From contig NZ_AP027059.1 in assembly GCF_030295325.1 (NCBI RefSeq), forward strand, positions 1,112,637-1,176,636: a stretch of 64,000 nt of DNA. Direction: 5' to 3'. Below, piece by piece: positions 1 through 64,000 of this stretch. Position 1 is the stretch's first letter, and each line of letters starts with the position of its first letter. The notes under the pieces are model-generated. The model was not told the DNA's origin and made no database searches. It worked only from the letters and a program-made list of their open reading frames with translations. The stretch comes from Haliovirga abyssi. Its GTDB lineage: Bacteria; Fusobacteriota; Fusobacteriia; Fusobacteriales; Haliovirgaceae. Made by a program: the position numbers and the translations under genes.

Positions 1-86
1 ATAAATTATTTTATATTTTGAGAGTTTAAAGGTTTTTTTATAAAAAGAAGCGAAGTTATTAAAGATAAAGAAGTAGAGATGACTGC

Positions 87-223
87 ACCTAACACTATGC
101 AGTCGATACATCTTCACCTAAGCCCTGTGGGACGTAATTCGATTCGCTAACAGGAGACCTGTAACGCTTATCTTCATTACTCTAGTGGTTCAGAAGCATC
201 GCCTAGCATGGGAGCCGTTATCT
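87..223 (+). other. attC-like recombination site 1
   Basis: The 5' core ACCTAAC (87-93) fits the integron R'' consensus RYYYAAC, and the 3' core GTTATCT (217-223) is a degenerate R'. Inside them the arms ATGCAGTCGAT and ATCGCCTAGCAT (read on the other strand as ATGCTAGGCGAT) pair with one extra base in the 3' arm, as in known attC sites. The spacer between core and arm is 3 nt on the left and 7 nt on the right. The segment is visibly richer in G+C than its surroundings. The call is inferred from structure; no integrase is in the window. Confidence 0.6.
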
Positions 224-289
224 GACAGAAATCAGCCTTTATTTATCTAATAAAGTTGGTTTTAACCGTTAAAATTTAAAAGCAAAAAA

Positions 290-333
290 CCAAAACTCGC
301 CTAAAGAAATTTCCGCCGACCGTCCTAGTCGGC
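290..333. repeat. Left boundary inverted repeat plus hairpin of the defence module
   Basis: CCAAAACTCGCC (290-301) is the exact reverse complement of GGCGAGTTTTGG at 5583-5594. Each copy has a hairpin on its inner side, with GCCGAC and GTCGGC around CGTCCTA here (315-333), and AGCCCACT and AGTGGGCT on the right (5547-5567). Both hairpins share GTCCTAGT. The pair encloses exactly the restriction, DUF262 and HEPN genes, so it looks like the edges of one mobile unit. Confidence 0.6.
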
Positions 334-349
334 TAAGTAAACATATTTA

Positions 350-378
350 GTGAAAAAAATCAAAAAAAATGTTATAAT
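350..378 (+). promoter_or_regulatory. Promoter of the restriction-modification operon
   Basis: GTGAAA (350-355), a 17-nt spacer and TATAAT (373-378), with TGT just before the -10 (extended -10). The RBS AAGAGGTGG follows and the first gene starts at 412. The unit therefore carries its own promoter. Confidence 0.6.
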
Positions 379-411
379 TGACCATAAATAATTATAAAAA
401 AGAGGTGGAAT

Positions 412-2391
412 ATGAAAATACAAGAAATATTAAAAGATAGTAATTATAAATTGTCATTATTTAATGAAAGTTATATAGAAAAACTTGAAAATTCTATTTT
501 TGAAAAGGAATTAAAAAATGGTAAAGCATACTACATAAAATGTATGGTAAGAAATAAAGATATAAAATTAACTCCAGAAGAGATTGTTAGGCAATTATAC
601 CTAATGCAGTTAAATGAAAAATACGGATACTCATTTGAAAGAATGCAAGTAGAATATATAGTGAATTTTGGAAGAGAGAAAAAAAGAGCAGACATAGTAA
701 TTATGGATAAAATACAACCAACAGTTCCATATATTATTATTGAAGTGAAAAAACCAAAATTAAAAGATGGAAAAGATCAGTTGAAATCATATTGTAATGC
801 AACTGGTGCAACTATGGCCGTATGGAGTAATGGAGAACAAATAACATATTATCATAGAAAAGATCCTAATTATTTTGAACCAATAACAAATATACCAACA
901 GAAAAACAGAGTTTAAGAGATTTATTAAAAGAAAAATTTTATATAGATGATTTAATTGAAAAAGATGAGTTGAAAAATCAAAAAAAATCACTTAAAAGTA
1001 TTATTTTGGATATGGAGGATGAAGTTCTTTCAAATTCTGGAGTAGATGTATTTGAAGAAGTTTTTAAACTTATATTTATAAAACTTTATGATGAATTACA
1101 GAGCACAAGAGATAGAGATAGAATGATTGAATTTAGAAAATATGGCGAAAGTGATAGTGAATTAAAAGAAAAAATAGAAGAACTTTTTGATAAAGCAAAG
1201 GAAAAATGGACAGGAATTTTTAAAGATGATGAGGGAATAGATTTAACTCCATCTCATTTGTCTGTTAGTGTTTCATCATTACAGAATGTAAAATTATTTA
1301 ATTCTAACCTTGATGTTATTGATGACGCTTTTGAATATCTTGTAAATAAAAATTCAAAAGGTTCAAAAGGTCAATATTTTACGCCTAGATATGTAATTGA
1401 CATGTGTGTAAAAATGCTGAATCCAAAAGAAGAAGAATATATTATAGATACCGCAAGTGGAAGTTGTGGATTTCCAATTCATAATGTTTTTGATGTATGG
1501 AAAAAAATATATAATGAATTAGGCATAGAAGAAAGTCATTTGTTTACTGCAGAAAAAAAACATGCAAGGGCATTAGACTATGTAAAAGAAAAAGTTTTTG
1601 GAATAGACTTTGATAAAAAAAGTGTTCGAGTAGCAAGAATGTTAAATATTATTGCAGGAGATGGACATACTAATGTATTAAACTTAAACTCTTTGGATTA
1701 TGGAAGATGGGAGGAAAGTACTAAAGATGAAAATTGGCAAGATACTTATTTTGATGGTTGGAGAAGACTAAAAAAATTAAGAAAAAACAGAAATTCAAAT
1801 AAAGAGTTTGAATTTGATATTGTAATGGCAAATCCACCTTTTGCAGGAGATATAAAAGAAGGAAGAATTTTAGCAAGATATGATTTAGGGAAAAAACCAA
1901 ATGGAAAATGGCAGACAAAAGTGGGGCGGGATATTTTATTTATAGAAAGAAATCTTGATATGTTAAAATCTGGTGGAAGAATGGCGGTAGTTTTACCACA
2001 AGGAAGATTTAATAATTCAAGTGATAAAGCTATTAGAGATTTTATAGCCGAAAAATGCAGGATTTTAGCAGTAGTTGGACTTCATGGGAATGTTTTTAAG
2101 CCACATACAGGAACCAAAACAAGTGTTTTGTTGGTGCAAAAATGGGATGAAAAACTTTGTCCTAAAAAAGATGATTATAATATATTTTTTGCAACTATGC
2201 AAAAACCTAGTAAAGATAATAGTGGAGATAAAATTTATGTAAAAGATGAAAATGGACAAAATATTTTAGATGATCATGACCATTTGATAGTTGACCATGA
2301 TTTATATAATCACGATGGAAAAACAGAAGATGGAATAGCAGAGGCTTTTATTGAGTTTTCAAAAAAGGAGAAGTTGAGTTTTTTTATTTAA
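412..2391 (+). CDS. BcgI-like fused restriction endonuclease and N6-adenine methyltransferase
   Basis: A combined R and M subunit, 659 aa. Residues about 45-165 form an HsdR N-terminal-type nuclease domain with the PD-(D/E)xK residues visible as D94 and E111-V-K113. Residues about 300-640 are an N6_Mtase domain with a SAM-binding ASGSCG motif (near 347) and the catalytic NPPF (474-477). The RBS AGAGGTGG precedes the ATG. The downstream gene is a specificity subunit, so the pair resembles BcgI-type (type IIB/IIG) systems that cut and methylate from one polypeptide. The stop lies in a T7 run; the specificity frame is -1 to this one and stays open back to about 2355, so the two genes may really be one frameshifted polypeptide. 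A DNA-protection role is inferred from the family. Confidence 0.88.
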   Translation: MKIQEILKDSNYKLSLFNESYIEKLENSIFEKELKNGKAYYIKCMVRNKDIKLTPEEIVRQLYLMQLNEKYGYSFERMQVEYIVNFGREKKRADIVIMDKIQPTVPYIIIEVKKPKLKDGKDQLKSYCNATGATMAVWSNGEQITYYHRKDPNYFEPITNIPTEKQSLRDLLKEKFYIDDLIEKDELKNQKKSLKSIILDMEDEVLSNSGVDVFEEVFKLIFIKLYDELQSTRDRDRMIEFRKYGESDSELKEKIEELFDKAKEKWTGIFKDDEGIDLTPSHLSVSVSSLQNVKLFNSNLDVIDDAFEYLVNKNSKGSKGQYFTPRYVIDMCVKMLNPKEEEYIIDTASGSCGFPIHNVFDVWKKIYNELGIEESHLFTAEKKHARALDYVKEKVFGIDFDKKSVRVARMLNIIAGDGHTNVLNLNSLDYGRWEESTKDENWQDTYFDGWRRLKKLRKNRNSNKEFEFDIVMANPPFAGDIKEGRILARYDLGKKPNGKWQTKVGRDILFIERNLDMLKSGGRMAVVLPQGRFNNSSDKAIRDFIAEKCRILAVVGLHGNVFKPHTGTKTSVLLVQKWDEKLCPKKDDYNIFFATMQKPSKDNSGDKIYVKDENGQNILDDHDHLIVDHDLYNHDGKTEDGIAEAFIEFSKKEKLSFFI

Positions 2392-2423
2392 GCCCTTTTG
2401 ATGAGGAGAAATATAAAAACTTA

Positions 2424-3851
2424 TTGGAAGGGCTGGGAATTAAAGAAAAACTTTTTTCACAAGTATTTGAAAATAAAGACTTTAGAATAGATAGTCAATT
2501 TTATACAAAGGAGCCTATTAAAAATCCGTTACTTATTTATGATAAAATTGGAAATAAATTAGACAAATCACAATATGGTATATCAATATCTATGAATGAA
2601 AATAATGTAGGGTATCCAATATATAGAATGAATGAAATACATAATTTATTATGTGATTTAAGTGTAAACAAATCTGCAAATATTTCAGAAAAAGAATTGG
2701 AAATATTTAAGTTAAATGATAGAGATGTTATTTTTAATAGAACTAATTCTTTTGAATGGGTTGGAAGGACAGGCATATATAGAAAATTAGATAATAAAGA
2801 CTTTATTTTTGCTTCATATCTTGTGAGATTTATCCCTGATGAAAAATTTATTTTACCTGAATATTTAACAGCTTTTTTAAACTCAAAGCAAGGAGTATGG
2901 GATATAAAAAGAAGAGCAAGACAATCAATTAATCAAACAAATGTAAATCCCGAAGAAGTGAAAGAAATTGAGATTCCTTTACTTTCAATGATATTTCAAA
3001 AAAGAATTAAAAACTTATTTGAAGAAGCACATATTAGTAGAGTTACTTCTGAAACACTATATAAACAAGCAGAAAATATTTTACTTGAAGAGCTAGACTT
3101 AAAAGACTGGAAACCAACAAATGAAAATATAAAGATTAAAAGTTTAAAAAACTCATTTTTGCAAAGTGGAAGACTAGATAGTGAATATTATCAGCAAAAA
3201 TATGAAGAGATAATTGAAAAAATTAAAAGTTATAAGGGTGGGCATGATACTTTAGAAAATCTTTGTAACCTAATGGATAAAAATTATAAACTAAAAGAAA
3301 AACAATATTATAAATATATAGAATTATCAAATATCGGAACAACTGGAGATGTTACTGGATTTACTTATGAGTTAGGAGAAGACTTGCCAAATCGAGCAAG
3401 AAGAAGAATAAAAGAAAATGATGTAATTGTTTCTTCTATTGAGGGTTCGCTTGAAAAAGTTGCATTAGTGACAAAAAAATTTGACAATAGCTTATGTTCA
3501 ACAGGTTTTTATGTAATTAATTCTGAAAAAATTAATTCTGAAACATTACTTATTTTATTAAAAAATAAAATAGTACAGCAAATACTAAAACAAAATTGTT
3601 CGGGTACAATTTTAACAGCAATAAATAAAGATGAATTTTTAAGAATAGGTCTTCCAATAATAGATTTGCTAATTCAAAATAAAATAGAAGAGAAAATAAA
3701 AGAAAGCTTTGATTTAAAAGAAAAATCAAAACAATTATTAGATATTTCAAAATTAGCAGTTGAAAAAGCGATTGAAGAAAATGAAGAAATAGCTTTAATG
3801 TGGATAGAAAATAAATTAAAAGAACTAAATATTAAATTAAATGAGGTATGA
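2424..3851 (+). CDS. Restriction-modification specificity subunit (HsdS-like)
   Basis: 475 aa with the two-fold layout of Methylase_S proteins: two target-recognition regions (about 1-190 and 230-420), each followed by a helical spacer ending in heptad-like sequence. It would choose the DNA target for the upstream R-M protein. The only start in frame is TTG at 2424, about 15 nt after a possible RBS AGGAG, which is poor. The open frame extends upstream to about 2355 and reads FFYLSPFDEEKY, a natural continuation of the R-M protein. A slip in T7 (2379-2385) or A6G (2361-2367) would give one chain of about 1146 aa. The next gene begins 1 nt after the stop. Confidence 0.83.
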   Translation: MEGLGIKEKLFSQVFENKDFRIDSQFYTKEPIKNPLLIYDKIGNKLDKSQYGISISMNENNVGYPIYRMNEIHNLLCDLSVNKSANISEKELEIFKLNDRDVIFNRTNSFEWVGRTGIYRKLDNKDFIFASYLVRFIPDEKFILPEYLTAFLNSKQGVWDIKRRARQSINQTNVNPEEVKEIEIPLLSMIFQKRIKNLFEEAHISRVTSETLYKQAENILLEELDLKDWKPTNENIKIKSLKNSFLQSGRLDSEYYQQKYEEIIEKIKSYKGGHDTLENLCNLMDKNYKLKEKQYYKYIELSNIGTTGDVTGFTYELGEDLPNRARRRIKENDVIVSSIEGSLEKVALVTKKFDNSLCSTGFYVINSEKINSETLLILLKNKIVQQILKQNCSGTILTAINKDEFLRIGLPIIDLLIQNKIEEKIKESFDLKEKSKQLLDISKLAVEKAIEENEEIALMWIENKLKELNIKLNEV

Positions 3852-3852
3852 A

Positions 3853-4896
3853 ATGGCAAAAAAAACTATTGCGGAAATAGAAGAAAATATAAATAAACAA
3901 CGAAAAAATGTAAAATATGATACAAAAGAATATACCCTTGAACTATTAGTTTCAAAGTTTAATAGAGCTATAGAAGAAAGTAAAACTACTGAAATTTTTG
4001 TTCCTTTTTATCAAAGAAAATTCGTTTGGGATGAAAAAAGACAATCTAAATTTATAGAATCTTTGATTTTAGGAATGCCAATACCACCTATATATTTAGC
4101 AGAAATAGACGATGGTGTTTTAGAAATAATAGACGGATCACAACGAATTAGAACTATTAATGAATTTTTAAAAAATAGACTAAAATTAAAAGGATTGTTA
4201 AAGCTTGAAGAACTAAATAATATTACATTTAATGAATTAAATAGTTCCAGAAAAAGAAAAATAAATAATATCTCAATTAAAGCAATAGTAGTAACGGATA
4301 TAGAAAAAAAGGATATGAATATAAGACATGAAATTTTTGAAAGATTAAATACTGGAGGAGAAACATTAAAAAAAATGGAAGTGACAAAAGGAGCGAAAGA
4401 AGGTAAATTTATTGAATTTATTTATAATGAATGTGGAGAAAACTCAATTTTAAAAGAAATATCAAATTTTAGTTCTAATGATGAAAAAAGAGGTTATAAA
4501 GAAGAATTTTTAATAAAATATTTTGCCTATTGTGAAAATTTAGAGTTTGAAATATATGTAAATGATTATCTAAATAAATATATTGAAGAGAAAAATGAAA
4601 AATTTAAAAATGATGATACAAAAGATTTATATTTGATTCAGTTTAAAGAAATGTTGAAAATAGTAAAATACAATGAATTAGTAAAAGATATATCTATAAA
4701 TAGAAAGAATAGATTGTTAGCTATTTTTATAGGGGTTACATTAGCGATAAAAGAAAAAAAAGAATTAGTTAATAAATCATTTGAAATAGATATTTATAGT
4801 GAAATATTTATAGAGAACGCAAAAAGTAATGGTTTAAATAAATTAAAGGAAAATATAGAATTAGTTAAAAATAAAATATTAGAGGCAAGTTTATGA
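3853..4896 (+). CDS. DUF262 (GmrSD N-terminal/ParB-like) protein
   Basis: About 347 aa. The DUF262 signature is clear: PFYQRKFVW near residue 51, then IPPIYL and the DGSQR box near residue 94. DUF262 belongs to the ParB/Srx-like fold and is common in defence islands, for example as the GmrS half of type IV GmrSD. The DUF1524 HNH nuclease half is not present here; the C-terminal part is a helical region of unknown role. I start at ATG 3853 (RBS GAGGT, 6 nt away) rather than the overlapping ATG at 3841. It overlaps the next gene by 4 nt (ATGA), implying co-translation. Confidence 0.78.
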   Translation: MAKKTIAEIEENINKQRKNVKYDTKEYTLELLVSKFNRAIEESKTTEIFVPFYQRKFVWDEKRQSKFIESLILGMPIPPIYLAEIDDGVLEIIDGSQRIRTINEFLKNRLKLKGLLKLEELNNITFNELNSSRKRKINNISIKAIVVTDIEKKDMNIRHEIFERLNTGGETLKKMEVTKGAKEGKFIEFIYNECGENSILKEISNFSSNDEKRGYKEEFLIKYFAYCENLEFEIYVNDYLNKYIEEKNEKFKNDDTKDLYLIQFKEMLKIVKYNELVKDISINRKNRLLAIFIGVTLAIKEKKELVNKSFEIDIYSEIFIENAKSNGLNKLKENIELVKNKILEASL

Positions 4897-5540
4897 CAAA
4901 TGATCTAAGAGAATTTTTTGAAGAAAGAAAATTAGAAGTAGAAGAATTTTTTAATTTTCTTTCTACTATAAATGATAAGAAAACTTATAAAAATGAGTTT
5001 TTAATTTTAAAAAGTCAATCAATTTTATTGTTATATAATTTAATTGAAGGTTCTGTTAATAAAGGAATTGAGTATATTATTGATTCAATTAATGATAAAA
5101 TGTTGAAATATAGCGAAATTGATGAAAAAATAAAAATTATTTGGTATAAACATAAAGCATCAAATATTAGAAATAAAGATGATTATAGTGAGATTTTAAG
5201 AGAAATTGAAAATTATATTAATCAAGAAGTGGAAATTGATATAAAAAAATTCAGGAAAAATAATAGTAGTTATTTTTCTGCTGGAAATTTAGATGGAAAT
5301 GCTATTAAAAAAATGTTGGAAAAACGATTTGAGATTGATTTTTCTAAGCAAGAATATAGATTGAAAAGAATAAAAGATGATAGGAATTTTTTAGCTCATG
5401 GTGAAAAATCATTTAAAGAAATTGGAAGAGATAAATCATTAGAGGAGTTAATTGAGACAAAAAAGAAAAGTTTTGAATTTTTAGATAGTTATATGGAGAA
5501 AATAGAAGAATATATTGAAAATGAAAAATATTTAGTATAG
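4893..5540 (+). CDS. HEPN-family (MAE_28990-like) protein, putative RNase
   Basis: 215 aa, all-helical in character. The HEPN motif R-x4-H is visible as RNFLAHG near residues 164-170, and the early segment LLYNLIEGSV resembles the MAE_28990/MAE_18760 HEPN group. HEPN proteins of this type are typically metal-independent RNases in toxin-antitoxin or abortive-infection systems. Its 4-nt translational coupling to the DUF262 gene suggests the two form a functional pair. A strong hairpin terminator follows 6 nt after the stop. Function is inferred from the motif and context. Confidence 0.7.
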   Translation: MTNDLREFFEERKLEVEEFFNFLSTINDKKTYKNEFLILKSQSILLLYNLIEGSVNKGIEYIIDSINDKMLKYSEIDEKIKIIWYKHKASNIRNKDDYSEILREIENYINQEVEIDIKKFRKNNSSYFSAGNLDGNAIKKMLEKRFEIDFSKQEYRLKRIKDDRNFLAHGEKSFKEIGRDKSLEELIETKKKSFEFLDSYMEKIEEYIENEKYLV

Positions 5541-5546
5541 ATATAC

Positions 5547-5570
5547 AGCCCACTGTCCTAGTGGGCTTTC
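5547..5570 (+). terminator. Terminator of the defence operon
   Basis: AGCCCACT and AGTGGGCT form an 8-bp stem around GTCCT, followed by TTTC. It lies directly after the HEPN stop. Confidence 0.7.
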
Positions 5571-5582
5571 TGCATAAAAAAC

Positions 5583-5594
5583 GGCGAGTTTTGG
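5583..5594. repeat. Right boundary inverted repeat of the defence module
   Basis: GGCGAGTTTTGG, exact inverse of 290-301. AAGTAGAGAT follows at 5601, as it also does near the left side (71). Confidence 0.55.
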
Positions 5595-5669
5595 ATTTTT
5601 AAGTAGAGATGAAAGTAAAAAAATTCTAATAAAGTTGATATTAATATAAAGAACATGCTGATTTCCGTC

Positions 5670-5759
5670 ACATAACACACGATATAGAATATCTTTTCGG
5701 TGGTTCGCTAGAGCTTCACGAACTTCAAAGGCATCGTATTATCGATGGAACCGTTATGA
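5670..5759 (+). other. attC-like recombination site 2
   Basis: Cores ACATAAC (5670-5676) and GTTATGA (5753-5759) are nearly complementary. The inner arms share CGATA with the reverse of TATCGATG; spacers are 3 and about 8 nt. The central part holds further small palindromes (GATATAGAATATC). The 3' end shares GCATCG, ATGG and CCGTTAT with site 1. It stands between the defence module and the GNAT gene. Confidence 0.6.
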
Positions 5760-5860
5760 GCAATGCATAAAGTAAAAGCAAATAAAAAAAGAGGTGGTAC
5801 CGGTAACATTATAAAATGAAATCAAATAAATAAAAACTAAAAATTGGAGAAAACGTATAA

Positions 5861-6736
5861 ATGAAATTAGAGTTAGTTTATGATTATAAAGAGAATGAAA
5901 TATTAAGGAAGAGTTTTAATGAGTTAAGCCAGAATACATTTGGAATAAACTTTGAAGAATGGTATCGAAAAAAATTATGGAATAATAAATATGAGTGTTA
6001 TTCCATAAAAAGTGGTAATAAAATAATTTCAAATGCTTCCGTAAATAAGTATCAGTTTATAATTAACGGAACAAAAAAAACTGCATTACAAATTGGAACA
6101 GTTATGACAGATGAAGAGTACAAAAGGAAAGGAATGGCTAAACAGATAATAAATTTTATACTTGAAAAATTTGAAAAAGAATATGACATAATTTATCTTT
6201 TTGCAAATAATTCTGTATCTGAATTTTATCCTAAATTTGGCTTTAAAAAAATAAAACAGTTTCAGATTTATACAACAGAAAAAATTGAATTGAATACTAA
6301 ATATAAGTTTCGTAAATTAGACATGGATAACTTAAATGATGTTGCCATATTGAAAGAAATAGGAATAAATCGTATTCCTACCTCAAGTCAATTTGACATA
6401 ATAAACGGATACGAAGTAATGTTTTGGTATTGTCTAAATGTTTTCAGAGGTAATATATATTATGATAACAGGGAAAAAATCATTGTTATATATACGACTG
6501 ATAATGAGAAATTAAATATACATGATATAGTTTTAACAGAAAAAAAGAACTATAGAGAAATAATCGGAAGTATAACAACAGATGAAATAAAAGAAGTATC
6601 GTTTGATTTTAATATTGAAGCAGACAATATAGAAATAAAAGAGAGAGAAGTTGATGAAGATGATAATATTTTATTCATTAAGGGAAAATTTGGTGAAAAA
6701 TTAAAAGTAATTCATCCAATAACATCACACGCATAA
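5861..6736 (+). CDS. GNAT-family N-acetyltransferase
   Basis: 291 aa. The GNAT fold is seen at about residues 60-140, with the acetyl-CoA-binding R/QxxGxG/A region as EEYKRKGMAKQII (near 86) and the late strand FYPKFGFKKI. The remaining 150 residues form a second domain resembling the two-domain Eis-like acetyltransferases, which acetylate small molecules or peptides; the substrate is unknown. The RBS TTGGAG is 11 nt before the ATG. The gene stands alone between attC-like site 2 and a half-site, as a cassette gene would. Confidence 0.72.
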   Translation: MKLELVYDYKENEILRKSFNELSQNTFGINFEEWYRKKLWNNKYECYSIKSGNKIISNASVNKYQFIINGTKKTALQIGTVMTDEEYKRKGMAKQIINFILEKFEKEYDIIYLFANNSVSEFYPKFGFKKIKQFQIYTTEKIELNTKYKFRKLDMDNLNDVAILKEIGINRIPTSSQFDIINGYEVMFWYCLNVFRGNIYYDNREKIIVIYTTDNEKLNIHDIVLTEKKNYREIIGSITTDEIKEVSFDFNIEADNIEIKEREVDEDDNILFIKGKFGEKLKVIHPITSHA

Positions 6737-6784
6737 AAGAAGTATATTAAAACGTAACAAAAATAGGAATCTAAAAAGCACTTC

Positions 6785-6800
6785 TCATAACAGCGAGGTA
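6785..6800 (+). other. attC-like half-site
   Basis: TCATAAC (6785-6791) followed by AGCG matches the left end of site 13866-13954 (ATATAAC, AGCG). I cannot find the matching right arm; GTTATGC at 6932-6938 could be the right core but the inner arms do not pair. Possibly decayed or truncated near the IS insertion. Confidence 0.3.
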
Positions 6801-6961
6801 TGTGATACGTTAAATGAAATTGCAGGTGATAGACTGTTTTAATAAACAAATTTTAGTGAAGAATGTACTTCACAGCTCTTTTAAAAAAGGTATCTCTAAA
6901 AATTAACTCATAAGTTAGATAAAAATATACAGTTATGCAACAAAAAATAATTAATGGAAAA

Positions 6962-8758
6962 GGTAGTGTCAAAAGTTTATGAAAACTATGAGAAAAACTA
7001 AAAAAATAAAAAGCAGAAAAAGAAGAAGAAATTTATGCTAAAATCATGAAAAAACCCTAAGATTTTTTATAGAATTAAATTGAAAATATTAGAAAGAAAT
7101 AAAAAACAAAAAGCAGAAAAATCCATCACTTTTGAGAAAAAAGTAATGGTAAGGCAGAAGTAAAATTATAAAAATTATGCTATATGTTTTTCAGGAATAA
7201 AATATTGAGATAACTCAATAAGTTTACCCCAACGAGCAGGCATGTTGGGTAAATCAGTAAGTTCAGGAATAACAACAGGTACGTTATTTTCCAAAGAAGA
7301 ATGAGGCCGAAGGAAATTAAAATACGCTGTAAATAAAGTAACAGAAGTAAAAGCGCCAGAATGAGAATTGTAACCGTTAGTATAATGATAATTTTCTTTA
7401 AAGGTTCTGTTCAGTCTTTCAATAATTTGTTTAAGAGGCCTAAATTTTTTAGAAACTTTATCTTTATTAGTTAAACCGATGACTTGTTCAACGTTAAAAT
7501 TAATGTCGTGTTGAGCAAAGAATTGTTGTGCTAGCAAGTATATGGGGTTGCCATCAACAATGACTTGGAAGTCTTCAGGGAGCTCCCTATACTTGCTAAT
7601 AACATCAATAAGAGCTTTGCAAGCAGATTTAGTATCTCTTGAAGAAGAAGTATAATGAGATAAAATAATTTTTTTCTTAGTATCAAAGAAAAAGAAAATA
7701 TATTTCCATTTACCAAGGACTTTAGTGTAAGTTTCATCACCACAAATGGAGTCAGAAAGTTTATAGGGATAATTGTCAATAATAGGTTTAACATTGGTGG
7801 CGACAGCTTTAGCATAATTTAAAATAGATTGATAAGAAATATTGATGCCGTGAATTTCTTTTAATAAATTGGCAGTTTTTCTTGCAGAGATACCAAAATT
7901 AATATTGTAAGAAAGAATAAGCCCTAATGTATAAGGAGAAACTTGTATCTTAGATAAATCACTTGGAATAGGAACGAGAGAATCTTTATCAAGAGAATTA
8001 AAATCAAATGTAAATTCTCTATAAATATAATGAAGTTTAAATTTACTAGGATCATTTTTATAAATTTTTCTTTCGTCAGCATCCATTTTTTGTAGATTTT
8101 TCAAATAAAAAGAGCATTTTTTATTTGTACATTTGTGGACGAAGAAATCTTTACGCTCCTTAATTTTTTCAAGAGTTTTGCCACAATGAGGACATTTAAA
8201 AACAACAAATTTTGCAAAGTGATTTTTTTCATGGAAATTGGTATTGCATATTTTACATTTAAATTGACCTTTATGTCCGTTGTTATCATAAATATATATA
8301 TGAGGAGCACCACAAATGGGGCAAATCAAGCTTTTGGGAACGGAGCTTTCTTTTCTGCGTTTAATGGGTTTTAAAGGCTTATTGTGTTTAAGTTGGTATT
8401 GTTCAAGAAGTATTTTATAGTCAAATTTAACAATTTTTTTAAAAATAGGCATTTTATCAACAATGAGTCTATGGTATTTTTTATCGATGGGTTTATCATC
8501 AGATTTAGAATTAAGAAACTCGAATTTTTTACCTAGAGCAAAGATCATTAAAGCAATAATTAATTTTTGTTGAATGGCAATAATTTTCAGCAAAGTGTAC
8601 ACATATTTTGGCATAAGAATCTCCTCCTAATTTGGTGTATTTTGTTACTGGTTATAATAAAATATTACCTTATTTTGGGGGAGGAGTCAAATATAACGCG
8701 CAAAGATAATAAATATAAAGGATAGTGACTTAAAAAGGAAACTTTATTTGACACTACC
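6962..8758. mobile_element. Insertion sequence, 1797 bp, with 8-bp target duplication
   Basis: The ends are inverted repeats: GGTAGTGTCAAA at 6962-6973 and its complement TTTGACACTACC at 8747-8758. The flanks carry a perfect 8-bp direct repeat ATGGAAAA (6954-6961 and 8759-8766), so insertion is recent enough for the duplication to be intact. It encodes one DDE transposase on the minus strand. The 8-bp duplication and the integrase-core transposase are compatible with the IS6 group or a relative; the N-terminal zinc ribbons and the 479-aa length are atypical for classical IS26-like members. It landed just upstream of the gene at 8782. Confidence 0.93.
7175..8614 (-). CDS. DDE (integrase-core) transposase with N-terminal zinc ribbons
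   Basis: 479 aa, full length. Two zinc-ribbon-like Cys sets lie at C98/C101/C120/C123 and C141/C144/C162/C167. A helix-turn-helix region (about 225-275) precedes the catalytic core, where D293 (GDETYTK), D354 (VDGNP) and E399 (IIERLNR) form the likely DDE triad; the block GDETYTKVLGKW resembles IS6-family transposases. The RBS GGAGGAG precedes the ATG. It would catalyse transposition of the surrounding IS. The family assignment is by motif only. Confidence 0.87.
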   Translation of the reverse strand: MPKYVYTLLKIIAIQQKLIIALMIFALGKKFEFLNSKSDDKPIDKKYHRLIVDKMPIFKKIVKFDYKILLEQYQLKHNKPLKPIKRRKESSVPKSLICPICGAPHIYIYDNNGHKGQFKCKICNTNFHEKNHFAKFVVFKCPHCGKTLEKIKERKDFFVHKCTNKKCSFYLKNLQKMDADERKIYKNDPSKFKLHYIYREFTFDFNSLDKDSLVPIPSDLSKIQVSPYTLGLILSYNINFGISARKTANLLKEIHGINISYQSILNYAKAVATNVKPIIDNYPYKLSDSICGDETYTKVLGKWKYIFFFFDTKKKIILSHYTSSSRDTKSACKALIDVISKYRELPEDFQVIVDGNPIYLLAQQFFAQHDINFNVEQVIGLTNKDKVSKKFRPLKQIIERLNRTFKENYHYTNGYNSHSGAFTSVTLFTAYFNFLRPHSSLENNVPVVIPELTDLPNMPARWGKLIELSQYFIPEKHIA

Positions 8759-8781
8759 ATGGAAAAATAAGGAGAGAAAAT

Positions 8782-9429
8782 ATGAAAAAAATAATCAAAG
8801 CGGTACTAATAATTATTACATCAATTATTCTAATTGTGATAATTGCAGGAATTTATAAGTTTAATTATTTAGCTAATCAGCCAGGATATGATGTTGATGG
8901 GAATAAAATTGAAGAAGTTCATAAGTCAGAAGTTTTATCGAAATGGTTTAATCTTGACACTACAAATGATTTTTATGTTAAAGTACCTGAACTAAAAATT
9001 AATTGTAAAATAACTCAAGTAATCGATTCGGATTCTTTGTACTATGCAAAAGGTAAATTTTCGGTAGGATATGAAAAAGGAAAAGTATTTATTAGCAATC
9101 GTGAGATTGTTACTCTCAATAACTCTACTTCAAATATCAATTACCTTGTCATTCCTTTTTCTGTTTCGAATCAGGGTAGCGGATTGTTTAAATATATAGG
9201 ACTGTTTAAATTAAACAACAAGGCTAAAACAATCAATCATATAGATTCTTATTTTTTAGGTGATAGAGTTAAAATTGATTCTATAGAATATGATGGTGCT
9301 AATAATATTCAAGTGAAAATAAAAATTCATACTAAAAATCAAGCAATGTCAGAAGCTCCTTCAGAGTTGAAATTATTAGAATTTAAAGTGCGTGATGGAG
9401 GTTTATTTGGATTTAAGCTATTAAAATAG
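8782..9429 (+). CDS. Membrane-anchored protein of unknown function
   Basis: 215 aa. Residues about 6-27 form one hydrophobic helix after a Lys-rich start (MKKIIKAV), so it is probably anchored in the inner membrane or exported, with a soluble outer part of about 185 residues rich in beta-type sequence. No lipobox Cys and no recognised family. The RBS AAGGAGAG is good. The IS inserted only about 20 nt upstream of the start, so its native promoter is probably gone and expression may depend on the IS end. An attC-like site follows 24 nt after the stop. Confidence 0.6.
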   Translation: MKKIIKAVLIIITSIILIVIIAGIYKFNYLANQPGYDVDGNKIEEVHKSEVLSKWFNLDTTNDFYVKVPELKINCKITQVIDSDSLYYAKGKFSVGYEKGKVFISNREIVTLNNSTSNINYLVIPFSVSNQGSGLFKYIGLFKLNNKAKTINHIDSYFLGDRVKIDSIEYDGANNIQVKIKIHTKNQAMSEAPSELKLLEFKVRDGGLFGFKLLK

Positions 9430-9452
9430 TTTTATTTGTTTTCACTAAAAGC

Positions 9453-9529
9453 CCATAAAATGTGCAGAAGCCATCATTTCGAGAAAACGATACGCTGGAA
9501 TGATAGCTTCTGGCACTGAGACGTTAGTA
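9453..9529 (+). other. attC-like recombination site 3 (degenerate left core)
   Basis: GTGCAGAAGCCATCATT (9462-9478) and AATGATAGCTTCTGGCAC (9499-9516) pair over 17 positions with one mismatch and one extra base in the 3' arm, the attC hallmark. The right core is GTTAGTA (9523-9529), 6 nt away; the expected left core is CCATAAA (9453-9459), with the final C lost. A rho-independent terminator is an alternative, but there is no T run. Confidence 0.5.
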
Positions 9530-9551
9530 GATTACAGCAAAGTATTAATTT

Positions 9552-9592
9552 AAGCATACATCCTTGTATGCTTTTTAGAAATATGGTAAAAT
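9552..9592 (+). promoter_or_regulatory. Terminator hairpin overlapping a cassette promoter
   Basis: AAGCATAC and GTATGC form a hairpin followed by TTTTT (9552-9576), a rho-independent terminator. Its right arm supplies the -35 TTGTAT (9564-9569), then 17 nt and TAAAAT (9587-9592) with TGG before it. It would stop upstream transcripts and start the Ham1/dCMP-deaminase transcript. Confidence 0.55.
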
Positions 9593-9618
9593 TAGAATTT
9601 ATGAAAGGAAGTTATTTT

Positions 9619-10242
9619 ATGGAAATAGTTTATGGGACATATAATATTTCTAAATTAAATAGTATGATAAAAATGCTTGAAGGTTTAGAAGTTAAAATTG
9701 TTGGATTAAGTGATTTTGGGATGAATTTAAAAAAATCAAAAGAAACTGGTAAAGATCCTTTAGAAAATGCAGAACAAAAGGCTAGAAACTATTTTAAGCA
9801 AATAAAAAAACCAGTATTTTCTTGTGATTCTGGTTTATATTTTGAAAATGTTGAGGAAAAAGATCAGCCAGGAATATTAATTAGAAGAATTGGAAATAAA
9901 AAGTTAAGTGATGAAGAAATGATAGAATATTATAGTAATTTAGCAAAAAAATATGGTGGGCAATTAAAAGCATATTATAAAAATGCAATTTGTTTAATAA
10001 TTAATAATAAAGAAAAATATAGCTATGTTGGAAAAGATATATATTCAGAAAAATTTTTAATAGTTGATAAACCACATAAAAGCTATAAAGAAGGATTTCC
10101 TTTGAATTCTCTATCTGTTGATATAAGTACGAATAAGTATTACTTTGATTTATCAAGAGAAAAAGAGGATAACTTAGATATAAAAATTGGTTTTAGAAAT
10201 TTTTTTATTAATAGTCTAAATATAGAAAGAAAGGGAATATAA
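9619..10242 (+). CDS. Ham1-like non-canonical purine NTP pyrophosphatase
   Basis: 207 aa. It opens with YGTYNISKLNSM, the Ham1/Maf-type substrate-binding strand, and has the family blocks FGM near 35, ENAEQKAR near 65 and FSCDSGLYF near 83. Such enzymes hydrolyse ITP/dITP/XTP to monophosphate and pyrophosphate, keeping damaged purines out of nucleic acids. I chose ATG 9619 (RBS AAAGGAAG) over the upstream frame at 9568. The dCMP deaminase-type gene follows 2 nt after the stop, forming a two-gene nucleotide-metabolism unit inside one attC-bounded segment. It is more divergent than housekeeping RdgB, so the exact substrate is uncertain. Confidence 0.7.
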   Translation: MEIVYGTYNISKLNSMIKMLEGLEVKIVGLSDFGMNLKKSKETGKDPLENAEQKARNYFKQIKKPVFSCDSGLYFENVEEKDQPGILIRRIGNKKLSDEEMIEYYSNLAKKYGGQLKAYYKNAICLIINNKEKYSYVGKDIYSEKFLIVDKPHKSYKEGFPLNSLSVDISTNKYYFDLSREKEDNLDIKIGFRNFFINSLNIERKGI

Positions 10243-10286
10243 TTATGAAAAAATTTAAGAATTATATTAATTAGGATGAATATTTT

Positions 10287-10742
10287 ATGGAAATTGCAAT
10301 TTTATCTGGGAAAAGAAGTAAAGACCCAAATACAAGAGTTGGTTCATGTATAGTAAACGAAAAGAATAGAATTGTTGGAATAGGTTATAATGGATTACCA
10401 AATGGCTTAAATGATGATGAATTTCCTTGGGGGAATACTGGTGATTACTTGAATACGAAATATCCTTTTGTTTGTCATGCAGAACTTAATGCTATTTTAA
10501 ATAGTACCTCAATAAGTTTGGAGAATTGTAAAATTTATACAGCACTATTTCCATGTAACGAATGTTCAAAGGTAATAATTCAGTCTGGAATAAGAGAAGT
10601 AATTTATTTGTCTGATAAGCACCATGATGATGATATTTTCATAGCTTCAAGAATGCTTTTGGATAGAGCAGGGGTAAATTATCGAAAATTAGAAACAACA
10701 ATTGATAAAATGGAATTGTCTTATAATGAAGAAAATGTATAA
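10287..10742 (+). CDS. dCMP deaminase-like protein, 5' end interrupted by amber stop
   Basis: Zinc-dependent deaminase of the dCMP deaminase/ComEB type (dCMP to dUMP). The zinc motifs are intact: H64-A-E66 and P-C90-N-E-C93. The family normally begins a little upstream with a conserved W-D-E-Y-F-M stretch. Here ATG 10245 (2 nt after the Ham1 stop, RBS AAAGGG) opens a matching frame, MKKFKNYIN, then TAG (10272-10274) where Trp is expected, then DEYFM. So either the gene is a nonsense pseudogene, translation restarts at ATG 10287 (151 aa, no clear RBS), or the stop is suppressed. An attC-like site follows 57 nt after the end. Confidence 0.7.
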   Translation: MEIAILSGKRSKDPNTRVGSCIVNEKNRIVGIGYNGLPNGLNDDEFPWGNTGDYLNTKYPFVCHAELNAILNSTSISLENCKIYTALFPCNECSKVIIQSGIREVIYLSDKHHDDDIFIASRMLLDRAGVNYRKLETTIDKMELSYNEENV

Positions 10743-10799
10743 AAATGCACTTCCTGAGCTACTGCTGTGACTAAGTAGAAATGGGAGGCAGATTGAATC

Positions 10800-10917
10800 T
10801 TCTAACATCCTGCAGACTATGGCCCTCGCCTACCGAGACACTTTGTCATTCAGGCTCTAAGCTTTTGTTTCATTGTTGTACTGCTCAGGCATATCGCCTG
10901 CAGGAAGACTGTTCTAT
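10800..10917 (+). other. attC-like recombination site 4
   Basis: Left core TTCTAAC (10800-10806) and right core GTTCTAT (10911-10917). The inner arms TCCTGCAG (10808-10815) and CTGCAGGA (10898-10905) pair perfectly over 8 bp, then continue imperfectly with extra bases in the 3' arm. Spacers are 1 and 5 nt. The segment is clearly G+C-richer than the flanking genes. Confidence 0.62.
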
Positions 10918-10982
10918 AAGAGCTTTTAATATTATTTTTGAAAAAAAGAATCCGATGTAGTGGCGATAATGAAGGAGATAAT

Positions 10983-11180
10983 ATGACTAAGACTTTAAAA
11001 TCGTATGATCAATGTGCTGATAAATATAATGAAAAATTCTCCATCTATGAACCGTATCAAAAACAAATGAATAAGTTTGTTTCATTTCTCAAAGAGACAT
11101 CGAAAATTTTAGATGTTGGTTGTGGTAGTGGATTAAATTCAAAGATAATGGATTGTCAACATTTAAAAATTATAATATAA
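10983..11180 (+). pseudogene. Truncated SAM-dependent methyltransferase
   Basis: 65 residues only, where class I methyltransferases have about 200-250. The N-terminus and SAM motif I are present (ILDVGCGSGLNSKI, near residue 40), then the frame ends at TAA without motifs II-IV. RBS GAAGGAG and ATG are intact, 66 nt after attC-like site 4. It is the 5' fragment of a once complete gene; no downstream remainder was found. Confidence 0.7.
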
Positions 11181-11226
11181 TGATACTCTCTAAACAAGAA
11201 AAGTAAAAGATTGGAGTATGATATAA

Positions 11227-11664
11227 TTGAAAAATAAAATTATTATTAAAAAAATTTGGAATGATGATGATGTAATTGAGTTTGAAATTTATTTAATTGA
11301 TGAAAATTTTAAATTTAGAACAACTGTATATACTGGGAATTTTGAAATATCTGAAACCTATAAAAAATTAATTGAATTTGGCAGTCTAATACCTAATAAG
11401 AAATGCTTAATTAAACTTGGAGGATTTGGCGAGAAATATGCTAATGGGGCAATAAGTTTGGAATTACAATGCAATTCACGAGGTATAATTCATTTGGAGA
11501 TAGAAATGGAAACTGAGTTTTATGAATTTAATAAAAGAAATATTTCAGATAAATTATTATGCCATAAAAAAACTAATCCAGCACTATATGATAAATTTGT
11601 TAAAAATTTCAAACGAATTGAAAAATTTGAACTTGGAGAAGAAATTGAGTTTGAATTAATCTAA
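11227..11664 (+). CDS. Protein of unknown function, 145 aa
   Basis: Not recognised. 145 aa, acidic, soluble, mostly short strands, no signal peptide or membrane segment. The start is TTG 11227, about 9 nt after GGAG. The next gene, also unknown, begins 40 nt downstream in the same direction, and both are about the size and charge of small immunity-type or accessory proteins, but nothing shows that role. It follows a truncated methyltransferase in the same attC-bounded segment. Confidence 0.5.
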   Translation: MKNKIIIKKIWNDDDVIEFEIYLIDENFKFRTTVYTGNFEISETYKKLIEFGSLIPNKKCLIKLGGFGEKYANGAISLELQCNSRGIIHLEIEMETEFYEFNKRNISDKLLCHKKTNPALYDKFVKNFKRIEKFELGEEIEFELI

Positions 11665-11704
11665 AATTATATTGAAAGAATTGTTATTTATTTTTGGAGG
11701 GAAA

Positions 11705-12235
11705 ATGTTTGAAATTAAAATTTTAGAAGGCTTGTCAAAAAGCGGTGAATATTCTGAATATAATTTTGGAAAAACTAATGACTTGCTATGGATTCTTTTT
11801 TTAAATTTAGAGACAGGAGAAGAGTGGATAGGAAAATTTGATATTGGGATTAGAAATAAAAGTAAGATAAAAATTTTTCAAAATAATACTGCTGTAATTT
11901 TAGCAAGGGGAAATATTTATATAATAAATTGCAAAATAAAAAAAGTGCAATGTATTTTTGAATATGAAGATTATGAAGATATTGAAATTGATCTTGTTAA
12001 TAACTATATCATTATAACTGATGGGCTTTATATTTCTGTACATGATAAAAATGGAAAATTTATCCAAAAAACAAAGCGAATTAGTTTAGATGGGATAGAA
12101 TTTATAGAAATAAAAAATGGAAATGTATATGGTAGGTTAAATGATCTAACTTTTGAATGGTGTGATTTTAAATATAATATTGTTGAAAATGAAGTTATCA
12201 GTAAATGGATTTTTGATGATGCAGTATTGAAGTAA
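11705..12235 (+). CDS. Protein of unknown function, 176 aa
   Basis: Not recognised. I chose ATG 11705 because it follows an excellent RBS, TTTGGAGGG; a longer frame from TTG 11672 lacks one. 176 aa, no signal or membrane segment, with repeated beta-strand-like segments (for example NIYIINCKIK, IIITDGLYIS, GNVYGRLND) suggesting a small beta-propeller- or beta-sandwich-like protein. The same 18-bp leader TTTGGAGGGAAAATGTTT occurs again at 13221-13238 before a 10-codon remnant. A hairpin and a palindromic repeat follow. Confidence 0.5.
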   Translation: MFEIKILEGLSKSGEYSEYNFGKTNDLLWILFLNLETGEEWIGKFDIGIRNKSKIKIFQNNTAVILARGNIYIINCKIKKVQCIFEYEDYEDIEIDLVNNYIIITDGLYISVHDKNGKFIQKTKRISLDGIEFIEIKNGNVYGRLNDLTFEWCDFKYNIVENEVISKWIFDDAVLK

Positions 12236-12259
12236 AATTTTTAAAAGTAGCATATTTCC

Positions 12260-12284
12260 GATAAAAAACATCCTGTTTTTTATC
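12260..12284 (+). terminator. Hairpin after the 11705 gene
   Basis: GATAAAAAACA and TGTTTTTTATC form a perfect 11-bp stem with a 3-nt loop; the T-rich 3' arm could act as terminator. Confidence 0.45.
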
Positions 12285-12390
12285 TAAGGAACGGCTTAAA
12301 AATAACATTCTCATTTGTTTATAAAATAGGCAATGTTTCTAGCCTTTTTATAAACAAATATGAGAACATTATTTTTTAAACGTTCCTAAG
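12284..12390. repeat. Palindromic interspersed repeat family 1, copy a
   Basis: About 107 bp, imperfect palindrome running from TAAGGAACG to CGTTCCTAAG with a middle portion near TTTGTTTATAAA. It is close to the exact reverse complement of copy b (14804-14909). Further copies lie at 20485, 21569, 41795 and 44645. Confidence 0.8.
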
Positions 12391-12484
12391 CGACTAGAGA
12401 AATGAAAAAACGAAGCAAAGAAGGTAAGGCAGAGATAGCTAACATTAATATAATTATTATGAATAATAGAAGGAGTTGATATAT

Positions 12485-13165
12485 TTGAAATTAAAAGCAT
12501 TATTTCTGGATTTTTATGGAACATTGGTACATGAAGATGACGAAATTATTCCTGTAATTTGCAAAAGAATAGAGAAAAGTACTGATTTAAATGTTAGTAT
12601 TGAAGAAATTGGAAGATTTTGGTGGCAAGAGTTTCATGAATTATTTATGAATAGTTATGGTGATAATTTTAAAACTCAAAGAATCATTGAAAAAATATCT
12701 TTAGATAGGACTCTTGAATATTTTTCTTCAAGCGAAGATAGCGATGACTTATGTCAACTTCTATTCAATCATTGGCAAAGACCAAAGATTTTTGAAGATA
12801 CAAAAAAATTTATTGAATCAGTAAATGTTCCAATATGCGTGGTATCTAATATAGATAGAGTTGATATAAATAATGCAATCAAATTTCATAATCTTAAATT
12901 TGATTGTGTTTTAACAAGTGAGGATGCAAAATCCTATAAGCCAAGAAAAGAACTTTTTGAACTTGCATTAAATGAGATGAAATTATCTAATAATGAAGTG
13001 ATACACATAGGAGATTCTATCAGAAGTGATATTTTAGGAGCAAAAAAATGTGGTATAAAATCAATTTGGTTAAAAAGAAATAAAATGAATAAAACAAATG
13101 AAGTTATAGAAAATATTTGTATAGATTTAAATGAAGTTAAGAGTCTTATGGAAAAAATAATTTAA
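12485..13165 (+). CDS. HAD-superfamily hydrolase
   Basis: 226 aa. HAD motif I is LDFYGTL with nucleophile D9; the second motif-I Asp is replaced by Tyr (D-F-Y), as in L-2-haloacid dehalogenase-like members, so a classical phosphatase reaction is not certain. Motif II is the Ser in VVSNID (near 120), motif III Lys in SYKPRKELF (near 152) and motif IV GDSIRSDILGA (near 173). I start at TTG 12485, 9 nt after AAGGAG; the in-frame TTG at 12476 overlaps the RBS. It stands alone; substrate unknown. Confidence 0.75.
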   Translation: MKLKALFLDFYGTLVHEDDEIIPVICKRIEKSTDLNVSIEEIGRFWWQEFHELFMNSYGDNFKTQRIIEKISLDRTLEYFSSSEDSDDLCQLLFNHWQRPKIFEDTKKFIESVNVPICVVSNIDRVDINNAIKFHNLKFDCVLTSEDAKSYKPRKELFELALNEMKLSNNEVIHIGDSIRSDILGAKKCGIKSIWLKRNKMNKTNEVIENICIDLNEVKSLMEKII

Positions 13166-13302
13166 AAATAGAAAACAAGAATTAAGAAATTAAATTTAAG
13201 AAAAATAAATCAAGTTAGAATTTGGAGGGAAAATGTTTAATTCTAAATATTGTGAAATTGGATAACTAGAAAAGATTTCATTGAATTGGGAGGAATACTC
13301 AT

Positions 13303-13827
13303 ATGGAGATTTGGGATATTTATGATAAAGAAAGATGTATAACAGGTAATACGATAAAGCGTGGTAGTGAATTTAATGATAACGAATTTCATTTAGTTGT
13401 TCACATCTGTATATTTAATTCGAAGGGACAGATGTTAATTCAACGAAGGCAACCTTTTAAGAAAGGATGGCCCAATATGTGGGATATTACTGTTGGCGGT
13501 AGCTCGATAGCAGGTGAGAGTAGTTCACAGGCAGCTGAAAGGGAATTATTTGAGGAGATTGGATACAAAGCAGATTTTTCAAAGAGAAGACCGTTTTTCA
13601 CAATCAACTTTAGCTATGGTTTTGATGATTATTACATTATTGAAGATGATGTAGATATCGATACATTAAAATTGCAATACGAAGAAGTACAATGTGTACG
13701 CTGGGCAACAAAAGATGAAATTATTGATTTAATAGATAAGGGTGAGTTCATATCATATTATAAGAACTTAATTAGATTAATGTTTGATATGAGAAAACAG
13801 CGTGGTGCAATAATTATTGAAAAATGA
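13303..13827 (+). CDS. Nudix hydrolase
   Basis: 174 aa. The Nudix box is complete: G66, E72, R80-E81, E84-E85, G87 (segment from VGGSS to EEIGY). The N-terminal WDIYDKER and HLVVHICIF blocks resemble IPP-isomerase-like or nucleotide-sugar Nudix proteins that often occur as single accessory genes. It hydrolyses a nucleoside diphosphate-X compound of unknown identity. RBS GGGAGG is good. Attachment-like site 5 begins 39 nt after the stop, so it reads as the last gene of a cassette. Confidence 0.78.
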   Translation: MEIWDIYDKERCITGNTIKRGSEFNDNEFHLVVHICIFNSKGQMLIQRRQPFKKGWPNMWDITVGGSSIAGESSSQAAERELFEEIGYKADFSKRRPFFTINFSYGFDDYYIIEDDVDIDTLKLQYEEVQCVRWATKDEIIDLIDKGEFISYYKNLIRLMFDMRKQRGAIIIEK

Positions 13828-13865
13828 TGGGCTTGAGTATGTGATAAACTTTCGTAATGGGCGTC

Positions 13866-13954
13866 ATATAACAGCGTGTTCCCGACACTCACTCTCTTTG
13901 GAGAAAAGCTTTGAGGGTAAGAGCCAAGCCTCGGGAACACATGAATCGTTATGT
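13866..13954 (+). other. attC-like recombination site 5 (best example)
   Basis: Left core ATATAAC (13866-13872) and right core GTTATGT (13948-13954) are complementary but for one G-T pair. Arms GTGTTCCCGA (13876-13885) and TCGGGAACAC (13931-13940) pair perfectly over 10 bp. Spacers are 3 and 7 nt, as in site 1. The TAACAGCG left end is the form seen in spirochaete integron cassettes as I remember them. The frame of the next gene runs through it by chance. Confidence 0.68.
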
Positions 13955-14017
13955 GTGACTGGAGGTCAGGAGTCTAGTTCCTTTTACACAGAAAAAATTA
14001 CATGGAGGAGAAAGAAA

Positions 14018-14806
14018 ATGAATAAATTGCAGCAATATTATGAAAAATATAGTGAATCAAATAGACTAGAGAAGGATAAAACATCAAAGATTGAATTTCT
14101 TACTAACATTGAGTATTTGAATAAGTACATAAAAAAAGGAAAACTTTTAGATGTTGGTGCTGGAAGCGGAATTTATTCTTCTTATTATGATGAAAAAGAA
14201 ATTGAAGTAACAGCAATAGATGTTGTTCAGTCCCATGTAAATTTTATGAAAGAAAAGTTTGTGGATAAAAATATTAATGTGAAACTAGGGAGTGCTTTAG
14301 ATTTATCTGAATTTAAAGAAAATTCTTTTGAATTTGTATTGTGTTTAGGTCCTATTTATCATTTAAGAGATAAAGAAGAAAGAATTAAATGTATAAAAGA
14401 ATGTAATAAAGTTCTAAAAAAAGGTGGTATTCTTGCAGTTGCTTATATAAATAAAATGCATATAATTCCACGTTATTTAGGAATTCATAATGAAATAATA
14501 GAGAAAGACGTTATTGAATACTTTTTAAAGACAGGTAACTTTTCATCTGAAGTAAAAGATGAATTTTTGAAGGTTTCTCATTTTGATTATCCGGAAGAAA
14601 TAGAAAATTTGATTGTTAATGAAGGAAATGAAGTTATTGAACACATTGCATCGGACAGTATTTGGAAATTAACTAAAAATGAAATTAATAATCTAACTGA
14701 ATTGGAGTTTGAATTGCTATTAAAATATCATTTAGAAACATGTAATCAAAAAAATTCATTGGGATTGAGTAATCATGGGTTGATTATTTCAAAAAAAATT
14801 AGTTAA
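14018..14806 (+). CDS. Class I SAM-dependent methyltransferase
   Basis: 262 aa, complete. Motif I is LLDVGAGSG at residues 43-51, followed by the acidic end of strand 2 (TAIDVV) and the DLSEF and LCLGPIYHL blocks (motifs II-III). It transfers a methyl group from SAM to an unknown small molecule or nucleotide. I chose ATG 14018 with RBS GGAGGAG; the longer frame from 13817 passes through attC-like site 5 and is not real. It starts 64 nt after the right core, a typical cassette spacing. Confidence 0.75.
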   Translation: MNKLQQYYEKYSESNRLEKDKTSKIEFLTNIEYLNKYIKKGKLLDVGAGSGIYSSYYDEKEIEVTAIDVVQSHVNFMKEKFVDKNINVKLGSALDLSEFKENSFEFVLCLGPIYHLRDKEERIKCIKECNKVLKKGGILAVAYINKMHIIPRYLGIHNEIIEKDVIEYFLKTGNFSSEVKDEFLKVSHFDYPEEIENLIVNEGNEVIEHIASDSIWKLTKNEINNLTELEFELLLKYHLETCNQKNSLGLSNHGLIISKKIS

Positions 14807-14909
14807 GGAACGTTTAAAAAATAATGTTCTCATATTTGTTTATAAAAAGGCTAGAAACATTGCCTATTTTATAAACAAATGTGTAAGTTATTTTTAAGCC
14901 GTTTCTAAG
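14804..14909. repeat. Palindromic interspersed repeat family 1, copy b
   Basis: TTAAGGAACGTTT ... AAGCCGTTTCTAAG. Nearly the reverse complement of copy a, so the two copies bracket the HAD, Nudix and methyltransferase genes in inverted orientation. Confidence 0.8.
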
Positions 14910-15108
14910 TAATTTTATATAAATTAAAAAAGAGTGATTTTGTGACAAATAAAGAGTACATGAATTTATTGAGTTGTAAATACTGTAATTTTTGATTTAG
15001 AAATTCTTAAAGTATACTATGGATTTCTTTTAGGTGCTTTTTTAAGAAAAAATAAAACTTTATATAAGTATTATCAAAATTTAAATTATAAAATAAAGGA
15101 GAGCTAAT

Positions 15109-16173
15109 ATGAAAAAAAGAATTTTAATTGTTTGTATACTAACGATCGTGATACTGTTTTTAACATCTTGTTCAAATAATACTGAAAAAAATAATATACT
15201 AGTATTAAAAGTAAAATCTACTGGGCAAATTTATTTATATGGAGAAAGGCATGGAATAAAGAAAATTTTGGATAAAGAAATTGAATTATGGGATAAATAT
15301 TATAACAATCAAGGTATGAGGCATTTGTTTATTGAGGTACCATACTATACAGCAAAATTATTGAATATATGGATGAAATCTGATAGTGATGATATATTTA
15401 ACAGTATCTATCATGATTGGGAAGGGACCGATGGTCATAATCCTGATTTCAAAGAATTTTTTAAAAAGATAAAAAGGAATTATCCTAAAACAATTTTTCA
15501 CGGAACTGACGTTGGACATCAGTATGAAACTACAGGGAAACGATTTTTAAAGTATCTGAAAGATAATAAATTAAATGATTCTAAACAATACTTTTTAACA
15601 AAAAAAGCAATAGCACAAGGGAAGTACTATTATAGTCATTCTGATGAGGTATATCGTGAAAATATGATGGTAAAAAACTTTATATATGAATTTGAAAATT
15701 TAAATGGTAAAAATATTATGGGAATTTATGGTGCTTCTCATACAGGAATAGATATGTTGGATGTTACTAGAGCGGTTCCATGTATGGCAAACCAATTAAA
15801 GAAGTATTATAGTAATAATATTCATTCCAAAGATTTATCTAAGGAGCCTGAACCAGAGAGAGTGGACAAAATAAAAGTAGGAGGAAAGATTTACAAAGCA
15901 TCGTATTTTGGAAAATGGGATTTGCCAGAATTTAAAGAATTTAAATATAGAGAATTTTGGAGATTGGAAGATGCATATAATGATTTTATAGATAATCCAA
16001 AAACACAATCTGTATTACCTTATAATGATTATCCTATGCTAATAAAAATAGGACAGATCTTTGTAGTAGATTATACTAAAATAGATGGTTCTGTTATGAG
16101 ATGTTATTATCGTTCAGATGGTTATAAATGGCATAACATGTTATCAACAAATGAATTTATAGTAAAAAAGTAA
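15109..16173 (+). CDS. Lipoprotein of the TIKI/ChaN/EreA-like superfamily
   Basis: 354 aa. A lipoprotein signal is present: MKKR, hydrophobic stretch, then LTSC (Cys21), so the protein is probably tethered to a membrane. The core shows the superfamily marks: YGERHG near residue 44, an acidic LFIEVP strand, and GASHTG near residue 207. Relatives include the haem-uptake ChaN, TraB and erythromycin-esterase-like proteins; the actual substrate cannot be told. RBS AAAGGAGAG is strong. A single gene with no partner; the 14910-15108 region before it holds only decayed sequence. Confidence 0.6.
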   Translation: MKKRILIVCILTIVILFLTSCSNNTEKNNILVLKVKSTGQIYLYGERHGIKKILDKEIELWDKYYNNQGMRHLFIEVPYYTAKLLNIWMKSDSDDIFNSIYHDWEGTDGHNPDFKEFFKKIKRNYPKTIFHGTDVGHQYETTGKRFLKYLKDNKLNDSKQYFLTKKAIAQGKYYYSHSDEVYRENMMVKNFIYEFENLNGKNIMGIYGASHTGIDMLDVTRAVPCMANQLKKYYSNNIHSKDLSKEPEPERVDKIKVGGKIYKASYFGKWDLPEFKEFKYREFWRLEDAYNDFIDNPKTQSVLPYNDYPMLIKIGQIFVVDYTKIDGSVMRCYYRSDGYKWHNMLSTNEFIVKK

Positions 16174-16215
16174 AATGGTCATAAGTAGAGATTGACATTC
16201 AACATCAATATATAA

Positions 16216-16878
16216 TACGAATTAGGAATGGAATATGACAATAATGGAGTGGTAGGACTTGGCAATAGTTTTAATTTTTATAATCTTTCAGCTTTTAGTT
16301 TTCCAATAATATATAGACATTCGCCAATTGAAAGATTGGAATTGCCTATATATCCAATTCCATTATATGGAAAATATCTTATATTTGGAGAACAAACAGA
16401 ATTAATTAATAAAAAATTCAATATGACATTAAATTTCGGAGTAAAATCATTCAATTATTCATCTTCTTCAACAAGTGGAAATGATTTTTCAGTAGAATAT
16501 GAACTAGGAACAGAATATAAAAAAGTAATTAATGATAATTTGTGGTTAGAAGGTGATTTTTTACCAACATTAGAGAATAAAAAAATATATTTAAAAAATG
16601 GAGAAAAACAAAAGCAGATGAAAATACTTGTAAATACAGAAAATTATATAGGGTATCAAATTAATAATAATTTAAGCATAAAAAGTGGATTAATATGGAA
16701 AAAAGAATTACAAAATGATGATGAAATTTCAGAAACAAAAGAATATAATATAACTAGAATTCCATTTGTATTGAGATTTAATAAAGATAAATTCTTTTTG
16801 GAAATGAATTCTGGGATAGAATTTACAAATAAAAACAATTCATTTCCTATAGGATTAAAAATAGGAACTTATTGGTAA
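16216..16878 (+). pseudogene. C-terminal remnant of an outer-membrane beta-barrel protein
   Basis: About 220 residues of alternating strands with no signal peptide, ending in the aromatic residue typical for BAM-dependent barrels (IGTYW). The frame is open back only to a TAA at 16213; residues YELG precede the first ATG (16228), suggesting the protein continued upstream, and no RBS is present. Just upstream is AAGTAGAGAT (16183), a motif seen at other junctions in this region. It shows the genome belongs to a diderm. Confidence 0.6.
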
Positions 16879-16952
16879 ATCAGATGAATTCTAAGTAGTT
16901 ACAGATTAGAGAAAGAGAGAAAATAGCAACAGAATTATTAAAAGAAAAAAAA

Positions 16953-17393
16953 GTGATTAAAATACTATCAAAATATGGACTTCCTATAGTTATAGGAAGC
17001 TATGAATTAGATTTAATGTTTGATGAAGATATTGATATCGTTGTAGAAACAGGCTCTCCTAGAGAAAGTTCTATAAAGGTATTAAACGAATTTATAAGAA
17101 CAGAAACTTTTCAAAAATATGAATATGGTGATTTTGAAAAATATACAAGACTAAATAGACCTAATGGATTTATTGTAAATTTAAAAATAGAATATGAAAA
17201 TAAAAACTGGGAAATTGAGATATGGTTTTTCAAAAATATTTCAGATTATAAAATTCAACTGAACAAATATAAAGAATTAATAAATAGTGAAAAAAAATTA
17301 AAAATTTTGCAGAGAAAATTCTTAAGAAAAGAAAAAGGAAAAACAAAACATGAGATTAGCAGTATTTCAATATATAATGAAATATTATTGTAG
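16953..17393 (+). CDS. Nucleotidyltransferase-like protein, probably 5'-truncated
   Basis: 146 aa from GTG. The nucleotidyltransferase (pol beta-like) signature is visible as GSYELDL then DEDIDIVVE (G-S ... D-x-D) at residues 16-31. No usable RBS is seen, and the frame continues upstream without ATG to a TAG at 16896-16898, reading IREREKIATELL, which looks like real protein. The true N-terminus is probably lost at the AAGTAG junction (16893). Substrate unknown; it may be non-functional. Confidence 0.5.
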   Translation: MIKILSKYGLPIVIGSYELDLMFDEDIDIVVETGSPRESSIKVLNEFIRTETFQKYEYGDFEKYTRLNRPNGFIVNLKIEYENKNWEIEIWFFKNISDYKIQLNKYKELINSEKKLKILQRKFLRKEKGKTKHEISSISIYNEILL

Positions 17394-17428
17394 GTAATTG
17401 TAAAAATAAGAATGAAAAAGATTGAAAC

Positions 17429-17500
17429 CACGAATGTAAACGAATTATAAAAAGGGTTTATTCAATGTGATTTGAGTAAATTCATGGTTAAAAAGATATA
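17429..17500. repeat. Dispersed CCACGAAT-type sequence in a gene-free stretch
   Basis: AAACCACGAATGTAAACGAAT and, inverted, AAATTCATGGTTAAAAAG form an imperfect inverted repeat (17427-17497). The wording resembles the widespread ACCACGAAT...ACACGAAT intergenic sequences of many bacteria. The rest of 17394-17614 shows no gene; GTTATGCAAC occurs at 17572 as it does at 6932. Confidence 0.4.
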
Positions 17501-17614
17501 AATATAGTGAAATAAGTAGAGAAATAGTCAAAAAAACATATTAATTTAAATCAATAAAAATAATAATTCAGTTATGCAACTGGCTAAATAAAACTATTCA
17601 AAAGGAGATAAGAA

Positions 17615-18373
17615 ATGAAGGAGTATAATATAACTAATAAAGTGAAAGTTTTTTTATTTGAAAATACAATGGTAATAACTTCTTTAATAAATAATAATAA
17701 GGCAATTTTAATAGATTGTGGAATGATGGATGAAGCTAAAGCATTAAAAGAAAAATTAAATAAAAATGGAATTCAAGTAGTTGGAATAATTTTTACTCAT
17801 TATCATCCAGATCATGTAGTAGGAGCAAATTTATTTGAAAATGTAGATTTGATATGTAACAGTAGGTATGAAAATGATTATATTTGCTTTTCAAAAGAAT
17901 TTAAAAATGAGTTTAATTTCCTAAAGCCTACTAAAATAATAGATGAGGGAGAAATTAAATTAAATGGATTTAATATAAAAATTATTAATGGAGAAGGACA
18001 TTGCAAGTCGAGTTCAATTATTTTAATAAATAATGAAATTATCATAACTGGAGATCTTATGATGCAAACAAACGAAGGAAAACCATGTATTCCTGGATTA
18101 TGCAGTGACGGAAGTGTTTTTTCTCATATTAGAAGTTTAGAAGAAATAATTAAGTTGAATCCAAAATATCTTATTATGGGACATGGAGAACCTATTCTTA
18201 ATAAACAGGATATTAATATTGAAATAGAAAAAAGATTAGATTATTTATATAAAATAAAAAATAGTAATGGAAATATAAAATTAGAAGATTGTATAAATGA
18301 AAATTTAGATGAGTGGGAACTTAAAAGAGCTCATGATTTAAATTTAAATGTATACAGAAATGAACTTAAATAA
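17615..18373 (+). CDS. Metallo-beta-lactamase-fold hydrolase
   Basis: 252 aa. The binuclear zinc motif is intact: H62-x-H64-x-D66-H67 (THYHPDH), then GEGHCKSSS (third His, near 128), ITGDLM (Asp near 147) and MGHGEP (His near 190). The family includes glyoxalase II-like thioesterases and many other hydrolases; substrate unknown. RBS AAAGGAG. It leads a run of four same-strand genes (MBL, ATP-grasp, chorismate mutase-like, GNAT) with gaps of 41 and 30 nt and one overlap, so it is probably part of one operon. Confidence 0.75.
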   Translation: MKEYNITNKVKVFLFENTMVITSLINNNKAILIDCGMMDEAKALKEKLNKNGIQVVGIIFTHYHPDHVVGANLFENVDLICNSRYENDYICFSKEFKNEFNFLKPTKIIDEGEIKLNGFNIKIINGEGHCKSSSIILINNEIIITGDLMMQTNEGKPCIPGLCSDGSVFSHIRSLEEIIKLNPKYLIMGHGEPILNKQDINIEIEKRLDYLYKIKNSNGNIKLEDCINENLDEWELKRAHDLNLNVYRNELK

Positions 18374-18414
18374 TATTTAAGAAATAATTTTATTTGAAAG
18401 GAGAATATAAATCA

Positions 18415-19587
18415 ATGATAATAGCAGATAAACCATATGTTTCAGATTTTATGAAAAAAAGTATATTAGAATTAAAATTGCCATTGTTAAAATCAGAGGG
18501 AATAGAGAAATTAAATTTTTTAGAGGGAACAAAAATAGTAACTCAAGAGTTAGCATTACAAAAATTAAAGTTTGAAAAAGAGATGAAAATATATACTAAT
18601 TCGGAAAATTCTATTAATTGGATGATTAATAATTTAGATTTTACAGAATTACCTGAAAATATAAATTTATTTAAAGATAAAGTGAAATTTAGGAAAGCTA
18701 TTGAGAGTATTTATCCAGATTTCTATTATAAAGAAATAAAAATAAATGAATTAAAAGAAATTTCAATTGAAAATTTAAAAAAGCCATTTATTATAAAGCC
18801 TTCCATTGGTTTTTTTAGTATGGGTGTATATATGATATCCTCCAATGAAGATTGGGAAAAAGCAATAAAATCTCTCGAAATAGAGATAAAAGAAGTTGAA
18901 AATTTATATCCGAAAGAAGTTTTAAATACTTCAAAATTTATAATAGAAGAATATATTGAAGGAGAAGAGTTTGCTTTTGATGCTTATTATAATAGCAATG
19001 GAGAGCCTGTAATTTTGAATATTTTAAAACATATATTCTCTTCTGAAAAAGATGTAAGCGATAGAGTATATATTACATCAAAAGAAATAATTAATGAAAA
19101 TATTGAGAATTTTTTAGATTTTTTGAAAAAATTAGGGGATATTACAAAGATTAAAAATTTTCCACTTCATGTGGAAGTGAGAATGGATGAAAAAGGAAAA
19201 ATTATACCTATAGAAGTAAATCCCATGAGATTTGCAGGATGGTGTACAACAGATATAGCTTATTATGCATATGGGATTAATCCTTATGAATACTATTTTA
19301 AAGAGAAAAAACCAGATTGGGAAAAAATTTTAAAGATTAAAGAAAATAAAATTTATAGTGTAGTTGTATTGGATAATTCAACTAATATCTCTTCCATTAA
19401 TATTAAAAGTTTTAATTATGATAAAATTAGTTTGAAATTTGAAAAAATTTTAGAAATTAGAAAAGTTGATTATAATAAATATCCACTTTTTGGATTTATT
19501 TTTACAGAAACTAGAAAAGATAATTATGAAGAATTAGAATGGATATTAAAATCAGATTTAAAAGAATTTGTTAGTTTGGATAATTAA
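18415..19587 (+). CDS. ATP-grasp-domain ligase
   Basis: About 390 aa. After an N-terminal pre-ATP-grasp part, the ATP-grasp core shows PFIIKPS (near 124, ATP-binding Lys), FIIEEYIEGEEFAFDA (near 178) and the metal-binding end VEVRMD ... PIEVNPMRF (near 240-262). Such enzymes join a carboxylate to an amine or thiol using ATP via acyl phosphate. The neighbours (chorismate mutase-like, GNAT, MBL) suggest a small biosynthetic or modification pathway, but the product is unknown. I start at ATG 18415 (RBS AAAGGAGA) instead of the in-frame TTG at 18394. Confidence 0.7.
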   Translation: MIIADKPYVSDFMKKSILELKLPLLKSEGIEKLNFLEGTKIVTQELALQKLKFEKEMKIYTNSENSINWMINNLDFTELPENINLFKDKVKFRKAIESIYPDFYYKEIKINELKEISIENLKKPFIIKPSIGFFSMGVYMISSNEDWEKAIKSLEIEIKEVENLYPKEVLNTSKFIIEEYIEGEEFAFDAYYNSNGEPVILNILKHIFSSEKDVSDRVYITSKEIINENIENFLDFLKKLGDITKIKNFPLHVEVRMDEKGKIIPIEVNPMRFAGWCTTDIAYYAYGINPYEYYFKEKKPDWEKILKIKENKIYSVVVLDNSTNISSINIKSFNYDKISLKFEKILEIRKVDYNKYPLFGFIFTETRKDNYEELEWILKSDLKEFVSLDN

Positions 19588-19617
19588 GATATAAAAATTA
19601 TAAAGGGGTTGAAAGAT

Positions 19618-19911
19618 ATGAAAAAAGCAGAAGAATGTTTAAATATGAGAGAAATTAGAGATGGTATTGATATTATTGATAATGAAATAGTAAAGTTAAT
19701 TGCAAATCGTGCTAAATATGTAAAAGAAGCTGCTAAATTTAAAAAAGATGAAAAAGCAGTAAAAGATTCAAATAGAGTGAAAAAAGTGCTTGAATCAAAA
19801 AAAGAATTAGCAAAAAAATATGGAGCATCTCCAGATTTAATTGAAAAAATATATAAAATGATGATTGATTTTTTTATAAATGAAGAGATGCAGGAGTGGA
19901 AATTAAAATGA
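19618..19911 (+). CDS. Chorismate mutase (AroQ-type) or PchB-like lyase
   Basis: 97 aa, entirely helical. It shows the AroQ layout: REIRDGIDIIDNEIVKLI (helix 1 with the active Arg and Asp), NRAKYVKEAAKFKK, then the late helix ending in EEMQEW. AroQ mutases convert chorismate to prephenate; the close PchB group splits isochorismate to salicylate and pyruvate, and sequence alone does not decide. The ATG at 19618 follows RBS AAAGGGG by 9 nt. Its placement with an ATP-grasp enzyme, away from the aro genes at 28-32 kb, argues for a pathway-specific rather than housekeeping role. Confidence 0.72.
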   Translation: MKKAEECLNMREIRDGIDIIDNEIVKLIANRAKYVKEAAKFKKDEKAVKDSNRVKKVLESKKELAKKYGASPDLIEKIYKMMIDFFINEEMQEWKLK

Positions 19912-20420
19912 AGAAAAATTGGAATTATAAATCTTATAAATATAGATTTTTAAATTTTAGAGATAATGGTGAAGAAGTAGAAGAATTTTTAAAAGCAAAT
20001 CACAAATATATATGTTGGCAAGATGATTTAGAAATAGATGAAATATCTTCAAAAGATACTTTTTATCCTGAATTACCTAAAGGTAAGCGTATAGAAGATA
20101 AATATCTTATTGGAATATATGAAAACAAGAAAATAATTTGTATATTTGATATATTAAAAAATTTTCCTGAAGATGAAACTTGGATGATTGGATTAATGTT
20201 ATTAGATGAAAATTTAAGAGGTAAGGGATTAGCAACTGAATTATATAATGAAATTGAGAGATATTTAATAAAACACAGTGTTAAAAAAATTAGAATTGGA
20301 GTATTGGATAAGAACTCAAGAGGTAAAGCCTTTTGGGAAAAGTCTGGTTTTAAAAGAGTTGAAGGAGAAAAAAAGTATAAAGAGATAAAGAAAGTCTTTA
20401 TTTATGAGAAAATATTATAA
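19908..20420 (+). CDS. GNAT-family N-acetyltransferase
   Basis: 170 aa. The acetyl-CoA site is seen as DENLRGKGLATELYNEI (near residue 108), preceded by strand WMIGLMLL and followed by IRIGVLDKNSRGKAFWEKSGF, the typical GNAT ending. ATG 19908 overlaps the stop of the chorismate mutase-like gene by 4 nt (ATGA) and has RBS CAGGAG, so it is translationally coupled and belongs to the same operon. Probably modifies the product of the ATP-grasp step; this is inference. Confidence 0.74.
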   Translation: MKKNWNYKSYKYRFLNFRDNGEEVEEFLKANHKYICWQDDLEIDEISSKDTFYPELPKGKRIEDKYLIGIYENKKIICIFDILKNFPEDETWMIGLMLLDENLRGKGLATELYNEIERYLIKHSVKKIRIGVLDKNSRGKAFWEKSGFKRVEGEKKYKEIKKVFIYEKIL

Positions 20421-20435
20421 AAATTACATTGTAAA

Positions 20436-20474
20436 AAAGAGCAAATCTATTTAAAGGATTTATTCTTTTTTTCT
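20436..20474 (+). terminator. Terminator of the MBL to GNAT operon
   Basis: AAAGAGCAAATC pairs with GATTTATTCTTT followed by a T run (20436-20474), immediately after the GNAT stop. Confidence 0.55.
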
Positions 20475-20484
20475 ACGTTTTATT

Positions 20485-20580
20485 CTAAAGAACATTTAAA
20501 AATCAATTTTTTTATATTTTGTTATAAAAGTATTTAAATCATCGCATATTGTAAAACAAAATGGAAATATTATTTGTAAG
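20485..20580. repeat. Palindromic interspersed repeat family 1, copy c
   Basis: CTAAAGAACATTTAAAAATC ... GGAAATATTATTTGTAAG. A divergent copy sharing TATATTTTGTTATAAAA and AAACAAAATGG with copies d and e. Confidence 0.65.
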
Positions 20581-20584
20581 TCAT

Positions 20585-21202
20585 TTATAAATGACTTACA
20601 TCAGAAATAAACTTTATTTCAAAACTATCTTTAGCCTTCATTTCAATTAAAGTAACACTTGTATTTAATATATACTCGCCTTTCCAGAAATCTTCAATTG
20701 ATCTGTTTAAAATGTTATTTAATATTGATTTAATCGCAATTCCATGAGATACAATTAAAATATTTCCATTTTTATGTTTATCATAAATATCATTCAAAAA
20801 AAGTTTTGTACGTTTACAAAGTTCAAAATAACTTTCTCCTTTAATTGCTTGGTGATCATATTTGTGTGGATTTTTCCAGAAACTTTCAATATGCTCTGGA
20901 TATTTTTTTCTTACAACTTCTTTTTCCATTCCCTGCCAAATTCCCATGTTAATCTCTTTAATTAATTCAGATTGAATAATTTTATTATCTTTGTCGCCTA
21001 AAATAATTTGAGTAGTATTTATTGCTCTGGATTGCGTACTTGTATATACCGCATCAAAATTAATATGAGAAAGAGATTTAGATAATTTCAGAGCTTGATT
21101 TTTACCTAAATCAGTTAAATCAGAATTGAAATGCCCCTGCATAACACCTTTTTTATTCCATTCTGTTTCGCCATGTCTAACTATATATAGATTTAATGTC
21201 AT
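20585..21202 (-). CDS. Histidine phosphatase (phosphoglycerate mutase-like)
   Basis: 205 aa. The catalytic RHGETEWN is at residues 9-16, then the substrate-contact blocks DLTDLGKNQA (near 28) and YTSTQSRAINT (near 54), the GES motif (near 140) and the second catalytic His in LIVSHG (near 153). Members of this branch (CobC/GpmB-like) are cofactor-independent phosphatases acting on sugar phosphates, alpha-ribazole phosphate or other esters. I take ATG 21202 with RBS AAGGATG; GTG 21211 is 9 nt further upstream. It is divergent from the zinc-ribbon gene. Confidence 0.78.
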   Translation of the reverse strand: MTLNLYIVRHGETEWNKKGVMQGHFNSDLTDLGKNQALKLSKSLSHINFDAVYTSTQSRAINTTQIILGDKDNKIIQSELIKEINMGIWQGMEKEVVRKKYPEHIESFWKNPHKYDHQAIKGESYFELCKRTKLFLNDIYDKHKNGNILIVSHGIAIKSILNNILNRSIEDFWKGEYILNTSVTLIEMKAKDSFEIKFISDVSHL

Positions 21203-21277
21203 TATTATCACATCCTTAATATATTTTTATATATTATACCAAAATTCTAATAAGATTTCTATTAAAATAACTATCCC

Positions 21278-21306
21278 TTGAATTTTTATGATAATTTTGA
21301 TATAAT
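21278..21306 (+). promoter_or_regulatory. Promoter of the zinc-ribbon gene
   Basis: TTGAAT (21278-21283), 17 nt, TATAAT (21301-21306), with TGA just before the -10. Confidence 0.75.
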
Positions 21307-21349
21307 TTTTGAAAATCAACTAATCTATTTTCAAAAAGGAGGAGCAAAA

Positions 21350-21556
21350 ATGGAAAAAAATTATAAATGTCCAAAATGCGGAAACAATAGTTATGAAACA
21401 GATACAATTGCTACAACTGGAGGAGGTTTTTCAAAAATATTTGATGTGCAAAATAAAAAATTTACAGCAGTAACTTGTACTAGATGTAAATATACTGAAT
21501 TATATAAAGCAGAAACAAGTATGCTTGGGAATATATTTGATTTTTTTACTGATTAG
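21350..21556 (+). CDS. Small zinc-ribbon protein (COG3478-like)
   Basis: 68 aa. Two Cys pairs, C7-x2-C10 (CPKC) and C43-x2-C46 (CTRC), make a zinc ribbon; the central TTGGGFSKIFDVQNKKF and the C-terminal YTELYK follow the pattern of predicted nucleic-acid-binding zinc ribbons of COG3478. The molecular role is unknown for the family. ATG 21350 follows AAGGAGGAG; the longer frame from 21278 includes the promoter and is rejected. A monocistronic gene followed by a palindromic repeat. Confidence 0.78.
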   Translation: MEKNYKCPKCGNNSYETDTIATTGGGFSKIFDVQNKKFTAVTCTRCKYTELYKAETSMLGNIFDFFTD

Positions 21557-21568
21557 AAATTTTTACAA

Positions 21569-21671
21569 AAGAACGTTTAAAAAATAAGTTTCTTATATTT
21601 TGTTATAAAAACGCTTAAATCGTTGCGTATTTTAAAACAAAATGGGAATGTTATTTTTAAGACGTTCCAAA
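21569..21671. repeat. Palindromic interspersed repeat family 1, copy d
   Basis: AAGAACGTTTAAAAAATAAG ... TTTTTAAGACGTTCC. Closest to copy e (41795-41899). Confidence 0.8.
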
Positions 21672-21837
21672 TTAGTAAATATTAATGGAACACAAACTAT
21701 TTTTTGTGTTAAAATCATACTCTAAAAAACAACTATACAACTTTGTACGTTCAAAATAAAATTAACTTTTACAGAATTTTATCTTTGCTTATAAATAATA
21801 AAAACTAACATAAAAAAATAACAAATATCACTAAAAT

Positions 21838-21866
21838 CTTCTAATTAAAATTTAGGAGGTTTTTTA
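21838..21866 (+). terminator. Orphan terminator in the 21672-21941 gap
   Basis: CTTCTAAT and TTTAGGAG pair imperfectly and are followed by GTTTTTT. No gene is recognisable before it; the 270-nt gap otherwise looks like decayed AT-rich sequence. Confidence 0.4.
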
Positions 21867-21941
21867 ATAATAATATGATTTTAGAAAACTACCTTTTTGG
21901 GGTCTAATCATAATATAAAAAAATTAAAAGAGGAGATTAAA

Positions 21942-22526
21942 ATGACAAATAGATTAAAAAAACAAATTGAATTTATAAGAGAAATAGATAAAATAAAAGA
22001 AATTTACAGACATACAAGTTTATTTGGAAAAGATAGAAAAGAAAATGATGCAGAACACTCATGGCATATTTGTGTTATGGCTATAGTTCTTTCTGAATAT
22101 TCAAATGAAAAAAATATGGATATGTTAAAAATATTAAAAATGTTATTAATTCATGATTTGATTGAAATTTATTCAGGAGATTATATTGTATATACTGAAA
22201 AGGAAGTAGAAAAAGAGAAAAAAGAAAAAGAGGGTGCAGAAAAAATATTTAGTATTCTTCCAGAAGACCAAAGTAAAGAATTTAAAGATATTTGGGTAGA
22301 ATTTGAAGAAAGAAAAACTATAGAAGCAAAATTTGCAAGAGTATTGGATAGATTAGAACCAATATTACAAAACTATTATAACAAAGGGGATTCATGGGTG
22401 AAATATAATATTTCAGCAGAAAAAATAATTGAAAAAAACAGGATTATTAAAGATGGATCAGAAGAAATATGGAAATATGTTGAAGGTATGATAAATGAAT
22501 ATTTAGAAAAGGGAATAATTAAGTGA
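21942..22526 (+). CDS. HD-domain hydrolase (YfbR/HDDC2-like 5'-deoxynucleotidase)
   Basis: 194 aa. HD metal ligands are visible: the DAEHSWH block (H39), the H71-D72 pair in LLIHDLIEIYSGD, and a later Asp in RVLDRLEPILQN. This matches the HD_3 group, whose studied members dephosphorylate deoxynucleoside monophosphates. The first ATG with an RBS (AGAGGAG) is 21942; the upstream in-frame GTG lacks one. Together with the Ham1, dCMP-deaminase and Nudix genes it adds to a nucleotide-metabolism theme in the accessory region. Confidence 0.75.
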   Translation: MTNRLKKQIEFIREIDKIKEIYRHTSLFGKDRKENDAEHSWHICVMAIVLSEYSNEKNMDMLKILKMLLIHDLIEIYSGDYIVYTEKEVEKEKKEKEGAEKIFSILPEDQSKEFKDIWVEFEERKTIEAKFARVLDRLEPILQNYYNKGDSWVKYNISAEKIIEKNRIIKDGSEEIWKYVEGMINEYLEKGIIK

Positions 22527-22539
22527 TTTTATAGGGAGG

Positions 22540-22692
22540 TTAATAAAATTATTATATAAAAATTTGAAAGAAAATGTATAAATAGAAAAAAATGATATTG
22601 AAATTACAATTTTTGAAACTCCAAAAGAAAATTGGAAAATAAGAGGTTTACCAGGAGATGAGCTATCGTTAAACTATAAAGTTGAAATTTAA
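22540..22692 (+). pseudogene. Remnant of a 4-oxalocrotonate tautomerase-like gene
   Basis: The frame ending at TAA 22690-22692 reads IEITIFETPKENWKIRGLPG, matching the C-terminal half of tautomerase-family proteins (KENW and IRG segment). It has no Met-Pro1 start and an in-frame TAA at about 22579, so it is a broken fragment. The next gene's ATG region begins right at its stop. Confidence 0.45.
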
Positions 22693-22709
22693 TGGGAGAG
22701 GAAAAAATA

Positions 22710-23126
22710 ATGGAAATTATTAAAAAAATTGAAGAAAAAGTAAAATATTGTTATTGGGAAAAAGATTATAATTGTGCAATAACATCAATAAAAGTATTAT
22801 CTGAATTGTTTAATATTAAAATAGGTGAAGAGATATTAAATTCTGCTATTGGAATTCCTGGTGCAGGAAGATATGGAGCACAATGTGGGTTAGTGAATGG
22901 AGCATTGATGATTATAGGTTTAAGAGGTAAAGAAAAAAGCCTTGAAAATAAAGATATTCGTGAACTATGTAATAAATTTTCAAAAGAATTTGATGAAAAA
23001 TTTAAAAGTTTGTTGTGTAGTGAGCTAAGACCACAAGGATTTAATGAAAATAATCCTCCTCACTTATGTGAGCCAATTACTAACGAATCAATCTTACTTG
23101 CATATGAAATAATATCTGGAACATAA
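22710..23126 (+). CDS. C_GCAxxG_C_C family protein
   Basis: 138 aa. It has the spaced Cys pattern of the C_GCAxxG_C_C (TIGR01909-type) family: NCAITS near the start, GAGRYGAQCGLVNGAL in the middle, later LC and HLC. These are small putative redox or metal-binding proteins of unknown function, common in anaerobes. I start at ATG 22710 (RBS GGGAGAGG); the ATG at 22692 overlaps the preceding pseudogene stop and lacks an RBS. Confidence 0.7.
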   Translation: MEIIKKIEEKVKYCYWEKDYNCAITSIKVLSELFNIKIGEEILNSAIGIPGAGRYGAQCGLVNGALMIIGLRGKEKSLENKDIRELCNKFSKEFDEKFKSLLCSELRPQGFNENNPPHLCEPITNESILLAYEIISGT

Positions 23127-23153
23127 AAAATATAAAATAAAAGGGGAAAATAA

Positions 23154-23432
23154 ATGGCGATAAAATATAATAATATAGTTCCATGGGGAAGAAATTACGA
23201 AGAATATTGTAAAATGTTTAATTTGACAAAAGAAGATTTTTCAAAAAAATAATTGGGTGTGGAGATGGACCATCAAGTTTTAATTCTGATTTTAGATAAT
23301 AATGCAAAAATATCTAAACATTATAATAAAGTTGTAAAATATTTTACTGATAAAAAAATGAAAGTTGAAGAGATAACTGTTGAATATGAATTTCAAAAAG
23401 ATGAAAATAAAATGTTGAGAATAAAAAAATAG
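23154..23432 (+). pseudogene. Methyltransferase remnant with frameshift and internal deletion
   Basis: ATG 23154 (RBS AAGGGG) opens MAIKYNNIVPWGRNYEEY and runs 32 codons to TAA 23250 in an A7 run. A one-base shift restores IIGCGDGPSSFN, a SAM motif I, up to 23299. The later stretch ending at 23432 reads YNKVVKYFTDKKMKVE and YEFQKDENKML, the usual C-terminus of such proteins. About 150 residues in between are missing. Confidence 0.65.
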
Positions 23433-23491
23433 TTAAATTCTATAATGTACCCTAGACGATAGGCAACTTAAAAATGGTGGCGAGAATAAAA

Positions 23492-23566
23492 ATGATAAGA
23501 AAATCTACAATGAAAGATGCTTTTAGAATTTCTGAAATTAGATTAGTAAAAACAATAGATAAATAG
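23492..23566 (+). pseudogene. N-terminal fragment of a GNAT acetyltransferase
   Basis: 24 codons, MIRKSTMKDAFRISEIR then stop. This is the standard GNAT first strand and helix and nothing else. It ends a few bases before the RBS of the next gene. Confidence 0.5.
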
Positions 23567-23582
23567 GAAGGATGTATATTAT

Positions 23583-24569
23583 ATGAAAAAACCATTTATG
23601 AAGTTAATAATAATTTCAATGTTTATGTTATCAGGTTGTTTTAATAATAATATAATAAATGCCAATATTTCAAGAGATTATAGACAAGATATGCGTGATT
23701 TTATTAAAAGTATCAGTGCTTATTCCAAAAATATTAATCATAATTTTATTATTATTCCACAAAATGGGCAAGAACTTATAACAGACAATGGAGAAAGTAA
23801 TGGAATACTAAAACTTGATTATATTAACTCTATTGATGCAACTGGACGAGAAGAGCTATTTTATGGTTATAATAATATTGATGAAAAAACAGCTGAAGAA
23901 GACAAACAGCATTTATTAGATTTATGCCATGTCTATGAAAAACATAATATAAAAGTTCTTGTAACAGATTATTCTTATACACATAGCAAAATGGATGATT
24001 CATATAAAATTAATGAAAAAAACGGATTTATATCATTTGCTGCCAATACTAGAGAATTAAATAAAATACCTGATTACCCAAAACATCCTTTTAACGAGAA
24101 CAGTAATAATATTAATAATATTTCACAAGCTAAAAATTTTTTATATTTAATAAATAGCGAAAATTTCATAACAAAGGGCGATTTTATAACTGCTGTATCA
24201 GCGACTAATTATGATGTGGTTATCATGGATTTATTTCATAATGAAAAAGCCTATAATTCTACAGAAATTAAACAACTTAAAATTAAAAAAAATGGTAACA
24301 AACGATTAGTTGTTTGCTATATGAGTATTGGAGAAGCTGAAAATTATCGATATTATTGGGATAAAGAATGGGATAAATCTCATCCTTTATGGTTAGATAA
24401 CGAGAATCCAAGTTGGAAAGGAAATTTCAAAGTTAAATATTGGAATAAAAATTGGCATGATATTATTTTTGGAAATGATAATTCATATTTGAAAAAGATA
24501 ATTGACGCTGGATTTGATGGAGTATATTTAGATATAATAGATGCTTATGAATATTTTGAAGAAAAATAG
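23583..24569 (+). CDS. GH114-like (TM1410-type) lipoprotein, putative endo-galactosaminidase
   Basis: 328 aa. A lipoprotein signal ends at LSGC (Cys19), so it is tethered to a membrane. The TIM-barrel blocks of the GH114/TM1410 family are present: YDVVIMDLF (near 212), VCYMSIGEAENYRYYW (near 245) and the end GFDGVYLDIIDAYEYF (near 308) with acidic residues. Known relatives cleave alpha-1,4-polygalactosamine; others are uncharacterised. RBS GGAAGGA, ATG 23583. It stands downstream of a run of gene fragments, without partners. Confidence 0.72.
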   Translation: MKKPFMKLIIISMFMLSGCFNNNIINANISRDYRQDMRDFIKSISAYSKNINHNFIIIPQNGQELITDNGESNGILKLDYINSIDATGREELFYGYNNIDEKTAEEDKQHLLDLCHVYEKHNIKVLVTDYSYTHSKMDDSYKINEKNGFISFAANTRELNKIPDYPKHPFNENSNNINNISQAKNFLYLINSENFITKGDFITAVSATNYDVVIMDLFHNEKAYNSTEIKQLKIKKNGNKRLVVCYMSIGEAENYRYYWDKEWDKSHPLWLDNENPSWKGNFKVKYWNKNWHDIIFGNDNSYLKKIIDAGFDGVYLDIIDAYEYFEEK

Positions 24570-24653
24570 ATACATTTTTGTGGGTCAAACCATTCTATTA
24601 CCTTTTAGAGCCAGATATATATGGGATAAAATTTAAAAATTGGAGGAGGACAA

Positions 24654-25232
24654 ATGCTAATACAAAAAGGAACAAAAGATCTTGATACTGAGAGATTATA
24701 TTTAAGAAGATTTAAACTAGAAGATTCAGAAAATATGTTTAATAATTGGGCAAATGATGAAGATGTAACAAAATATTTGACATGGTTACCTCATAAAAAA
24801 ATTGAAGTAACAAATGAAATATTAAAGGAATGGATAAATTCATATAAAAGTACAGATGTATATAATTGGGCTATCGTTCCTAAAGAATATGGCAAAGTAA
24901 TTGGTAATATATCTGTTGTAAAAATAGATTTAGAGGATGAAATGTGTGAAATAGGTTATTGCATAAGTAAAAAATATTGGAATAAGGGAATTGTAACAGA
25001 GGCATTAAAAAAAGTAATTGATTACTTAATATTAGATGTTGGATTCGTAGGAATTAAAGGAAAACACGATTTAAAAAATATAGCTTCTGGAAAAGTAATG
25101 TTAAAAGCAGGAATGACATATGAAGGGAGAATAAGAGACTCTATTAAAAATAACGAAGGAGAATATATAGATGTTGAAATGTATTCAATTCTAAAAAGAG
25201 ATATCTTTAAAAATAAAAGTTTAAATAATTAA
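24654..25232 (+). CDS. RimJ/RimL-like GNAT acetyltransferase
   Basis: 192 aa. It begins LDTERLYLRRFKLEDSENMF, the hallmark start of the Acetyltransf_3 (RimJ/RimL) branch, and keeps the acetyl-CoA motif as KKYWNKGIVTEALKKVI (near 108) and the late NIASGKVMLKAGM segment. It may acetylate protein N-termini, an antibiotic or a small amine. RBS TTGGAGGAGG. A single gene followed by a palindromic repeat of family 2. Confidence 0.77.
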   Translation: MLIQKGTKDLDTERLYLRRFKLEDSENMFNNWANDEDVTKYLTWLPHKKIEVTNEILKEWINSYKSTDVYNWAIVPKEYGKVIGNISVVKIDLEDEMCEIGYCISKKYWNKGIVTEALKKVIDYLILDVGFVGIKGKHDLKNIASGKVMLKAGMTYEGRIRDSIKNNEGEYIDVEMYSILKRDIFKNKSLNN

Positions 25233-25235
25233 CCA

Positions 25236-25360
25236 ATAAAAAAATAAGCTACGCTTCATCTAGTAGAGCATAAATATTTTTCTGAATTTTTTATTTCTGA
25301 AAAATTTTGCTTTAAAAAATCACATATTTCAAAAAAACGGTATAGCTTATTTTCTGAATA
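25236..25360. repeat. Palindromic interspersed repeat family 2, copy a
   Basis: AAAAATAAGCTACGC at the left and TATAGCTTATTTTCTG at the right are inverted copies; the interior has CTTCATCTAGTAGAGCATAA and CATATTTCAAAAAAACGG. A close copy lies at 56262-56440 and pieces at 25936, 40980, 59150 and 60495. Confidence 0.75.
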
Positions 25361-25413
25361 AATTTATACTTTACTAACCAATAAAAAAAATCACATTAAG
25401 AAAGAAGGTCAAA

Positions 25414-25923
25414 ATGGAAAAGAAAACTATAAAAATTGCTATTATTTATTATAGCAAAGGGAATAATACAAAATTAGTCGCAGAAACAATAAAAATAGGA
25501 TTAGAAGAAATAGAAAACATTGAAGTAAAATCTATGTCTTTAGAAGAATTAGATCCTAATTATATTAAAGAAGCAAAAGCAATAATTTTTGGTACTCCAA
25601 CTTATTATGCTAATATTTCTTGGCAAATGAAAAAATGGTTTGATGAATCGCAGGGCTATAATTTAGAAGGAAAATTAGGAGCTGTATTTGCAACTGAAAA
25701 TCATATAGGTGGGGGAGCAGATACTGCATTATTAACTTTAATAAATCATTTAATGGTAAAAGGAATGTTAATATATTCTGGTGGATCTGCTTTAGGAAAT
25801 CCATATATTCATTTAGGAGTTGTTGCTATAAAAGATGGAGATGATTATCAAAAAGAACGTGCAAAAATATTTGGAAATAGGATAGCAAGGAAAACATTAG
25901 AATTGTTTGGAAACATAAAATAA
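25414..25923 (+). CDS. Flavodoxin-like FMN-binding protein (WrbA/NAD(P)H-oxidoreductase type)
   Basis: 169 aa. Strand 1 and the phosphate loop are IIYYSKGNNTKLVAETI (residues 8-24); the flavin-contact loops are FGTPTYYANIS (near 59) and the ENHIGGGADTALLTL segment (near 99). This is the layout of WrbA-like quinone reductases and related flavodoxin-fold enzymes, soluble and using FMN. RBS AAGAAGG. The convergent bidirectional terminator with efp follows. Confidence 0.77.
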   Translation: MEKKTIKIAIIYYSKGNNTKLVAETIKIGLEEIENIEVKSMSLEELDPNYIKEAKAIIFGTPTYYANISWQMKKWFDESQGYNLEGKLGAVFATENHIGGGADTALLTLINHLMVKGMLIYSGGSALGNPYIHLGVVAIKDGDDYQKERAKIFGNRIARKTLELFGNIK

Positions 25924-25974
25924 AAGTTCGTAAAACATAAATATTTTTCTAAATTAAATATATAATTTTATATT

Positions 25975-26005
25975 AAAAAAACTTCCCTCATTAAGGGAAG
26001 TTTTT
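25975..26005. terminator. Bidirectional terminator between flavodoxin gene and efp
   Basis: AAAAAACTTCCCT and AGGGAAGTTTTT around a short loop: T runs on both strands. Confidence 0.85.
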
Positions 26006-26010
26006 CTGTT

Positions 26011-26571
26011 TTATTTTGCTCTCTCTAAATATTCATCAGTTCTTGTATCTATTCTAATTATATCACCTTGATTTATAAATAGTGGAACCATTATTTCATG
26101 TCCAGTACTTAATTCAGCAGATTTTAATGCTCTACCTGTAGTATCTCCTTTTAATCCTGGTTCTGTATATACAACTTCTCTATCTAATGTAGTTGGCATT
26201 TCGATACCTACTGCTCTACCTTCATAAAAGACTACTAATATTTCCATATTTTCTTCTAAATATTTTAAAGCATCTCCTAAATCTTCTTTTGTTAAATTAA
26301 GTTCTTCCCAAGTTTCTTGATTTTGAAATGCATATTGTCCACCATTTTCGTAAATGTATACCATTTTTTGTTTATCAAGAATAATATCATCAACTTTATC
26401 TGCAGCTTTCAAAACTGTTTCTGATTTTGCATTTGTCAATAAATTTTTAAACTTAAATTTTACAACTGCTGAACTACGACCTGATTTACTAAACTCTGCT
26501 TTTTGTACTATGAAAACATCATTTCCTATCTTGATTATATTTCCAGCTCTTATTTCTTTTGCGTTTTTCAT
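26011..26571 (-). CDS. efp: Elongation factor P with Arg32 modification site
   Basis: 186 aa, full length. KOW-like N-terminal domain, then two OB domains, with the family signature in GLKGDTTGRALKSAELSTG. EF-P binds between the P and E sites of the ribosome and relieves stalling at polyproline. The tip loop reads KSGRSS with Arg at position 32 rather than the Lys used by the EpmA or 5-aminopentanol pathways. The gene just upstream on the same strand is EarP, which rhamnosylates exactly this Arg in known cases. The RBS AAGGAGG precedes ATG. The two genes share the promoter at 27812-27840. Confidence 0.96.
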   Translation of the reverse strand: MKNAKEIRAGNIIKIGNDVFIVQKAEFSKSGRSSAVVKFKFKNLLTNAKSETVLKAADKVDDIILDKQKMVYIYENGGQYAFQNQETWEELNLTKEDLGDALKYLEENMEILVVFYEGRAVGIEMPTTLDREVVYTEPGLKGDTTGRALKSAELSTGHEIMVPLFINQGDIIRIDTRTDEYLERAK

Positions 26572-26634
26572 TAAATTAATCCTCCTTAAAATATTGTTTA
26601 TATTAATTCCTAATCTATATTAGGAAAAGTAATA

Positions 26635-27783
26635 TTAAATTTTTTCATTGATAAATTCTATCAATTGTTTTGTTAAATCACATTTTTTTATTAAATATTC
26701 ACTAAATTTTTTAAAAAAAGAGCTATTATCTAATATAATATTAAATAAATCATCAAAATTTATTTCAAAATTATTTTCAATTTCATCTTTCAAAATATTA
26801 TTAGTAGAAATAGAAATATCTTTATATTTTTTAAAAATATCTGCATTTATATCAATATTTTCACTCATTCTATCTAAAAAAGAATTTAATTTATCCAAAT
26901 GAATATACTCTTCTTGTTTATAAATATGCCATAAAAATGGAATACCTGAAATTGTAGCTCTTGCAAGAGATTCTTCACCTCTTACAAAATTAAAATCCAT
27001 TAAATTTATTAAATAATCATAATCCTTTTGTATAAAAAAAGGCATATATAGAATATGTATATTTTTATATATTTTAATCTCTTTCAATATAAAGTCAAAA
27101 CTTTTCTGCGTTTTTTCTCCACATAAAAATATATAAATATTTTTATTAACTTTTGACAATGATTTTATCATACTCTTAAAATTAAATTCATAAGTAAAAA
27201 TTGAAATATAAAGATTACTCTTATTATAAATACAATTAATGTTTTTTTCTTTAAAAAAATTATTAAAATATTTTTCTTTTGAAGAATTAATTGATTTAAT
27301 CATTGAAAGATAATCATAATCTAATATAATTCCACCACTTTTTTCAGTAAAACCTGGCATAAAAAAATATTTTTCAATACCTTCATAATAGGATATAGAT
27401 TTTTTTTTATGAAAACCTTCAATCCAAGTTTCACCAGATAGATATTCTAAATTTATAATTAACTTTGCATTTTCAGATATACTTTTTTTGAAAAAATCAG
27501 GAATCTCTGTTCCAAAAGCTTCAATAATAACTTTAGAAGCATTGTATTTAAAACTGTTTTGACTTACTCTTTCGATATTTATAATATTTAAATTTTCAAA
27601 ATTATTAATTATTAAATTGGAATCAAAATTTTCAACTAATTTTTTTACTTCTGTATATTTATTAATATAAATGTTAATAAGTATATTTTTATTGATTTGA
27701 TGAATATTCTTTGCTAATCTATAAACAACACCAATATCTCCATAATTATCAATAACATCACAAAATATATCTATATTAAACAT
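26635..27783 (-). CDS. earP: EF-P arginine rhamnosyltransferase EarP
   Basis: 382 aa, the family's usual length. It starts IDIFCDVIDNYGDIGVVYRL, the EarP signature with the Asp needed for catalysis, and continues with EYLSGETWIEGFH, MPGFTEKSGG and the dTDP-rhamnose site region NFVRGEESLARATISG then PFLWHIYKQ. It transfers rhamnose from dTDP-rhamnose to EF-P Arg32. I use ATG 27783 (RBS TAGGAGAG); a longer frame to 27840 would run over the promoter. efp follows after 63 nt with a small hairpin (26607-26626) between. Confidence 0.93.
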   Translation of the reverse strand: MFNIDIFCDVIDNYGDIGVVYRLAKNIHQINKNILINIYINKYTEVKKLVENFDSNLIINNFENLNIINIERVSQNSFKYNASKVIIEAFGTEIPDFFKKSISENAKLIINLEYLSGETWIEGFHKKKSISYYEGIEKYFFMPGFTEKSGGIILDYDYLSMIKSINSSKEKYFNNFFKEKNINCIYNKSNLYISIFTYEFNFKSMIKSLSKVNKNIYIFLCGEKTQKSFDFILKEIKIYKNIHILYMPFFIQKDYDYLINLMDFNFVRGEESLARATISGIPFLWHIYKQEEYIHLDKLNSFLDRMSENIDINADIFKKYKDISISTNNILKDEIENNFEINFDDLFNIILDNSSFFKKFSEYLIKKCDLTKQLIEFINEKI

Positions 27784-27811
27784 AATATCTCTCCTAAAAC
27801 TTATTAATACA

Positions 27812-27840
27812 ATTATATCAAAAAAGTTAATTAAATACAA
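27812..27840 (-). promoter_or_regulatory. Promoter of earP-efp
   Basis: On the minus strand TTGTAT, 17 nt, TATAAT, with TGA before the -10 (-10 at 27812-27817, -35 at 27835-27840). Confidence 0.75.
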
Positions 27841-27890
27841 ATGAAAAAATGATATTTACAGATATAACGTAAATTTATTGGTATTAATAG

Positions 27891-27924
27891 ATATAATTCA
27901 ATAAAAATATATATTGAATTATAT
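27891..27924. repeat. 12-bp inverted repeat
   Basis: ATATAATTCAAT and ATTGAATTATAT with a 10-nt centre, in the gap between earP and aroF. No T run; possible operator or decayed element. Confidence 0.4.
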
Positions 27925-27951
27925 GAGAATACTATTAGGATAACTACTTAA

Positions 27952-28083
27952 ATGAAACCGAAGAAATTATTAAAAAAGCAAAAGCTTGTATCAATTATAG
28001 TAATAATAGCAATAATTATCACAATTATTATTCTCACAAGAATAATAAAATTCTATGTTCTTCAAGATGATATTTGTGCATAA
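27952..28083 (+). CDS. Possible 43-aa single-helix membrane protein
   Basis: ATG 27952 to TAA 28083. A strongly basic start (MKPKKLLKKQK) is followed by a run of Ile, Val and Thr long enough for one membrane helix, then IKFYVLQDDICA. The basic-inside layout is what a small inner-membrane protein would have. The RBS is weak (TAGGATAAC). It could be chance in such AT-rich DNA. Confidence 0.3.
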   Translation: MKPKKLLKKQKLVSIIVIIAIIITIIILTRIIKFYVLQDDICA

Positions 28084-28147
28084 AACAAAAATGGTGAATT
28101 TATTTAATACAAAATTAACTAACTTATATCTAAATCTTATTTTCTCC

Positions 28148-28176
28148 TTGACAAAGAAAGCTAATTAGTGTATTAT
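28148..28176 (+). promoter_or_regulatory. Promoter of aroF
   Basis: TTGACA (28148-28153), 17 nt, TATTAT (28171-28176). Confidence 0.75.
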
Positions 28177-28211
28177 TTCTTAAATACAAATTTATAAAGG
28201 GGATGTCAGAT

Positions 28212-29228
28212 ATGGTTATAGTAATGAAAAATAATGCAACAGAAGAACAAATAAAAAAAGTTATTGAAAGGGTTGAAAGCTTAGGATTAAAAGCTCATCC
28301 TATTTATGGTCAAGAAAAGACAATAATAGGTGTAATTGGAGATGAAAATATATTAAGAGCTCATCCAGTTAATCCGTATGAAGGAGTTGAAGAGGTAAAA
28401 TCAATAGCAAAACCATTTAAATTTGCTAGTCGTGAATTTAAACAAGAAGATACAATAATAGATGTAAACGGAATTAAAATAGGTGGCGGAAATTTTGTAG
28501 TTATGGCAGGACCTTGTTCTGTTGAAAATAGAGATATGCTTTTTGAAACTGCAAAAAGAGTAAAAGAAGCTGGAGCTTCTATCTTGAGAGGTGGAGCATT
28601 CAAACCAAGAACTAGCCCATATGATTTTCAAGGACTTGGAGAAGAGGGATTAAAATATTTAAAAGAAGCTGCAATAGAATATAATATGGCTGTTATTACA
28701 GAAGTAATGGATGCAAGAGATATTGAACTTATTGATAAATATGCAGATATATTTCAAGTTGGGGCAAGAAATATGCAAAACTTCACTCTTTTAAAAGAAT
28801 TAGGAAAAACTGATAAACCTGTTATGTTAAAAAGAGGAATGGCTGCAACTGTAAAAGATTTATTAATGGCTGCTGAATATATAATTGCATCTGGAAATAA
28901 AAATGTAATATTATGTGAAAGAGGAATTAGAACATTTGAAACTTATACAAGAAATACAGTTGATATAAATATAATACCATCTGTAAAAGAGTTGTCGCAT
29001 TTACCTATAATTATTGATTCTAGTCATGGAACTGGTAGAAGGTCTCATGTTGGGCCAATAGCTCTTGCAGGTCTTGTAGCTGGTGCTGATGGGTCAATGA
29101 TAGAAGTCCATCCTTCACCAGAAAATGCACTATCTGACGGACCTCAATCACTTAGATTTCATGAATTTGATGAGTTAATGTCAAAAATGAAAAAATATTT
29201 AGAATTTGAGGGTAGAAAATTATCATAA
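28212..29228 (+). CDS. aroF: 3-Deoxy-7-phosphoheptulonate synthase
   Basis: 338 aa. The first step of the shikimate pathway: PEP plus erythrose 4-phosphate to DAHP. An N-terminal ferredoxin-like domain (about 1-70, MVIVMKNNATEEQIKKVIE) precedes the class I beta-type barrel; the barrel shows VMAGPCSVEN, GGAFKPRTSPYDFQG, ARNMQNF and IDSSHGTGRR. In Thermotoga-type enzymes this N-terminal domain mediates feedback inhibition by Tyr or Phe. I choose ATG 28212, 9 nt after AAAGGGG, over ATG 28203. A terminator follows, so it is monocistronic and separate from aroK and aroB. Confidence 0.95.
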   Translation: MVIVMKNNATEEQIKKVIERVESLGLKAHPIYGQEKTIIGVIGDENILRAHPVNPYEGVEEVKSIAKPFKFASREFKQEDTIIDVNGIKIGGGNFVVMAGPCSVENRDMLFETAKRVKEAGASILRGGAFKPRTSPYDFQGLGEEGLKYLKEAAIEYNMAVITEVMDARDIELIDKYADIFQVGARNMQNFTLLKELGKTDKPVMLKRGMAATVKDLLMAAEYIIASGNKNVILCERGIRTFETYTRNTVDINIIPSVKELSHLPIIIDSSHGTGRRSHVGPIALAGLVAGADGSMIEVHPSPENALSDGPQSLRFHEFDELMSKMKKYLEFEGRKLS

Positions 29229-29240
29229 ATAGATTCAGGA

Positions 29241-29274
29241 AAGGAGCTGCGAAATAATACGTAGCTCCTTTTTT
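29241..29274 (+). terminator. aroF terminator
   Basis: AAGGAGCT and AGCTCCTT with a 14-nt loop, then TTTT. Confidence 0.8.
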
Positions 29275-29335
29275 AATACATTTAAAACTCTAATTATATT
29301 CTATATTTTTACTGTTAAATATTCTGTAATTTTCA

Positions 29336-29364
29336 TTGAAAGCTTTACCCATATATGATATAAT
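29336..29364 (+). promoter_or_regulatory. Promoter of aroK-aroB
   Basis: TTGAAA (29336-29341), 17 nt, TATAAT (29359-29364), with TGA before the -10. Confidence 0.75.
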
Positions 29365-29368
29365 ACCA

Positions 29369-29440
29369 TAAAAGTTTAAAACAAAATGGGAATATATTTT
29401 TAATCTATTTCTATAAAAATTAATCTATTTCTATAAAAAT
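29369..29440. repeat. Repeat family 1 remnant and 20-bp tandem duplication
   Basis: AAAGTTTAAAACAAAATGGG (29370 onward) is the right half of a family 1 repeat. It is followed by two exact 20-bp copies, 29401-29420 and 29421-29440 (TAATCTATTTCTATAAAAAT). They lie in the aroK leader, between promoter and RBS. Confidence 0.7.
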
Positions 29441-29464
29441 TAATCTTTTGAAATTGGAGGAATT

Positions 29465-29980
29465 ATGAAAAAAAATATTGTATTAATTGGATATATGGGA
29501 ACAGGAAAAAGCACAATAGGGAAAATTCTTTCAAAAGAGCTTAAAATGGAATTTATTGATACAGACCTTTTAATTGAAAAAAATATTAAAATGAGTATCA
29601 AAGATATCTTTGAAAATTTTGGAGAAAAATATTTTAGAGATTTAGAAAGCAAGATTGCAAAAGAAGTTTCAAAACTTAATAATAAAATAATTTCTACTGG
29701 TGGTGGAATTGTATTACGTGATGAAAATATAAATAACTTGAAAAAAACTGGAATGGTGGTTTTATTAAAAGCAAATGCAGATACAATTTATGAAAGGGTT
29801 AGCAAAAATTCAGATAGGCCATTATTAAATGTAGAAAATCCAAAAGAAAAAATAAATAAAATGTTAATAGAAAGAAAATTAAATTATGAAAGATTTAAAG
29901 ATATTGAAATAGAAACAGATAATAAAACAGTAAATGAAATTTTTGAAATAATTAAAGAAAATTATTTTAAAACAGTTTAA
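29465..29980 (+). CDS. aroK: Shikimate kinase
   Basis: 171 aa, full length. Walker A is GYMGTGKST (residues 9-17), the shikimate-binding Asp and Arg lie in FIDTDLLIE and ENFGEKYFRDLES, GGG in ISTGGGIVL, and the lid Arg in NSDRPLL. It phosphorylates shikimate at O3 with ATP in the cytoplasm. RBS TTGGAGG. aroB-ppx follows after 22 nt, so the two are one operon. Confidence 0.95.
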   Translation: MKKNIVLIGYMGTGKSTIGKILSKELKMEFIDTDLLIEKNIKMSIKDIFENFGEKYFRDLESKIAKEVSKLNNKIISTGGGIVLRDENINNLKKTGMVVLLKANADTIYERVSKNSDRPLLNVENPKEKINKMLIERKLNYERFKDIEIETDNKTVNEIFEIIKENYFKTV

Positions 29981-30002
29981 TTAATCGAAAGAGGTGTCCT
30001 TT

Positions 30003-31982
30003 ATGAAAAGAATAAATGTTAATGTAGTAAATAATAATTATGAAATTTTATTAGGTGAAAACACTTTAAAGGACTTGAAAAAATATTTGCCTAAAAATTA
30101 CAAAAAAATATTAATTGTATCAAATGATACTGTTGGACCAATTTATATAAACAAAGTAAAAAAAGCTTTAAATGATGAATCAATAGAACTTCATTATTTT
30201 GAAATTCCAGATGGGGAAGAATATAAAAAGCTAGATACAGTTCTTCCAATATATGATTATATGATAGAAAATAATTTTGATAGAAGTAGTTTAATAATCT
30301 CTTTAGGTGGAGGAGTAGTTTGTGATTTAACAGGATATGTTGCTGCTACATTTATGAGAGGAATTGACTTTATCCAAATACCAACATCCCTATTAGCTCA
30401 AGTAGATGCAAGTATTGGAGGAAAAGTAGCTGTAAATCATCCGAAAGGTAAAAATTTAATCGGTAGTTTTTATCAACCAAAGCTTGTGTTTATTGATATT
30501 GCTGTTTTGAAGAGTTTACCATTAAGAGAAATAAAAACTGGATTAGCAGAAATTATAAAACATGCTATTATTAAAGATAAAGATTACTTCAAATTTTTAA
30601 AAGAAAATTCTGATAAAATATTAAATTTGGAATCTAAATATATAATTGAAATGATTAAAAAATCATGTGAGATAAAAGCAGAAGTTGTATCAGAAGATGA
30701 AAAAGAGCAAGGGATTAGAGCTATATTAAATTATGGACATACTTATGGACATGTAGTTGAAAATTTAACACAATATAAAGTTTATAGACATGGAGAAGCT
30801 GTTGTATTTGGGATAATGTTTGCAACTTATTTAGCAAAAAAAATAAGAGGAGTTAACGAAAGTATTGTCACAGAAATTGAAGAAATATTCGATAAATTTG
30901 GGATGGATATAATTATTCCAAAGTTTAATTTTAATAAAGTGCTTCAAATATTAAAACATGATAAAAAAGTAAAAGATGGAAAATTAATATTTGTTTTACC
31001 AACATCTATAGGAACTGCAGAGATAATAGCTATTACAGAAGAACAAGTTAAAGAAGTTTATGAAAAGATAAATGGCGCTGATGTAAAAGGTGTTATTGAT
31101 ATTGGAACAAATAGTGTTAGATTATTTATTGGAGAAGTATATGAAAATAATATTTTAAATAAATTTTTAAAATTGATTAATATTACAAGATTAGGAGAAA
31201 ATGTAGATAAAACTAATTTGTTAGAAAATAAAGCTATTGAAAGAACAGTTAATGTTCTTAAGGAGTATAAAAATATATCTGATAGCTATGGTGTTACAAG
31301 CTTAAAAACAATTGCAACAAGTGCTGCAAGGGATGCTTTAAATAAAGATGATTTTTTAAAAGCAGCTTTAGATGTGGCAGGAGTAAAAGTTGATGTTGTT
31401 TCTGGAGAAGTAGAAGGAAATTACTCTTTTAAAGGAGTTTTAAGTTCTGGATATAAGTCTGATATTATAGTTGTGGATATTGGTGGCGGAAGTACCGAAT
31501 TTATCTATGGAAATAATAAAACTGGTGTAAAGTTTATTAAAAGTTTAAATATAGGCTCAGTTAGAATTAAAGAAAAATTTTTTAAAAGTGATATTTATGA
31601 TAATTTAAATGAATGTAAAAAATGGATATTTAATGAATTAGAAACAATTAAAGAATTAAAAGATAAAAAATTTAAACTTATTGGAGTTGCAGGAACTATT
31701 ACAACGCAAGTAACAATTTTAAAAGCTATGGCTGAATATAATTCAGATGAAGTAAATGGATATAATTTAAAGTATACAGATATTTCAAATAATTTTGAGA
31801 TGTTATCAAATTTATCAATAGAGAATAGAAAAAATGTAGTAGGATTAGAAGAAAAAAGAGCTGACGTAATTGTTGCAGGAACATTTTTATTAAAAACAAT
31901 TTTAGAGTTCTTTTCACAAGAATCAATTGAAGTTTCTGATAACGATATTTTAGAAGGAATGATTTTAGATAAAACTCGTTAA
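30003..31982 (+). CDS. aroB: 3-Dehydroquinate synthase fused to Ppx/GppA-type phosphatase
   Basis: 659 aa, about twice the length of AroB. Residues 1-350 are complete AroB: SLGGGVVCDLTGYVA (NAD site), MRGIDFIQIPTSLLAQVDAS, KTGLAEIIKHAII and NYGHTYGHVVE (zinc His). From about 360 a Ppx/GppA ASKHA domain starts with GVIDIGTNSVRLFIGE and has TSAARDALN, VVDIGGGSTEF and GVAGTITT. The join is in frame with no stop. AroB makes 3-dehydroquinate from DAHP; the second domain would hydrolyse polyphosphate or (p)ppGpp. Proteins of this arrangement are annotated in related bacteria, so the fusion is likely real. I start at ATG 30003 (RBS AAGAGG). Confidence 0.93.
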   Translation: MKRINVNVVNNNYEILLGENTLKDLKKYLPKNYKKILIVSNDTVGPIYINKVKKALNDESIELHYFEIPDGEEYKKLDTVLPIYDYMIENNFDRSSLIISLGGGVVCDLTGYVAATFMRGIDFIQIPTSLLAQVDASIGGKVAVNHPKGKNLIGSFYQPKLVFIDIAVLKSLPLREIKTGLAEIIKHAIIKDKDYFKFLKENSDKILNLESKYIIEMIKKSCEIKAEVVSEDEKEQGIRAILNYGHTYGHVVENLTQYKVYRHGEAVVFGIMFATYLAKKIRGVNESIVTEIEEIFDKFGMDIIIPKFNFNKVLQILKHDKKVKDGKLIFVLPTSIGTAEIIAITEEQVKEVYEKINGADVKGVIDIGTNSVRLFIGEVYENNILNKFLKLINITRLGENVDKTNLLENKAIERTVNVLKEYKNISDSYGVTSLKTIATSAARDALNKDDFLKAALDVAGVKVDVVSGEVEGNYSFKGVLSSGYKSDIIVVDIGGGSTEFIYGNNKTGVKFIKSLNIGSVRIKEKFFKSDIYDNLNECKKWIFNELETIKELKDKKFKLIGVAGTITTQVTILKAMAEYNSDEVNGYNLKYTDISNNFEMLSNLSIENRKNVVGLEEKRADVIVAGTFLLKTILEFFSQESIEVSDNDILEGMILDKTR

Positions 31983-31991
31983 AAATAAGTA

Positions 31992-32012
31992 AAGAACGGC
32001 TTAAACGTTCTT
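31992..32012 (+). terminator. Hairpin after aroB-ppx (short repeat family 1 derivative)
   Basis: AAGAACG and CGTTCTT flank GCTTAAA. The ends match repeat family 1 with the middle deleted. It could terminate the aro operon, though A rather than T follows. Confidence 0.4.
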
Positions 32013-32037
32013 AAAAAAATATGAGGAGGATACAAAA

Positions 32038-32481
32038 ATGAGAATAGTAATGGCATCGGATCACGGAGGACTTGAATTAAAAGATTTTATAAAAAGTTAT
32101 TTATTAGGAAAAGGTTATGATATTTTAGATATAGGAACAAATTCAGAAGAATCAGTAGATTATCCTGATTACGGTAAAAATGCAGGATTAAAAATAATGA
32201 ACGGAGAAGCAGATTTAGGAATAATTATGTGTGGTTCTGGAATAGGTATCTCAATTGCTGCAAATAAAGTAAAGGGTATTAGAGCAGCATTATGCCATGA
32301 TATATATACTGCTAGAATGTGTAAACAACATAATAACGCAAATATATTAGCTATGGGTGGAAGAATTATTGGAAAAGGATTAGCTATTGAAATGGTTGAG
32401 ACATATTTAAATACAGAATTTGAAGGTGGAAGACATCAAAGAAGAATTGATAAAATTCATAAAATTGAACAGGAGGGATAA
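32038..32481 (+). CDS. rpiB: Ribose 5-phosphate isomerase B
   Basis: 147 aa. It begins MRIVMASDHGGLELK, and has DYPDYGK and IIMCGSGIGISIAANK with the catalytic Cys, then the RpiB closing block GRHQRRIDKI. It interconverts ribulose 5-phosphate and ribose 5-phosphate, the pentose phosphate pathway step that also supplies erythrose 4-phosphate precursors. RBS GAGGAGG. The HIT gene starts 2 nt after the stop. Confidence 0.95.
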   Translation: MRIVMASDHGGLELKDFIKSYLLGKGYDILDIGTNSEESVDYPDYGKNAGLKIMNGEADLGIIMCGSGIGISIAANKVKGIRAALCHDIYTARMCKQHNNANILAMGGRIIGKGLAIEMVETYLNTEFEGGRHQRRIDKIHKIEQEG

Positions 32482-32483
32482 TT

Positions 32484-32822
32484 ATGTGTCTGTTTTGTAA
32501 AATAGTAAATAAAGAAATTCCAGCTAAAATTGTTTATGAAGATAATAATATCTTAGCGTTTGAAGATATTAATCCAAAAGCACCTGTGCATATTTTAGTA
32601 ATTCCTAAAAAGCATATTGAAACTTTAAATGATATTAATAATGAAAATTCAAAAATAATAGGTGAAATCTATGCTGTAATTGCTAATTTAGCAAAAGAAA
32701 AAGGTATTTCTAAAACAGGATACAGAGTTGTGGCAAATTGCAATAGAGATGCAGGACAGGAAGTTTTTCATATCCATTTTCATTTAATGGGCGGAAGGAA
32801 ATTTCAATGGCCAGCAGGGTGA
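32484..32822 (+). CDS. HIT-family nucleotide hydrolase (HinT-like)
   Basis: 112 aa. The histidine triad is H96-I-H98-F-H100; the N-terminal CLFCKIVNKEIPAKIVYED is the family's usual start with the two Cys of the zinc site. HinT-like proteins hydrolyse nucleoside phosphoramidates and aminoacyl-AMP. The following methyltransferase gene overlaps its last 16 nt. Confidence 0.92.
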   Translation: MCLFCKIVNKEIPAKIVYEDNNILAFEDINPKAPVHILVIPKKHIETLNDINNENSKIIGEIYAVIANLAKEKGISKTGYRVVANCNRDAGQEVFHIHFHLMGGRKFQWPAG

Positions 32823-33565
32823 TTTTGAGTAAAGAAAATAAATTTTATAAATTAATAAAAAAATTAAAAGATAAAAAATATAGAGAAAAAGAAAGAGCTT
32901 TTTTAGCTGAAGGATTTAAGATATTTGAACTTAATAAAAATCCTAAATATATAATTTTAAAAAACAGCATGCAAAATAAATTTGATTTTTCTTCTTATAA
33001 TAATAAATATATCTTTGAGGATTTTCTATTTGATGAAATAACATCTCAAGAAAATTCTCAAGGCGTTATTTTTGTATATGAATATCCATCACCTAATATA
33101 GAAAATATTTTAGGTGATATTGTCATTTTAGACCAAGTGCAAGATCCTGGAAATTTAGGAACAATAATAAGGACATTAGATGCAATAGGTTTAAAAAGTT
33201 TAATCTTAATAAAAGGAACTGTAGATGTTTATAATGAAAAAACAGTTAGAAGCAGTATGGGGTCTATATTTAATCTTAATTTTCATTATATGAATTATGA
33301 TGAACTTTTTTCATTTTTAGAAGAAAAAAATTATAATATAATCTCTACAGCTTTAGATGATGACAGTGTTGATTATACTCAGATGAGATTAAAAGAAAAA
33401 AATGCTATAGTCTTTGGGAATGAAGGGAATGGAATATCAAAAAAAATATTAAATAAAAGTAATGAAAAAGTTATAATACCTATTTATGGTAGTGCAGAAT
33501 CATTAAATGTTGGTATCGCTGTAGGAGTTGTAATGTATAAGTATATTGAATTGAAAAAATTATAA
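32807..33565 (+). CDS. TrmH/SpoU-family RNA 2'-O-methyltransferase
   Basis: 252 aa. N-terminal substrate-binding region (KYREKERAFLAEGFKIFE), then the SPOUT knot motifs: DQVQDPGNLGTIIRT (motif 1), VFGNEGNGI (motif 2) and IPIYGSAESLNVGIAVG (motif 3). It methylates a ribose in rRNA or tRNA; the precise target is unclear. ATG 32807 overlaps the HIT gene and has AAGGAA 8 nt upstream; GTG 32819 is an alternative. Confidence 0.9.
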   Translation: MASRVILSKENKFYKLIKKLKDKKYREKERAFLAEGFKIFELNKNPKYIILKNSMQNKFDFSSYNNKYIFEDFLFDEITSQENSQGVIFVYEYPSPNIENILGDIVILDQVQDPGNLGTIIRTLDAIGLKSLILIKGTVDVYNEKTVRSSMGSIFNLNFHYMNYDELFSFLEEKNYNIISTALDDDSVDYTQMRLKEKNAIVFGNEGNGISKKILNKSNEKVIIPIYGSAESLNVGIAVGVVMYKYIELKKL

Positions 33566-33577
33566 AAGAGGTAATAT

Positions 33578-34165
33578 ATGGAAATAAATAATTTTTTAAA
33601 TAATGAATATTCAGAAATTGAGTTTTCAGATATAAAAAATAGAGAATTAGATTTGACTAATAAAGATTTTTTTAAATGTCATTTTAATAACTGTGATTTT
33701 TCTAATACAGATTTTAGTAATTCTAATTTTGAAAATTGTATATTCGAAAATTGTAATCTTAGTTTAATTAAAGTAGTTAATACTAAAATAGTAGAAGTAG
33801 AATTTAAAAACTGTAAATTGTTAGGAATTCATTTTAACAGTTGCAATACTTTTATTATTGATATGAATTTTGATAAATGTTATTTACAATATTGTAATTT
33901 TTCGAGATTGCAATTAAAGGATATGAAATTTGAAAATTGTGATATATTAGAATGTGACTTTATTGAATCTAATTTAGAAAAATCTAGTTTTGAAAATTCT
34001 GTATTAACTGGAACTATCTTTGAAGATAGCAATTTATCAAAAACAAATTTTATAAATGCCAAAGAATATAATATAAACATAGAAAAAAATAGAATAAAAA
34101 AAGCTAAATTTAGCTCTCCTGAAGTTATATCGCTATTAAATAGTTTTGATATAAAGATATATTAA
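33578..34165 (+). CDS. Pentapeptide-repeat protein
   Basis: 195 aa made almost entirely of pentapeptide repeats of the A(D/N)LxX type, here rich in F at the centre: CDFSNTDFSNSNFENCIF and so on, through about residue 160. These fold as a right-handed quadrilateral beta-helix. Some members mimic DNA and protect gyrase, but many have unknown roles; Cys is unusually frequent at the turn positions here. RBS AAAGAGG. Probably in the rpiB operon (12-nt gap). Confidence 0.82.
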   Translation: MEINNFLNNEYSEIEFSDIKNRELDLTNKDFFKCHFNNCDFSNTDFSNSNFENCIFENCNLSLIKVVNTKIVEVEFKNCKLLGIHFNSCNTFIIDMNFDKCYLQYCNFSRLQLKDMKFENCDILECDFIESNLEKSSFENSVLTGTIFEDSNLSKTNFINAKEYNINIEKNRIKKAKFSSPEVISLLNSFDIKIY

Positions 34166-34233
34166 GATATCTTTAAATAATAATGAAAAAATATTAAATA
34201 AAATTAACCACGATTAAAGAAATGGAGGATAAT

Positions 34234-36192
34234 TTGAAATTTGGAAAATCAATTTTAGGGAATTATGAAGAAGGAACTAATAGAGAATTTTTAGTATCAA
34301 ATGGAATTGGAGGATTCAGTTCTGGCTGTATTAATGGTAATTTTGCTAGAAGATATCATGGACTTTTAATTAGTTCTTTATTACCTCCGTTAGATAGATA
34401 TCTATATTTTCATAAAATAGAAGAAAATATAGATGGCATAGATATTTCTACATATAAAATATTTGAAGATACAGAAAAAATAAATAAAGGATATATATAT
34501 CAACTTAGTTTTGAACAAAATCCTTTTCCAAAATTCAAATATTCTGTTAATGGAAATATTTTTGAGAAAGAAATTTTTATGATAACTGGTAAAAATAGTG
34601 TTATAGTTAAATATAAATTAAAAGTATCTTCTAAATCTACTGTTAATGCAAAATTCAACCTTTTTTTCAATTATAGAGATACTCATAAAATGAACACAAC
34701 CGAAATTGAAAAATATAGTGTAAAGAAAGAACCAGATTTTTTATCATTAAAAATTGAAGATAATAATGTTCCAATATATATTTATTCAAATAAAATAGAT
34801 AAATTTAATACAAATATGGAATTAAGAAATAATATTGTATATGATATAGAACAAGATGAAAGAGGAGATAAATCATTTGATTCTTCTGTAAGTATTGGAG
34901 AAATAAGTTGTAAAATGAAAGAAAATGATGAGATTTATATAGTAGTTTCTAATGAAAAAATTAATAATATTAATTTGGATGAACTGTATAAAAAAGAGAT
35001 TAAAAGAATTGAAAAATTAAAAAAGGATACTTCGAAAAATAATAATATTTTGCAAGATTTAAGTGTTGCCGCAGATTCTTTTATTGTATATAGAAAAGGT
35101 ACAAATGGAAAAACTATTCTAGCTGGTTATCCTTGGTTTGGAGATTGGGGCAGAGATACAATGATAGCTTTACCTGGATTAACACTTTCTACAAATAGAT
35201 TTGAAGATGCAAAATCAATTTTAAAAACTTTTGCTAAATATTGTGACAAAGGTATGCTTCCAAATAAATTTCCAGATTGGGAAGGTGAAGAACTATATTA
35301 TAATACAATTGATGCTTCACTTTGGATTTTTTATGCAGTTTATAAATTTTTAGAATATACAAAAGAGTATGACTTTATAAAAAATGAAATATATCCAGCT
35401 TTAAAAAATATTATTCAATTTCACATAGATGGAACAAGATATAATATAAAAGCAGACGAAAAAGATGGACTTATCTCTGGCGGGGATGAAAATACACAAT
35501 TAACATGGATGGATGTAGCTTATAAAGGGTGGGCAGTAACTCCTAGATATGGAAAAGCTGTTGAAATAAATGCACTTTGGTATAATGCTTTGAAAATTAT
35601 GGAAGATTTATCAGATAAGTTTAACAAAAATAATGATGTTTATAAATTATATAGCAAAAAAGTAGAAGAGAATTATGAAAAAGTTTTTTGGAATGAAAAA
35701 TCAAATTGCTTATACGATTATATTGATAATAATAATATAAAAAATGAGGATATTAGACCAAATCAAATATTTGCAGTAAGTTTGCCATATACTGTTTTAT
35801 CAAAAGAAAAAGAAAAACAAATAGTTGATTTAGTTTTAAATAAATTATATACACCTCATGGGTTAAAAAGTTTATCTTCAAATAATGAAAAATATATTGG
35901 TATTTATAAAGGCAGCTTATTTGAAAGAGATTCTTCATATCATCAAGGTACTGTTTGGAGCTGGCCATTAGGTCATTTTATAACTGCATATAATAAAGTT
36001 TATAATGATAAAGAAAAAATAAAACTTTTATTAGATGGAATAATCGAGCATTTTTATCAAGAAGGGTGTGTAAATAATATTTCGGAAATATTTGACGGAG
36101 ATAGTCCAAATCTTGCAAGAGGTTGTTTTGCTCAAGCATGGTCAGTTGCAGAAATAATTAGAGTAATGAAGGAGGAACTAAATGAAGAATAA
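34234..36192 (+). CDS. Glycogen debranching enzyme (amylo-alpha-1,6-glucosidase type)
   Basis: About 652 aa. An N-terminal GDE_N domain (ILGNYEEGTNREFLVSNGIGGFSS ... RRYHGLL) is followed by the alpha/alpha-barrel GDE_C domain with PWFGDWGRDTMIALPGL, the catalytic-region acidic residues and DASLWIF. It removes alpha-1,6 branches from glycogen or related glucans. The start is uncertain: TTG 34234 lies 7 nt after GGAGGAT, while ATG 34222 overlaps that RBS. Overlaps the next gene by 11 nt. Confidence 0.9.
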   Translation: MKFGKSILGNYEEGTNREFLVSNGIGGFSSGCINGNFARRYHGLLISSLLPPLDRYLYFHKIEENIDGIDISTYKIFEDTEKINKGYIYQLSFEQNPFPKFKYSVNGNIFEKEIFMITGKNSVIVKYKLKVSSKSTVNAKFNLFFNYRDTHKMNTTEIEKYSVKKEPDFLSLKIEDNNVPIYIYSNKIDKFNTNMELRNNIVYDIEQDERGDKSFDSSVSIGEISCKMKENDEIYIVVSNEKINNINLDELYKKEIKRIEKLKKDTSKNNNILQDLSVAADSFIVYRKGTNGKTILAGYPWFGDWGRDTMIALPGLTLSTNRFEDAKSILKTFAKYCDKGMLPNKFPDWEGEELYYNTIDASLWIFYAVYKFLEYTKEYDFIKNEIYPALKNIIQFHIDGTRYNIKADEKDGLISGGDENTQLTWMDVAYKGWAVTPRYGKAVEINALWYNALKIMEDLSDKFNKNNDVYKLYSKKVEENYEKVFWNEKSNCLYDYIDNNNIKNEDIRPNQIFAVSLPYTVLSKEKEKQIVDLVLNKLYTPHGLKSLSSNNEKYIGIYKGSLFERDSSYHQGTVWSWPLGHFITAYNKVYNDKEKIKLLLDGIIEHFYQEGCVNNISEIFDGDSPNLARGCFAQAWSVAEIIRVMKEELNEE

Positions 36193-36556
36193 CGATAAAA
36201 ATCTTCTGATAAAATTTATAGTAAATTTAGTTGCTTTAGGATTAACTGCTTTTTTATTAAAAGGGATTGAAATAAATGGAATTTTTCCACTTGTTATTTC
36301 TACAATATTATTAGGTGTATTAAACACTGTAATTAGACCTATATTTTTAGTTTTAACTCTACCTTTAAATCTATTAACACTGGGAAGTTTTACTTTTGTA
36401 ATAAATGGAATGATTTTATTATTTACATCTCAACTTGTAAGAGGTTTTGAAATAACCAGTTTTTGGAGTGGCCTATTTGGGGCAATATTATTATCTTTTA
36501 TAAGTTTTTTATTAGATAATTTCATAAATAATTTGGAGGAGAAAATAAATGACTAG
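36182..36556 (+). CDS. Four-helix membrane protein (phage_holin_4_2/YvlD-like)
   Basis: 124 aa with four predicted membrane helices. GVLNTVIRPIFLVLTLPLNLLTLGSFTF is the signature of the YvlD/phage_holin_4_2 family, a group of small bacterial membrane proteins whose name is misleading (not proven holins). RBS AAGGAGGA lies within the end of the debranching gene; overlaps on both sides (11 nt and 8 nt) show translational coupling. Confidence 0.82.
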   Translation: MKNNDKNLLIKFIVNLVALGLTAFLLKGIEINGIFPLVISTILLGVLNTVIRPIFLVLTLPLNLLTLGSFTFVINGMILLFTSQLVRGFEITSFWSGLFGAILLSFISFLLDNFINNLEEKIND

Positions 36557-37073
36557 AAAAATAGTTGATAAAAATATAGCATATACAGGAAGAGTCTTTG
36601 AATTACAAAATTTAGAAATACAATTAGAAAATAATGAAATTATAAAAAGAGATATTTTAAAAATGGGTTTTAGTGGAGCTGTAGCGGTTTTAGCAGTAAC
36701 GAAAGAAAATAAAGTTATCTTAGTAAAGCAGTATAGAGCTGGAGCAGACAAATATTTAATAGAAGTGCCAGCTGGACTAATTGATGAAGGAGAAACTCCA
36801 GAGGAAGCTGCTATAAGAGAATTAGAAGAAGAAGGCGGGTATAAAGCTAAAAAATTAAAAAAATTAACTGAATTTTATACAACGCCTGGATTTACTAATG
36901 AAATTATTTATGTTTTTGAGGCATTTGATTTAGAAAAAACAGAACAAAATTTAGATCATGATGAATACATTGATGTAATAGAGTATCCAATTGAAAAAGT
37001 AGATGAGCTTGACTTAAAAGATGTAAAAACATTAGTAACATTAAATTTTTTAAAAAATAAATTAAAAAAATAA
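36549..37073 (+). CDS. nudF: ADP-ribose pyrophosphatase-type Nudix hydrolase
   Basis: 174 aa. The Nudix box is complete (GLIDEGETPEEAAIRELEEE followed by GG), and the flanking KQYRAGADKYLIEVPAG and FYTTPGFTNEIIYVFEA are those of ADP-ribose hydrolases. It splits ADP-ribose to AMP and ribose 5-phosphate. RBS TTGGAGGAG lies within the preceding gene's end. It belongs to the debranching/holin-like operon by overlap. Confidence 0.9.
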   Translation: MTRKIVDKNIAYTGRVFELQNLEIQLENNEIIKRDILKMGFSGAVAVLAVTKENKVILVKQYRAGADKYLIEVPAGLIDEGETPEEAAIRELEEEGGYKAKKLKKLTEFYTTPGFTNEIIYVFEAFDLEKTEQNLDHDEYIDVIEYPIEKVDELDLKDVKTLVTLNFLKNKLKK

Positions 37074-37119
37074 GAAGGAAATAAAAATAAATATAGTATA
37101 TTACATTGGAGGGACAAAT

Positions 37120-37971
37120 ATGGAATTGAAATTTTCAAAAATGGAAGGGTTAGGAAATGATTTTGTAGTAATTGATGATAGAGAACAATTAGTTGAAAAC
37201 AAAGTTTCTTATAATGATTTATCAATAAGAGTTTGTGATAGACATTTTGGAATTGGTGCTGATGGATTAATAGTAGTATTAAATAGTGAGTCTCATGATA
37301 TAAAGTTTAGAATTTTTAATCCTGACGGAAGTGAGCCTGAAATGTGTGGGAATGGAATCAGATGTTATGCAAAATATGTACATGATAATAGAATAATAAA
37401 TAAATTAGAATTCAAAGTTGATACTTTAGCAGGAACAATTATACCAAAAGTGAATATAGGAGAAGACGGGTTAGTAGACACGGTAAAAGTTGATATGGGT
37501 GAGCCTATACTAAAAACAAAAGATATTCCTTTTATATCAGAAAATGAAATAGCTATTTCAGAAAATTTAAATGTAGATGGTAAAGAGGTTAAAGTAACTA
37601 CAGTTTCTATGGGAAATCCACATGCTATAATATTTGTAGATGATATAAAAACTGCTCCAGTCTCGACTTTAGGGCCAAAAGTTGAAACTCACGAAAGATT
37701 TCCTGAAAAAACAAATGTGGAATTTATCAATATAATTTCTAGAAATGAAATGAATATGAGAGTTTGGGAAAGAGGTGCGGGAGAAACACTTGCTTGTGGA
37801 ACAGGAGCTTCAGCTTCATTAGTCGCAGCAACTCTTAATAATTTTACAGACAATAAAGTATTAATTCATTTATTAGGTGGGGATCTTACTATTGAATTAG
37901 ATAAGAATAACAATCATGTATTTAAAACAGGACCAGCAACACTTGTTTTTGATGGAATTTTAAAAATATAA
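37120..37971 (+). CDS. dapF: Diaminopimelate epimerase
   Basis: 283 aa. It converts LL- to meso-diaminopimelate for peptidoglycan and lysine. The two catalytic Cys lie in EMCGNGIRC (near 73) and ETLACGTGASAS (near 225); KMEGLGNDFVVIDD and HFGIGADGLIVV are the family's opening blocks. RBS TTGGAGGG. A strong hairpin follows at the stop. Confidence 0.96.
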   Translation: MELKFSKMEGLGNDFVVIDDREQLVENKVSYNDLSIRVCDRHFGIGADGLIVVLNSESHDIKFRIFNPDGSEPEMCGNGIRCYAKYVHDNRIINKLEFKVDTLAGTIIPKVNIGEDGLVDTVKVDMGEPILKTKDIPFISENEIAISENLNVDGKEVKVTTVSMGNPHAIIFVDDIKTAPVSTLGPKVETHERFPEKTNVEFINIISRNEMNMRVWERGAGETLACGTGASASLVAATLNNFTDNKVLIHLLGGDLTIELDKNNNHVFKTGPATLVFDGILKI

Positions 37972-37995
37972 AAGAAGTAATTTTTTACTTCTTTT
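37970..37995 (+). terminator. dapF terminator
   Basis: AAAAGAAGTAA and TTACTTCTTTT around TTTT. Confidence 0.8.
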
Positions 37996-38020
37996 GATAA
38001 AAAGAAAGAAGGGATATAAA

Positions 38021-38641
38021 ATGGAAAAAAATAATTCTAAAGAATTGGCTTTTTTTAATATTTTAGAAACCGCTCTTCATTTTGATTTAAGTGAAGAAAA
38101 AAATAATTTTCTAGTATCACTTAATGAGTTAAAAGATAAAATTGGAATGGATACTAACGAAATATTAAAAAATATGAAAAGTTTAGAGAATAATAAAATC
38201 TTAAAAATAAAAGAATATGATAATAATAAAATTTTACTAGATATTTCTAATTATAAAACAAAATTAAGCGAAGTTTTTACTCAAGAAGAGATAGAAACTA
38301 TATTAAAAGAGTTTAATTATTTTATAAAAAAATATAATTTAACTATTCCAAATGAAAAAGAGATAAAAAAATCATCTGAAATATTAAAAAATATGATTTT
38401 AGAAAATCCACAATGTGATCTACAGGAATTTATAGAAAAAGGAATAACAACTGCAATAACAGAAAAAATTCTTATAAAGATTGAAAAAAAGATTTATGAT
38501 TTATTTAATTCTGTAGATGATGAAGATTTAAAAATATTAGAAGTTACTTTGTTTTGTATGTATAACTTTGATAAAAAGAATAACCCATTTTTAGTTACTT
38601 TATTTTTAGAAAGTGTATACAACAATATGAATAAGAGGTGA
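38021..38641 (+). CDS. Unknown protein upstream of the response regulator
   Basis: 206 aa, highly charged and helical, no membrane segment. The first 70 residues (LAFFNILETALHFDLSEE ... LKDKIGMDTNEILKNMKSLENNKILKIKEY) look like a winged-helix fold in which a recognition helix is followed by a short wing. I do not recognise a family. It overlaps the start region of the response-regulator/PP2C gene (stop 38639-38641, next start 38647), so it may be a transcription factor or partner controlled by that regulator. ATG 38021 has RBS GAAGGG. Confidence 0.6.
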   Translation: MEKNNSKELAFFNILETALHFDLSEEKNNFLVSLNELKDKIGMDTNEILKNMKSLENNKILKIKEYDNNKILLDISNYKTKLSEVFTQEEIETILKEFNYFIKKYNLTIPNEKEIKKSSEILKNMILENPQCDLQEFIEKGITTAITEKILIKIEKKIYDLFNSVDDEDLKILEVTLFCMYNFDKKNNPFLVTLFLESVYNNMNKR

Positions 38642-38646
38642 ATTAC

Positions 38647-40191
38647 TTGAAATTATTAATAGTAGAAGATGAAAAATATGTAGCTTTTTTATTAGAAGAA
38701 TTCTTAAAAAAAATGGGTATTAACAATTTTGATATTGTTTTTTCTTTTAAAGAAGCTATTAATATTTTAAAAGATAAAAAATATGATATTATCCTTGCAG
38801 ATAATGGACTTCCTGACGGAACAGGCTTAGAATTGTTAAAAAAAGTAAAAAAAATAGACTCATTTGCAACTGTTGTGTTTATAACTGGTTCTGACGATAG
38901 TGATCTATTAATAGGGCTTATTAATAATGGGGCTTATGCGTATTTGAAAAAACCAATAGATTATTCAGAGTTTGAATTTACTGTAAATAAATCAATAGAG
39001 TATAGAAAGTTATTAAACGAAAATATAAAATTAACTAAAGAAATGATAAAGAAAAAAGAGATTGAAAAAGAATTAAAGCTAGCAAAAGAGATACAAGAAA
39101 ATATTTTATTAAAAATATTACCTAATAGGCTAAATCTAGAAATGTATGCTATTTCAAAACCTGCCAAATTTGTAGGAGGAGATTTTTATGATGTAATAAA
39201 TATATCAGAAGATGAGATAATTTTTGTTATAGGCGATGTCTCTGGTAAAGGATTAAAATCTTCAATTGCTATGGTTATGCTACTTAGTATAATTAGAACT
39301 CTTGTGGAAAAAAGGATACCGTTATCTAATATATTATATGAACTTAATAGAAATCTTTTTTCCTCAAATATAAAAATGAGTGCAACTTGTTTTATTGGAA
39401 AATTAAATACTAAAACTTTATCTTTGAAATATGTCAACGCAGGGCATGAATATCCTTTGATTTTTAGAGATGAAAATATAATAGAGGTAGAAAATGGAGA
39501 TTTACTTTTAGGAGCTGTAGATGAATCTCGCTTTCAGGAATATGAAGTCCAGCTTTTAGACCAAGACTATCTTTTTTTATATACAGATGGAATTAGTGAA
39601 CTGTATGAGGATTTAGAGGTATTGAAAATAAAAATAAAAGAATTTTTATCAAAAGAACAAAATCTTAAAAATAGTGTGTTAAATTTTCTAAAGTGGGATA
39701 ATATAAATAATAAAGAAATAATTTTAGATGATAAAACAATTTTAGGAATTAAAATAGAAAATATTTTATCTGTAAAGAAAGAAGCTAGTTATCACTTAAT
39801 TGCAAACACGCATGAAATATTAAATTTAAAAATATTTTTAAAAGAACTTTTTAGTTATTTAAAGCTAAATGATGAAGATGAATTTAATCTTAATTTTACA
39901 ATTAATGAATTGGTTACTAATTCTATACAACATGGATATCTAAATGGGACTGGAATTATTGATATGTCTTTTAAACTAATTAGTAAAGATTTTCTTCAAA
40001 TAAAAATAAAAGATTATGGAATTGGAATCAATAAAAATATATTAAAGAATTTAAATGAAAATATTATTGACTCAGCGGCATTAAGAGGAAGAGGAATTTA
40101 TATTTGTAAAAAATTAACAGACAATTTTCAAATTAATGTTAACGAAGGGAAGGGGACTGAGATAATATTTACAAAAAAAATTAGCCGATAG
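38647..40191 (+). CDS. Response regulator with PP2C (SpoIIE/RsbU) phosphatase and anti-sigma-type ATPase domains
   Basis: 514 aa in three domains. A CheY-like receiver (1-120) has acidic E7/D8, phospho-acceptor D52 (LADNGLP) and K101 (LKKPID). A PP2C-like domain (about 165-365) has GGDFYDV, GDVSGKG, AGHEYP and YTDGISEL with the metal Asps. A C-terminal HATPase (about 385-514) has ELVTNSIQHGY and DYGIGI, RsbW-like. This combines the modules of partner-switching stress control: a phosphatase and a kinase for an STAS anti-anti-sigma factor, gated by phosphorylation from an unseen histidine kinase. TTG 38647 follows AGAGG. Confidence 0.88.
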   Translation: MKLLIVEDEKYVAFLLEEFLKKMGINNFDIVFSFKEAINILKDKKYDIILADNGLPDGTGLELLKKVKKIDSFATVVFITGSDDSDLLIGLINNGAYAYLKKPIDYSEFEFTVNKSIEYRKLLNENIKLTKEMIKKKEIEKELKLAKEIQENILLKILPNRLNLEMYAISKPAKFVGGDFYDVINISEDEIIFVIGDVSGKGLKSSIAMVMLLSIIRTLVEKRIPLSNILYELNRNLFSSNIKMSATCFIGKLNTKTLSLKYVNAGHEYPLIFRDENIIEVENGDLLLGAVDESRFQEYEVQLLDQDYLFLYTDGISELYEDLEVLKIKIKEFLSKEQNLKNSVLNFLKWDNINNKEIILDDKTILGIKIENILSVKKEASYHLIANTHEILNLKIFLKELFSYLKLNDEDEFNLNFTINELVTNSIQHGYLNGTGIIDMSFKLISKDFLQIKIKDYGIGINKNILKNLNENIIDSAALRGRGIYICKKLTDNFQINVNEGKGTEIIFTKKISR

Positions 40192-40202
40192 GCTTTTTTT
40201 TA
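40183..40202 (+). terminator. Terminator after the PP2C regulator
   Basis: AGCC, loop GATA, GGCT and a T8 run, overlapping the stop codon. Confidence 0.6.
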
Positions 40203-40294
40203 ATTATTTATGTCCGATAATGTATCTTATGTTTCTTTTTTTAATTATATAATAGGACTATATATTATCTCTAATTATATAATCCTATTATAAT

Positions 40295-40447
40295 TTATAT
40301 CATATTATCAATTATTTCTTCTAATTCTTGCTTTTCTTTAAAATTTAAATCCTGCCCATCTTTTAAAAGCTTTAAAATTTTTTTCTCTTTTTCTCCTAAA
40401 ATACTACTTTCTAATATTTTTATTATTAACTGTCTAAAAAATTCCAT
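40295..40447 (-). CDS. Small 50-aa protein downstream of queF
   Basis: Too short for routine ORF lists but convincing: ATG at 40447 with RBS AAGGAG 12 nt upstream, 50 codons, stop at 40295. The sequence MEFFRQLIIKILESSILGEK ... ends in EELEEIIDNMI-like helical sequence; it is charged and probably helical, without a membrane segment. It lies 42 nt after queF on the same strand, so is probably co-transcribed. Family not recognised. Confidence 0.6.
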   Translation of the reverse strand: MEFFRQLIIKILESSILGEKEKKILKLLKDGQDLNFKEKQELEEIIDNMI

Positions 40448-40489
40448 TTATATTTTTCTCCTTAGCTATAATTTATATAAAAGATTAGC

Positions 40490-40876
40490 TTATAAAGTTC
40501 CTTCTACACAAGTAGTTAAAAATCCACCTCTAATATTATAAATAGTTGAAACTTTAATTCTATTTGTCTTTAAGACTTTTTTCAAATCCTCATATATTAG
40601 TTTTGTAGCTCCTTCTTGAAAAATACCAACATTTCTAAAACTTGTTATATAATACTTTAAAGATTTCAATTCAATACATTTTCCACCTTCTGGATAATAT
40701 TCAATTGTAAGTTTTGCTAAATCAGGAAGTCCACTAAAAGGACAAACTGCTGAAAACTCATCTGTTTCTGTTTTTATATATTGATTTTTAGAATCAAAAT
40801 CAAACACCTCTAAATAATCTGCCTTAATATTTTCTACTGGTTCAAAATTAAAACTTTTTCCTTCTGCTACTGCCAT
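40490..40876 (-). CDS. queF: NADPH-dependent 7-cyano-7-deazaguanine reductase
   Basis: 128 aa, the short (YkvM-like, single-domain) type. The catalytic Cys is in [15 protein letters not shown] (near 45), followed by [16 protein letters not shown] with the NADPH- and substrate-contact residues. It reduces preQ0 to preQ1 for queuosine in tRNA. Last of the queD-queE-queC-queF order on the minus strand. Confidence 0.94.
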
Positions 40877-41057
40877 TTTTCATCAATCCTTTCTTTTTTA
40901 TTTGTTATTAAAATATAATTTTTTCAAGAAATAATCTACACCATACAAAATTTTTTGAAAAACATTTATACACTATCATATGAAGCACAGCTTATTTTTT
41001 TATTTATTACCATAGACTTTTACAAACTGAAAAGCTTTGCAAATAGCTAAAAAAAAG

Positions 41058-41729
41058 CTATTTATTATATCTCTTTTTATATTCTTCCCATCCTGCTCTT
41101 CTTAAATTACAAGCTGGACAATCTCCACATCCTCGTCCCCACTCATTCATTTTGTCACTTCCATTATAACAAGTATGACTATATTTTAAAACTAAATCTA
41201 AAACCCCTTCATCTTCAGCTAATTTAAATGTATCTGCTTTGTCAATATACATAAGAGGTGTTTCTATTTTTATATTTGAATCAGAACCTAAATTTAAAGA
41301 TTTCTCTATTGAATCTATAAATATTCTTCTGCAATCTGGGTAACCGCTATAATCAGTTTCACATACACCTGTAACCAAAGTATTAGCCCCAATCTTTTGG
41401 GCAACAGCATGAGCTATTGTTATAAAAAAAGCATTTCTATTTGGAACATAACTTGCTGGCAAGTTTGTATTTGTATGATGTTTTTCATTAACATTTCCTT
41501 TATGTGTTAAAGCACTATCTACAATTTCACCAAAGAAACTTACATCAATTATATGTTGTTCCACTCCTAATTTTTCAGCTATAATTTTTGATTGTTCAAT
41601 CTCAATACTATGATTTTGTCCATAATTAAATGTAATTGCAACCACTTCATCATATCTATTTTTTGCCCATCCTAGGCATGCTGTACTATCTTGTCCTCCA
41701 CTAAAAATAACCATAACTTTATTGTTCAT
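41058..41729 (-). CDS. queC: 7-Cyano-7-deazaguanine synthase
   Basis: 223 aa. The PP-loop is VIFSGGQDSTACL (near residue 8) and the zinc site is the Cys-rich C-terminus HTCYNGSDKMNEWGRGCG and CPACNLR. It converts CDG and ammonia to preQ0 using ATP. I take ATG 41729 after AGGAGGGG; the extra 13 codons to 41768 have no RBS. A hairpin (41041-41063) overlaps its stop codon. Confidence 0.95.
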   Translation of the reverse strand: MNNKVMVIFSGGQDSTACLGWAKNRYDEVVAITFNYGQNHSIEIEQSKIIAEKLGVEQHIIDVSFFGEIVDSALTHKGNVNEKHHTNTNLPASYVPNRNAFFITIAHAVAQKIGANTLVTGVCETDYSGYPDCRRIFIDSIEKSLNLGSDSNIKIETPLMYIDKADTFKLAEDEGVLDLVLKYSHTCYNGSDKMNEWGRGCGDCPACNLRRAGWEEYKKRYNK

Positions 41730-41794
41730 TAGTATAATCCCCTCCTGTATAAATTTGGTATTTTTCATACAAACTTTTTAGAACAGACAACTTT

Positions 41795-41899
41795 TAGGGA
41801 ACGTTTAAAAAATAATGTTCTTATATTTTGTTATAAAAACGCTTAAAACATTGCGTATTTTATAACAAAATGGGAATGTTATTTTTAAGCCATTCCTAA
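41795..41899. repeat. Palindromic interspersed repeat family 1, copy e
   Basis: TTTAGGGAACGTTTAAAAA ... TTTTTAAGCCATTCCTAAA. It fills the gap between queE and queC inside the operon and reaches the last codons of queE. Confidence 0.8.
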
Positions 41900-42489
41900 A
41901 CTATTCCAGAAAGTTTGTGCATTTGCAAACTTAATCTCCATTGTTTTTTACTAACTTCGTTTATCTCCCCTAACAACTTAATGGTACTTTTATAATTAAT
42001 ATCTTCTCCATCATCTAAAGGAGATATAAAATAATATTTAGCATTAATTTCATTCTCATAGTTTATTAATTCATCAACTGTTATATTATCATTTACAACT
42101 CTAAGTTCATCCACATTTTTCAACTTAGTTTTACTTTTCGGTGACATAGATATATAATCAATATATTCTTTTTCTGCTTTTATCAAATTATTTCCATTTG
42201 TTTCTATTCCTATCCAATATCCTTCTTTTTTTAATACTTCTAACAATGGTAATAAATTTTGTATAGTTGGCTCTCCACCAGTTATAATCACAGATTTATT
42301 CTCTCTTATTTTTTCTACTTTTTCTAAAATATCCTTTTCGGTCATTTCTGTAAAATTAACATGGTATTTTGTATCACACCAATCACATGATAAATCACAA
42401 CCAGAAAGTCTTACAAAAACTACATTTTTCCCTGTATTATGTCCTTCGCCTTGAAGGCTTTGAAATATTTCATTTATTTTATACTTCAT
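41896..42489 (-). CDS. queE: 7-Carboxy-7-deazaguanine synthase (radical SAM)
   Basis: 197 aa. The cluster motif is CDLSCDWC (C-x3-C-x2-C), with GEG and ITGGEPTIQ as SAM-binding blocks. It rearranges 6-carboxytetrahydropterin to CDG. ATG 42489 overlaps queD by 11 nt. Its last codons lie in repeat copy e, so the C-terminus (HKLSGIV) may have been partly rewritten by the repeat. Confidence 0.93.
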   Translation of the reverse strand: MKYKINEIFQSLQGEGHNTGKNVVFVRLSGCDLSCDWCDTKYHVNFTEMTEKDILEKVEKIRENKSVIITGGEPTIQNLLPLLEVLKKEGYWIGIETNGNNLIKAEKEYIDYISMSPKSKTKLKNVDELRVVNDNITVDELINYENEINAKYYFISPLDDGEDINYKSTIKLLGEINEVSKKQWRLSLQMHKLSGIV

Positions 42490-42808
42490 AAATAGCTACA
42501 TTCCCTTCGCTCTCTTTTACTTTGGCTTTATAACATTTTGGAACTGTATTTACTATCCAATTTGCTATGTTTTCAGCAGATGGATTAAAATCAAATATAT
42601 CATTTAAATTATGATGATCCATTTTTTCTTTTACTAATTTTTTAATATGAGTAAAATCAATTACCATTCCATCCTCATTTAATTCAGCACTTTTACAATA
42701 GATGGTAATAATCCAATTGTGCCCATGCAAATTTTCACACTTACTTTCATATGTTAAATTTAATTTGTGACTAGCAGAAATTTCTAATGTTTTTTCTACA
42801 TAATACAT
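42479..42808 (-). CDS. queD: 6-Carboxytetrahydropterin synthase
   Basis: 109 aa. Zinc and catalytic residues are seen in SASHKLN, CENLHGHNW and KMDHHNLND. It converts dihydroneopterin triphosphate to 6-carboxytetrahydropterin, feeding queE. RBS AAAGGAG. It starts 14 nt after lepA, so lepA and the que genes share a transcript. No folE is in view. Confidence 0.95.
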   Translation of the reverse strand: MYYVEKTLEISASHKLNLTYESKCENLHGHNWIITIYCKSAELNEDGMVIDFTHIKKLVKEKMDHHNLNDIFDFNPSAENIANWIVNTVPKCYKAKVKESEGNVAIYEV

Positions 42809-42822
42809 ACCTTCAACTCCTT

Positions 42823-44619
42823 TTAATCTAATTTTAAAACCGATAAGAATGCTTCTTGTGGTATTTCAACGTTTCCTATTGATTTCATTCTCTTTTTTCC
42901 CTCTTTTTGTTTTTCTAATAATTTTCTTTTTCTTGAAATATCTCCCCCATAACATTTAGCCAATACATTTTTTCTCATTGCTCTAATTGTTTCTCTTGCT
43001 ATTATTCTACTACCCATAGCAGCTTGTATTGGTACCTCAAACTGTTGTCTTGGAATAACCTCTTTTAATTTTTCAACCATAGCTCTACCTCTATAATAAG
43101 CATTTTCTGAATGAACTATAAATGAAAAGGCATCAACGATATTTTCACTTACCAATATATCTACTTTTACTAATTTTGACTCTTTATATCCAATAAATTC
43201 ATATTCAAACGAAGCATACCCCTTTGTTCTTGATTTAAGTTTATCATAAAAATCTATTACTATTTCTGCTAGAGGTAATTCATAACTAATCATAGTTCTC
43301 ATTTCATCTAAATATTCCATACTTTTATAAATCCCTCTTTTTTGTTGGCATAGTTCCATAACATTTCCCACAAATTCTTTTGGAACAATAATTGTTCCTT
43401 TTACAAAAGGTTCTTCAATATATTTTATACCTAATTTAGGTAAATTCATTGGATTATCAATTTCCATTACCTCTCCAGAATCCATAGTTACTCTATAAAT
43501 AACACTAGGAGCTGTAGAAATAAGATCTATATTATGTTCTCTTCTTAATCTTTCTATGATAATTTCCATATGTAAAAGTCCTAAAAATCCAACTCTAAAC
43601 CCAAAGCCTAATACTGAAGAAGTTTCTGGCTCAAATAATAATGAAGCATCATTTAATTGCAGCTTTGAAATTGCGTCTCTTAAATCTTCATAATCGTCTG
43701 TAGAAAGAGGATATAATCCAGCAAAGACCATTGGTTGAACTTGTCTATATCCTTCTAAAGGTTCAGTGGCAGGATTTTTAATTAGTGTAATAGTATCTCC
43801 AACTCTAGTATCATTTATATTTTTTATTCCTGATATTATATATCCAACATCTCCAGCCTCAAGTTTAGAAGTTGGATGCATATTAGGTGAAAAAATTCCT
43901 ACTTCTAAAATATCAAACTCTTTACCTGTAGACATTACTTTTATTTTATCCCCTTTTTTTACGACTCCATCCATAACTCTAATATAAGTAACTACACCTC
44001 TATAATCATCAAAATGCGAATCGAATATTAAACCTCTCAATGGCTCATTTGAACTATCTTTAGGTACAGGAATTCTATTAACAATAGCTTCAAGTAAATC
44101 AACAATTCCTATCCCTGTTTTAGCGCTTGTTAATACTGCATCTTGTGCATCTAATCCTATTACTTCTTCAATTTCATTTTTAACTTTTTCGACATCTGCA
44201 TTAGGTAAATCAATTTTATTTATAACAGGTATAATTTCCAAATTATTTTCTAAAGCTAAATAAACATTTGCTAATGTTTGAGCTTCTACCCCTTGTGTTG
44301 CATCCACTACTAATATAGCACCTTCACAAGCAGCAAGAGATCTTGACACTTCATAGATAAAATCCACATGTCCTGGAGTATCTATTAAATTTAATTCGTA
44401 GTTTTTACCATCTTTTGCATCATAAAATAGTGTTACGGCCTGTGCTTTTATAGTTATTCCTTTTTCTCTTTCCAAGTCCATTTTATCTAAAAGTTGTTCT
44501 TTCATTTCTCTCTTTGAAACGGTTCCTGTATACTCTAAGATTCTATCTGCTAATGTTGATTTTCCGTGATCAATATGAGCTATGATAGAAAAATTTCTTT
44601 TATTACTACTATTTCCCAA
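42823..44619 (-). CDS. lepA: Elongation factor 4 (back-translocating GTPase LepA)
   Basis: 598 aa, full length. G1 is [13 protein letters not shown], the switch II region [16 protein letters not shown]4 [13 protein letters not shown]; the LepA-specific C-terminal domain follows with [15 protein letters not shown] and [20 protein letters not shown]. It reverses translocation on stalled ribosomes at the membrane. Start is TTG 44619 after GGAGGA. First gene of the que operon. Confidence 0.97.
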
Positions 44620-44644
44620 TTATTTCTCCTCCTCATAAATAAAT

Positions 44645-44748
44645 TAAGAACGGCTTAAAAATAACATTTCTATTTTATTTTTAAATACACAACAGTTTGA
44701 TTATTTTTTAACAAAATTTAGAAACTTATTTTTTAAACATTCCTTAAA
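44645..44748. repeat. Palindromic interspersed repeat family 1, copy f
   Basis: TTAAGAACGGCTTAAAAATA ... ATTTTTTAAACATTCCTTAA, between lepA and its promoter, so it lies in the lepA leader mRNA. Confidence 0.7.
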
Positions 44749-44784
44749 ATAATTTATTTTTTAACATCCTGTAAAATACATTGT

Positions 44785-44813
44785 ATTATATCACACTTCT
44801 TAATAAATTTCAA
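44785..44813 (-). promoter_or_regulatory. Promoter of lepA-que operon
   Basis: Minus strand TTGAAA, 17 nt, TATAAT with TGA before the -10 (-10 at 44785-44790, -35 at 44808-44813). The leader is about 160 nt. Confidence 0.78.
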
Positions 44814-44970
44814 AAAAATTAGGAGCAAAGTATAAGTTTTTTATTATAGCTTAGAACTAACATATTTTTTGAACTCAAACTACTGATAGCGTAAAATAAT
44901 GAATTACCCAATAGTTTTTATTCAACAGAGTCAATCTATACTTATCTAGTGGTTTTAAATTTTTTTCTTT

Positions 44971-45005
44971 TTGTAACTTTGAGTTCTTAGCGTCTTTGTG
45001 CTGAA
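44971..45005. repeat. Widespread 'CTTAGCGTCTTTGTGCTGAA' type intergenic sequence
   Basis: TTGTAACTTTGAGTTCTTAG and CGTCTTTGTGCTGAA run in one direction; their complement reads as the CACAAAGACGCTAAGAACTC type seen, as I recall, in intergenic DNA of many unrelated bacteria. G+C is higher than the surroundings. The rest of 44814-45051 shows nothing else recognisable. Confidence 0.45.
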
Positions 45006-45051
45006 ATATTTTCCCTACAAAAACTTTACACTATCTAAACAACTATATCTC

Positions 45052-45080
45052 TTGCCACTTTCTAAATTTTATGATAAAAT
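45052..45080 (+). promoter_or_regulatory. Promoter of rlmN-pbp
   Basis: TTGCCA (45052-45057), 17 nt, TAAAAT (45075-45080), with TGA before the -10. Confidence 0.72.
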
Positions 45081-45145
45081 ATATAGATGAAAATATACTT
45101 TAGGAATATAAAAGAAAATTCCTAAACATCGAAAGGAGTAACTAA

Positions 45146-46195
45146 ATGAATCAAAACAAAAAAAATCTATTAAATTTTAGATATCCTGAGCTTGAAAAGT
45201 TTTTATTAGATCTTGGATTCAAAAAATTTAACGCAAAACAAATTTTCAAATGGCTTCATCAAAGAACAGTAAGAAAGATTGAGGATATGACAGATATTTC
45301 TCTGAAAAATAGAGAGCTTCTCTATGAAAAAGCATATATCCCTTATCTTAATGTACTAGACTATCAAGTCTCAAAAGTTGATAATACAGAAAAATATCTT
45401 TTTGAATTAGAGGACAAAAGTACTATTGAAACCGTATTAATAAAACATAAGGAAAGAAAAACTGTATGTATATCTACTCAAGTTGGTTGCCCTGTAAAAT
45501 GTGCTTTTTGTGCTACAGGTCAAAGTGGATTTAAAAGAAATCTTGAATTAGATGAAATTTTAAATCAAGTTTACACAATTAATTCTAGGCTTCAAAAAAA
45601 AGGTGAATCTATAACGAATTTAGTTTTTATGGGAATGGGAGAACCTTTATTAAATATAAATAATTTAATTGAATCTATTTATATTTTTTCTGACGAAAAT
45701 GGATTAAATATATCAAAGCGTAAAATAACTATTTCTACATCTGGTATAATTCCTGGAATTGAAAGATTATTAGAAGAAAGATTACCAGTAGGTTTAGCTA
45801 TATCTTTACATGCAACTACCAACGAACAAAGAGATCAAATTATTCCAATAAATGTAAAATATCCTTTAGATGATTTAATGCCGGTATTGCATGAATATCA
45901 AAAGATGACTAAAAGACGTATTAGTTTTGAATATATTTTAATAAAAGATTTTAATGTAACTGATAGAGATTCTTCTCAATTAGCTGATATTGTATCTGCA
46001 TTTGATCATATTCTTAATTTAATACCTTATAATTCAGTTGATGGCGTTTTATTAGAAAGACCTAGCGAAAAGAAAATTCTTAGATTTTATAAATATTTAA
46101 GAGATATTAGAAAAATTAATGTTACGATTAGAAAAGAAAAAGGAACCGATATAGATGGAGCTTGTGGACAATTAAGAGATCGAAATAGGAGTTGA
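45146..46195 (+). CDS. rlmN: Dual-specificity rRNA/tRNA adenine-C2 methyltransferase
   Basis: 349 aa. The radical SAM cluster Cys are C115, C119 and C122 (CPVKCAFC), and the methyl-carrying Cys is C340 (GACGQL). GMGEPLLN and the SISTSGI block fit the family. It methylates C2 of A2503 in 23S rRNA and A37 in some tRNAs. RBS AAAGGAG. The PBP gene starts 5 nt after its stop. Confidence 0.96.
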
Positions 46196-46200
46196 TCTTT

Positions 46201-48267
46201 GTGTTAAAAAAAATTAATAAAATTATATTATTTATTATAGGTATATCTTTTTTAATAGTTTTTGCTTTTAGCAGCTTTTTAATTCTAAAAGCATATAAAC
46301 AGCTTCCTGATGTTTCTAAATTAGTGGAACAATATAATCCTGTTGTTCCGACTATCATATATGATACGAATGGATTAATCATTGATAAAATCTATAGAGA
46401 AAATAGGGAAATTGTTTCTATAAACAAAATCCCTAAATATACTCAATATGCTTTCGTAGCAATTGAAGACAGAAAGTTTTTTAGACATCACGGTTTTGAC
46501 CTTTTCAGATTGTTAAAGTCTGTTGTTACTGCGCCTAAATATATTTTAGCACATAGAAATATTCCAGGTGGAAGTACAATTACACAACAACTAGCTAAAA
46601 ATGCGTTTTTAACCACTGAAAGGAAAATTATTAGAAAAGTAAAAGAAGCCATAATAACTATAGAAATTGAAAGAAAATATACAAAAGATGAAATTTTAGA
46701 AAAATATTTAAATGAGATTCCTTTTGCTTCTGGTGCTTATGGTATTGAGACAGCTTCTAAATTATATTTTAGAAAAGATGTTGAACAGTTGAATATTGCT
46801 GAATCTGCTTTTTTAGCAGGGATACCAAATAGACCTAGTAAATATTCGCCATATTTGCATTTGAATAATACTATAAAAAGGCAACGTCTTATATTAAAAC
46901 AGATGTTTAAATTTAAATTTATAAATAAAAAGCAATATGAAGAAGCTTTGAACTATAAAATCAAAGTTAGTCCTAAACCTAAAAAAAATTATAGGGCTCC
47001 ATCTTTTACAGATATTGTAACAAAAAAAATATTTAAGCTTTTTCCAGAAAATGAAATTTATGGCGGCGGTTTAAAAATATACACTACATTAAATTTAAAA
47101 ATGCAGCAAACTGCAGAAGAAGTTTTTAAAAATAATCGTTACTTAAAAAAATATAAAGATTTAAATGGAGCTTTAGTTACAATAGATTCTAATACTGGAT
47201 ATGTTGAAGCCATTATTGGAGGAAAAAATTATATTACTGGAAATTTTAATAGAGCTATAAGAGGTAAAAGACAACCTGGGTCGTCATTTAAACCTTTTTT
47301 ATATTTTACTGCTCTTAGAAAAAATTATCAGATGAATTTAATTGTAGAAGATTCAAAAATTAAAATAGGAAACTGGGAACCTAAAAATTATTCTTCTAAA
47401 TTTAGAAAAAATATGACAATTTTGCAAGGAATGGAAAAATCTGTAAATATAATTGCTATAAAGCTATTAAAAAAATTGATAATTAAAAATGTTATAGCTA
47501 CTGCAAGATTAGCTGGAATTACTGTTGATATTCCTTACAATTTAACTATTGCACTTGGTTCTTTTTCTATATCTCCGTTTCAATTAGCAAATGCTTATTG
47601 CGTATTTTCTAATGGTGGATTTACAGTAAAACCTATTTTTATAAAAAAAGTTGTAAATAGATATGGTAAAATTGTATATGAATCTAAAATAAAAAAAGAA
47701 AAGGTATTTGATAAAACTAACATTTCACTTATAACACATATGTTACAAAACGTTGTATGGAACGGTTCAGGACGACATGCTAATATTGGAATAGACCAAG
47801 GTGGTAAAACAGGAACTACAAATAATTCTACAAATGCTTGGTTTTCAGGTATTACTGCTGATTTTGTTACAACTTTATACATTGGTTATGATAATAACAA
47901 ACCAATGCCCAAATATATGACTGGTGGAGGAGTAGCTGCTCCCATTTGGGGTAAATATGTAAAAACGCTTATTGATAAAAAAATATATAAGCCTAATAAA
48001 TTTGAATTTTTGCAACAAGAATTAAAAAATAAAAAAATAGAATATAAAATTATAGATAATCAAAATGGATTGCTTTCAGATAAAAGTTCTACTTCAAAAA
48101 TAAAAGCTTTATTTAAAATGGGATATGCTCCAATTGAAAAAGCTGGAAAATATAAAAATGGAATAGAAGCATTATTACCAAAAAATGAACCTGTTCAAAA
48201 AGATAAAGATGAAAATTTAAAAAAAGAATTTGAAATTAATAATATTATAAATAGTTTTATAAATTAA
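46201..48267 (+). CDS. Class A penicillin-binding protein (PBP1A-like)
   Basis: 688 aa. One N-terminal membrane helix (7-30), a GT51 glycosyltransferase with catalytic E89 in AIEDRKFFRHHG and GGSTITQQLAKNAFL, then the transpeptidase with SxxK at S361-K364 (GSSFKPF), the SVN block near 420 and KTGTT at 536-540. It polymerises and cross-links peptidoglycan in the periplasm. I place the start at GTG 46201, about 10 nt after AGGAG; TTG 46192 overlaps the rlmN stop. No OB-fold or long C-terminal tail. Confidence 0.92.
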   Translation: MLKKINKIILFIIGISFLIVFAFSSFLILKAYKQLPDVSKLVEQYNPVVPTIIYDTNGLIIDKIYRENREIVSINKIPKYTQYAFVAIEDRKFFRHHGFDLFRLLKSVVTAPKYILAHRNIPGGSTITQQLAKNAFLTTERKIIRKVKEAIITIEIERKYTKDEILEKYLNEIPFASGAYGIETASKLYFRKDVEQLNIAESAFLAGIPNRPSKYSPYLHLNNTIKRQRLILKQMFKFKFINKKQYEEALNYKIKVSPKPKKNYRAPSFTDIVTKKIFKLFPENEIYGGGLKIYTTLNLKMQQTAEEVFKNNRYLKKYKDLNGALVTIDSNTGYVEAIIGGKNYITGNFNRAIRGKRQPGSSFKPFLYFTALRKNYQMNLIVEDSKIKIGNWEPKNYSSKFRKNMTILQGMEKSVNIIAIKLLKKLIIKNVIATARLAGITVDIPYNLTIALGSFSISPFQLANAYCVFSNGGFTVKPIFIKKVVNRYGKIVYESKIKKEKVFDKTNISLITHMLQNVVWNGSGRHANIGIDQGGKTGTTNNSTNAWFSGITADFVTTLYIGYDNNKPMPKYMTGGGVAAPIWGKYVKTLIDKKIYKPNKFEFLQQELKNKKIEYKIIDNQNGLLSDKSSTSKIKALFKMGYAPIEKAGKYKNGIEALLPKNEPVQKDKDENLKKEFEINNIINSFIN

Positions 48268-48272
48268 AAAAT

Positions 48273-48298
48273 AAAAAGAGGCCATTTGACCTCTTTTT
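48273..48298. terminator. Bidirectional terminator between pbp and M3 peptidase genes
   Basis: AAAAAGAGG and CCTCTTTTT flank an 8-nt loop, with A/T runs outside. Confidence 0.85.
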
Positions 48299-48313
48299 AT
48301 TTTTTCTAATTTT

Positions 48314-50017
48314 TTATATCTCTTCCAATTCATTTTTTATAAATTCAGCTAATTCTCCAATATATTCTTTAGAAAAATCAAATTTTATTCCAGCTGTTTC
48401 ATAAACTGTTTTCATATCTTTAGAATATCCTAATTTTAAAAATTCTTTGTAATTTTTTATAGTCTCTTCCCTGTTTTCTTTGTAATTTTTATAAATTGCG
48501 ATTGCTCCTAATTGAGATATTGAATACTCTATATAATAAAAAGGAACCTCAAATATATGTAATTGTCTTAACCAAACTATTTTTCTATATATTTCTAAAT
48601 TACTCCAATCAACATCAGTAGCATATTCTTGCATTAAGCTATCAAAATATGCATCTCTTTCATCTGCTGAATGGTTGGGCTCTGTATATATCCATTGTTG
48701 GAATTTATCTATAATCATAACCCATGGCAATATATCTAATGTTCTTTCTAACTGTTCTTTTTTAGCTTTTTTTATATCTTCTATATTATCATAATATTCA
48801 TTTAAATAATCTAATGTTATTAATTCCATTGACATTGAAGCTAATTCTGCAATTTCACTTGGAGCGTTAGCATATTCACCTATTTCTATATTTGCAGTAG
48901 CAAAAGAGTGCATTGCATGACCTGATTCATGTAATAACGTAGTTACATCACTATGTAATCCTATTGAATTCATAAATATAAAAGCTGCTCCTGTCTCATT
49001 TAATGGATAATTATAACCACCTGGAGCTTTCCCTTCTCTATTATCCAAATCTAATAATTTGCTGTTTTTCATTAATTCTAGTTTATCCCCAAATTCTTCA
49101 TCTATATTTCTCAAAACTTTAATAGATTTTTCAACTAATTCATCTGCTGTTTTAAAAGGTTTTAATATTTTTCCATCTACATCGACTGATGTATCCCAAG
49201 GTCTTAATTTTTCTAAATTTAATTTTTCTGCTTTTTCTTTATGCAGTTTTTTTAATAATGGTAAAATTGTTGCTTTTACTGAATCATAAAATTCAAATAT
49301 ATCATCTACACTATAACTAAATCTACCTTTAGCTTTATGCATATAATCTCTATAATTATCAAATCCAGCATTTTTAGCTATTTCTATTCTTATTTTTTTT
49401 AATTCATCAAATAGTTCTTCAAATTTATCTCTTGATTCTTTCAATTTCTCAGAAACTTTTCGCCATGCTTTTTCTCTAATTTCTCTATTTGGTTCTTTAT
49501 AATATTTTGACATTTGAGTTAATGTTTGTTTTTTACCATCAAATTCAACTGTCAATTGAGAAAAATATTCGCCATATTTATTTGATAACTCTTGTTCTTT
49601 TATAAATAAAGGGATATTCTCTTCTCTAAAAAGTTCAATATCGTTTTTTAAAAGTTTTTTTAAATGAGTATATTTTTCTTTATCAAGCATATCAAAATAT
49701 TCACTTTCAACTACTTTTTTCTTTATATTAAAAAAATAAGGTTCAGTTTTCGATACTATTTCTGCGTAAAATTTATTAAATTCTTCAGAATATTTTGGTT
49801 CATTAGCATTACAAGTCATAGCTATATATTTTTTCCCCATTGTCTCACTTAATATATTTCCTAATTCACTATACTCTTTCATAAACTCTTCTAATTCTAA
49901 TTCACTATTTATCTTCTTCTCTACTAATCTCTTTAACTCAACTTCTAGTTCTTCCCATTCATCTATTTTAAATTCTTCTGAAAAATATTTTCTTGGTTTC
50001 TTTTCTATTTTATTCAT
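48314..50017 (-). CDS. M3-family oligoendopeptidase
   Basis: 567 aa. The zinc motif HExGH is in LLHESGHAMHSF (near residue 364), with a downstream Glu in EIAELASMSMEL as third ligand. The helical M3 fold and length match PepF-like enzymes, which cleave short peptides in the cytoplasm. No signal peptide. ATG 50017 with RBS TAGGAGGAG. Monocistronic by the flanking terminator and the gap upstream. Confidence 0.93.
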   Translation of the reverse strand: MNKIEKKPRKYFSEEFKIDEWEELEVELKRLVEKKINSELELEEFMKEYSELGNILSETMGKKYIAMTCNANEPKYSEEFNKFYAEIVSKTEPYFFNIKKKVVESEYFDMLDKEKYTHLKKLLKNDIELFREENIPLFIKEQELSNKYGEYFSQLTVEFDGKKQTLTQMSKYYKEPNREIREKAWRKVSEKLKESRDKFEELFDELKKIRIEIAKNAGFDNYRDYMHKAKGRFSYSVDDIFEFYDSVKATILPLLKKLHKEKAEKLNLEKLRPWDTSVDVDGKILKPFKTADELVEKSIKVLRNIDEEFGDKLELMKNSKLLDLDNREGKAPGGYNYPLNETGAAFIFMNSIGLHSDVTTLLHESGHAMHSFATANIEIGEYANAPSEIAELASMSMELITLDYLNEYYDNIEDIKKAKKEQLERTLDILPWVMIIDKFQQWIYTEPNHSADERDAYFDSLMQEYATDVDWSNLEIYRKIVWLRQLHIFEVPFYYIEYSISQLGAIAIYKNYKENREETIKNYKEFLKLGYSKDMKTVYETAGIKFDFSKEYIGELAEFIKNELEEI

Positions 50018-50080
50018 ATCATTAACTCCTCCTATTTGAAATTTAATCTATTAACATCTCATATATATATTAGATAATAT

Positions 50081-50152
50081 TAGCCGCGGATTGATACGGA
50101 TAATATTAAAAAACATTTGTAGGGGCAATCCACTGTGATTACCCTTTATATA
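50081..50152. repeat. Widespread hitchhiking-type intergenic sequences
   Basis: TAGCCGCGGATTGATACGGA and TGTAGGGGCAATCCACTGTG follow each other. Both are of a type I recall from intergenic DNA of many phyla. G+C is clearly above background. ATAATATT flanks the first on both sides. Confidence 0.45.
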
Positions 50153-50162
50153 ATTCTCTTCT

Positions 50163-53100
50163 CTACCATAAAGCAAATTGGTTCAAATCAGATATATCTT
50201 CTATAGCTTTATATTCTTTAAGTTTTTCAATTACATTTTTTGAGGCTTTTGTCCTTCTTGTTAAATCTTCAAAAGATAAAAATTTCCCTATTTCTCTTTC
50301 TTTTATTATATTCTCCACTACTGCTTCTCCCAATCCATTAATTGCAATAAGCGGTAATCTTAATTTATTATCTTCTATTAAAAATCTTTTTCCACCTGAT
50401 TTATATACATCAACTGGCAATAGTTCTACACCTCTATAGTGCATTTCTGTTAATATTTCCAATAGTGCTAATTCAGATTTTTCTTTTACATCCAATCTAT
50501 TTTCTTTTTCTAATTCTGCTCTTCTTTGTTTAACTACAGTTATTCCATTTAACATTGTATCTGAATTTATATCATCTGCTTTTCTACTTAAATATGCTGC
50601 ATAAAATGCAACTGGATAATGTATTTTAAAATATGCTATTCTCATTGCCATCATTACATAAGCTACTGCATGACCTTTTGGGAACATATATTTTATCTTT
50701 TTACAAGATTCAATATACCAATCAGGAACTTTTGTTTCTTTCATTAATTTTGCATATTCAGCCCATTTCTCTGGATCTTTTGACGGTTTACCTTTTCTGA
50801 CAAATTCCATTATGGCAAATGCAGTTCCTTTCTCTAATCCACTATCAATTAAATAGTTCATAATATCATCCCGTACTGATATTACATTTGTAAGTTTTGC
50901 AACTCCTCGTCTTATATATTCTTGTGCATTATTAAGCCATACATCTGTACCATGAGATAATCCAGATATTCTAACTAATTCAGCAAAAGTTGTAGGTCTT
51001 GTATCTAAAAGCATTTGTCTTACAAATTTTGTTCCAAATTCAGGGACTCCAAACGTTCCCACTTCTGAACCTATCTCTTCAGGTCTAACTCCTAATGATT
51101 CTGTTGAATTAAATATTTTTAACGTTTCTTCATCGGCTATAGGTACTTGATAAATATCTACTCCTGTGTATTCTTGCAATAATTTTATTGTTGTAGGGTC
51201 ATCGTGACCTAATATATCCAGTTTTACAAGTTGCGAATCCATTACATGATAATCAAAGTGTGTCGTAATTGATTCAGATTTCATATCATTTGCGGGCTTT
51301 TGTACTGGAGTAAATTCATATATTGATTTATCATATGGCACTACGATCATTCCACCAGGATGTTGCCCTGTTGTTTTTCTAACATTTACACATCCTTCGG
51401 CAAGTCTTTCCATTTCTGCTTTTCTCATAATTTTGCCATTTTCTTCTGTAAATTTTCTTACATATCCAAAAGCATTTTTTTCTGCCAATGTAGATATAGT
51501 TCCAGCTTTAAATACATTTTCTTTTCCAAAAAGCTCTTCAGTATATTTATGTACTTTTGATTGATATTCTCCAGAAAAATTCAGATCAATATCTGGAACC
51601 TTTTCTCCATGAAATCCCATAAATACTTCAAATGGAATTGAATGTCCCTGTTTTGTTAGTGGCTTCCCACATTTTGGACAAATTTTATCTGGCAAATCCA
51701 CTCCACTACCTTCATAATCTTTAAATTCTGAATATTTACAATCTGTACACAAATAATGTTGATACAGAGCATTAACTTCTGTTATTTCCATAAAATATGC
51801 CACTAACGAAGAACCAACAGATCCTCTTGACCCTACCAAATATCCATCATCAAGAGATTTCTTAACAAGTTTTTGTGCTGTTAAATAAAGCACAGCAAAC
51901 CCATTATTAATAATTGAATTTAACTCTCTTTCTATTCTTTTTTCTACTATTTCAGGTAAAGGATCTCCATACATTTTTTTTGCATTAGAATATGTCATCT
52001 CTTTTACTTGTTCTTCTGCGCCTTCTATTTTAGGAGGATAAAAACCATCTGGTATCGGCTGTACTTCTTCTATCATATCTGATATTAAATTACTATTTTC
52101 TACAACTACTTCATAGCTCTTTTCTGCTCCTAGATAATTAAATTCATTTAACATCTCATTTGTCGTTTTAAAATATAATCCTCCATCAGAATCATAGTCT
52201 TTAAATCCTTTTCCATAAAGTAAAATTGATCTATAGATATTATCTTCTGGCTCTTTATAATGTACATCTCCTGTAGCAACTACTGGTTTGTTTAATTTTT
52301 CTCCTAATTCACAAATATATTTATTCATTTCATTTAATTCTTCTACTGATTTTAATGTCCCATTTTTTATTAAAAACATATTATTAGAATTTGGTTGTAT
52401 CTCAAAATAATCATAAAATTCAGCTATTTTTTCTAATTCTTCTTGCGGTTTCCCTCTTAAATAACCTTGTATTAATTCTCCAGCTTCACATGCACTGCTT
52501 AAAATTAATCCTTCTCTATATTTTTTTAATATAGTTTTAGGTATCCTTGGAGTCCTTTTGAAAAAATCTAAATGCGATTCTGATATCAATTTATATAGAT
52601 TGATTAATCCTATTTGATTTTTTACCAAAATAATTATATGATTAGTTGAAGCTTGTTTTATATCAGTTTTAAATGTGGAATCTATTTCTGGTAATTTATA
52701 AACCCCTTGTCTAATTAACATATTAATAAATTTTTTGAATATTTCAGCTGTTGCCTCTGCATCATCTACTGCTCTATGATGATTTTCTAATGATATTTTA
52801 AAATATCTTGATAAAGCTTTTAAATTATGTCTTCCTAAGTCTTTCAACATATTTCTCGACCATTGCAAAGTATCTATTACTGAATTTTCAAATTCTAAAC
52901 CTAATAGCTTACATTTTTGAGTAATAAATCCCACATCAAAATTAGCGTTATGTGCTACAACAGTGGAATCTCCAACAAATTCTAAAAAATCAGGTATTAC
53001 TTCTTCATAACTTCTTGCATTAGCTACCATATCTTGAGTTATACCAGTAAGTTCAGTTATCTTTTCAGGTATTGCCATTTTAGGATTGATAAATTGGCTA

Positions 53101-54437
53101 AATCTATCTACAATTTTACTCCCAACAAGTTTTACAGCTCCAATTTCTATTATTCTATCATTATATGGATCAAATCCAGTAGTTTCCAAATCAAAAACAA
53201 CATATTCTTCATCTTCTATTGGTATATTTTTTGGAAATTTAACCATTTTTATTTCATCATCTACTAAATATCCTTCTACTCCTAATATAACTTTAAAATC
53301 TTTCATTTTTTTTGCAATATTATATGCGAACGGGAATGAATGAACTACTCCATGATCAGTAATTGCAACTGATTTATGTCCCCAATCATATGCTTGTTTT
53401 ATTAAATCCTTTACCTCTATTACAGAATCCATTGCAGACATTTTTGTATGAGCGTGAAGCTCAACTCTTTTTTTATCTGCATTATCTTTTCTTACCTTTT
53501 TTTTAATTGCTAATTTTTCTATTGTATTAGCAAAAACTATATCTTCATTATTGCTAAATTTATCTTGTTGTTTCCTACCTTTTATTTTAACCCAAGTTCC
53601 AGACTTTATATCTATAATATTATCTTTCTTAGCGAAAACTTTTATTGTTATTGAGTTTGAATAATTTGTTATATTAAAACTATATAATAATTTTTCTCCA
53701 TTAGATATTTCTCTTTTTTCAAATTTAAAAACCTCGCCCTCTAATATTACAGGCTGATTTGGAAATATGTCATCAAATTCTTCATAACTCATTGCTGCAC
53801 CTTTTATTTTTGTTTTCCCAAATAATATATTTTCATCTATATTTTTCTTTTTATCATTACTCTTTGTAGTTGTTGTTTCTATTTTAGGTTTTGAGACTTG
53901 AATCTCTTTTTTTTGTTCAGGGATAAATTTTTTATTATCTAATTTTTCAATCTCTTTAGAAAAATCTCCAACTACAAATTCAATTTTCATTTTTATTCCT
54001 GTAATATTATAAAATTTTTCTGCAATTTCACTAGAAAAATTTGATTTTTCAATTTGTTCTTTTGCTATATTATGTTTTAACTCTATTTTTATATTATCTT
54101 CTTCCACTCTATATCTACATATTCCAAAATAAGCTTTTCCAAGTGCAGTTTTTTCTTTTACCTCTAATATAATTCTATCTAATACTTTTATAATATCTTC
54201 ATTTGAAAACTCTTCTTGAGACAAATCAATTTGAAAATCAAATTCTATTTTATCTCCAAATTTTTTCGACAATGCCTTTTTGATAATTTCAATTTCATAT
54301 AAATTATCACAATGTCCCACACTACATTTTAAAATTGCTCTATTTTTAGATTTATGTATTTCAATTTCATCAATTTCTGTATTTTTTATACCTAAATTTG
54401 CAAAAGTATCTTTATTTGGCTTTATTCTTACTAACAT
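50163..54437 (-). CDS. polC: DNA polymerase III alpha subunit, PolC type
   Basis: 1424 aa, full length. Order: N-terminal domain, OB fold (about 215-310), PHP domain starting VELHAHTKMSAMD and split by a DEDD proofreading exonuclease (VFDLETTGFDPYNDRI, near 408; NANFDVGF; HRAVDDAEAT), then the polymerase core with GSRGSVGSSLVAY, a zinc-binding CTDC ... CPKCG insert, PDIDLNFSG and the tandem HhH region. It is the main replicative polymerase in Firmicutes and Fusobacteriota. ATG 54437, RBS AAGAGGATG, 17 nt after the RNA methyltransferase gene. Confidence 0.97.
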   Translation of the reverse strand: MLVRIKPNKDTFANLGIKNTEIDEIEIHKSKNRAILKCSVGHCDNLYEIEIIKKALSKKFGDKIEFDFQIDLSQEEFSNEDIIKVLDRIILEVKEKTALGKAYFGICRYRVEEDNIKIELKHNIAKEQIEKSNFSSEIAEKFYNITGIKMKIEFVVGDFSKEIEKLDNKKFIPEQKKEIQVSKPKIETTTTKSNDKKKNIDENILFGKTKIKGAAMSYEEFDDIFPNQPVILEGEVFKFEKREISNGEKLLYSFNITNYSNSITIKVFAKKDNIIDIKSGTWVKIKGRKQQDKFSNNEDIVFANTIEKLAIKKKVRKDNADKKRVELHAHTKMSAMDSVIEVKDLIKQAYDWGHKSVAITDHGVVHSFPFAYNIAKKMKDFKVILGVEGYLVDDEIKMVKFPKNIPIEDEEYVVFDLETTGFDPYNDRIIEIGAVKLVGSKIVDRFSQFINPKMAIPEKITELTGITQDMVANARSYEEVIPDFLEFVGDSTVVAHNANFDVGFITQKCKLLGLEFENSVIDTLQWSRNMLKDLGRHNLKALSRYFKISLENHHRAVDDAEATAEIFKKFINMLIRQGVYKLPEIDSTFKTDIKQASTNHIIILVKNQIGLINLYKLISESHLDFFKRTPRIPKTILKKYREGLILSSACEAGELIQGYLRGKPQEELEKIAEFYDYFEIQPNSNNMFLIKNGTLKSVEELNEMNKYICELGEKLNKPVVATGDVHYKEPEDNIYRSILLYGKGFKDYDSDGGLYFKTTNEMLNEFNYLGAEKSYEVVVENSNLISDMIEEVQPIPDGFYPPKIEGAEEQVKEMTYSNAKKMYGDPLPEIVEKRIERELNSIINNGFAVLYLTAQKLVKKSLDDGYLVGSRGSVGSSLVAYFMEITEVNALYQHYLCTDCKYSEFKDYEGSGVDLPDKICPKCGKPLTKQGHSIPFEVFMGFHGEKVPDIDLNFSGEYQSKVHKYTEELFGKENVFKAGTISTLAEKNAFGYVRKFTEENGKIMRKAEMERLAEGCVNVRKTTGQHPGGMIVVPYDKSIYEFTPVQKPANDMKSESITTHFDYHVMDSQLVKLDILGHDDPTTIKLLQEYTGVDIYQVPIADEETLKIFNSTESLGVRPEEIGSEVGTFGVPEFGTKFVRQMLLDTRPTTFAELVRISGLSHGTDVWLNNAQEYIRRGVAKLTNVISVRDDIMNYLIDSGLEKGTAFAIMEFVRKGKPSKDPEKWAEYAKLMKETKVPDWYIESCKKIKYMFPKGHAVAYVMMAMRIAYFKIHYPVAFYAAYLSRKADDINSDTMLNGITVVKQRRAELEKENRLDVKEKSELALLEILTEMHYRGVELLPVDVYKSGGKRFLIEDNKLRLPLIAINGLGEAVVENIIKEREIGKFLSFEDLTRRTKASKNVIEKLKEYKAIEDISDLNQFALW

Positions 54438-54454
54438 TTTTAATCATCCTCTTT

Positions 54455-55018
54455 TTATTTTTCTCCAAGTACTCTATCTAGTATTATTGACACCGCTGAC
54501 CTAACAGATAAATGATTATATTTACTGTTTCCTCTTATTGGCTCTAAAATATTATCCGACATATCCATAACATCTTCTATAAGTCCCCATCCAGTTCCAA
54601 ATATAAAGAAATAACTGTTATCATCTTCAAATATATTTTTAGAAAGTTCCTTATAAGATATTGAATTAGGATAAATTTTTGCAGAAGTAGTTATAATTTT
54701 TGGCTTTTTCCCAGTTTCAATTTCAATTTTTTTTACAGCATCTTCTATAGAATCTATTATTTCAGTATGTGAAAATGCTTCTTCTCTATCTGTGTTATAT
54801 GTTTTTCCATCTCCATCTTTCCAATATCCTATAATTCTTTTAGTTAATTCTATTTGTGCATCTACTGGTGTTATTATAAAATATTTTTCTATTTCATAAG
54901 TTCTACATGTTCTTGAAATATCATGAATATCAAAATTTGTTACTGATGTTGCTACTATATCATTTCTTCTATTATAAACTGGATAATGTACTAGTCCCAG
55001 ATATATTTTATCTCTCAT
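54455..55018 (-). CDS. SPOUT-like RNA methyltransferase (RNA_Me_trans)
   Basis: 187 aa. The family start IYLGLVHYPVYNRRNDIVATSVTNFDIHDISRT is complete and FIFGTGWGL (near 138) and HLSVRSAVSI are the SAM-knot blocks. Family members are usually encoded beside trmD and are predicted tRNA or rRNA methyltransferases; the target is not established. It overlaps trmD by 11 nt, RBS GGAGAT. Confidence 0.88.
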   Translation of the reverse strand: MRDKIYLGLVHYPVYNRRNDIVATSVTNFDIHDISRTCRTYEIEKYFIITPVDAQIELTKRIIGYWKDGDGKTYNTDREEAFSHTEIIDSIEDAVKKIEIETGKKPKIITTSAKIYPNSISYKELSKNIFEDDNSYFFIFGTGWGLIEDVMDMSDNILEPIRGNSKYNHLSVRSAVSIILDRVLGEK

Positions 55019-55727
55019 TTAATATCTCCTCTATAGTTTTTTTTTCTTCTTTTGATAATTCTCTCTCTTTTATCAATTCTGGTCTTCTTTCCAAGGTTCT
55101 CTTTAAAGCTTCTTTCAATCTCCATTTTCTTATTTTTTCATGATTACCTGACAATAATACGGCAGGTACTTTTAGTTCTTTATATTCTGCAGGTCTAGTA
55201 TAATGAGGATGATCTAATAATCCATTATAAAAAGAATCTTCTTCAAAAGATTTAGAATTATTTAATACATTAGGAATTAATCTTATTATAGCATCTGAGA
55301 TAACCATTGCTGGCAATTCTCCACCTGTTAAGACGTAATCTCCAATTGATATTTCCATATCTACAAAAGTATCTACAACTCTCTCATCTAATCCTTCATA
55401 ATGCCCTGCTATAATTGTAATTTCTTTTTCTTTTAAAAGTTTTTTTGCTATACTTTGGTTAAACATTTCCCCTTGTGGAGAAGTTAAAATTACTTTTGAA
55501 TCTTTCATCTCTGCTAATGCCTCAAACAGTGGCTCAGGTTTTAAAACCATACCTGGTCCACCACCAAACGGATAATCATCTGTAACTTTATGCTTCCCTT
55601 TTGCATAATCTCTTATATTAATTATATTAATTTCTACTAAATTATTATTTAAAGCTTTTTTTATAATGCTTTCATTTATCATTCCATCAAACATATTTGG
55701 AAATAATGTTAAAATATTTATCTTCAA
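55008..55727 (-). CDS. trmD: tRNA (guanine37-N1)-methyltransferase
   Basis: 239 aa. ILTLFPNMFDG, DDYPFGGGPGMVLKPEP, IAGHYEGLDERV and SIGDYVLTGGELPAMV form the TrmD trefoil knot and active site. It makes m1G37, which prevents frameshifting. TTG 55727 directly follows the rimM stop, with RBS GAGGAT inside rimM. Confidence 0.96.
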   Translation of the reverse strand: MKINILTLFPNMFDGMINESIIKKALNNNLVEINIINIRDYAKGKHKVTDDYPFGGGPGMVLKPEPLFEALAEMKDSKVILTSPQGEMFNQSIAKKLLKEKEITIIAGHYEGLDERVVDTFVDMEISIGDYVLTGGELPAMVISDAIIRLIPNVLNNSKSFEEDSFYNGLLDHPHYTRPAEYKELKVPAVLLSGNHEKIRKWRLKEALKRTLERRPELIKERELSKEEKKTIEEILNER

Positions 55728-56237
55728 CTATATCCTCATTCCTTCTATTAATTTTACTGTCATAATTCTAGAGTCTAAATCTACTTTTTTAATAAATTCT
55801 TTAACATCTGGAATCATTATTTCACCTTTATCCACATTAACAATATAAATATCATGAGCTGCTGTACTCATTATATCATCTACTTTCCCTAATGTTTCTC
55901 CTTCAATTGTAATAACTGTCATCCCTTTTACATCTGCTAAAAAATATTCATCAGATTCTAAATCATCTATATATTCTCTCCTAACAAATATATCACATCC
56001 TATATAACTAAGTGCATCTGTTTTATTTTTTATCTCTTCCACTTGTAATGTTATTTTTTTTGTATTCATTCTTGAAACTTTTTCTACTGTTACAAGTTTT
56101 TTTATACCTTTTCCATTATCCAAAATCAATTTTTTACCTATTAGAATTTCTAAATTATTTAATATTGATGATGCCTTCATCTCACCTTTTAAATGATGAG
56201 TTCCTGATATTTTACCTATATTTAATAAACCTTCCAA
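55728..56237 (-). CDS. rimM: 16S rRNA processing protein RimM
   Basis: 169 aa. N-terminal RimM domain (LNIGKISGTHHLKGEMKAS) and C-terminal PRC-barrel (YFLADVKGMTVITIEGETLG, HDIYIV ... IMIPDVKEFI). It assists 30S maturation with S19/S13. TTG 56237 has GGAGG 7 nt upstream. rpsP and khpA, which often precede it, are not present here. Confidence 0.94.
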   Translation of the reverse strand: MEGLLNIGKISGTHHLKGEMKASSILNNLEILIGKKLILDNGKGIKKLVTVEKVSRMNTKKITLQVEEIKNKTDALSYIGCDIFVRREYIDDLESDEYFLADVKGMTVITIEGETLGKVDDIMSTAAHDIYIVNVDKGEIMIPDVKEFIKKVDLDSRIMTVKLIEGMRI

Positions 56238-56261
56238 CTTTTTTCCTCCTTGTTTAGTAAC

Positions 56262-56440
56262 TGAAAAATAATCTACGCTTCATCTGGTAGAACATAAATA
56301 TTTTTCTAAATTTTTGGCTTCTGAAAAATTTTACTTTGAAAAATCGCATATTTCAAAAAAATGGCGTAGCTTATTTTCTGATAAATTTATACTTTAACTA
56401 ACTGATAAAAAAATAATCTACGCTTCATATTTTTATATGA
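56262..56440. repeat. Palindromic interspersed repeat family 2, copy b
   Basis: GAAAAATAATCTACGCTTCA ... GGCGTAGCTTATTTTCTG (to about 56382) plus a partial second copy starting ATAATCTACGCTTCATA at 56412. It sits in the rimM leader region. Confidence 0.75.
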
Positions 56441-56472
56441 AAAACATATTTTTTAATAAAGTTTTATGTTAT

Positions 56473-56501
56473 ATTTTATCATAGAAATGTAAAGTTTACA
56501 A
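56473..56501 (-). promoter_or_regulatory. Promoter of rimM-trmD-polC
   Basis: Minus strand TTGTAA, 17 nt, TAAAAT with TGA before the -10 (-10 at 56473-56478, -35 at 56496-56501). Confidence 0.65.
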
Positions 56502-56525
56502 CAAAAAGTATTATTCTATATTTAA

Positions 56526-59132
56526 TTATAAAAAGATATTTAAATTTTTAATATATTGTAGTAGCTCTTCTTTACATAACTCCTGATTATCAAGCTGATA
56601 CATAAAACTTATATTTAATATGTTTTTAAAATTTTCATTTGGTTTATATCCAAGCTTAATTAAATCCTTTCCCATTATTAATGGTTTTATATTTCTAATT
56701 TCATTAATATATTCCAAAATTTTATTTTCTTCTTTTTCAGAATCTACAGTTATAAGCAGAAGTAAAATCAGATCTCCACTTAATTTTTTTAAGCTATTAT
56801 AAATTTTAGATTTTTTCTCTGAACTCTTAAGTTCATCTATTATCTTTTCTCTTTTTATTTTTCCAAACTTATATTTTTCAATAAATTTATTTGGAAAATG
56901 AAATTTAAAAAATATATTTGTTAATTCCTCGCTATTTAAATCTTCTAATAAAACTAAGAAATATACAATCCATTGTTTTAAATTTAATTTAGTAATATAT
57001 TCTTTATATTTTTCTAAATTTTTAAATGCAACTTCTGTTTTTTTAGTTAGTTTTATACTTTTATGAATTGCCTTTAAGACTCCATATTCTTCTAACATAT
57101 ATATAGCTTTTTTAGGATTTTTTTCATTTAATATTAATTCTATTTCATATTTTACTCTTTTCCATGTAAGCCTTTTTAAAAATCCCTCCTCAACTGATAA
57201 CTTAGCAAATCTTTTAGTTTCAGCATCAAATTCAAAATTATATCTTACAGCAAATCTTATACCTCTAATTATTCTAGTTGGATCTTCTACAAAACTGAAG
57301 TTATGTAATATTCTTATTTTCCCATTTTTCAAATCAGAATACCCTTTAAAATAATCGATTAATCTCCCAAATTTATTATAATCAATTTCTATTGCCATTG
57401 CATTTATTGTGAAATCCCTTCTATACAAATCTTGCTTAATATTTCCATATTCTACAACTGGTAATGAAGTTGGATATTCATAATATTCCACTCTTGAACT
57501 AGCTACATCTATTTTTAATTTTTCATCAACAATAACTACTCCTGTTCTAAATTTTGAATGTAATACAACTTTTTTAGCATTTAATTTTTCTCCTAATTCT
57601 TTTGCAAAATTCATTCCATTCCCTTCTACCACTATATCTAAATCAAAATTTTCTATTCCTAATAATAGATCTCTAACAATTCCACCTACAATATATACTT
57701 TCTCTTTTCTAACTTCAGAGACTTCTCTTATTTTTAATAATAACTGTAAAACATCCTCTTTCATTCTATTTTTTAGTACTGTTTTTATATTATCTTCAAA
57801 TTTTTTATTCTTTTTATCAGTTTTTTTTCTAATTTCATATAAATTTCTTAAAATATCACTTCTAGTTACAATTCCAATAAGATTGCTGTTTTCATCCAAA
57901 ATAGGTAATCTTCCTATTTCATTCTCTATCATAAGTTTTTTCATTTTTTCTAATGGAGTATTTTGGGTTATTGTAATTAGCTCTCCACTCATATAAGCTT
58001 TTACAGGAGCATTAGAAAACCCATGAGAAATAGCTTTATCAATATCTTTTCTTGAAATCATTCCAACTAAATTTTCATTTTCCATAATAGGTATTCCACT
58101 ATATCCAAATCTTAGCATAATTTTATAAACTTCTTTTATTTTTACATCTGAAAAAACAGTCTTTACTGGATATTGCATTATATCTCTAGCTAATTTTTCT
58201 ATTTTCACATTTTTTAGTATAACTTTTTTTAATTTTTTATAAATCTCTTCAAAATTTTCTTGCTTTATTACGGCAGAGCCTGCATTCGAATGACCGCCTC
58301 CATTAAATTCAGATAAAATATCATCTACTCTAATATTTAATGAACTACTTCTACCAATTATATAACTATTTTTATCATTTCCAATTAAAATAAAAACTCC
58401 ATTTGTTCCTTCAATATCTTTTATTTTATTTGCAACAACATCTAACCCATCAACAAAACTATCGTTATTGTATTTTCCTACAAATATAGAATCCACAGAA
58501 AACTCTATTATTTCTCCTGCTTCTATTAATTTTAAAAATAGCTCTACTTGATCTTTTTTTAATGCTTTCGATATATATTGATTAACTATTTCTAAATTAG
58601 CATTATTTTCCAAAAGATATGCTGCCATTTTTATATCTTCAGGAGTAGTTGAACTGTATGATAAAGAACCTGTATCTTCATATATTCCCATCATTAAAAT
58701 AGTAGCTTCATATTCTGTAAAATTAAGCTCTTTTATTTTTTCTAAAGCTATTCTTAGTAAAAAAGTAGTATTTGCACCAGTTTCAGATAAAAATTTATTT
58801 TGTGTGATTATGCTATGCTCATCTTGATTATGATGGTCATATATTATAATTTCAACATTTTCTTTATTTAATATCTTTTTAAATTTTCCTATTCTATTTT
58901 TGCCTGAAGTATCAACTATTATCATTTTTTTTACTTTATCTATATTTATTTCTTTAGCTTTATAAATATTTAGATAATCTTGATATAATCCTACTAATGT
59001 ATGTACATTTTCATTTACATTCCCAGCGAAGACAAGACTTGCATTTGGATATAACTTTTTAGCAACAATCATTGATGCTAGTCCATCTAAATCTAAATGA
59101 CTATGACTAATTATAATATCTATTTTAATCAC
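56526..59132 (-). CDS. DHH/CBS/tRNA nucleotidyltransferase fusion protein
   Basis: 868 aa. Residues about 1-305 are a DHH-DHHA1 phosphoesterase (HLDLDG, DTSG, DHHNQ, GGGHSNAGSA). About 310-430 is a CBS pair. From about 470 a class II CCA-adding/poly(A) polymerase domain shows IVGGIVRDLL, DLDIVV, RRDFTINAMA and DPTRIIRGIRFA. This architecture occurs in several deep-branching bacteria; the C-terminal part adds or repairs tRNA CCA ends, and the DHH part may trim RNA or pAp. The GTG at 59132 overlaps the likely RBS AAGAAGGTGATT, so a non-standard start (ATT/ATA) further in is possible. Confidence 0.92.
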   Translation of the reverse strand: MIKIDIIISHSHLDLDGLASMIVAKKLYPNASLVFAGNVNENVHTLVGLYQDYLNIYKAKEINIDKVKKMIIVDTSGKNRIGKFKKILNKENVEIIIYDHHNQDEHSIITQNKFLSETGANTTFLLRIALEKIKELNFTEYEATILMMGIYEDTGSLSYSSTTPEDIKMAAYLLENNANLEIVNQYISKALKKDQVELFLKLIEAGEIIEFSVDSIFVGKYNNDSFVDGLDVVANKIKDIEGTNGVFILIGNDKNSYIIGRSSSLNIRVDDILSEFNGGGHSNAGSAVIKQENFEEIYKKLKKVILKNVKIEKLARDIMQYPVKTVFSDVKIKEVYKIMLRFGYSGIPIMENENLVGMISRKDIDKAISHGFSNAPVKAYMSGELITITQNTPLEKMKKLMIENEIGRLPILDENSNLIGIVTRSDILRNLYEIRKKTDKKNKKFEDNIKTVLKNRMKEDVLQLLLKIREVSEVRKEKVYIVGGIVRDLLLGIENFDLDIVVEGNGMNFAKELGEKLNAKKVVLHSKFRTGVVIVDEKLKIDVASSRVEYYEYPTSLPVVEYGNIKQDLYRRDFTINAMAIEIDYNKFGRLIDYFKGYSDLKNGKIRILHNFSFVEDPTRIIRGIRFAVRYNFEFDAETKRFAKLSVEEGFLKRLTWKRVKYEIELILNEKNPKKAIYMLEEYGVLKAIHKSIKLTKKTEVAFKNLEKYKEYITKLNLKQWIVYFLVLLEDLNSEELTNIFFKFHFPNKFIEKYKFGKIKREKIIDELKSSEKKSKIYNSLKKLSGDLILLLLITVDSEKEENKILEYINEIRNIKPLIMGKDLIKLGYKPNENFKNILNISFMYQLDNQELCKEELLQYIKNLNIFL

Positions 59133-59185
59133 CTTCTTTAATTTTATTTTCCTGAATAAATTTATATTTTATTAATAAACAAAAT

Positions 59186-59226
59186 AAGATAAGCTATACA
59201 AAATTATTTCCGTATAGCTTATCTTT
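59186..59226 (-). terminator. Terminator of the U32 gene
   Basis: GATAAGCTATAC and GTATAGCTTATC form a perfect 12-bp stem with a 12-nt loop, flanked by A/T runs. The stem sequence is related to the ends of repeat family 2 (ATAGCTTAT). Confidence 0.8.
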
Positions 59227-59247
59227 ATAAATCCTCTATTAACTATT

Positions 59248-60462
59248 CTACTTCTTTTTCCTTATTAAATCAAGTTTTTCTAATTTAGCATCCGTTTTAA
59301 TTCTTGCAATTGTATTAGGATGGACTACATCTGTATATTCTTCTGTCTTTTCATTAAAAAATTTTGGCATTTTACTTTTTAATATAGTTCCATCAGATTT
59401 TACAATTTCAACCTCTTCATTTTCAAATAATCTATTTCTTATTTGAATTTTATATTCATTATCGCTAATTTTCTCAATAACTTTTGCAACTAATTGATGT
59501 GTTTGACTATATGATGAATTCGTGTCATAATTTTGAGAGCTCTCATCTGTTTTACCTAAATAAAATCCTGATGTAAAACTTCTATTACTTGTTGTTTTTA
59601 ATTCATCTAGCCACTCTTTTTTAAATTCATATTTACCATCACTATAAGAATCAATAGCTTTTCTATAAACTTGAGTAGCTAATGCAGCATAATAAATTCC
59701 TTTCATTCTTCCTTCTATTTTTAAGCTATCTACTCCTGTATCCATAATTTTATCAATAAATTCTATGGTACACAAATCTTTTGAATTAAATATATAAGTT
59801 CCTCTCTCATCTTCAAATACTGGAAAATATTCCCCAGGTCTTTTTTCCTCTACCAAATTATATTTCCATCTACAAGGATGAGCACAAGCTCCTCTATTAG
59901 CATCTCTTCCTGTAAGATAATTACTAAGCAGACATCTTCCTGAAATTGACATACACATAGCTCCATGTACAAAAACTTCTAATTCTACATCATTTACTTT
60001 ATCTCTTATCTTTTTTATCTCATCTAATGCTAATTCTCTTGCTAAGATAACTCTTTTTGCTCCCATATCTTTCCATACTTTTACACTTCTCCAATTTGTA
60101 TTGCTTGCTTGTGTACTTACATTTATATTTAAATTACTATTTTCTCTAACAAGAGCAAAAGTACCTAAATCAGCTACAATAACTCCGTCAACTCCAATTT
60201 TCTCTAAATATTTTACATATTCTGGCATGAAATTTAACTCTTCATTATGAGGAATTATATTTAGAGTTACATATACTTTTTTCCCTAAATTATGGGCATA
60301 AACAACAGCTTTTTCTAAATCACTATTAGAAAAGTTATCAGCTAATGCTCTCAAATTAAATAGTTCTCCTCCTAAATAAGCTGCATCAGCTCCATAATGT
60401 AATACAATTTCTAATTTTTCTAAATTTCCTGCTGGTGATAGTAGTTCTATTTTTTTTGTCAT
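59248..60462 (-). CDS. U32-family protein (TrhP/RlhA-like RNA hydroxylation factor)
   Basis: 404 aa. ELLSPAGNLEKLEIVLHYGADAAYLGG and the U32 signature EVFVHGAMCMSISGRCLLS are complete; with CAHPC further on these supply the four Cys of a probable Fe-S cluster. The family was named collagenase-like, but studied members (TrhP, RlhA) act in tRNA 5-hydroxyuridine or rRNA hydroxycytidine formation using prephenate. I start at ATG 60462 (RBS AGAGGAG), not the upstream ATG at 60480, which lies before that RBS. Confidence 0.9.
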   Translation of the reverse strand: MTKKIELLSPAGNLEKLEIVLHYGADAAYLGGELFNLRALADNFSNSDLEKAVVYAHNLGKKVYVTLNIIPHNEELNFMPEYVKYLEKIGVDGVIVADLGTFALVRENSNLNINVSTQASNTNWRSVKVWKDMGAKRVILARELALDEIKKIRDKVNDVELEVFVHGAMCMSISGRCLLSNYLTGRDANRGACAHPCRWKYNLVEEKRPGEYFPVFEDERGTYIFNSKDLCTIEFIDKIMDTGVDSLKIEGRMKGIYYAALATQVYRKAIDSYSDGKYEFKKEWLDELKTTSNRSFTSGFYLGKTDESSQNYDTNSSYSQTHQLVAKVIEKISDNEYKIQIRNRLFENEEVEIVKSDGTILKSKMPKFFNEKTEEYTDVVHPNTIARIKTDAKLEKLDLIRKKK

Positions 60463-60585
60463 ATTTTTTTCTCCTCTCAACTTTTATCTATATAAAATGT
60501 GGCTTATTTTTTTATTGAATTATTCTTTAATATGCATAATATAAAAAATATTAAAAAACCTATTTTTAAGCCATTCTAAAACTTA

Positions 60586-60612
60586 AAAATGGCAGATTAA
60601 ATCTGCCATTCA
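60586..60612 (-). terminator. nrdD terminator
   Basis: AATGGCAGAT and ATCTGCCATT, perfect 10-bp stem, followed on the minus strand by a T run (TTTTAAGT). Remnants of repeat family 1 (60560-60580) lie beyond it. Confidence 0.75.
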
Positions 60613-60618
60613 AGTTGT

Positions 60619-62976
60619 TTATGCATCCAATCTTTCTTCTTTAAATCTTAAAATATTATTTAATCCAGAATAAACTTTATGGTTTCCATTTTCTAAAACT
60701 ACCAATGTAGGTACTGCTCTTATCCCAAATTTTTGAGTAAGTTCCATATTATCATTAGCATCTAAATGTTCTATATTATTAATATCTTTTAACTCATCTT
60801 TTGCTTTTGGACAATTTGGACAAGTTTTAGTTGTAAATAACATTATTTTTTCTTTATTTTTTTCTTTATTTTCAATAATATTATCTTCCTTTTCTTTCAT
60901 ATTATCCATAGAAAAATTCACACCATATTCTTTTCTATCTTTAAATTCTTGTTGTTTCCCATCATTCCAATTTTGTACTGGTCTATAGTATCCAGTTATT
61001 CTAGAATATACCTCTGTTGCTTCTCCACATTCAGGGCATTTATAAACTTCCCCTAAAATATATCCATGTGTTTTACAAATTGAATATGTAGGTGAAATAG
61101 TATAATATGGTAATCTGTAATTATATGCTATTTTTTTTACTAATTCTTTTGTTGTTTCCCAATCATTTATTCTTTCTCCTAAAAATGTATGAAAAACTGT
61201 TCCACCAGTAAATTTATTTTGTAAATTTTCTTGTATATCTAAAGCATCAAATACATCTTCTGTAAATCCTACTGGCAGATGACAAGAATTTGTATAATAT
61301 GGAGTTTCATCTTTATCTCCAGCAGTTATAATATTTTCAAATCTTTCTTTATCCATTTTTGCTAATCTAAAAGTTGTACTTTCTGCTGGTGATGCTTCTA
61401 AATTATATAAATTTCCTGTTTCTTCTTGAAAATCTGCTAATCTATTTCTCATATAATCCAAAACTTCTCCAGAAAAATCTTGTGCTTCTTTTTCGATTAA
61501 TGTTTTTCCAATCCAGCTAGCATTTAGACACATCTCATTCATTCCAACTAAACCTATAGTTGAGAAATGATTATTAAAATGTTTTAAATATTTTCTAGTA
61601 TATGGATATAACCCCTCTTCGTTTAATTGTTCTACTACTTTTCTTTTTATTTCTAAGCTTCTTTTTGCTGTAACCATTAATTTATTTAACTTATCATAAA
61701 ATTCTTCTTTATTATTACTTGAATATGCTATTTTAGGTAAGTTTATTGTAACAACGCCAATACTTCCTGTAAATTCATCAGACCCAAAAAGACCTCCACC
61801 TCTATGTCTTAATTCTCTTTTGTCTAATTGTAATCTACAACACATTGATCTTACATCGCTAGGATCAAGGTCTGAATTAATAAAGTTTTGGAAATATGGA
61901 GTACCATATTTAGCTGTCATTTCAAATAAAAGTTTAGCATTTTCATTATCCCATATAAAATCTTTAGTTACATTATAAGTAGGTATTGGATATTGGAACC
62001 CTCTTCCTGCTGCATCTCCTTCTAACATAATTTCTATAAACGCTTTGTTCATCATATCCATCTCTTTTTGACAATCGCCATATGTAAAATCCATTTCTTT
62101 TCCAGAAACAATAGCGGGTTTATCTTTTAAATCTCCTGGAACTACCCAATCTAACGTAATATTAGAAAATGGACTTTGAGTCCCCCATCTACTTGGTGTA
62201 TTTACTCCAAATACAAATGATTGAATTGCTTGCTTAGTTTGTTTATATGTCAAATTATCCACTTTTATAAATGGAGCTAAATAAGTATCAAAGCTACTAA
62301 AAGCTTGTGCTCCAGCCCATTCATTTTGTAAAATACCTAAAAAATTAACCATTTGATTAACTAAAGTATTCAGATGTCTAGCAGGTGCAGATGTTATTTT
62401 TCCATTTATTCCACCTAATCCTTCTTCTATAAGCTGTCTTAGAGACCAACCAGCACAATATCCTGTAAGCATTGATAAATCATGAATATGAAAATCTCCG
62501 CTTTTATGAGCATTTGCAACTTCTTCATCATAAATTTCATTTAGCCAATAGTTAGCTGTTACTGCTCCAGAATTATGTAAAATTAATCCTCCAACAGAAT
62601 AAGTTACAGTAGAATTTTCTTTTACTCTCCAATCTTCTACTTTTAAATAATTATTAACTACATTTTTAAAATCTAAATATGTAGATTTCATATTTCTTAT
62701 TTTTTCTCTTTGTTTTCTATATAGTATATATGATTTAGCAATTTCTACATAACCAGTTTCTTCCAATACTTTTTCTACGCTATCTTGTATATCTTCTACA
62801 GTAATATTATCATCTTTTATTTTCGATTGAAAATCTGATGTTATTCTTAATGCAATTAAATCTAAAATTTGATCATCAGAAAACTTTTTACTTGCTTCAA
62901 AAGCTTTTGCCACAGCAACTTTTATTTTACTAATATCAAACTTTACCTTTTCTCCATCTCTTTTTACAACAAACAT
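60619..62976 (-). CDS. nrdD: Anaerobic ribonucleoside-triphosphate reductase with fused thioredoxin-like domain
   Basis: 785 aa. An ATP-cone (1-90) regulates activity; the ten-stranded barrel follows. The glycyl radical is Gly662 in RITGYYRPVQNWNDGK, and the zinc site is formed by Cys in SICKTHGY and KCPECG. Residues about 710-785 are an extra thioredoxin/glutaredoxin-like domain with C719-P-N-C722 and the cis-Pro in AVPTL. It reduces NTPs to dNTPs without oxygen; the appended domain may deliver the electrons, so reduction may not depend on formate. RBS AAGGAGGAG. The activase gene nrdG is not in the window. Confidence 0.95.
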   Translation of the reverse strand: MFVVKRDGEKVKFDISKIKVAVAKAFEASKKFSDDQILDLIALRITSDFQSKIKDDNITVEDIQDSVEKVLEETGYVEIAKSYILYRKQREKIRNMKSTYLDFKNVVNNYLKVEDWRVKENSTVTYSVGGLILHNSGAVTANYWLNEIYDEEVANAHKSGDFHIHDLSMLTGYCAGWSLRQLIEEGLGGINGKITSAPARHLNTLVNQMVNFLGILQNEWAGAQAFSSFDTYLAPFIKVDNLTYKQTKQAIQSFVFGVNTPSRWGTQSPFSNITLDWVVPGDLKDKPAIVSGKEMDFTYGDCQKEMDMMNKAFIEIMLEGDAAGRGFQYPIPTYNVTKDFIWDNENAKLLFEMTAKYGTPYFQNFINSDLDPSDVRSMCCRLQLDKRELRHRGGGLFGSDEFTGSIGVVTINLPKIAYSSNNKEEFYDKLNKLMVTAKRSLEIKRKVVEQLNEEGLYPYTRKYLKHFNNHFSTIGLVGMNEMCLNASWIGKTLIEKEAQDFSGEVLDYMRNRLADFQEETGNLYNLEASPAESTTFRLAKMDKERFENIITAGDKDETPYYTNSCHLPVGFTEDVFDALDIQENLQNKFTGGTVFHTFLGERINDWETTKELVKKIAYNYRLPYYTISPTYSICKTHGYILGEVYKCPECGEATEVYSRITGYYRPVQNWNDGKQQEFKDRKEYGVNFSMDNMKEKEDNIIENKEKNKEKIMLFTTKTCPNCPKAKDELKDINNIEHLDANDNMELTQKFGIRAVPTLVVLENGNHKVYSGLNNILRFKEERLDA

Positions 62977-63048
62977 AATATCTCCTCCTTATATATCATG
63001 AGAATTTTAAGAAGAATTTCCTCTAAACTAATCATCTCATATAATAAA

Positions 63049-63077
63049 ATTATATCATTTAAAATATATTTTGTCAA
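63049..63077 (-). promoter_or_regulatory. Promoter of nrdD
   Basis: Minus strand TTGACA, 17 nt, TATAAT with TGA before the -10 (-10 at 63049-63054, -35 at 63072-63077). No clear NrdR boxes seen. Confidence 0.8.
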
Positions 63078-63082
63078 CAAAA

Positions 63083-63133
63083 AAACACTACATATAGTAT
63101 GAATTTTTAATTCAGGCACTATATGTAGTGTTT
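63083..63133 (-). terminator. Terminator of the dgkA-PAP2 gene
   Basis: AAACACTACATATAGT and ACTATATGTAGTGTTT, a perfect 16-bp stem with a 19-nt loop; in the minus direction it is followed by TTTTTTT. Confidence 0.85.
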
Positions 63134-63170
63134 GATGTAATTATCTGCATTTGCATTTGCAATGCTATTT

Positions 63171-63875
63171 TTAAAAACTTCTTAATAACACAAATATTAA
63201 AAAAGTAACTCCTCCACCAACAATTGCACCAACAATAACCTCTTTAAAACTATGAACTCCTGATTTTATTCTTGTTTGACTCACCAATAATGCCATTAAT
63301 AATCCCAATAATATTATAATTATTTTATCTGATAAAAATATTATAGATACCCATATAGAAAAAGCTACCGCACTATGCCCACTTGGCATACCTCCTGTAA
63401 ATGGTTTTCCTTTTCTAAAATAAGCTTTTAAACCTATTACTATTACAACTATAAGTATAATAGAAAAAACAGCAGTATGCACTTTAGACACTTTTAGTCT
63501 ATATAATATAGAATTAGAAAAACTCTCAAAATGATTATATAATACCAAATATCCTATTATTATAGAATTTATAGCAGCTACAAATACAGCTCCTGCTGCA
63601 GTATCTTTCGCTACTTTTGCTAATTCATGAAATTCTTTAACATAAATATCTACTACTGCTTCCACAGCTGTATTTATCAATTCCGTTATCCAAACAAAAG
63701 ATATTGCTATTGAGATCAATCCTATCTCTAATTTCGTTAAATCCAAAAACAAAGAAAACATCAATACTAATATTGTTATATATAAATGAAATCTCATATG
63801 AGACTCTGTTCTAATAGCTTCTATTATACCTTCTACTGCACAATTAAAGCTTTCAACAATTTTTCTAGAGCTCAA
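63171..63875 (-). CDS. dgkA: Diacylglycerol/undecaprenol kinase fused to PAP2 phosphatase
   Basis: 234 aa with about seven membrane helices. The first half is DgkA-like (RTESHMRFHLY and ELINTAVEAVVD, the catalytic Glu-containing helix). The second half is a PAP2 domain with KPFTGGMPSGHSAVAFS and SQTRIKSGVHSFKE. In Gram-positive relatives the kinase acts on undecaprenol and PAP2 on undecaprenyl pyrophosphate, so a single membrane protein may manage the lipid carrier pool for peptidoglycan. Start TTG 63875, with AGGAGG inside the end of ybeY. Confidence 0.9.
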   Translation of the reverse strand: MSSRKIVESFNCAVEGIIEAIRTESHMRFHLYITILVLMFSLFLDLTKLEIGLISIAISFVWITELINTAVEAVVDIYVKEFHELAKVAKDTAAGAVFVAAINSIIIGYLVLYNHFESFSNSILYRLKVSKVHTAVFSIILIVVIVIGLKAYFRKGKPFTGGMPSGHSAVAFSIWVSIIFLSDKIIIILLGLLMALLVSQTRIKSGVHSFKEVIVGAIVGGGVTFLIFVLLRSF

Positions 63876-63878
63876 CTT

Positions 63879-64000
63879 TTACCTCCTATATCCAAATTTA
63901 TTTAAATAATATTCTTCTTTTTCTCTCATTTCCTTTTTTTCATCTTCGTTAATATGATCATACCCTAATAGATGTAAAACTCCGTGAGTTATCACATAGT
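63879..64000 (-). CDS. ybeY: Endoribonuclease YbeY, C-terminal part (cut by window edge)
   Basis: The last 39 codons are in view, ending at TAA 63879-63881. The zinc motif HxxxHxxGxDH is complete: [12 protein letters not shown]. YbeY matures rRNA 3' ends and takes part in ribosome quality control. The dgkA-PAP2 start lies 3 nt after its stop, so the two are one operon, as in many bacteria. The start lies beyond 64000. Confidence 0.9.

Follow-up and report, generated by a model that had tools for sequence, protein, structure and literature searches.

Are the four defence-type genes at the beginning of this stretch of Haliovirga abyssi DNA carried as a single integron cassette, and do the short inverted repeats around them belong to that cassette or to a second mobile element lying inside it? 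The window, i.e., the whole stretch of 64,000 nucleotides that was analysed, is C1:1112637-1176636 of a 2.73-Mb genome, which we take to be of Fusobacteriales type, judging from its relatives. In our opinion, it is quite probable that the segment 218-5753 is one large integron gene cassette in an integrase-less array and that its repeats are features of the cassette ends. The earlier note on this DNA had added a second layer of mobility; its observation was confirmed and its interpretation of the locus as a cassette is strongly supported, while the additional mobile layer is not.

Both attC-like sites reported previously are present and give the exact limits of the cassette, designated c2 below (all positions are those of the window):

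87-223, + strand: attC-like site 1 (attC1); R'' ends at 93, R' GTTATCT at 217
217-236, + strand: left arm of the circular attC, GTTATCTGACAGAAATCAGC, complementary to 5657-5676
218-5753, + strand: integron-type gene cassette c2, 5.54 kb, with the G/TT cut at both ends
5657-5676, + strand: right arm of the circular attC (R'' end), GCTGATTTCCGTCACATAAC, complementary to 217-236
5670-5759, + strand: attC-like site 2 (attC2); R' GTTATGA at 5753

A circular integron cassette possesses one attC, the outer arms of which are contributed by both cassette ends. Because these arms join in the circle, the start of a cassette standing in an array has its complement in the arm that precedes the attC of the same cassette. 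In c2, the two arms are complementary in 18 of 20 positions. The cassette belongs to an array of at least six cassettes, the first one being situated directly 3' of trpE, and the following further parts of this array were recognised:

1-217, + strand: 3' end of the upstream cassette c1, which begins some 2.15 kb upstream of the window, just past trpE
5754-6914, + strand: c3, GNAT acetyltransferase (5861-6736) and attC3 (6785-6920); start and attC arms 12/14
6915-9523, + strand: c4, 215-aa protein and attC4 (9442-9529; DNA-fold z -3.6), interrupted by an IS at 6962-8758
9524-10911, + strand: c5, Ham1-like protein and dCMP deaminase, attC5 (10800-10917); arms 10/11
13866-13954, + strand: attC6, the last site recognised in the array, with a 10-bp perfect L stem

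The start of c1, GTTAGGTGCA, is complementary to TGCACCTAAC at attC1 in all 10 positions, and own-end complementarity was also found in c3 (12/14) and c5 (10/11); it is weak in c4 and c6. When the ends of the six successive cassettes were permuted, only one of the 720 permutations, the true pairing itself, reached the score, and the true pairing gave 27 matches in arm positions 8-14 against a permuted mean of 15. The arm extents in the six cassettes are 15, 24, 16, 5, 11 and 7. On IntI-bearing contigs of other genomes, exact arms of 7-10 nt were found in two arrays of typical cassettes, and the arm extents at 80% identity were 6-17 in the longest array. Since IntI-bearing arrays give similar arms, the arm signature may be regarded as genuine; the arm of c2 is the longest among all those measured, here and in the IntI-bearing arrays. 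The claim that a defence cassette of several genes lies between two attC sites thus receives strong support from the self-complementary ends and the array-wide permutation test.

The arms were read manually and evaluated by permutation in place of attC scans. The canonical scan for GTTRRRY-type attC recovered attC6 only, because 5 of the 7 R' boxes deviate from GTTRRRY (for example, GTTATCT, GTTATGA and GTTCTAT), and a relaxed scan for TAAC/GTTA stems was no better than shuffles. The sites retain the G|TT core and AAC, and in view of the deviation from the consensus c2 is filed as a diverged variant of the integron gene cassette. Alignment of the six attC sites with MAFFT was of too low quality for a covariance model. 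The attC-like folds show AAC...GTT ends and L stems. Twelve of 200 shuffles fold as well as attC2 (90 nt), attC4 and attC6 are stronger, and the DNA folds of attC1, attC3 and attC5 are no better than shuffles (z -0.7 to -1.2). The strong AAC-stem-GTT sites are attC5 and attC6, and shuffles give none. The junction of the joined c2 circle folds better than shuffles on both strands (z about -3.5, calculated with RNA energies and with attC included), giving nested stems with the 20-nt arms, next the inner repeat, and the hairpins outside.

Two observations concern the neighbouring cassettes. Just before the window, c1 (L015:16952-18579) encodes a 312-aa protein that matches HEPN weakly, and also a candidate defence protein, PDC-S51 (match of 241 bits), owing to which the array holds at least two cassettes of defence type. 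The IS in c4, located upstream of the gene of this cassette, contains a DDE transposase gene (7175-8614) and has terminal repeats GGTAGTGTCAAA and an 8-bp duplication ATGGAAAA.

A search with the integron-integrase model in the own genome gave only split, sub-threshold matches of Xer type lacking the model region 188-236, and nothing was found at E<=1e-50 in the 96 genomes of the order, where the host genome is the sole member of its family. As a control, 20 other genomes carrying relatives of the methylase were searched with the same model, and 7 of them gave matches above its cut-off. With a positive control and no IntI over the cut-off, the array is assigned to the integrase-less kind; a complete integron, with an intI gene and attI beside the array, was not recognised here. 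Like a CALIN (cluster of attC sites lacking an integrase), defined in the standard way as at least two attC sites less than 4 kb apart without intI (PMC9668308), it has at least two attC-like sites in the same orientation and no intI. It differs from a CALIN in the distance of 5.5 kb between attC1 and attC2, the spacings from attC2 to attC5 being below 4 kb, and in most R' boxes being off GTTRRRY. The earlier remark that 5.5 kb would be large for an integron was correct, as this size exceeds the 4-kb attC spacing of standard surveys (PMC9668308), which would split such a cassette.

The lack of an IntI over the cut-off in the genome and the order, together with the departure of 5 of the 7 R' boxes from the consensus, would also suit an array served by a non-IntI tyrosine recombinase, for example, by the XerA-like proteins of contig 2 acting on diverged attC-like sites. 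Several XerA/XerC-like recombinases do occur in the genome, one family of them in repeated units on contig 2. However, none of them adjoins the array, and the best resident candidate remains below both cut-offs (187 bits against 220 for XerA, 122 against 265 for the integron integrase). Moreover, no attC-like site was found at the strict stem threshold in 20 kb around the contig-2 recombinases, and integrase-less arrays are common among bacteria anyway (PMC9668308). We consider this explanation distinctly improbable. The contig-2 stretch itself (G000 C2:222000-241999) contains three near-identical tandem units, each with a replication initiator, an XerA-like recombinase, a protein of 239 aa and a fragment resembling an Rhs tip (RYVDPSGH...) with differing ends.

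The gene content described previously, namely methylation-restriction, specificity, DUF262 and HEPN genes, was confirmed in full, and a promoter-like site was found where a promoter had been proposed:

350-378, + strand: promoter-like site GTGAAA-17-TATAAT with TG before the -10 element (10/12)
412-2391, + strand: restriction-methylation protein, N-terminal PD-(D/E)xK (HSDR_N_2) and N6 methylase (NPPF)
2424-3851, + strand: specificity (S) subunit with two target-recognition halves
3841-4896, + strand: DUF262/GmrSD_N protein with the DGSQR motif
4893-5540, + strand: MAE_28990-type HEPN protein, Rx4H motif RNFLAH

The PD-(D/E)xK, NPPF, DGSQR and Rx4H motifs are all intact. The HSDR_N_2 domain has the motif D..EVK, and the nearest solved structure to the first protein is RM.BsaXI. 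The combination of HSDR_N_2 and N6_Mtase in one protein, together with a separate S protein, corresponds to the BcgI/BsaXI plan, and a type IIB restriction-modification (RM) system is predicted from these domains. Like systems of the BsaXI/BcgI kind, c2 has a predicted methylase with N-terminal PD-(D/E)xK and a separate specificity subunit; unlike them, it continues with two accessory genes. The methylase and S proteins also match the MAD2 and MAD5 models of MADS, but well below the curated cut-offs (321 bits against 720 and 117 against 400, respectively), and membership in MADS was rejected. No HNH domain was detected in the DUF262/GmrSD_N protein. The start of the HEPN gene overlaps the DUF262 stop, and its product is placed among MAE_28990 HEPN RNases by the family match (PF18737, E 9.6e-24) and Rx4H.

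An operon of MAE_28990 HEPN with a ParB nuclease and a DNA methylase was published (Anantharaman 2013, PMC3710099) and contains the same three components, ParB corresponding to DUF262; c2 adds the specificity subunit and carriage as an integron cassette. The order methylase-S-DUF262-HEPN is conserved in Sulfurimonas (L038) and in a Sphingobacteriaceae MAG (L045). This common gene order and the published association indicate an older module that was turned into a cassette here.

Defence cassettes are established in both Vibrio and mobile integrons (review PMC12409362), including chromosomal integrons of Vibrio (Darracq 2025, Getz 2025) and mobile integrons (Kieffer 2025), as far as these studies are presented in that review. 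They share with c2 the presence of attC-bounded defence genes in an array. Cassettes typically contain one ORF, occasionally more (PMC12409362), whereas c2 has four genes, 5.5 kb and its own promoter, and its array lacks an integrase and resides in a host of Fusobacteriales type. Thus, c2 is a large variant of the known integron defence cassettes. Its size, the completeness of its RM operon, the group to which the host belongs and its long cassette ends go beyond what was known: a complete multi-gene restriction and HEPN module is found as a single integron cassette in an order whose searched genomes gave no integron integrase.

According to the scheme that we propose, c2 would have been inserted by site-specific recombination at G/TT of the R' box, attC taking part as a folded single strand, with an integron integrase presumably supplied in trans. 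One promoter would drive a self-contained four-gene operon, in which the first two genes may form a BsaXI/BcgI-like restriction-modification complex, and DUF262 and HEPN may be accessories coupled to each other, the former most likely a nuclease-family sensor and the latter an RNase. The HEPN RNase would act when restriction fails or is triggered, and the probable function of the whole is antiphage.

The following elements lie between the arms and the genes:

246-258, + strand: 13-bp direct repeat TCTAATAAAGTTG, left copy
284-301, + strand: inner inverted repeat, left arm, 12 exact, 17/18 extended
315-333, + strand: left GTCCTA-loop hairpin GCCGACCGTCCTAGTCGGC, DNA-fold z -3.2
5547-5567, + strand: right GTCCTA-loop hairpin AGCCCACTGTCCTAGTGGGCT, immediately 3' of the HEPN stop codon, DNA-fold z -4.1
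5583-5600, + strand: inner inverted repeat, right arm, 12 exact, 17/18 extended
5625-5637, + strand: 13-bp direct repeat TCTAATAAAGTTG, right copy

The exact 12-bp inverted repeat described earlier is indeed there (CCAAAACTCGCC at 290-301 and GGCGAGTTTTGG at 5583-5594), as is a hairpin beside each copy; in both hairpins the loop is GTCCTA and has the same orientation, and they differ by a compensatory G-C/C-G swap. The 12-mer occurs only at these two sites of the genome. Such a unique exact repeat at both ends of an operon, accompanied by two hairpins with the same loop and orientation, resembles transposon-like or IS200/IS605-like ends, by which the operon could have been carried into a pre-existing cassette; same-oriented hairpins are known from IS200/IS605 ends. 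A third hairpin points in the same direction: ACYGTCCTAGT has three copies in the genome, two in c2 and one on contig 2, where it follows the specificity gene in an operon for type I RM, and the 3' flank of this copy resembles the right flank of c2 (by eye).

Against this second layer of mobility, c2 contains no transposase, and no target-site duplication was found at the inner repeat. The complementarity extends outward, toward attC, to 17/18 (AAAAAACCAAAACTCGCC and GGCGAGTTTTGGATTTTT, 284-301 and 5583-5600); running past 290 and 5594 without any duplication, it is unlike transposon ends. The repeat and hairpin unit was not found around other cargo in the own genome, and the hairpin was detected neither in the order's 95 other genomes nor near 89 loci with methylase relatives. 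The homologous modules of Sulfurimonas and the Sphingobacteriaceae MAG have no inner repeat and stand, as far as seen, outside an attC context. For a transposon with terminal inverted repeats, target duplication, transposase and related copies are all absent from the c2 repeat. Therefore, the two-layer explanation, which the earlier note had favoured, is very improbable, and the short inverted repeat is most probably part of the cassette ends. When plasmids were searched with the DNA of the right flank, all matches were short and looked like chance.

The repeat and the hairpins might also have no link to mobility, either punctuating transcription or being left over from the assembly of the cassette, and the repeat may even be an effect of chance or composition. 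The hairpins do flank the promoter-operon unit, and a gapped local alignment of the inner repeat gives P of only about 0.001, in AT-rich DNA and for a repeat picked from a large window. In shuffles of the two intergenic stretches, at least 12 exact positions appeared in 0.8%, and at least 12 with at least six G+C in 0 of 2000. On the other hand, the 20-bp arms, the 13-bp direct repeat, the inner repeat and the hairpin pair follow in mirrored order at both cassette ends, which independent chance can hardly explain, and we regard this possibility as real but rather unlikely.

If c2 is one integron cassette, the 20-bp arms at its outer ends, probably together with the inner 12-18-bp repeat, would form a long symmetric flank around attC, existing in the circular cassette only, and the GTCCTA hairpins may punctuate the transcription unit. 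The flanks combine inverted (20 and 12-18 nt) with direct (13 nt, hairpins) repeats; a simple extended stem fits the inverted elements, but not the 13-bp direct repeat or the same-oriented hairpin loops. A further reading, in our opinion improbable, is a diverged integron-like system of this bacterial lineage, with diverged attC sites served by a non-IntI recombinase. The attC of the circular cassette would then lie within a long symmetric flank made up of the 20-bp arm, the 12-18-bp repeat and the hairpins, in that order; this flank would be a record of cassette formation or would stabilise the folding of single-stranded DNA in AT-rich sequence. Long symmetric cassette ends, if recurrent, bear on how attC cassettes are made.

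As to the terminator placed earlier at the end of the block, the right hairpin stands as a weak candidate, while no hairpin here has the T-tract looked for; the hairpins may serve as terminators or insulators. No Rfam match was obtained in the whole window. Two viral contigs with the exact hairpin were set aside (55-58% GC, unrelated context), and the second form of the hairpin gave none. The operon on contig 2 (C2:118322-125800) comprises R, M, a 365-aa protein and S, with the third GTCCTA hairpin at its end.

The only Y1 transposase gene of the genome adjoins a different palindrome, GGAACGTT..AATGTTCT, which also speaks against IS200/IS605-like ends in c2; accordingly, this transposase was set aside as a mobiliser of the hairpins. 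Repeated palindromic elements GGAACGTTTAAAAAATAATGTTCT... were observed in the window at about 12250-12440, 14806-14910, 20470-20570 and 21530-21650, and the presence of their palindrome beside the same Y1 transposase gene (L131) suggests that they are non-autonomous elements of IS200/IS605 type.

Follow-up and report, generated by a model that had tools for sequence, protein, structure and literature searches.

A 3-dehydroquinate synthase fused to a short Ppx/GppA phosphatase in Haliovirga abyssi and related Fusobacteriota

Introduction

The 3-dehydroquinate (DHQ) synthase AroB is known as a protein of its own (TIGR01357; PDB 3okf, 6lk2) and as one part of larger polypeptides, namely the bifunctional AroK-AroB proteins (PRK14021, PRK13951) and the pentafunctional AROM, which unite steps of one pathway. 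Short Ppx/GppA phosphatases include the Aquifex aeolicus protein (2j4r/1t6c) and Rv0496 and Rv1026 of Mycobacterium. Activity varies among such short proteins, and belonging to the family therefore does not settle the substrate: PMC3411833 describes M. tuberculosis Rv0496 as an exopolyphosphatase, and pppGpp as cleaved by neither Rv0496 nor Rv1026.

Here, we analyzed 64,000 nucleotides of the Haliovirga abyssi genome (contig NZ_AP027059.1, positions 1,112,637 to 1,176,636; the window), in which the two kinds of enzyme share one reading frame. Like known AroB proteins, the H. abyssi AroB half has the whole catalytic unit with an intact active site, but it bears a second enzyme at its C-terminal end, and AroB is catalytically degraded in 3 of the 40 fusions found. 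The phosphatase half has the fold and conserved motifs of the short Ppx/GppA proteins, but is fused behind AroB and is not the Ppx that adjoins polyphosphate kinase (PPK) in relatives. As in AroK-AroB and AROM, AroB lies inside a multidomain polypeptide; here, however, the partner lies outside the pathway, and a biosynthetic enzyme shares its chain with an alarmone/polyphosphate-family phosphatase, unlike in the AroB fusions named. No paper on an AroB-Ppx fusion was among the matches listed in the open-licence literature. The relatives of H. abyssi include natural controls (an active fusion, a fusion with AroB activity lost, complete removal of the AroB half, and a lone Ppx at the same locus), making it directly testable whether the fusion itself matters.

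The fused frame

Profile matches bear out a preliminary description of the locus as AroB and Ppx/GppA halves in one polypeptide (Table 1). The AroB half exceeds the curated cut-off of TIGR01357 (392.8 bits against 305; residues 13-351) and those of PF01761 and PF24621. Bifunctional AroK-AroB models match its AroB part only, far below their cut-offs (228.2 against 565 and 185.7 against 560 bits), and aroK is a separate gene in H. abyssi. The second half belongs to the Ppx/GppA superfamily (PF02541, 211.7 bits against a gathering score of 27; residues 388-657). Its top NCBIfam match is the exopolyphosphatase model TIGR03706, from residue 363 onward, though at 242.7 bits this falls below the cut-off of 307, and the E. 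coli-type GppA model NF008260 reaches 93.8 of the 624 bits of its cut-off, with only model positions 7-297 of 496 covered. The frame ends where the matched Ppx family region ends, and this fused copy is the only Ppx match in the H. abyssi genome. In structure searches the AroB half matched solved DHQ synthases (e.g., PDB 3okf and 6lk2), and the nearest solved structure for the Ppx half was A. aeolicus PPX/GppA (2j4r/1t6c). The best 50 PDB rows from Foldseek comprised DHQ synthases (including AROM), one 2-deoxy-scyllo-inosose synthase, and Ppx/GppA proteins, with no chain among these 50 uniting the AroB and Ppx kinds.

Table 1. Features of the fusion locus, in window positions
Feature	Position	Strand	Remarks
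DAHP synthase (aroF-type), step preceding AroB	28203..29228	+	PRK08673, TIGR01361
aroK, shikimate kinase	29465..29980	+	22 nt upstream of the fusion; PRK13947 best
Shine-Dalgarno-like AGAGGTG	29990..29996	+	Read in the sequence, shortly 5' of the ATG at 30003
AroB-Ppx fusion ORF	30003-31982	+	659 aa, ATG start, stop-free
AroB (3-dehydroquinate synthase) half	30003..31055	+	Residues 1-351; TIGR01357, PF01761 + PF24621
Junction	31056..31088	+	Residues 352-362
Ppx/GppA phosphatase half, short form	31089..31973	+	Residues 363-657; PF02541

Active-site motifs are kept in both halves, as had been proposed. All 17 AroB positions checked, mapped by motif, are present in the H. abyssi protein, including E183, H246, and H263, which we take to be metal residues, and R119, D135, K141, K225, R239, N243, H250, and K321, presumably active-site residues. 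All 17 are intact in 37 of the 40 fusions and degraded in the other three, all of genus g10; at E265, an additional position of doubtful standing, genome G013 has K. In the Ppx half, the checked positions, which we assume to represent the catalytic glutamate and the phosphate-binding loops, include D366, N370, R373, R443, E471, D492, G494, G495, S497, and E499, all intact in H. abyssi. These residues and G518 are kept in 40/40 fusions, which speaks against the inactive second domain considered in the preliminary description. Variation is confined to a few fusions, at S371, T498, and T565 (S/T exchanges) and at G564 (A in G082).

The AroB half probably converts DAHP into 3-dehydroquinate. Upstream on the same strand lie a DAHP synthase gene (PRK08673, 508.3 bits against a cut-off of 335; TIGR01361, 405.3 against 267.75) and aroK, which scores 188.3 bits with PRK13947, short of its cut-off of 204; no shikimate kinase model reaches its cut-off on this gene. 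A gene of the same cluster as aroK also precedes the fusion in G058 and the lone ppx in G080. The fused AroB is the lone AroB match in 36 of the 37 genomes with an intact fusion, and chorismate synthase (AroC) was found in 36 of these 37, the exception being G064 (67% complete); both counts support the activity proposed for the AroB half. G043 is unique among the 37 in carrying a second, stand-alone AroB (C1:2184039-2185046) besides an active fused one. The H. abyssi genome has one chorismate synthase gene; its location near Rel was considered as an aro operon and rejected, as no other aro gene is present there among nine tested. Promoter-like sites were no commoner than in shuffled sequences.

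One product or two

An AlphaFold2 prediction built on a four-row alignment gave a best model with a pLDDT of 80.9 (58.8-72.7 for the other four of the five) and a pTM of 0.60, which leaves the relative placement of the AroB and Ppx halves unsure. In this model the final AroB helix (346-356) is followed by two residues and then by the first Ppx strand (359-367), so that there is predicted to be little or no linker between the halves; confidence at the junction is middling (mean pLDDT of 68 for residues 351-360). The spacing from the AroB DKK to the Ppx IDIG motif is 42-46 aa in 37/40 fusions and 62 aa in the three degraded ones.

A product split in two by internal initiation or proteolysis is highly improbable. 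Some in-frame ATG, GTG, or TTG occurs in 28/40 junctions, about as the background rate predicts, and relatives have a stand-alone Ppx, both of which would be compatible with splitting. However, an in-frame start with a Shine-Dalgarno sequence is present in 2/40 junctions, where the remainder of the genes predicts about 3.9, and the H. abyssi junction has no in-frame ATG, GTG, or TTG. An internal start, one conceivable route to the two proteins raised earlier, was rejected because start plus Shine-Dalgarno is not above background across the 40 junctions.

Phyletic range

Mapping the fusion across 98 Fusobacteriota genomes, we found it in one frame in 40, comprising H. abyssi, the sole member of family f1 in the set, and 39/61 members of family f4, while it is absent from f3 (0/33) and the remaining families (0/3). 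It spans 12 genera of f4. All genomes have it in g19 (2/2), g9 (12/12), g11 (3/3), g7 (2/2), g23 (2/2), g13 (3/3), g24 (1/1), g15 (3/3), g10 (3/3), and g26 (1/1); others are mixed or lack it (g6, 6/12; g25, 1/2; g4, 0/7; g21, 0/8). End-to-end identity to the H. abyssi frame is 40-53% in 36 of the 39 homologous frames and lower in G084 (37%), G083 (33%), and G021 (39% and 30%, its single 706-codon frame having been matched in two parts, one per half). These 39 further frames show that the fusion is no accident of one genome and support the earlier view of it as a trait of a lineage, but not as a fixed one: 22/61 f4 members have no fusion, some in incomplete assemblies, and several lineages lost the AroB half.

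An exact-pattern scan of contigs returned 77 stretches, and tblastn located both halves in three, two from Cetobacterium (L106 and L117; Fusobacteriaceae, Fusobacteriota) and one from Ilyobacter polytropus (L112, starting within AroB). The other 74/77 do not contain both halves and thus revealed no fusion outside the phylum; since the pattern matches 4/40 known fusions, absence outside Fusobacteriota is weakly supported. A separate contig scan with the fusion protein as the query gave no match.

Probable single origin and repeated loss of AroB

Phylogenetic trees give good support to a single origin of the fusion, followed by repeated loss of AroB with Ppx kept. In the AroB tree, one branch with 98% support splits 37 fused from 19 stand-alone sequences once four rows (partial G080 and the three degraded sequences of g10) are left out; with all 60 rows, the fused/stand-alone label needs two changes rather than one. 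In the Ppx tree (without the G001 fragment), the lone Ppx proteins of g4, g21, part of g6, and G080 are nested among fused ones, with six label changes, at least four of them forced by well-supported branches. Constraining fused Ppx to one clade was rejected (p-AU of 0.00046, on a tree also without the Megasphaera outgroup row). Quick searches produced the trees, in which stand-alone copies account for 20 AroB and 19 Ppx rows, few of them from f3.

Gene order agrees with the trees. In the common order, BrkB-like, small, and htpX-like genes precede the fusion on one strand, and beyond it, on the opposite strand, lie a small gene and then selD-, selA-, selB-, and yedF-type genes; these names are in part our assumption, Pfam having been run on one representative per cluster. 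The small gene 3' of the fusion encodes an acylphosphatase or an 86- to 99-aa protein without a Pfam match. A selD-type gene is close downstream in 17 of the 35 neighborhoods compared (window included). Many f4 genomes (L150-L155, L159-L165) have the Ppx gene shortly before selenocysteine genes (selD-, selA-, selB-, and yedF-type, and Se/S carrier).

In the split g6 genomes G015, G029, G039, G072, and G073, AroB is gone with the gene order unchanged, and the C-terminal end of Ppx is fused to the 86- to 99-aa protein, as it also is in G071, on a short contig. That protein is encoded by a separate downstream gene in g6 relatives with the fusion; a second fusion after AroB loss is thus seen at L026, L028, L030, L180, L182, and L183 (G039, G029, G015, G073, G071, and G072, respectively). 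In g4 the lone Ppx likewise stands behind htpX, and in G080 a gap of 18 bases separates aroK from a ppx that has no AroB. Ten split genomes with a testable intergenic stretch have no AroB remnant 5' of Ppx, the search yielding only chance-like matches of 12-29 aa (E of 0.07-0.9), also found in five fusion-genome controls.

In 16 of the 19 fusion-less f4 genomes in which both genes were found, coordinates read by eye place stand-alone aroB no more than 2.5 kb from aroC (not so in G027, G031, and G080). For the fused gene, a distance to aroC of 3 kb or less applies in 1/36 (G078). These distances suggest that the fused AroB became redundant through an aroB located in an aro cluster.

These losses are also what one would expect if neighboring enzymes had passively merged by loss of a stop codon, with no effect beyond equal expression. 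In favor of this explanation, AroB-losing lineages keep Ppx alone (at the same locus in g6 and g4) and leave no upstream remnant; stand-alone aroB took over, so the halves are separable; and dN of the two halves is within 1.5-fold in 12/13 genome pairs. On the other hand, the fusion was retained across the 12 f4 genera and H. abyssi, the domain spacing is nearly fixed, and the predicted model is almost linker-free. A passive fusion would also require the g10 pseudoenzyme described below to be a separate, later development, and purifying selection persists on that dead AroB half. We regard a passive origin without further consequence as a serious possibility, albeit a somewhat doubtful one.

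A degraded AroB half under selection

The three g10 genomes, G021, G083, and G084 (99, 92, and 97% complete), represent three species, and chorismate synthase was not found in any of them. Their AroB halves have the changes R119G, D135N, K225E, R239E, and K321P in common and are also without K141, N243, H246, and H250; TIGR01357 scores fall to 135 (G021) and 165 (G084) bits in the two tested. Of the columns invariant in the 37 active fusions, g10 kept 17/51 in AroB and 36/36 in Ppx, which suggests that Ppx is the constant, retained part of the fusion. An inactive half therefore does occur, though not the one anticipated in the preliminary description: where a half is dead, it is AroB, in 3/40.

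The degraded half has not drifted freely. For G021-G083, at a dS of 1.3-1.5, which is near saturation, dN/dS is 0.171 for AroB (bootstrap, 0.097-0.245; 0.124 in its N-terminal and 0.212 in its C-terminal part) and 0.174 for Ppx, with 5, 22, 43, and 0 of 1,000 resamples, respectively, dropped for undefined dS; dS is saturated for G021-G084 and G083-G084. Neutral simulation without stops left a mean identity of 13% and a maximum of 19% (60 runs), against 64.7% observed. Moreover, G021 and G084 have 50.6% of AroB residues in common despite third-position GC of 0.71 and 0.19. Within g10, third-position GC of the fused gene is 0.71 in G021, 0.69 in G083, and 0.19 in G084. The alignments thus document both the loss of AroB catalytic residues from these fusions and selection on that half, which looks like a conserved pseudoenzyme domain. 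With the residues lost yet purifying selection in force, we conclude that the g10 AroB half is translated and selected for something besides DHQ synthase activity.

Substrate of the phosphatase half

The preliminary description had linked the second half to turnover of polyphosphate or (p)ppGpp. The tie to polyphosphate is disfavored, since neither PPK1 (PF02503) nor PPK2 (PF03976) was found in the H. abyssi genome. This Ppx, fused or orthologous, is present in 33/60 relatives searched, 19 of which are without PPK1 or PPK2 above cut-off; among the 60 are 21 fusion genomes, 8 with PPK and 13, H. abyssi included, with none above cut-off. A single PPK2 match in G007 is below cut-off.

PMC7552824 describes physical linkage as the usual arrangement of ppk and ppx, in keeping with our use of linkage as a substrate clue. 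Of the non-orthologous Ppx-GppA matches above cut-off, 16/20 have a PPK gene no farther than 2.6 kb away (those away from PPK being in G001, G028 [borderline], G047, and G052), against 0/14 for the orthologous Ppx of PPK genomes, even within 30 kb on one contig (by eye; several assemblies are drafts). A different Ppx adjoins PPK in 14 of the 16 genomes with PPK1, except in G001 (other contig) and G058, which indicates that the partner in polyphosphate metabolism is usually another paralogue. G047 (C3:17589-18497) and G052 (C10:88462-89370) carry a further Ppx-GppA type in 675-codon frames with no detected PPK nearby.

If the Ppx half were nevertheless an exopolyphosphatase, the fusion would tie aromatic synthesis to polyphosphate. 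TIGR03706 as the best, if sub-threshold, NCBIfam match, the activity attributed to the short homologue Rv0496 in PMC3411833, and the eight fusion genomes with PPK all lean this way. So does one of these eight, G058, where PPK1 is present and no Ppx besides the fused one was matched, so that the protein may be a polyphosphatase there. Set against this are the missing PPK in most fusion genomes searched and the linkage contrast between orthologous and other Ppx genes. We therefore judge this assignment quite unlikely and, G058 being the contrary case, rejected the polyphosphate link as first choice because H. abyssi has no PPK and a different Ppx usually stands beside PPK.

Gene content and linkage instead favor (p)ppGpp or related nucleotides as the probable substrate. 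The single RelA_SpoT gene of H. abyssi encodes a full-length Rel, in which HD, synthetase, TGS, and ACT domains are all present. RelA_SpoT genes are present in 59/60 genomes, also in Ppx-less ones, and co-occurrence was rejected as a non-discriminating clue. In three g21 genomes the lone orthologous Ppx is followed by an acylphosphatase gene and then by a gene with a RelA_SpoT domain (Pfam-tested in one); in G054 the RelA_SpoT gene is about 0.75 kb from Ppx by coordinates. The two are close in 4/4 g21 genomes examined, of eight in the genus. Counting against the link to Rel, the adjoining gene is on the opposite strand.

Role of the fusion

Our best reading, in which we have about even confidence as a whole, combines these lines. 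Two complete enzymes, AroB and a short Ppx/GppA phosphatase, would have become fused once, long ago. As the only DHQ synthase of the cell, the AroB half would turn DAHP into 3-dehydroquinate. The Ppx half would most likely be a GppA-like phosphatase; we infer that its substrate is (p)ppGpp, or a related nucleoside polyphosphate that the Rel of this genome produces, rather than polyphosphate. The AroB domain would also be a non-catalytic N-terminal platform for the phosphatase, serving folding, dimerization, or regulation. Such a platform is suggested by the near lack of a linker and would explain why genomes that have lost the shikimate pathway still conserve AroB as a pseudoenzyme. However, the platform would be dispensable, given that Ppx occurs free of AroB in at least three or four sister lineages. 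The dead AroB may also be conserved for a newly acquired role that has nothing to do with Ppx. Overall, the AroB half appears to be needed for aromatics where the pathway exists and to have a non-catalytic value in at least one genus.

The fusion may also link the two pathways in regulation. Such cross-talk could go further if AroB were a built-in sensor, with DAHP/NAD occupancy of the DHQ synthase site altering pppGpp hydrolysis. This version seems unlikely to us; were it true, aromatic-precursor shortage would feed directly into the stringent response, and the g10 AroB would have decayed to a pseudoenzyme with regulation as its sole task and perhaps a new ligand.

Other observations in the window

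On the minus strand at 26011-27840, an EF-P-like gene (by eye) is paired with a gene for a divergent EarP arginine rhamnosyltransferase (TIGR03837, 277.8 bits, below the cut-off of 347). Shortly 5' of aroK, at 29402-29448, lies a direct tandem repeat of the 20-base unit ttaatctatttctataaaaa, present as two copies and a part.
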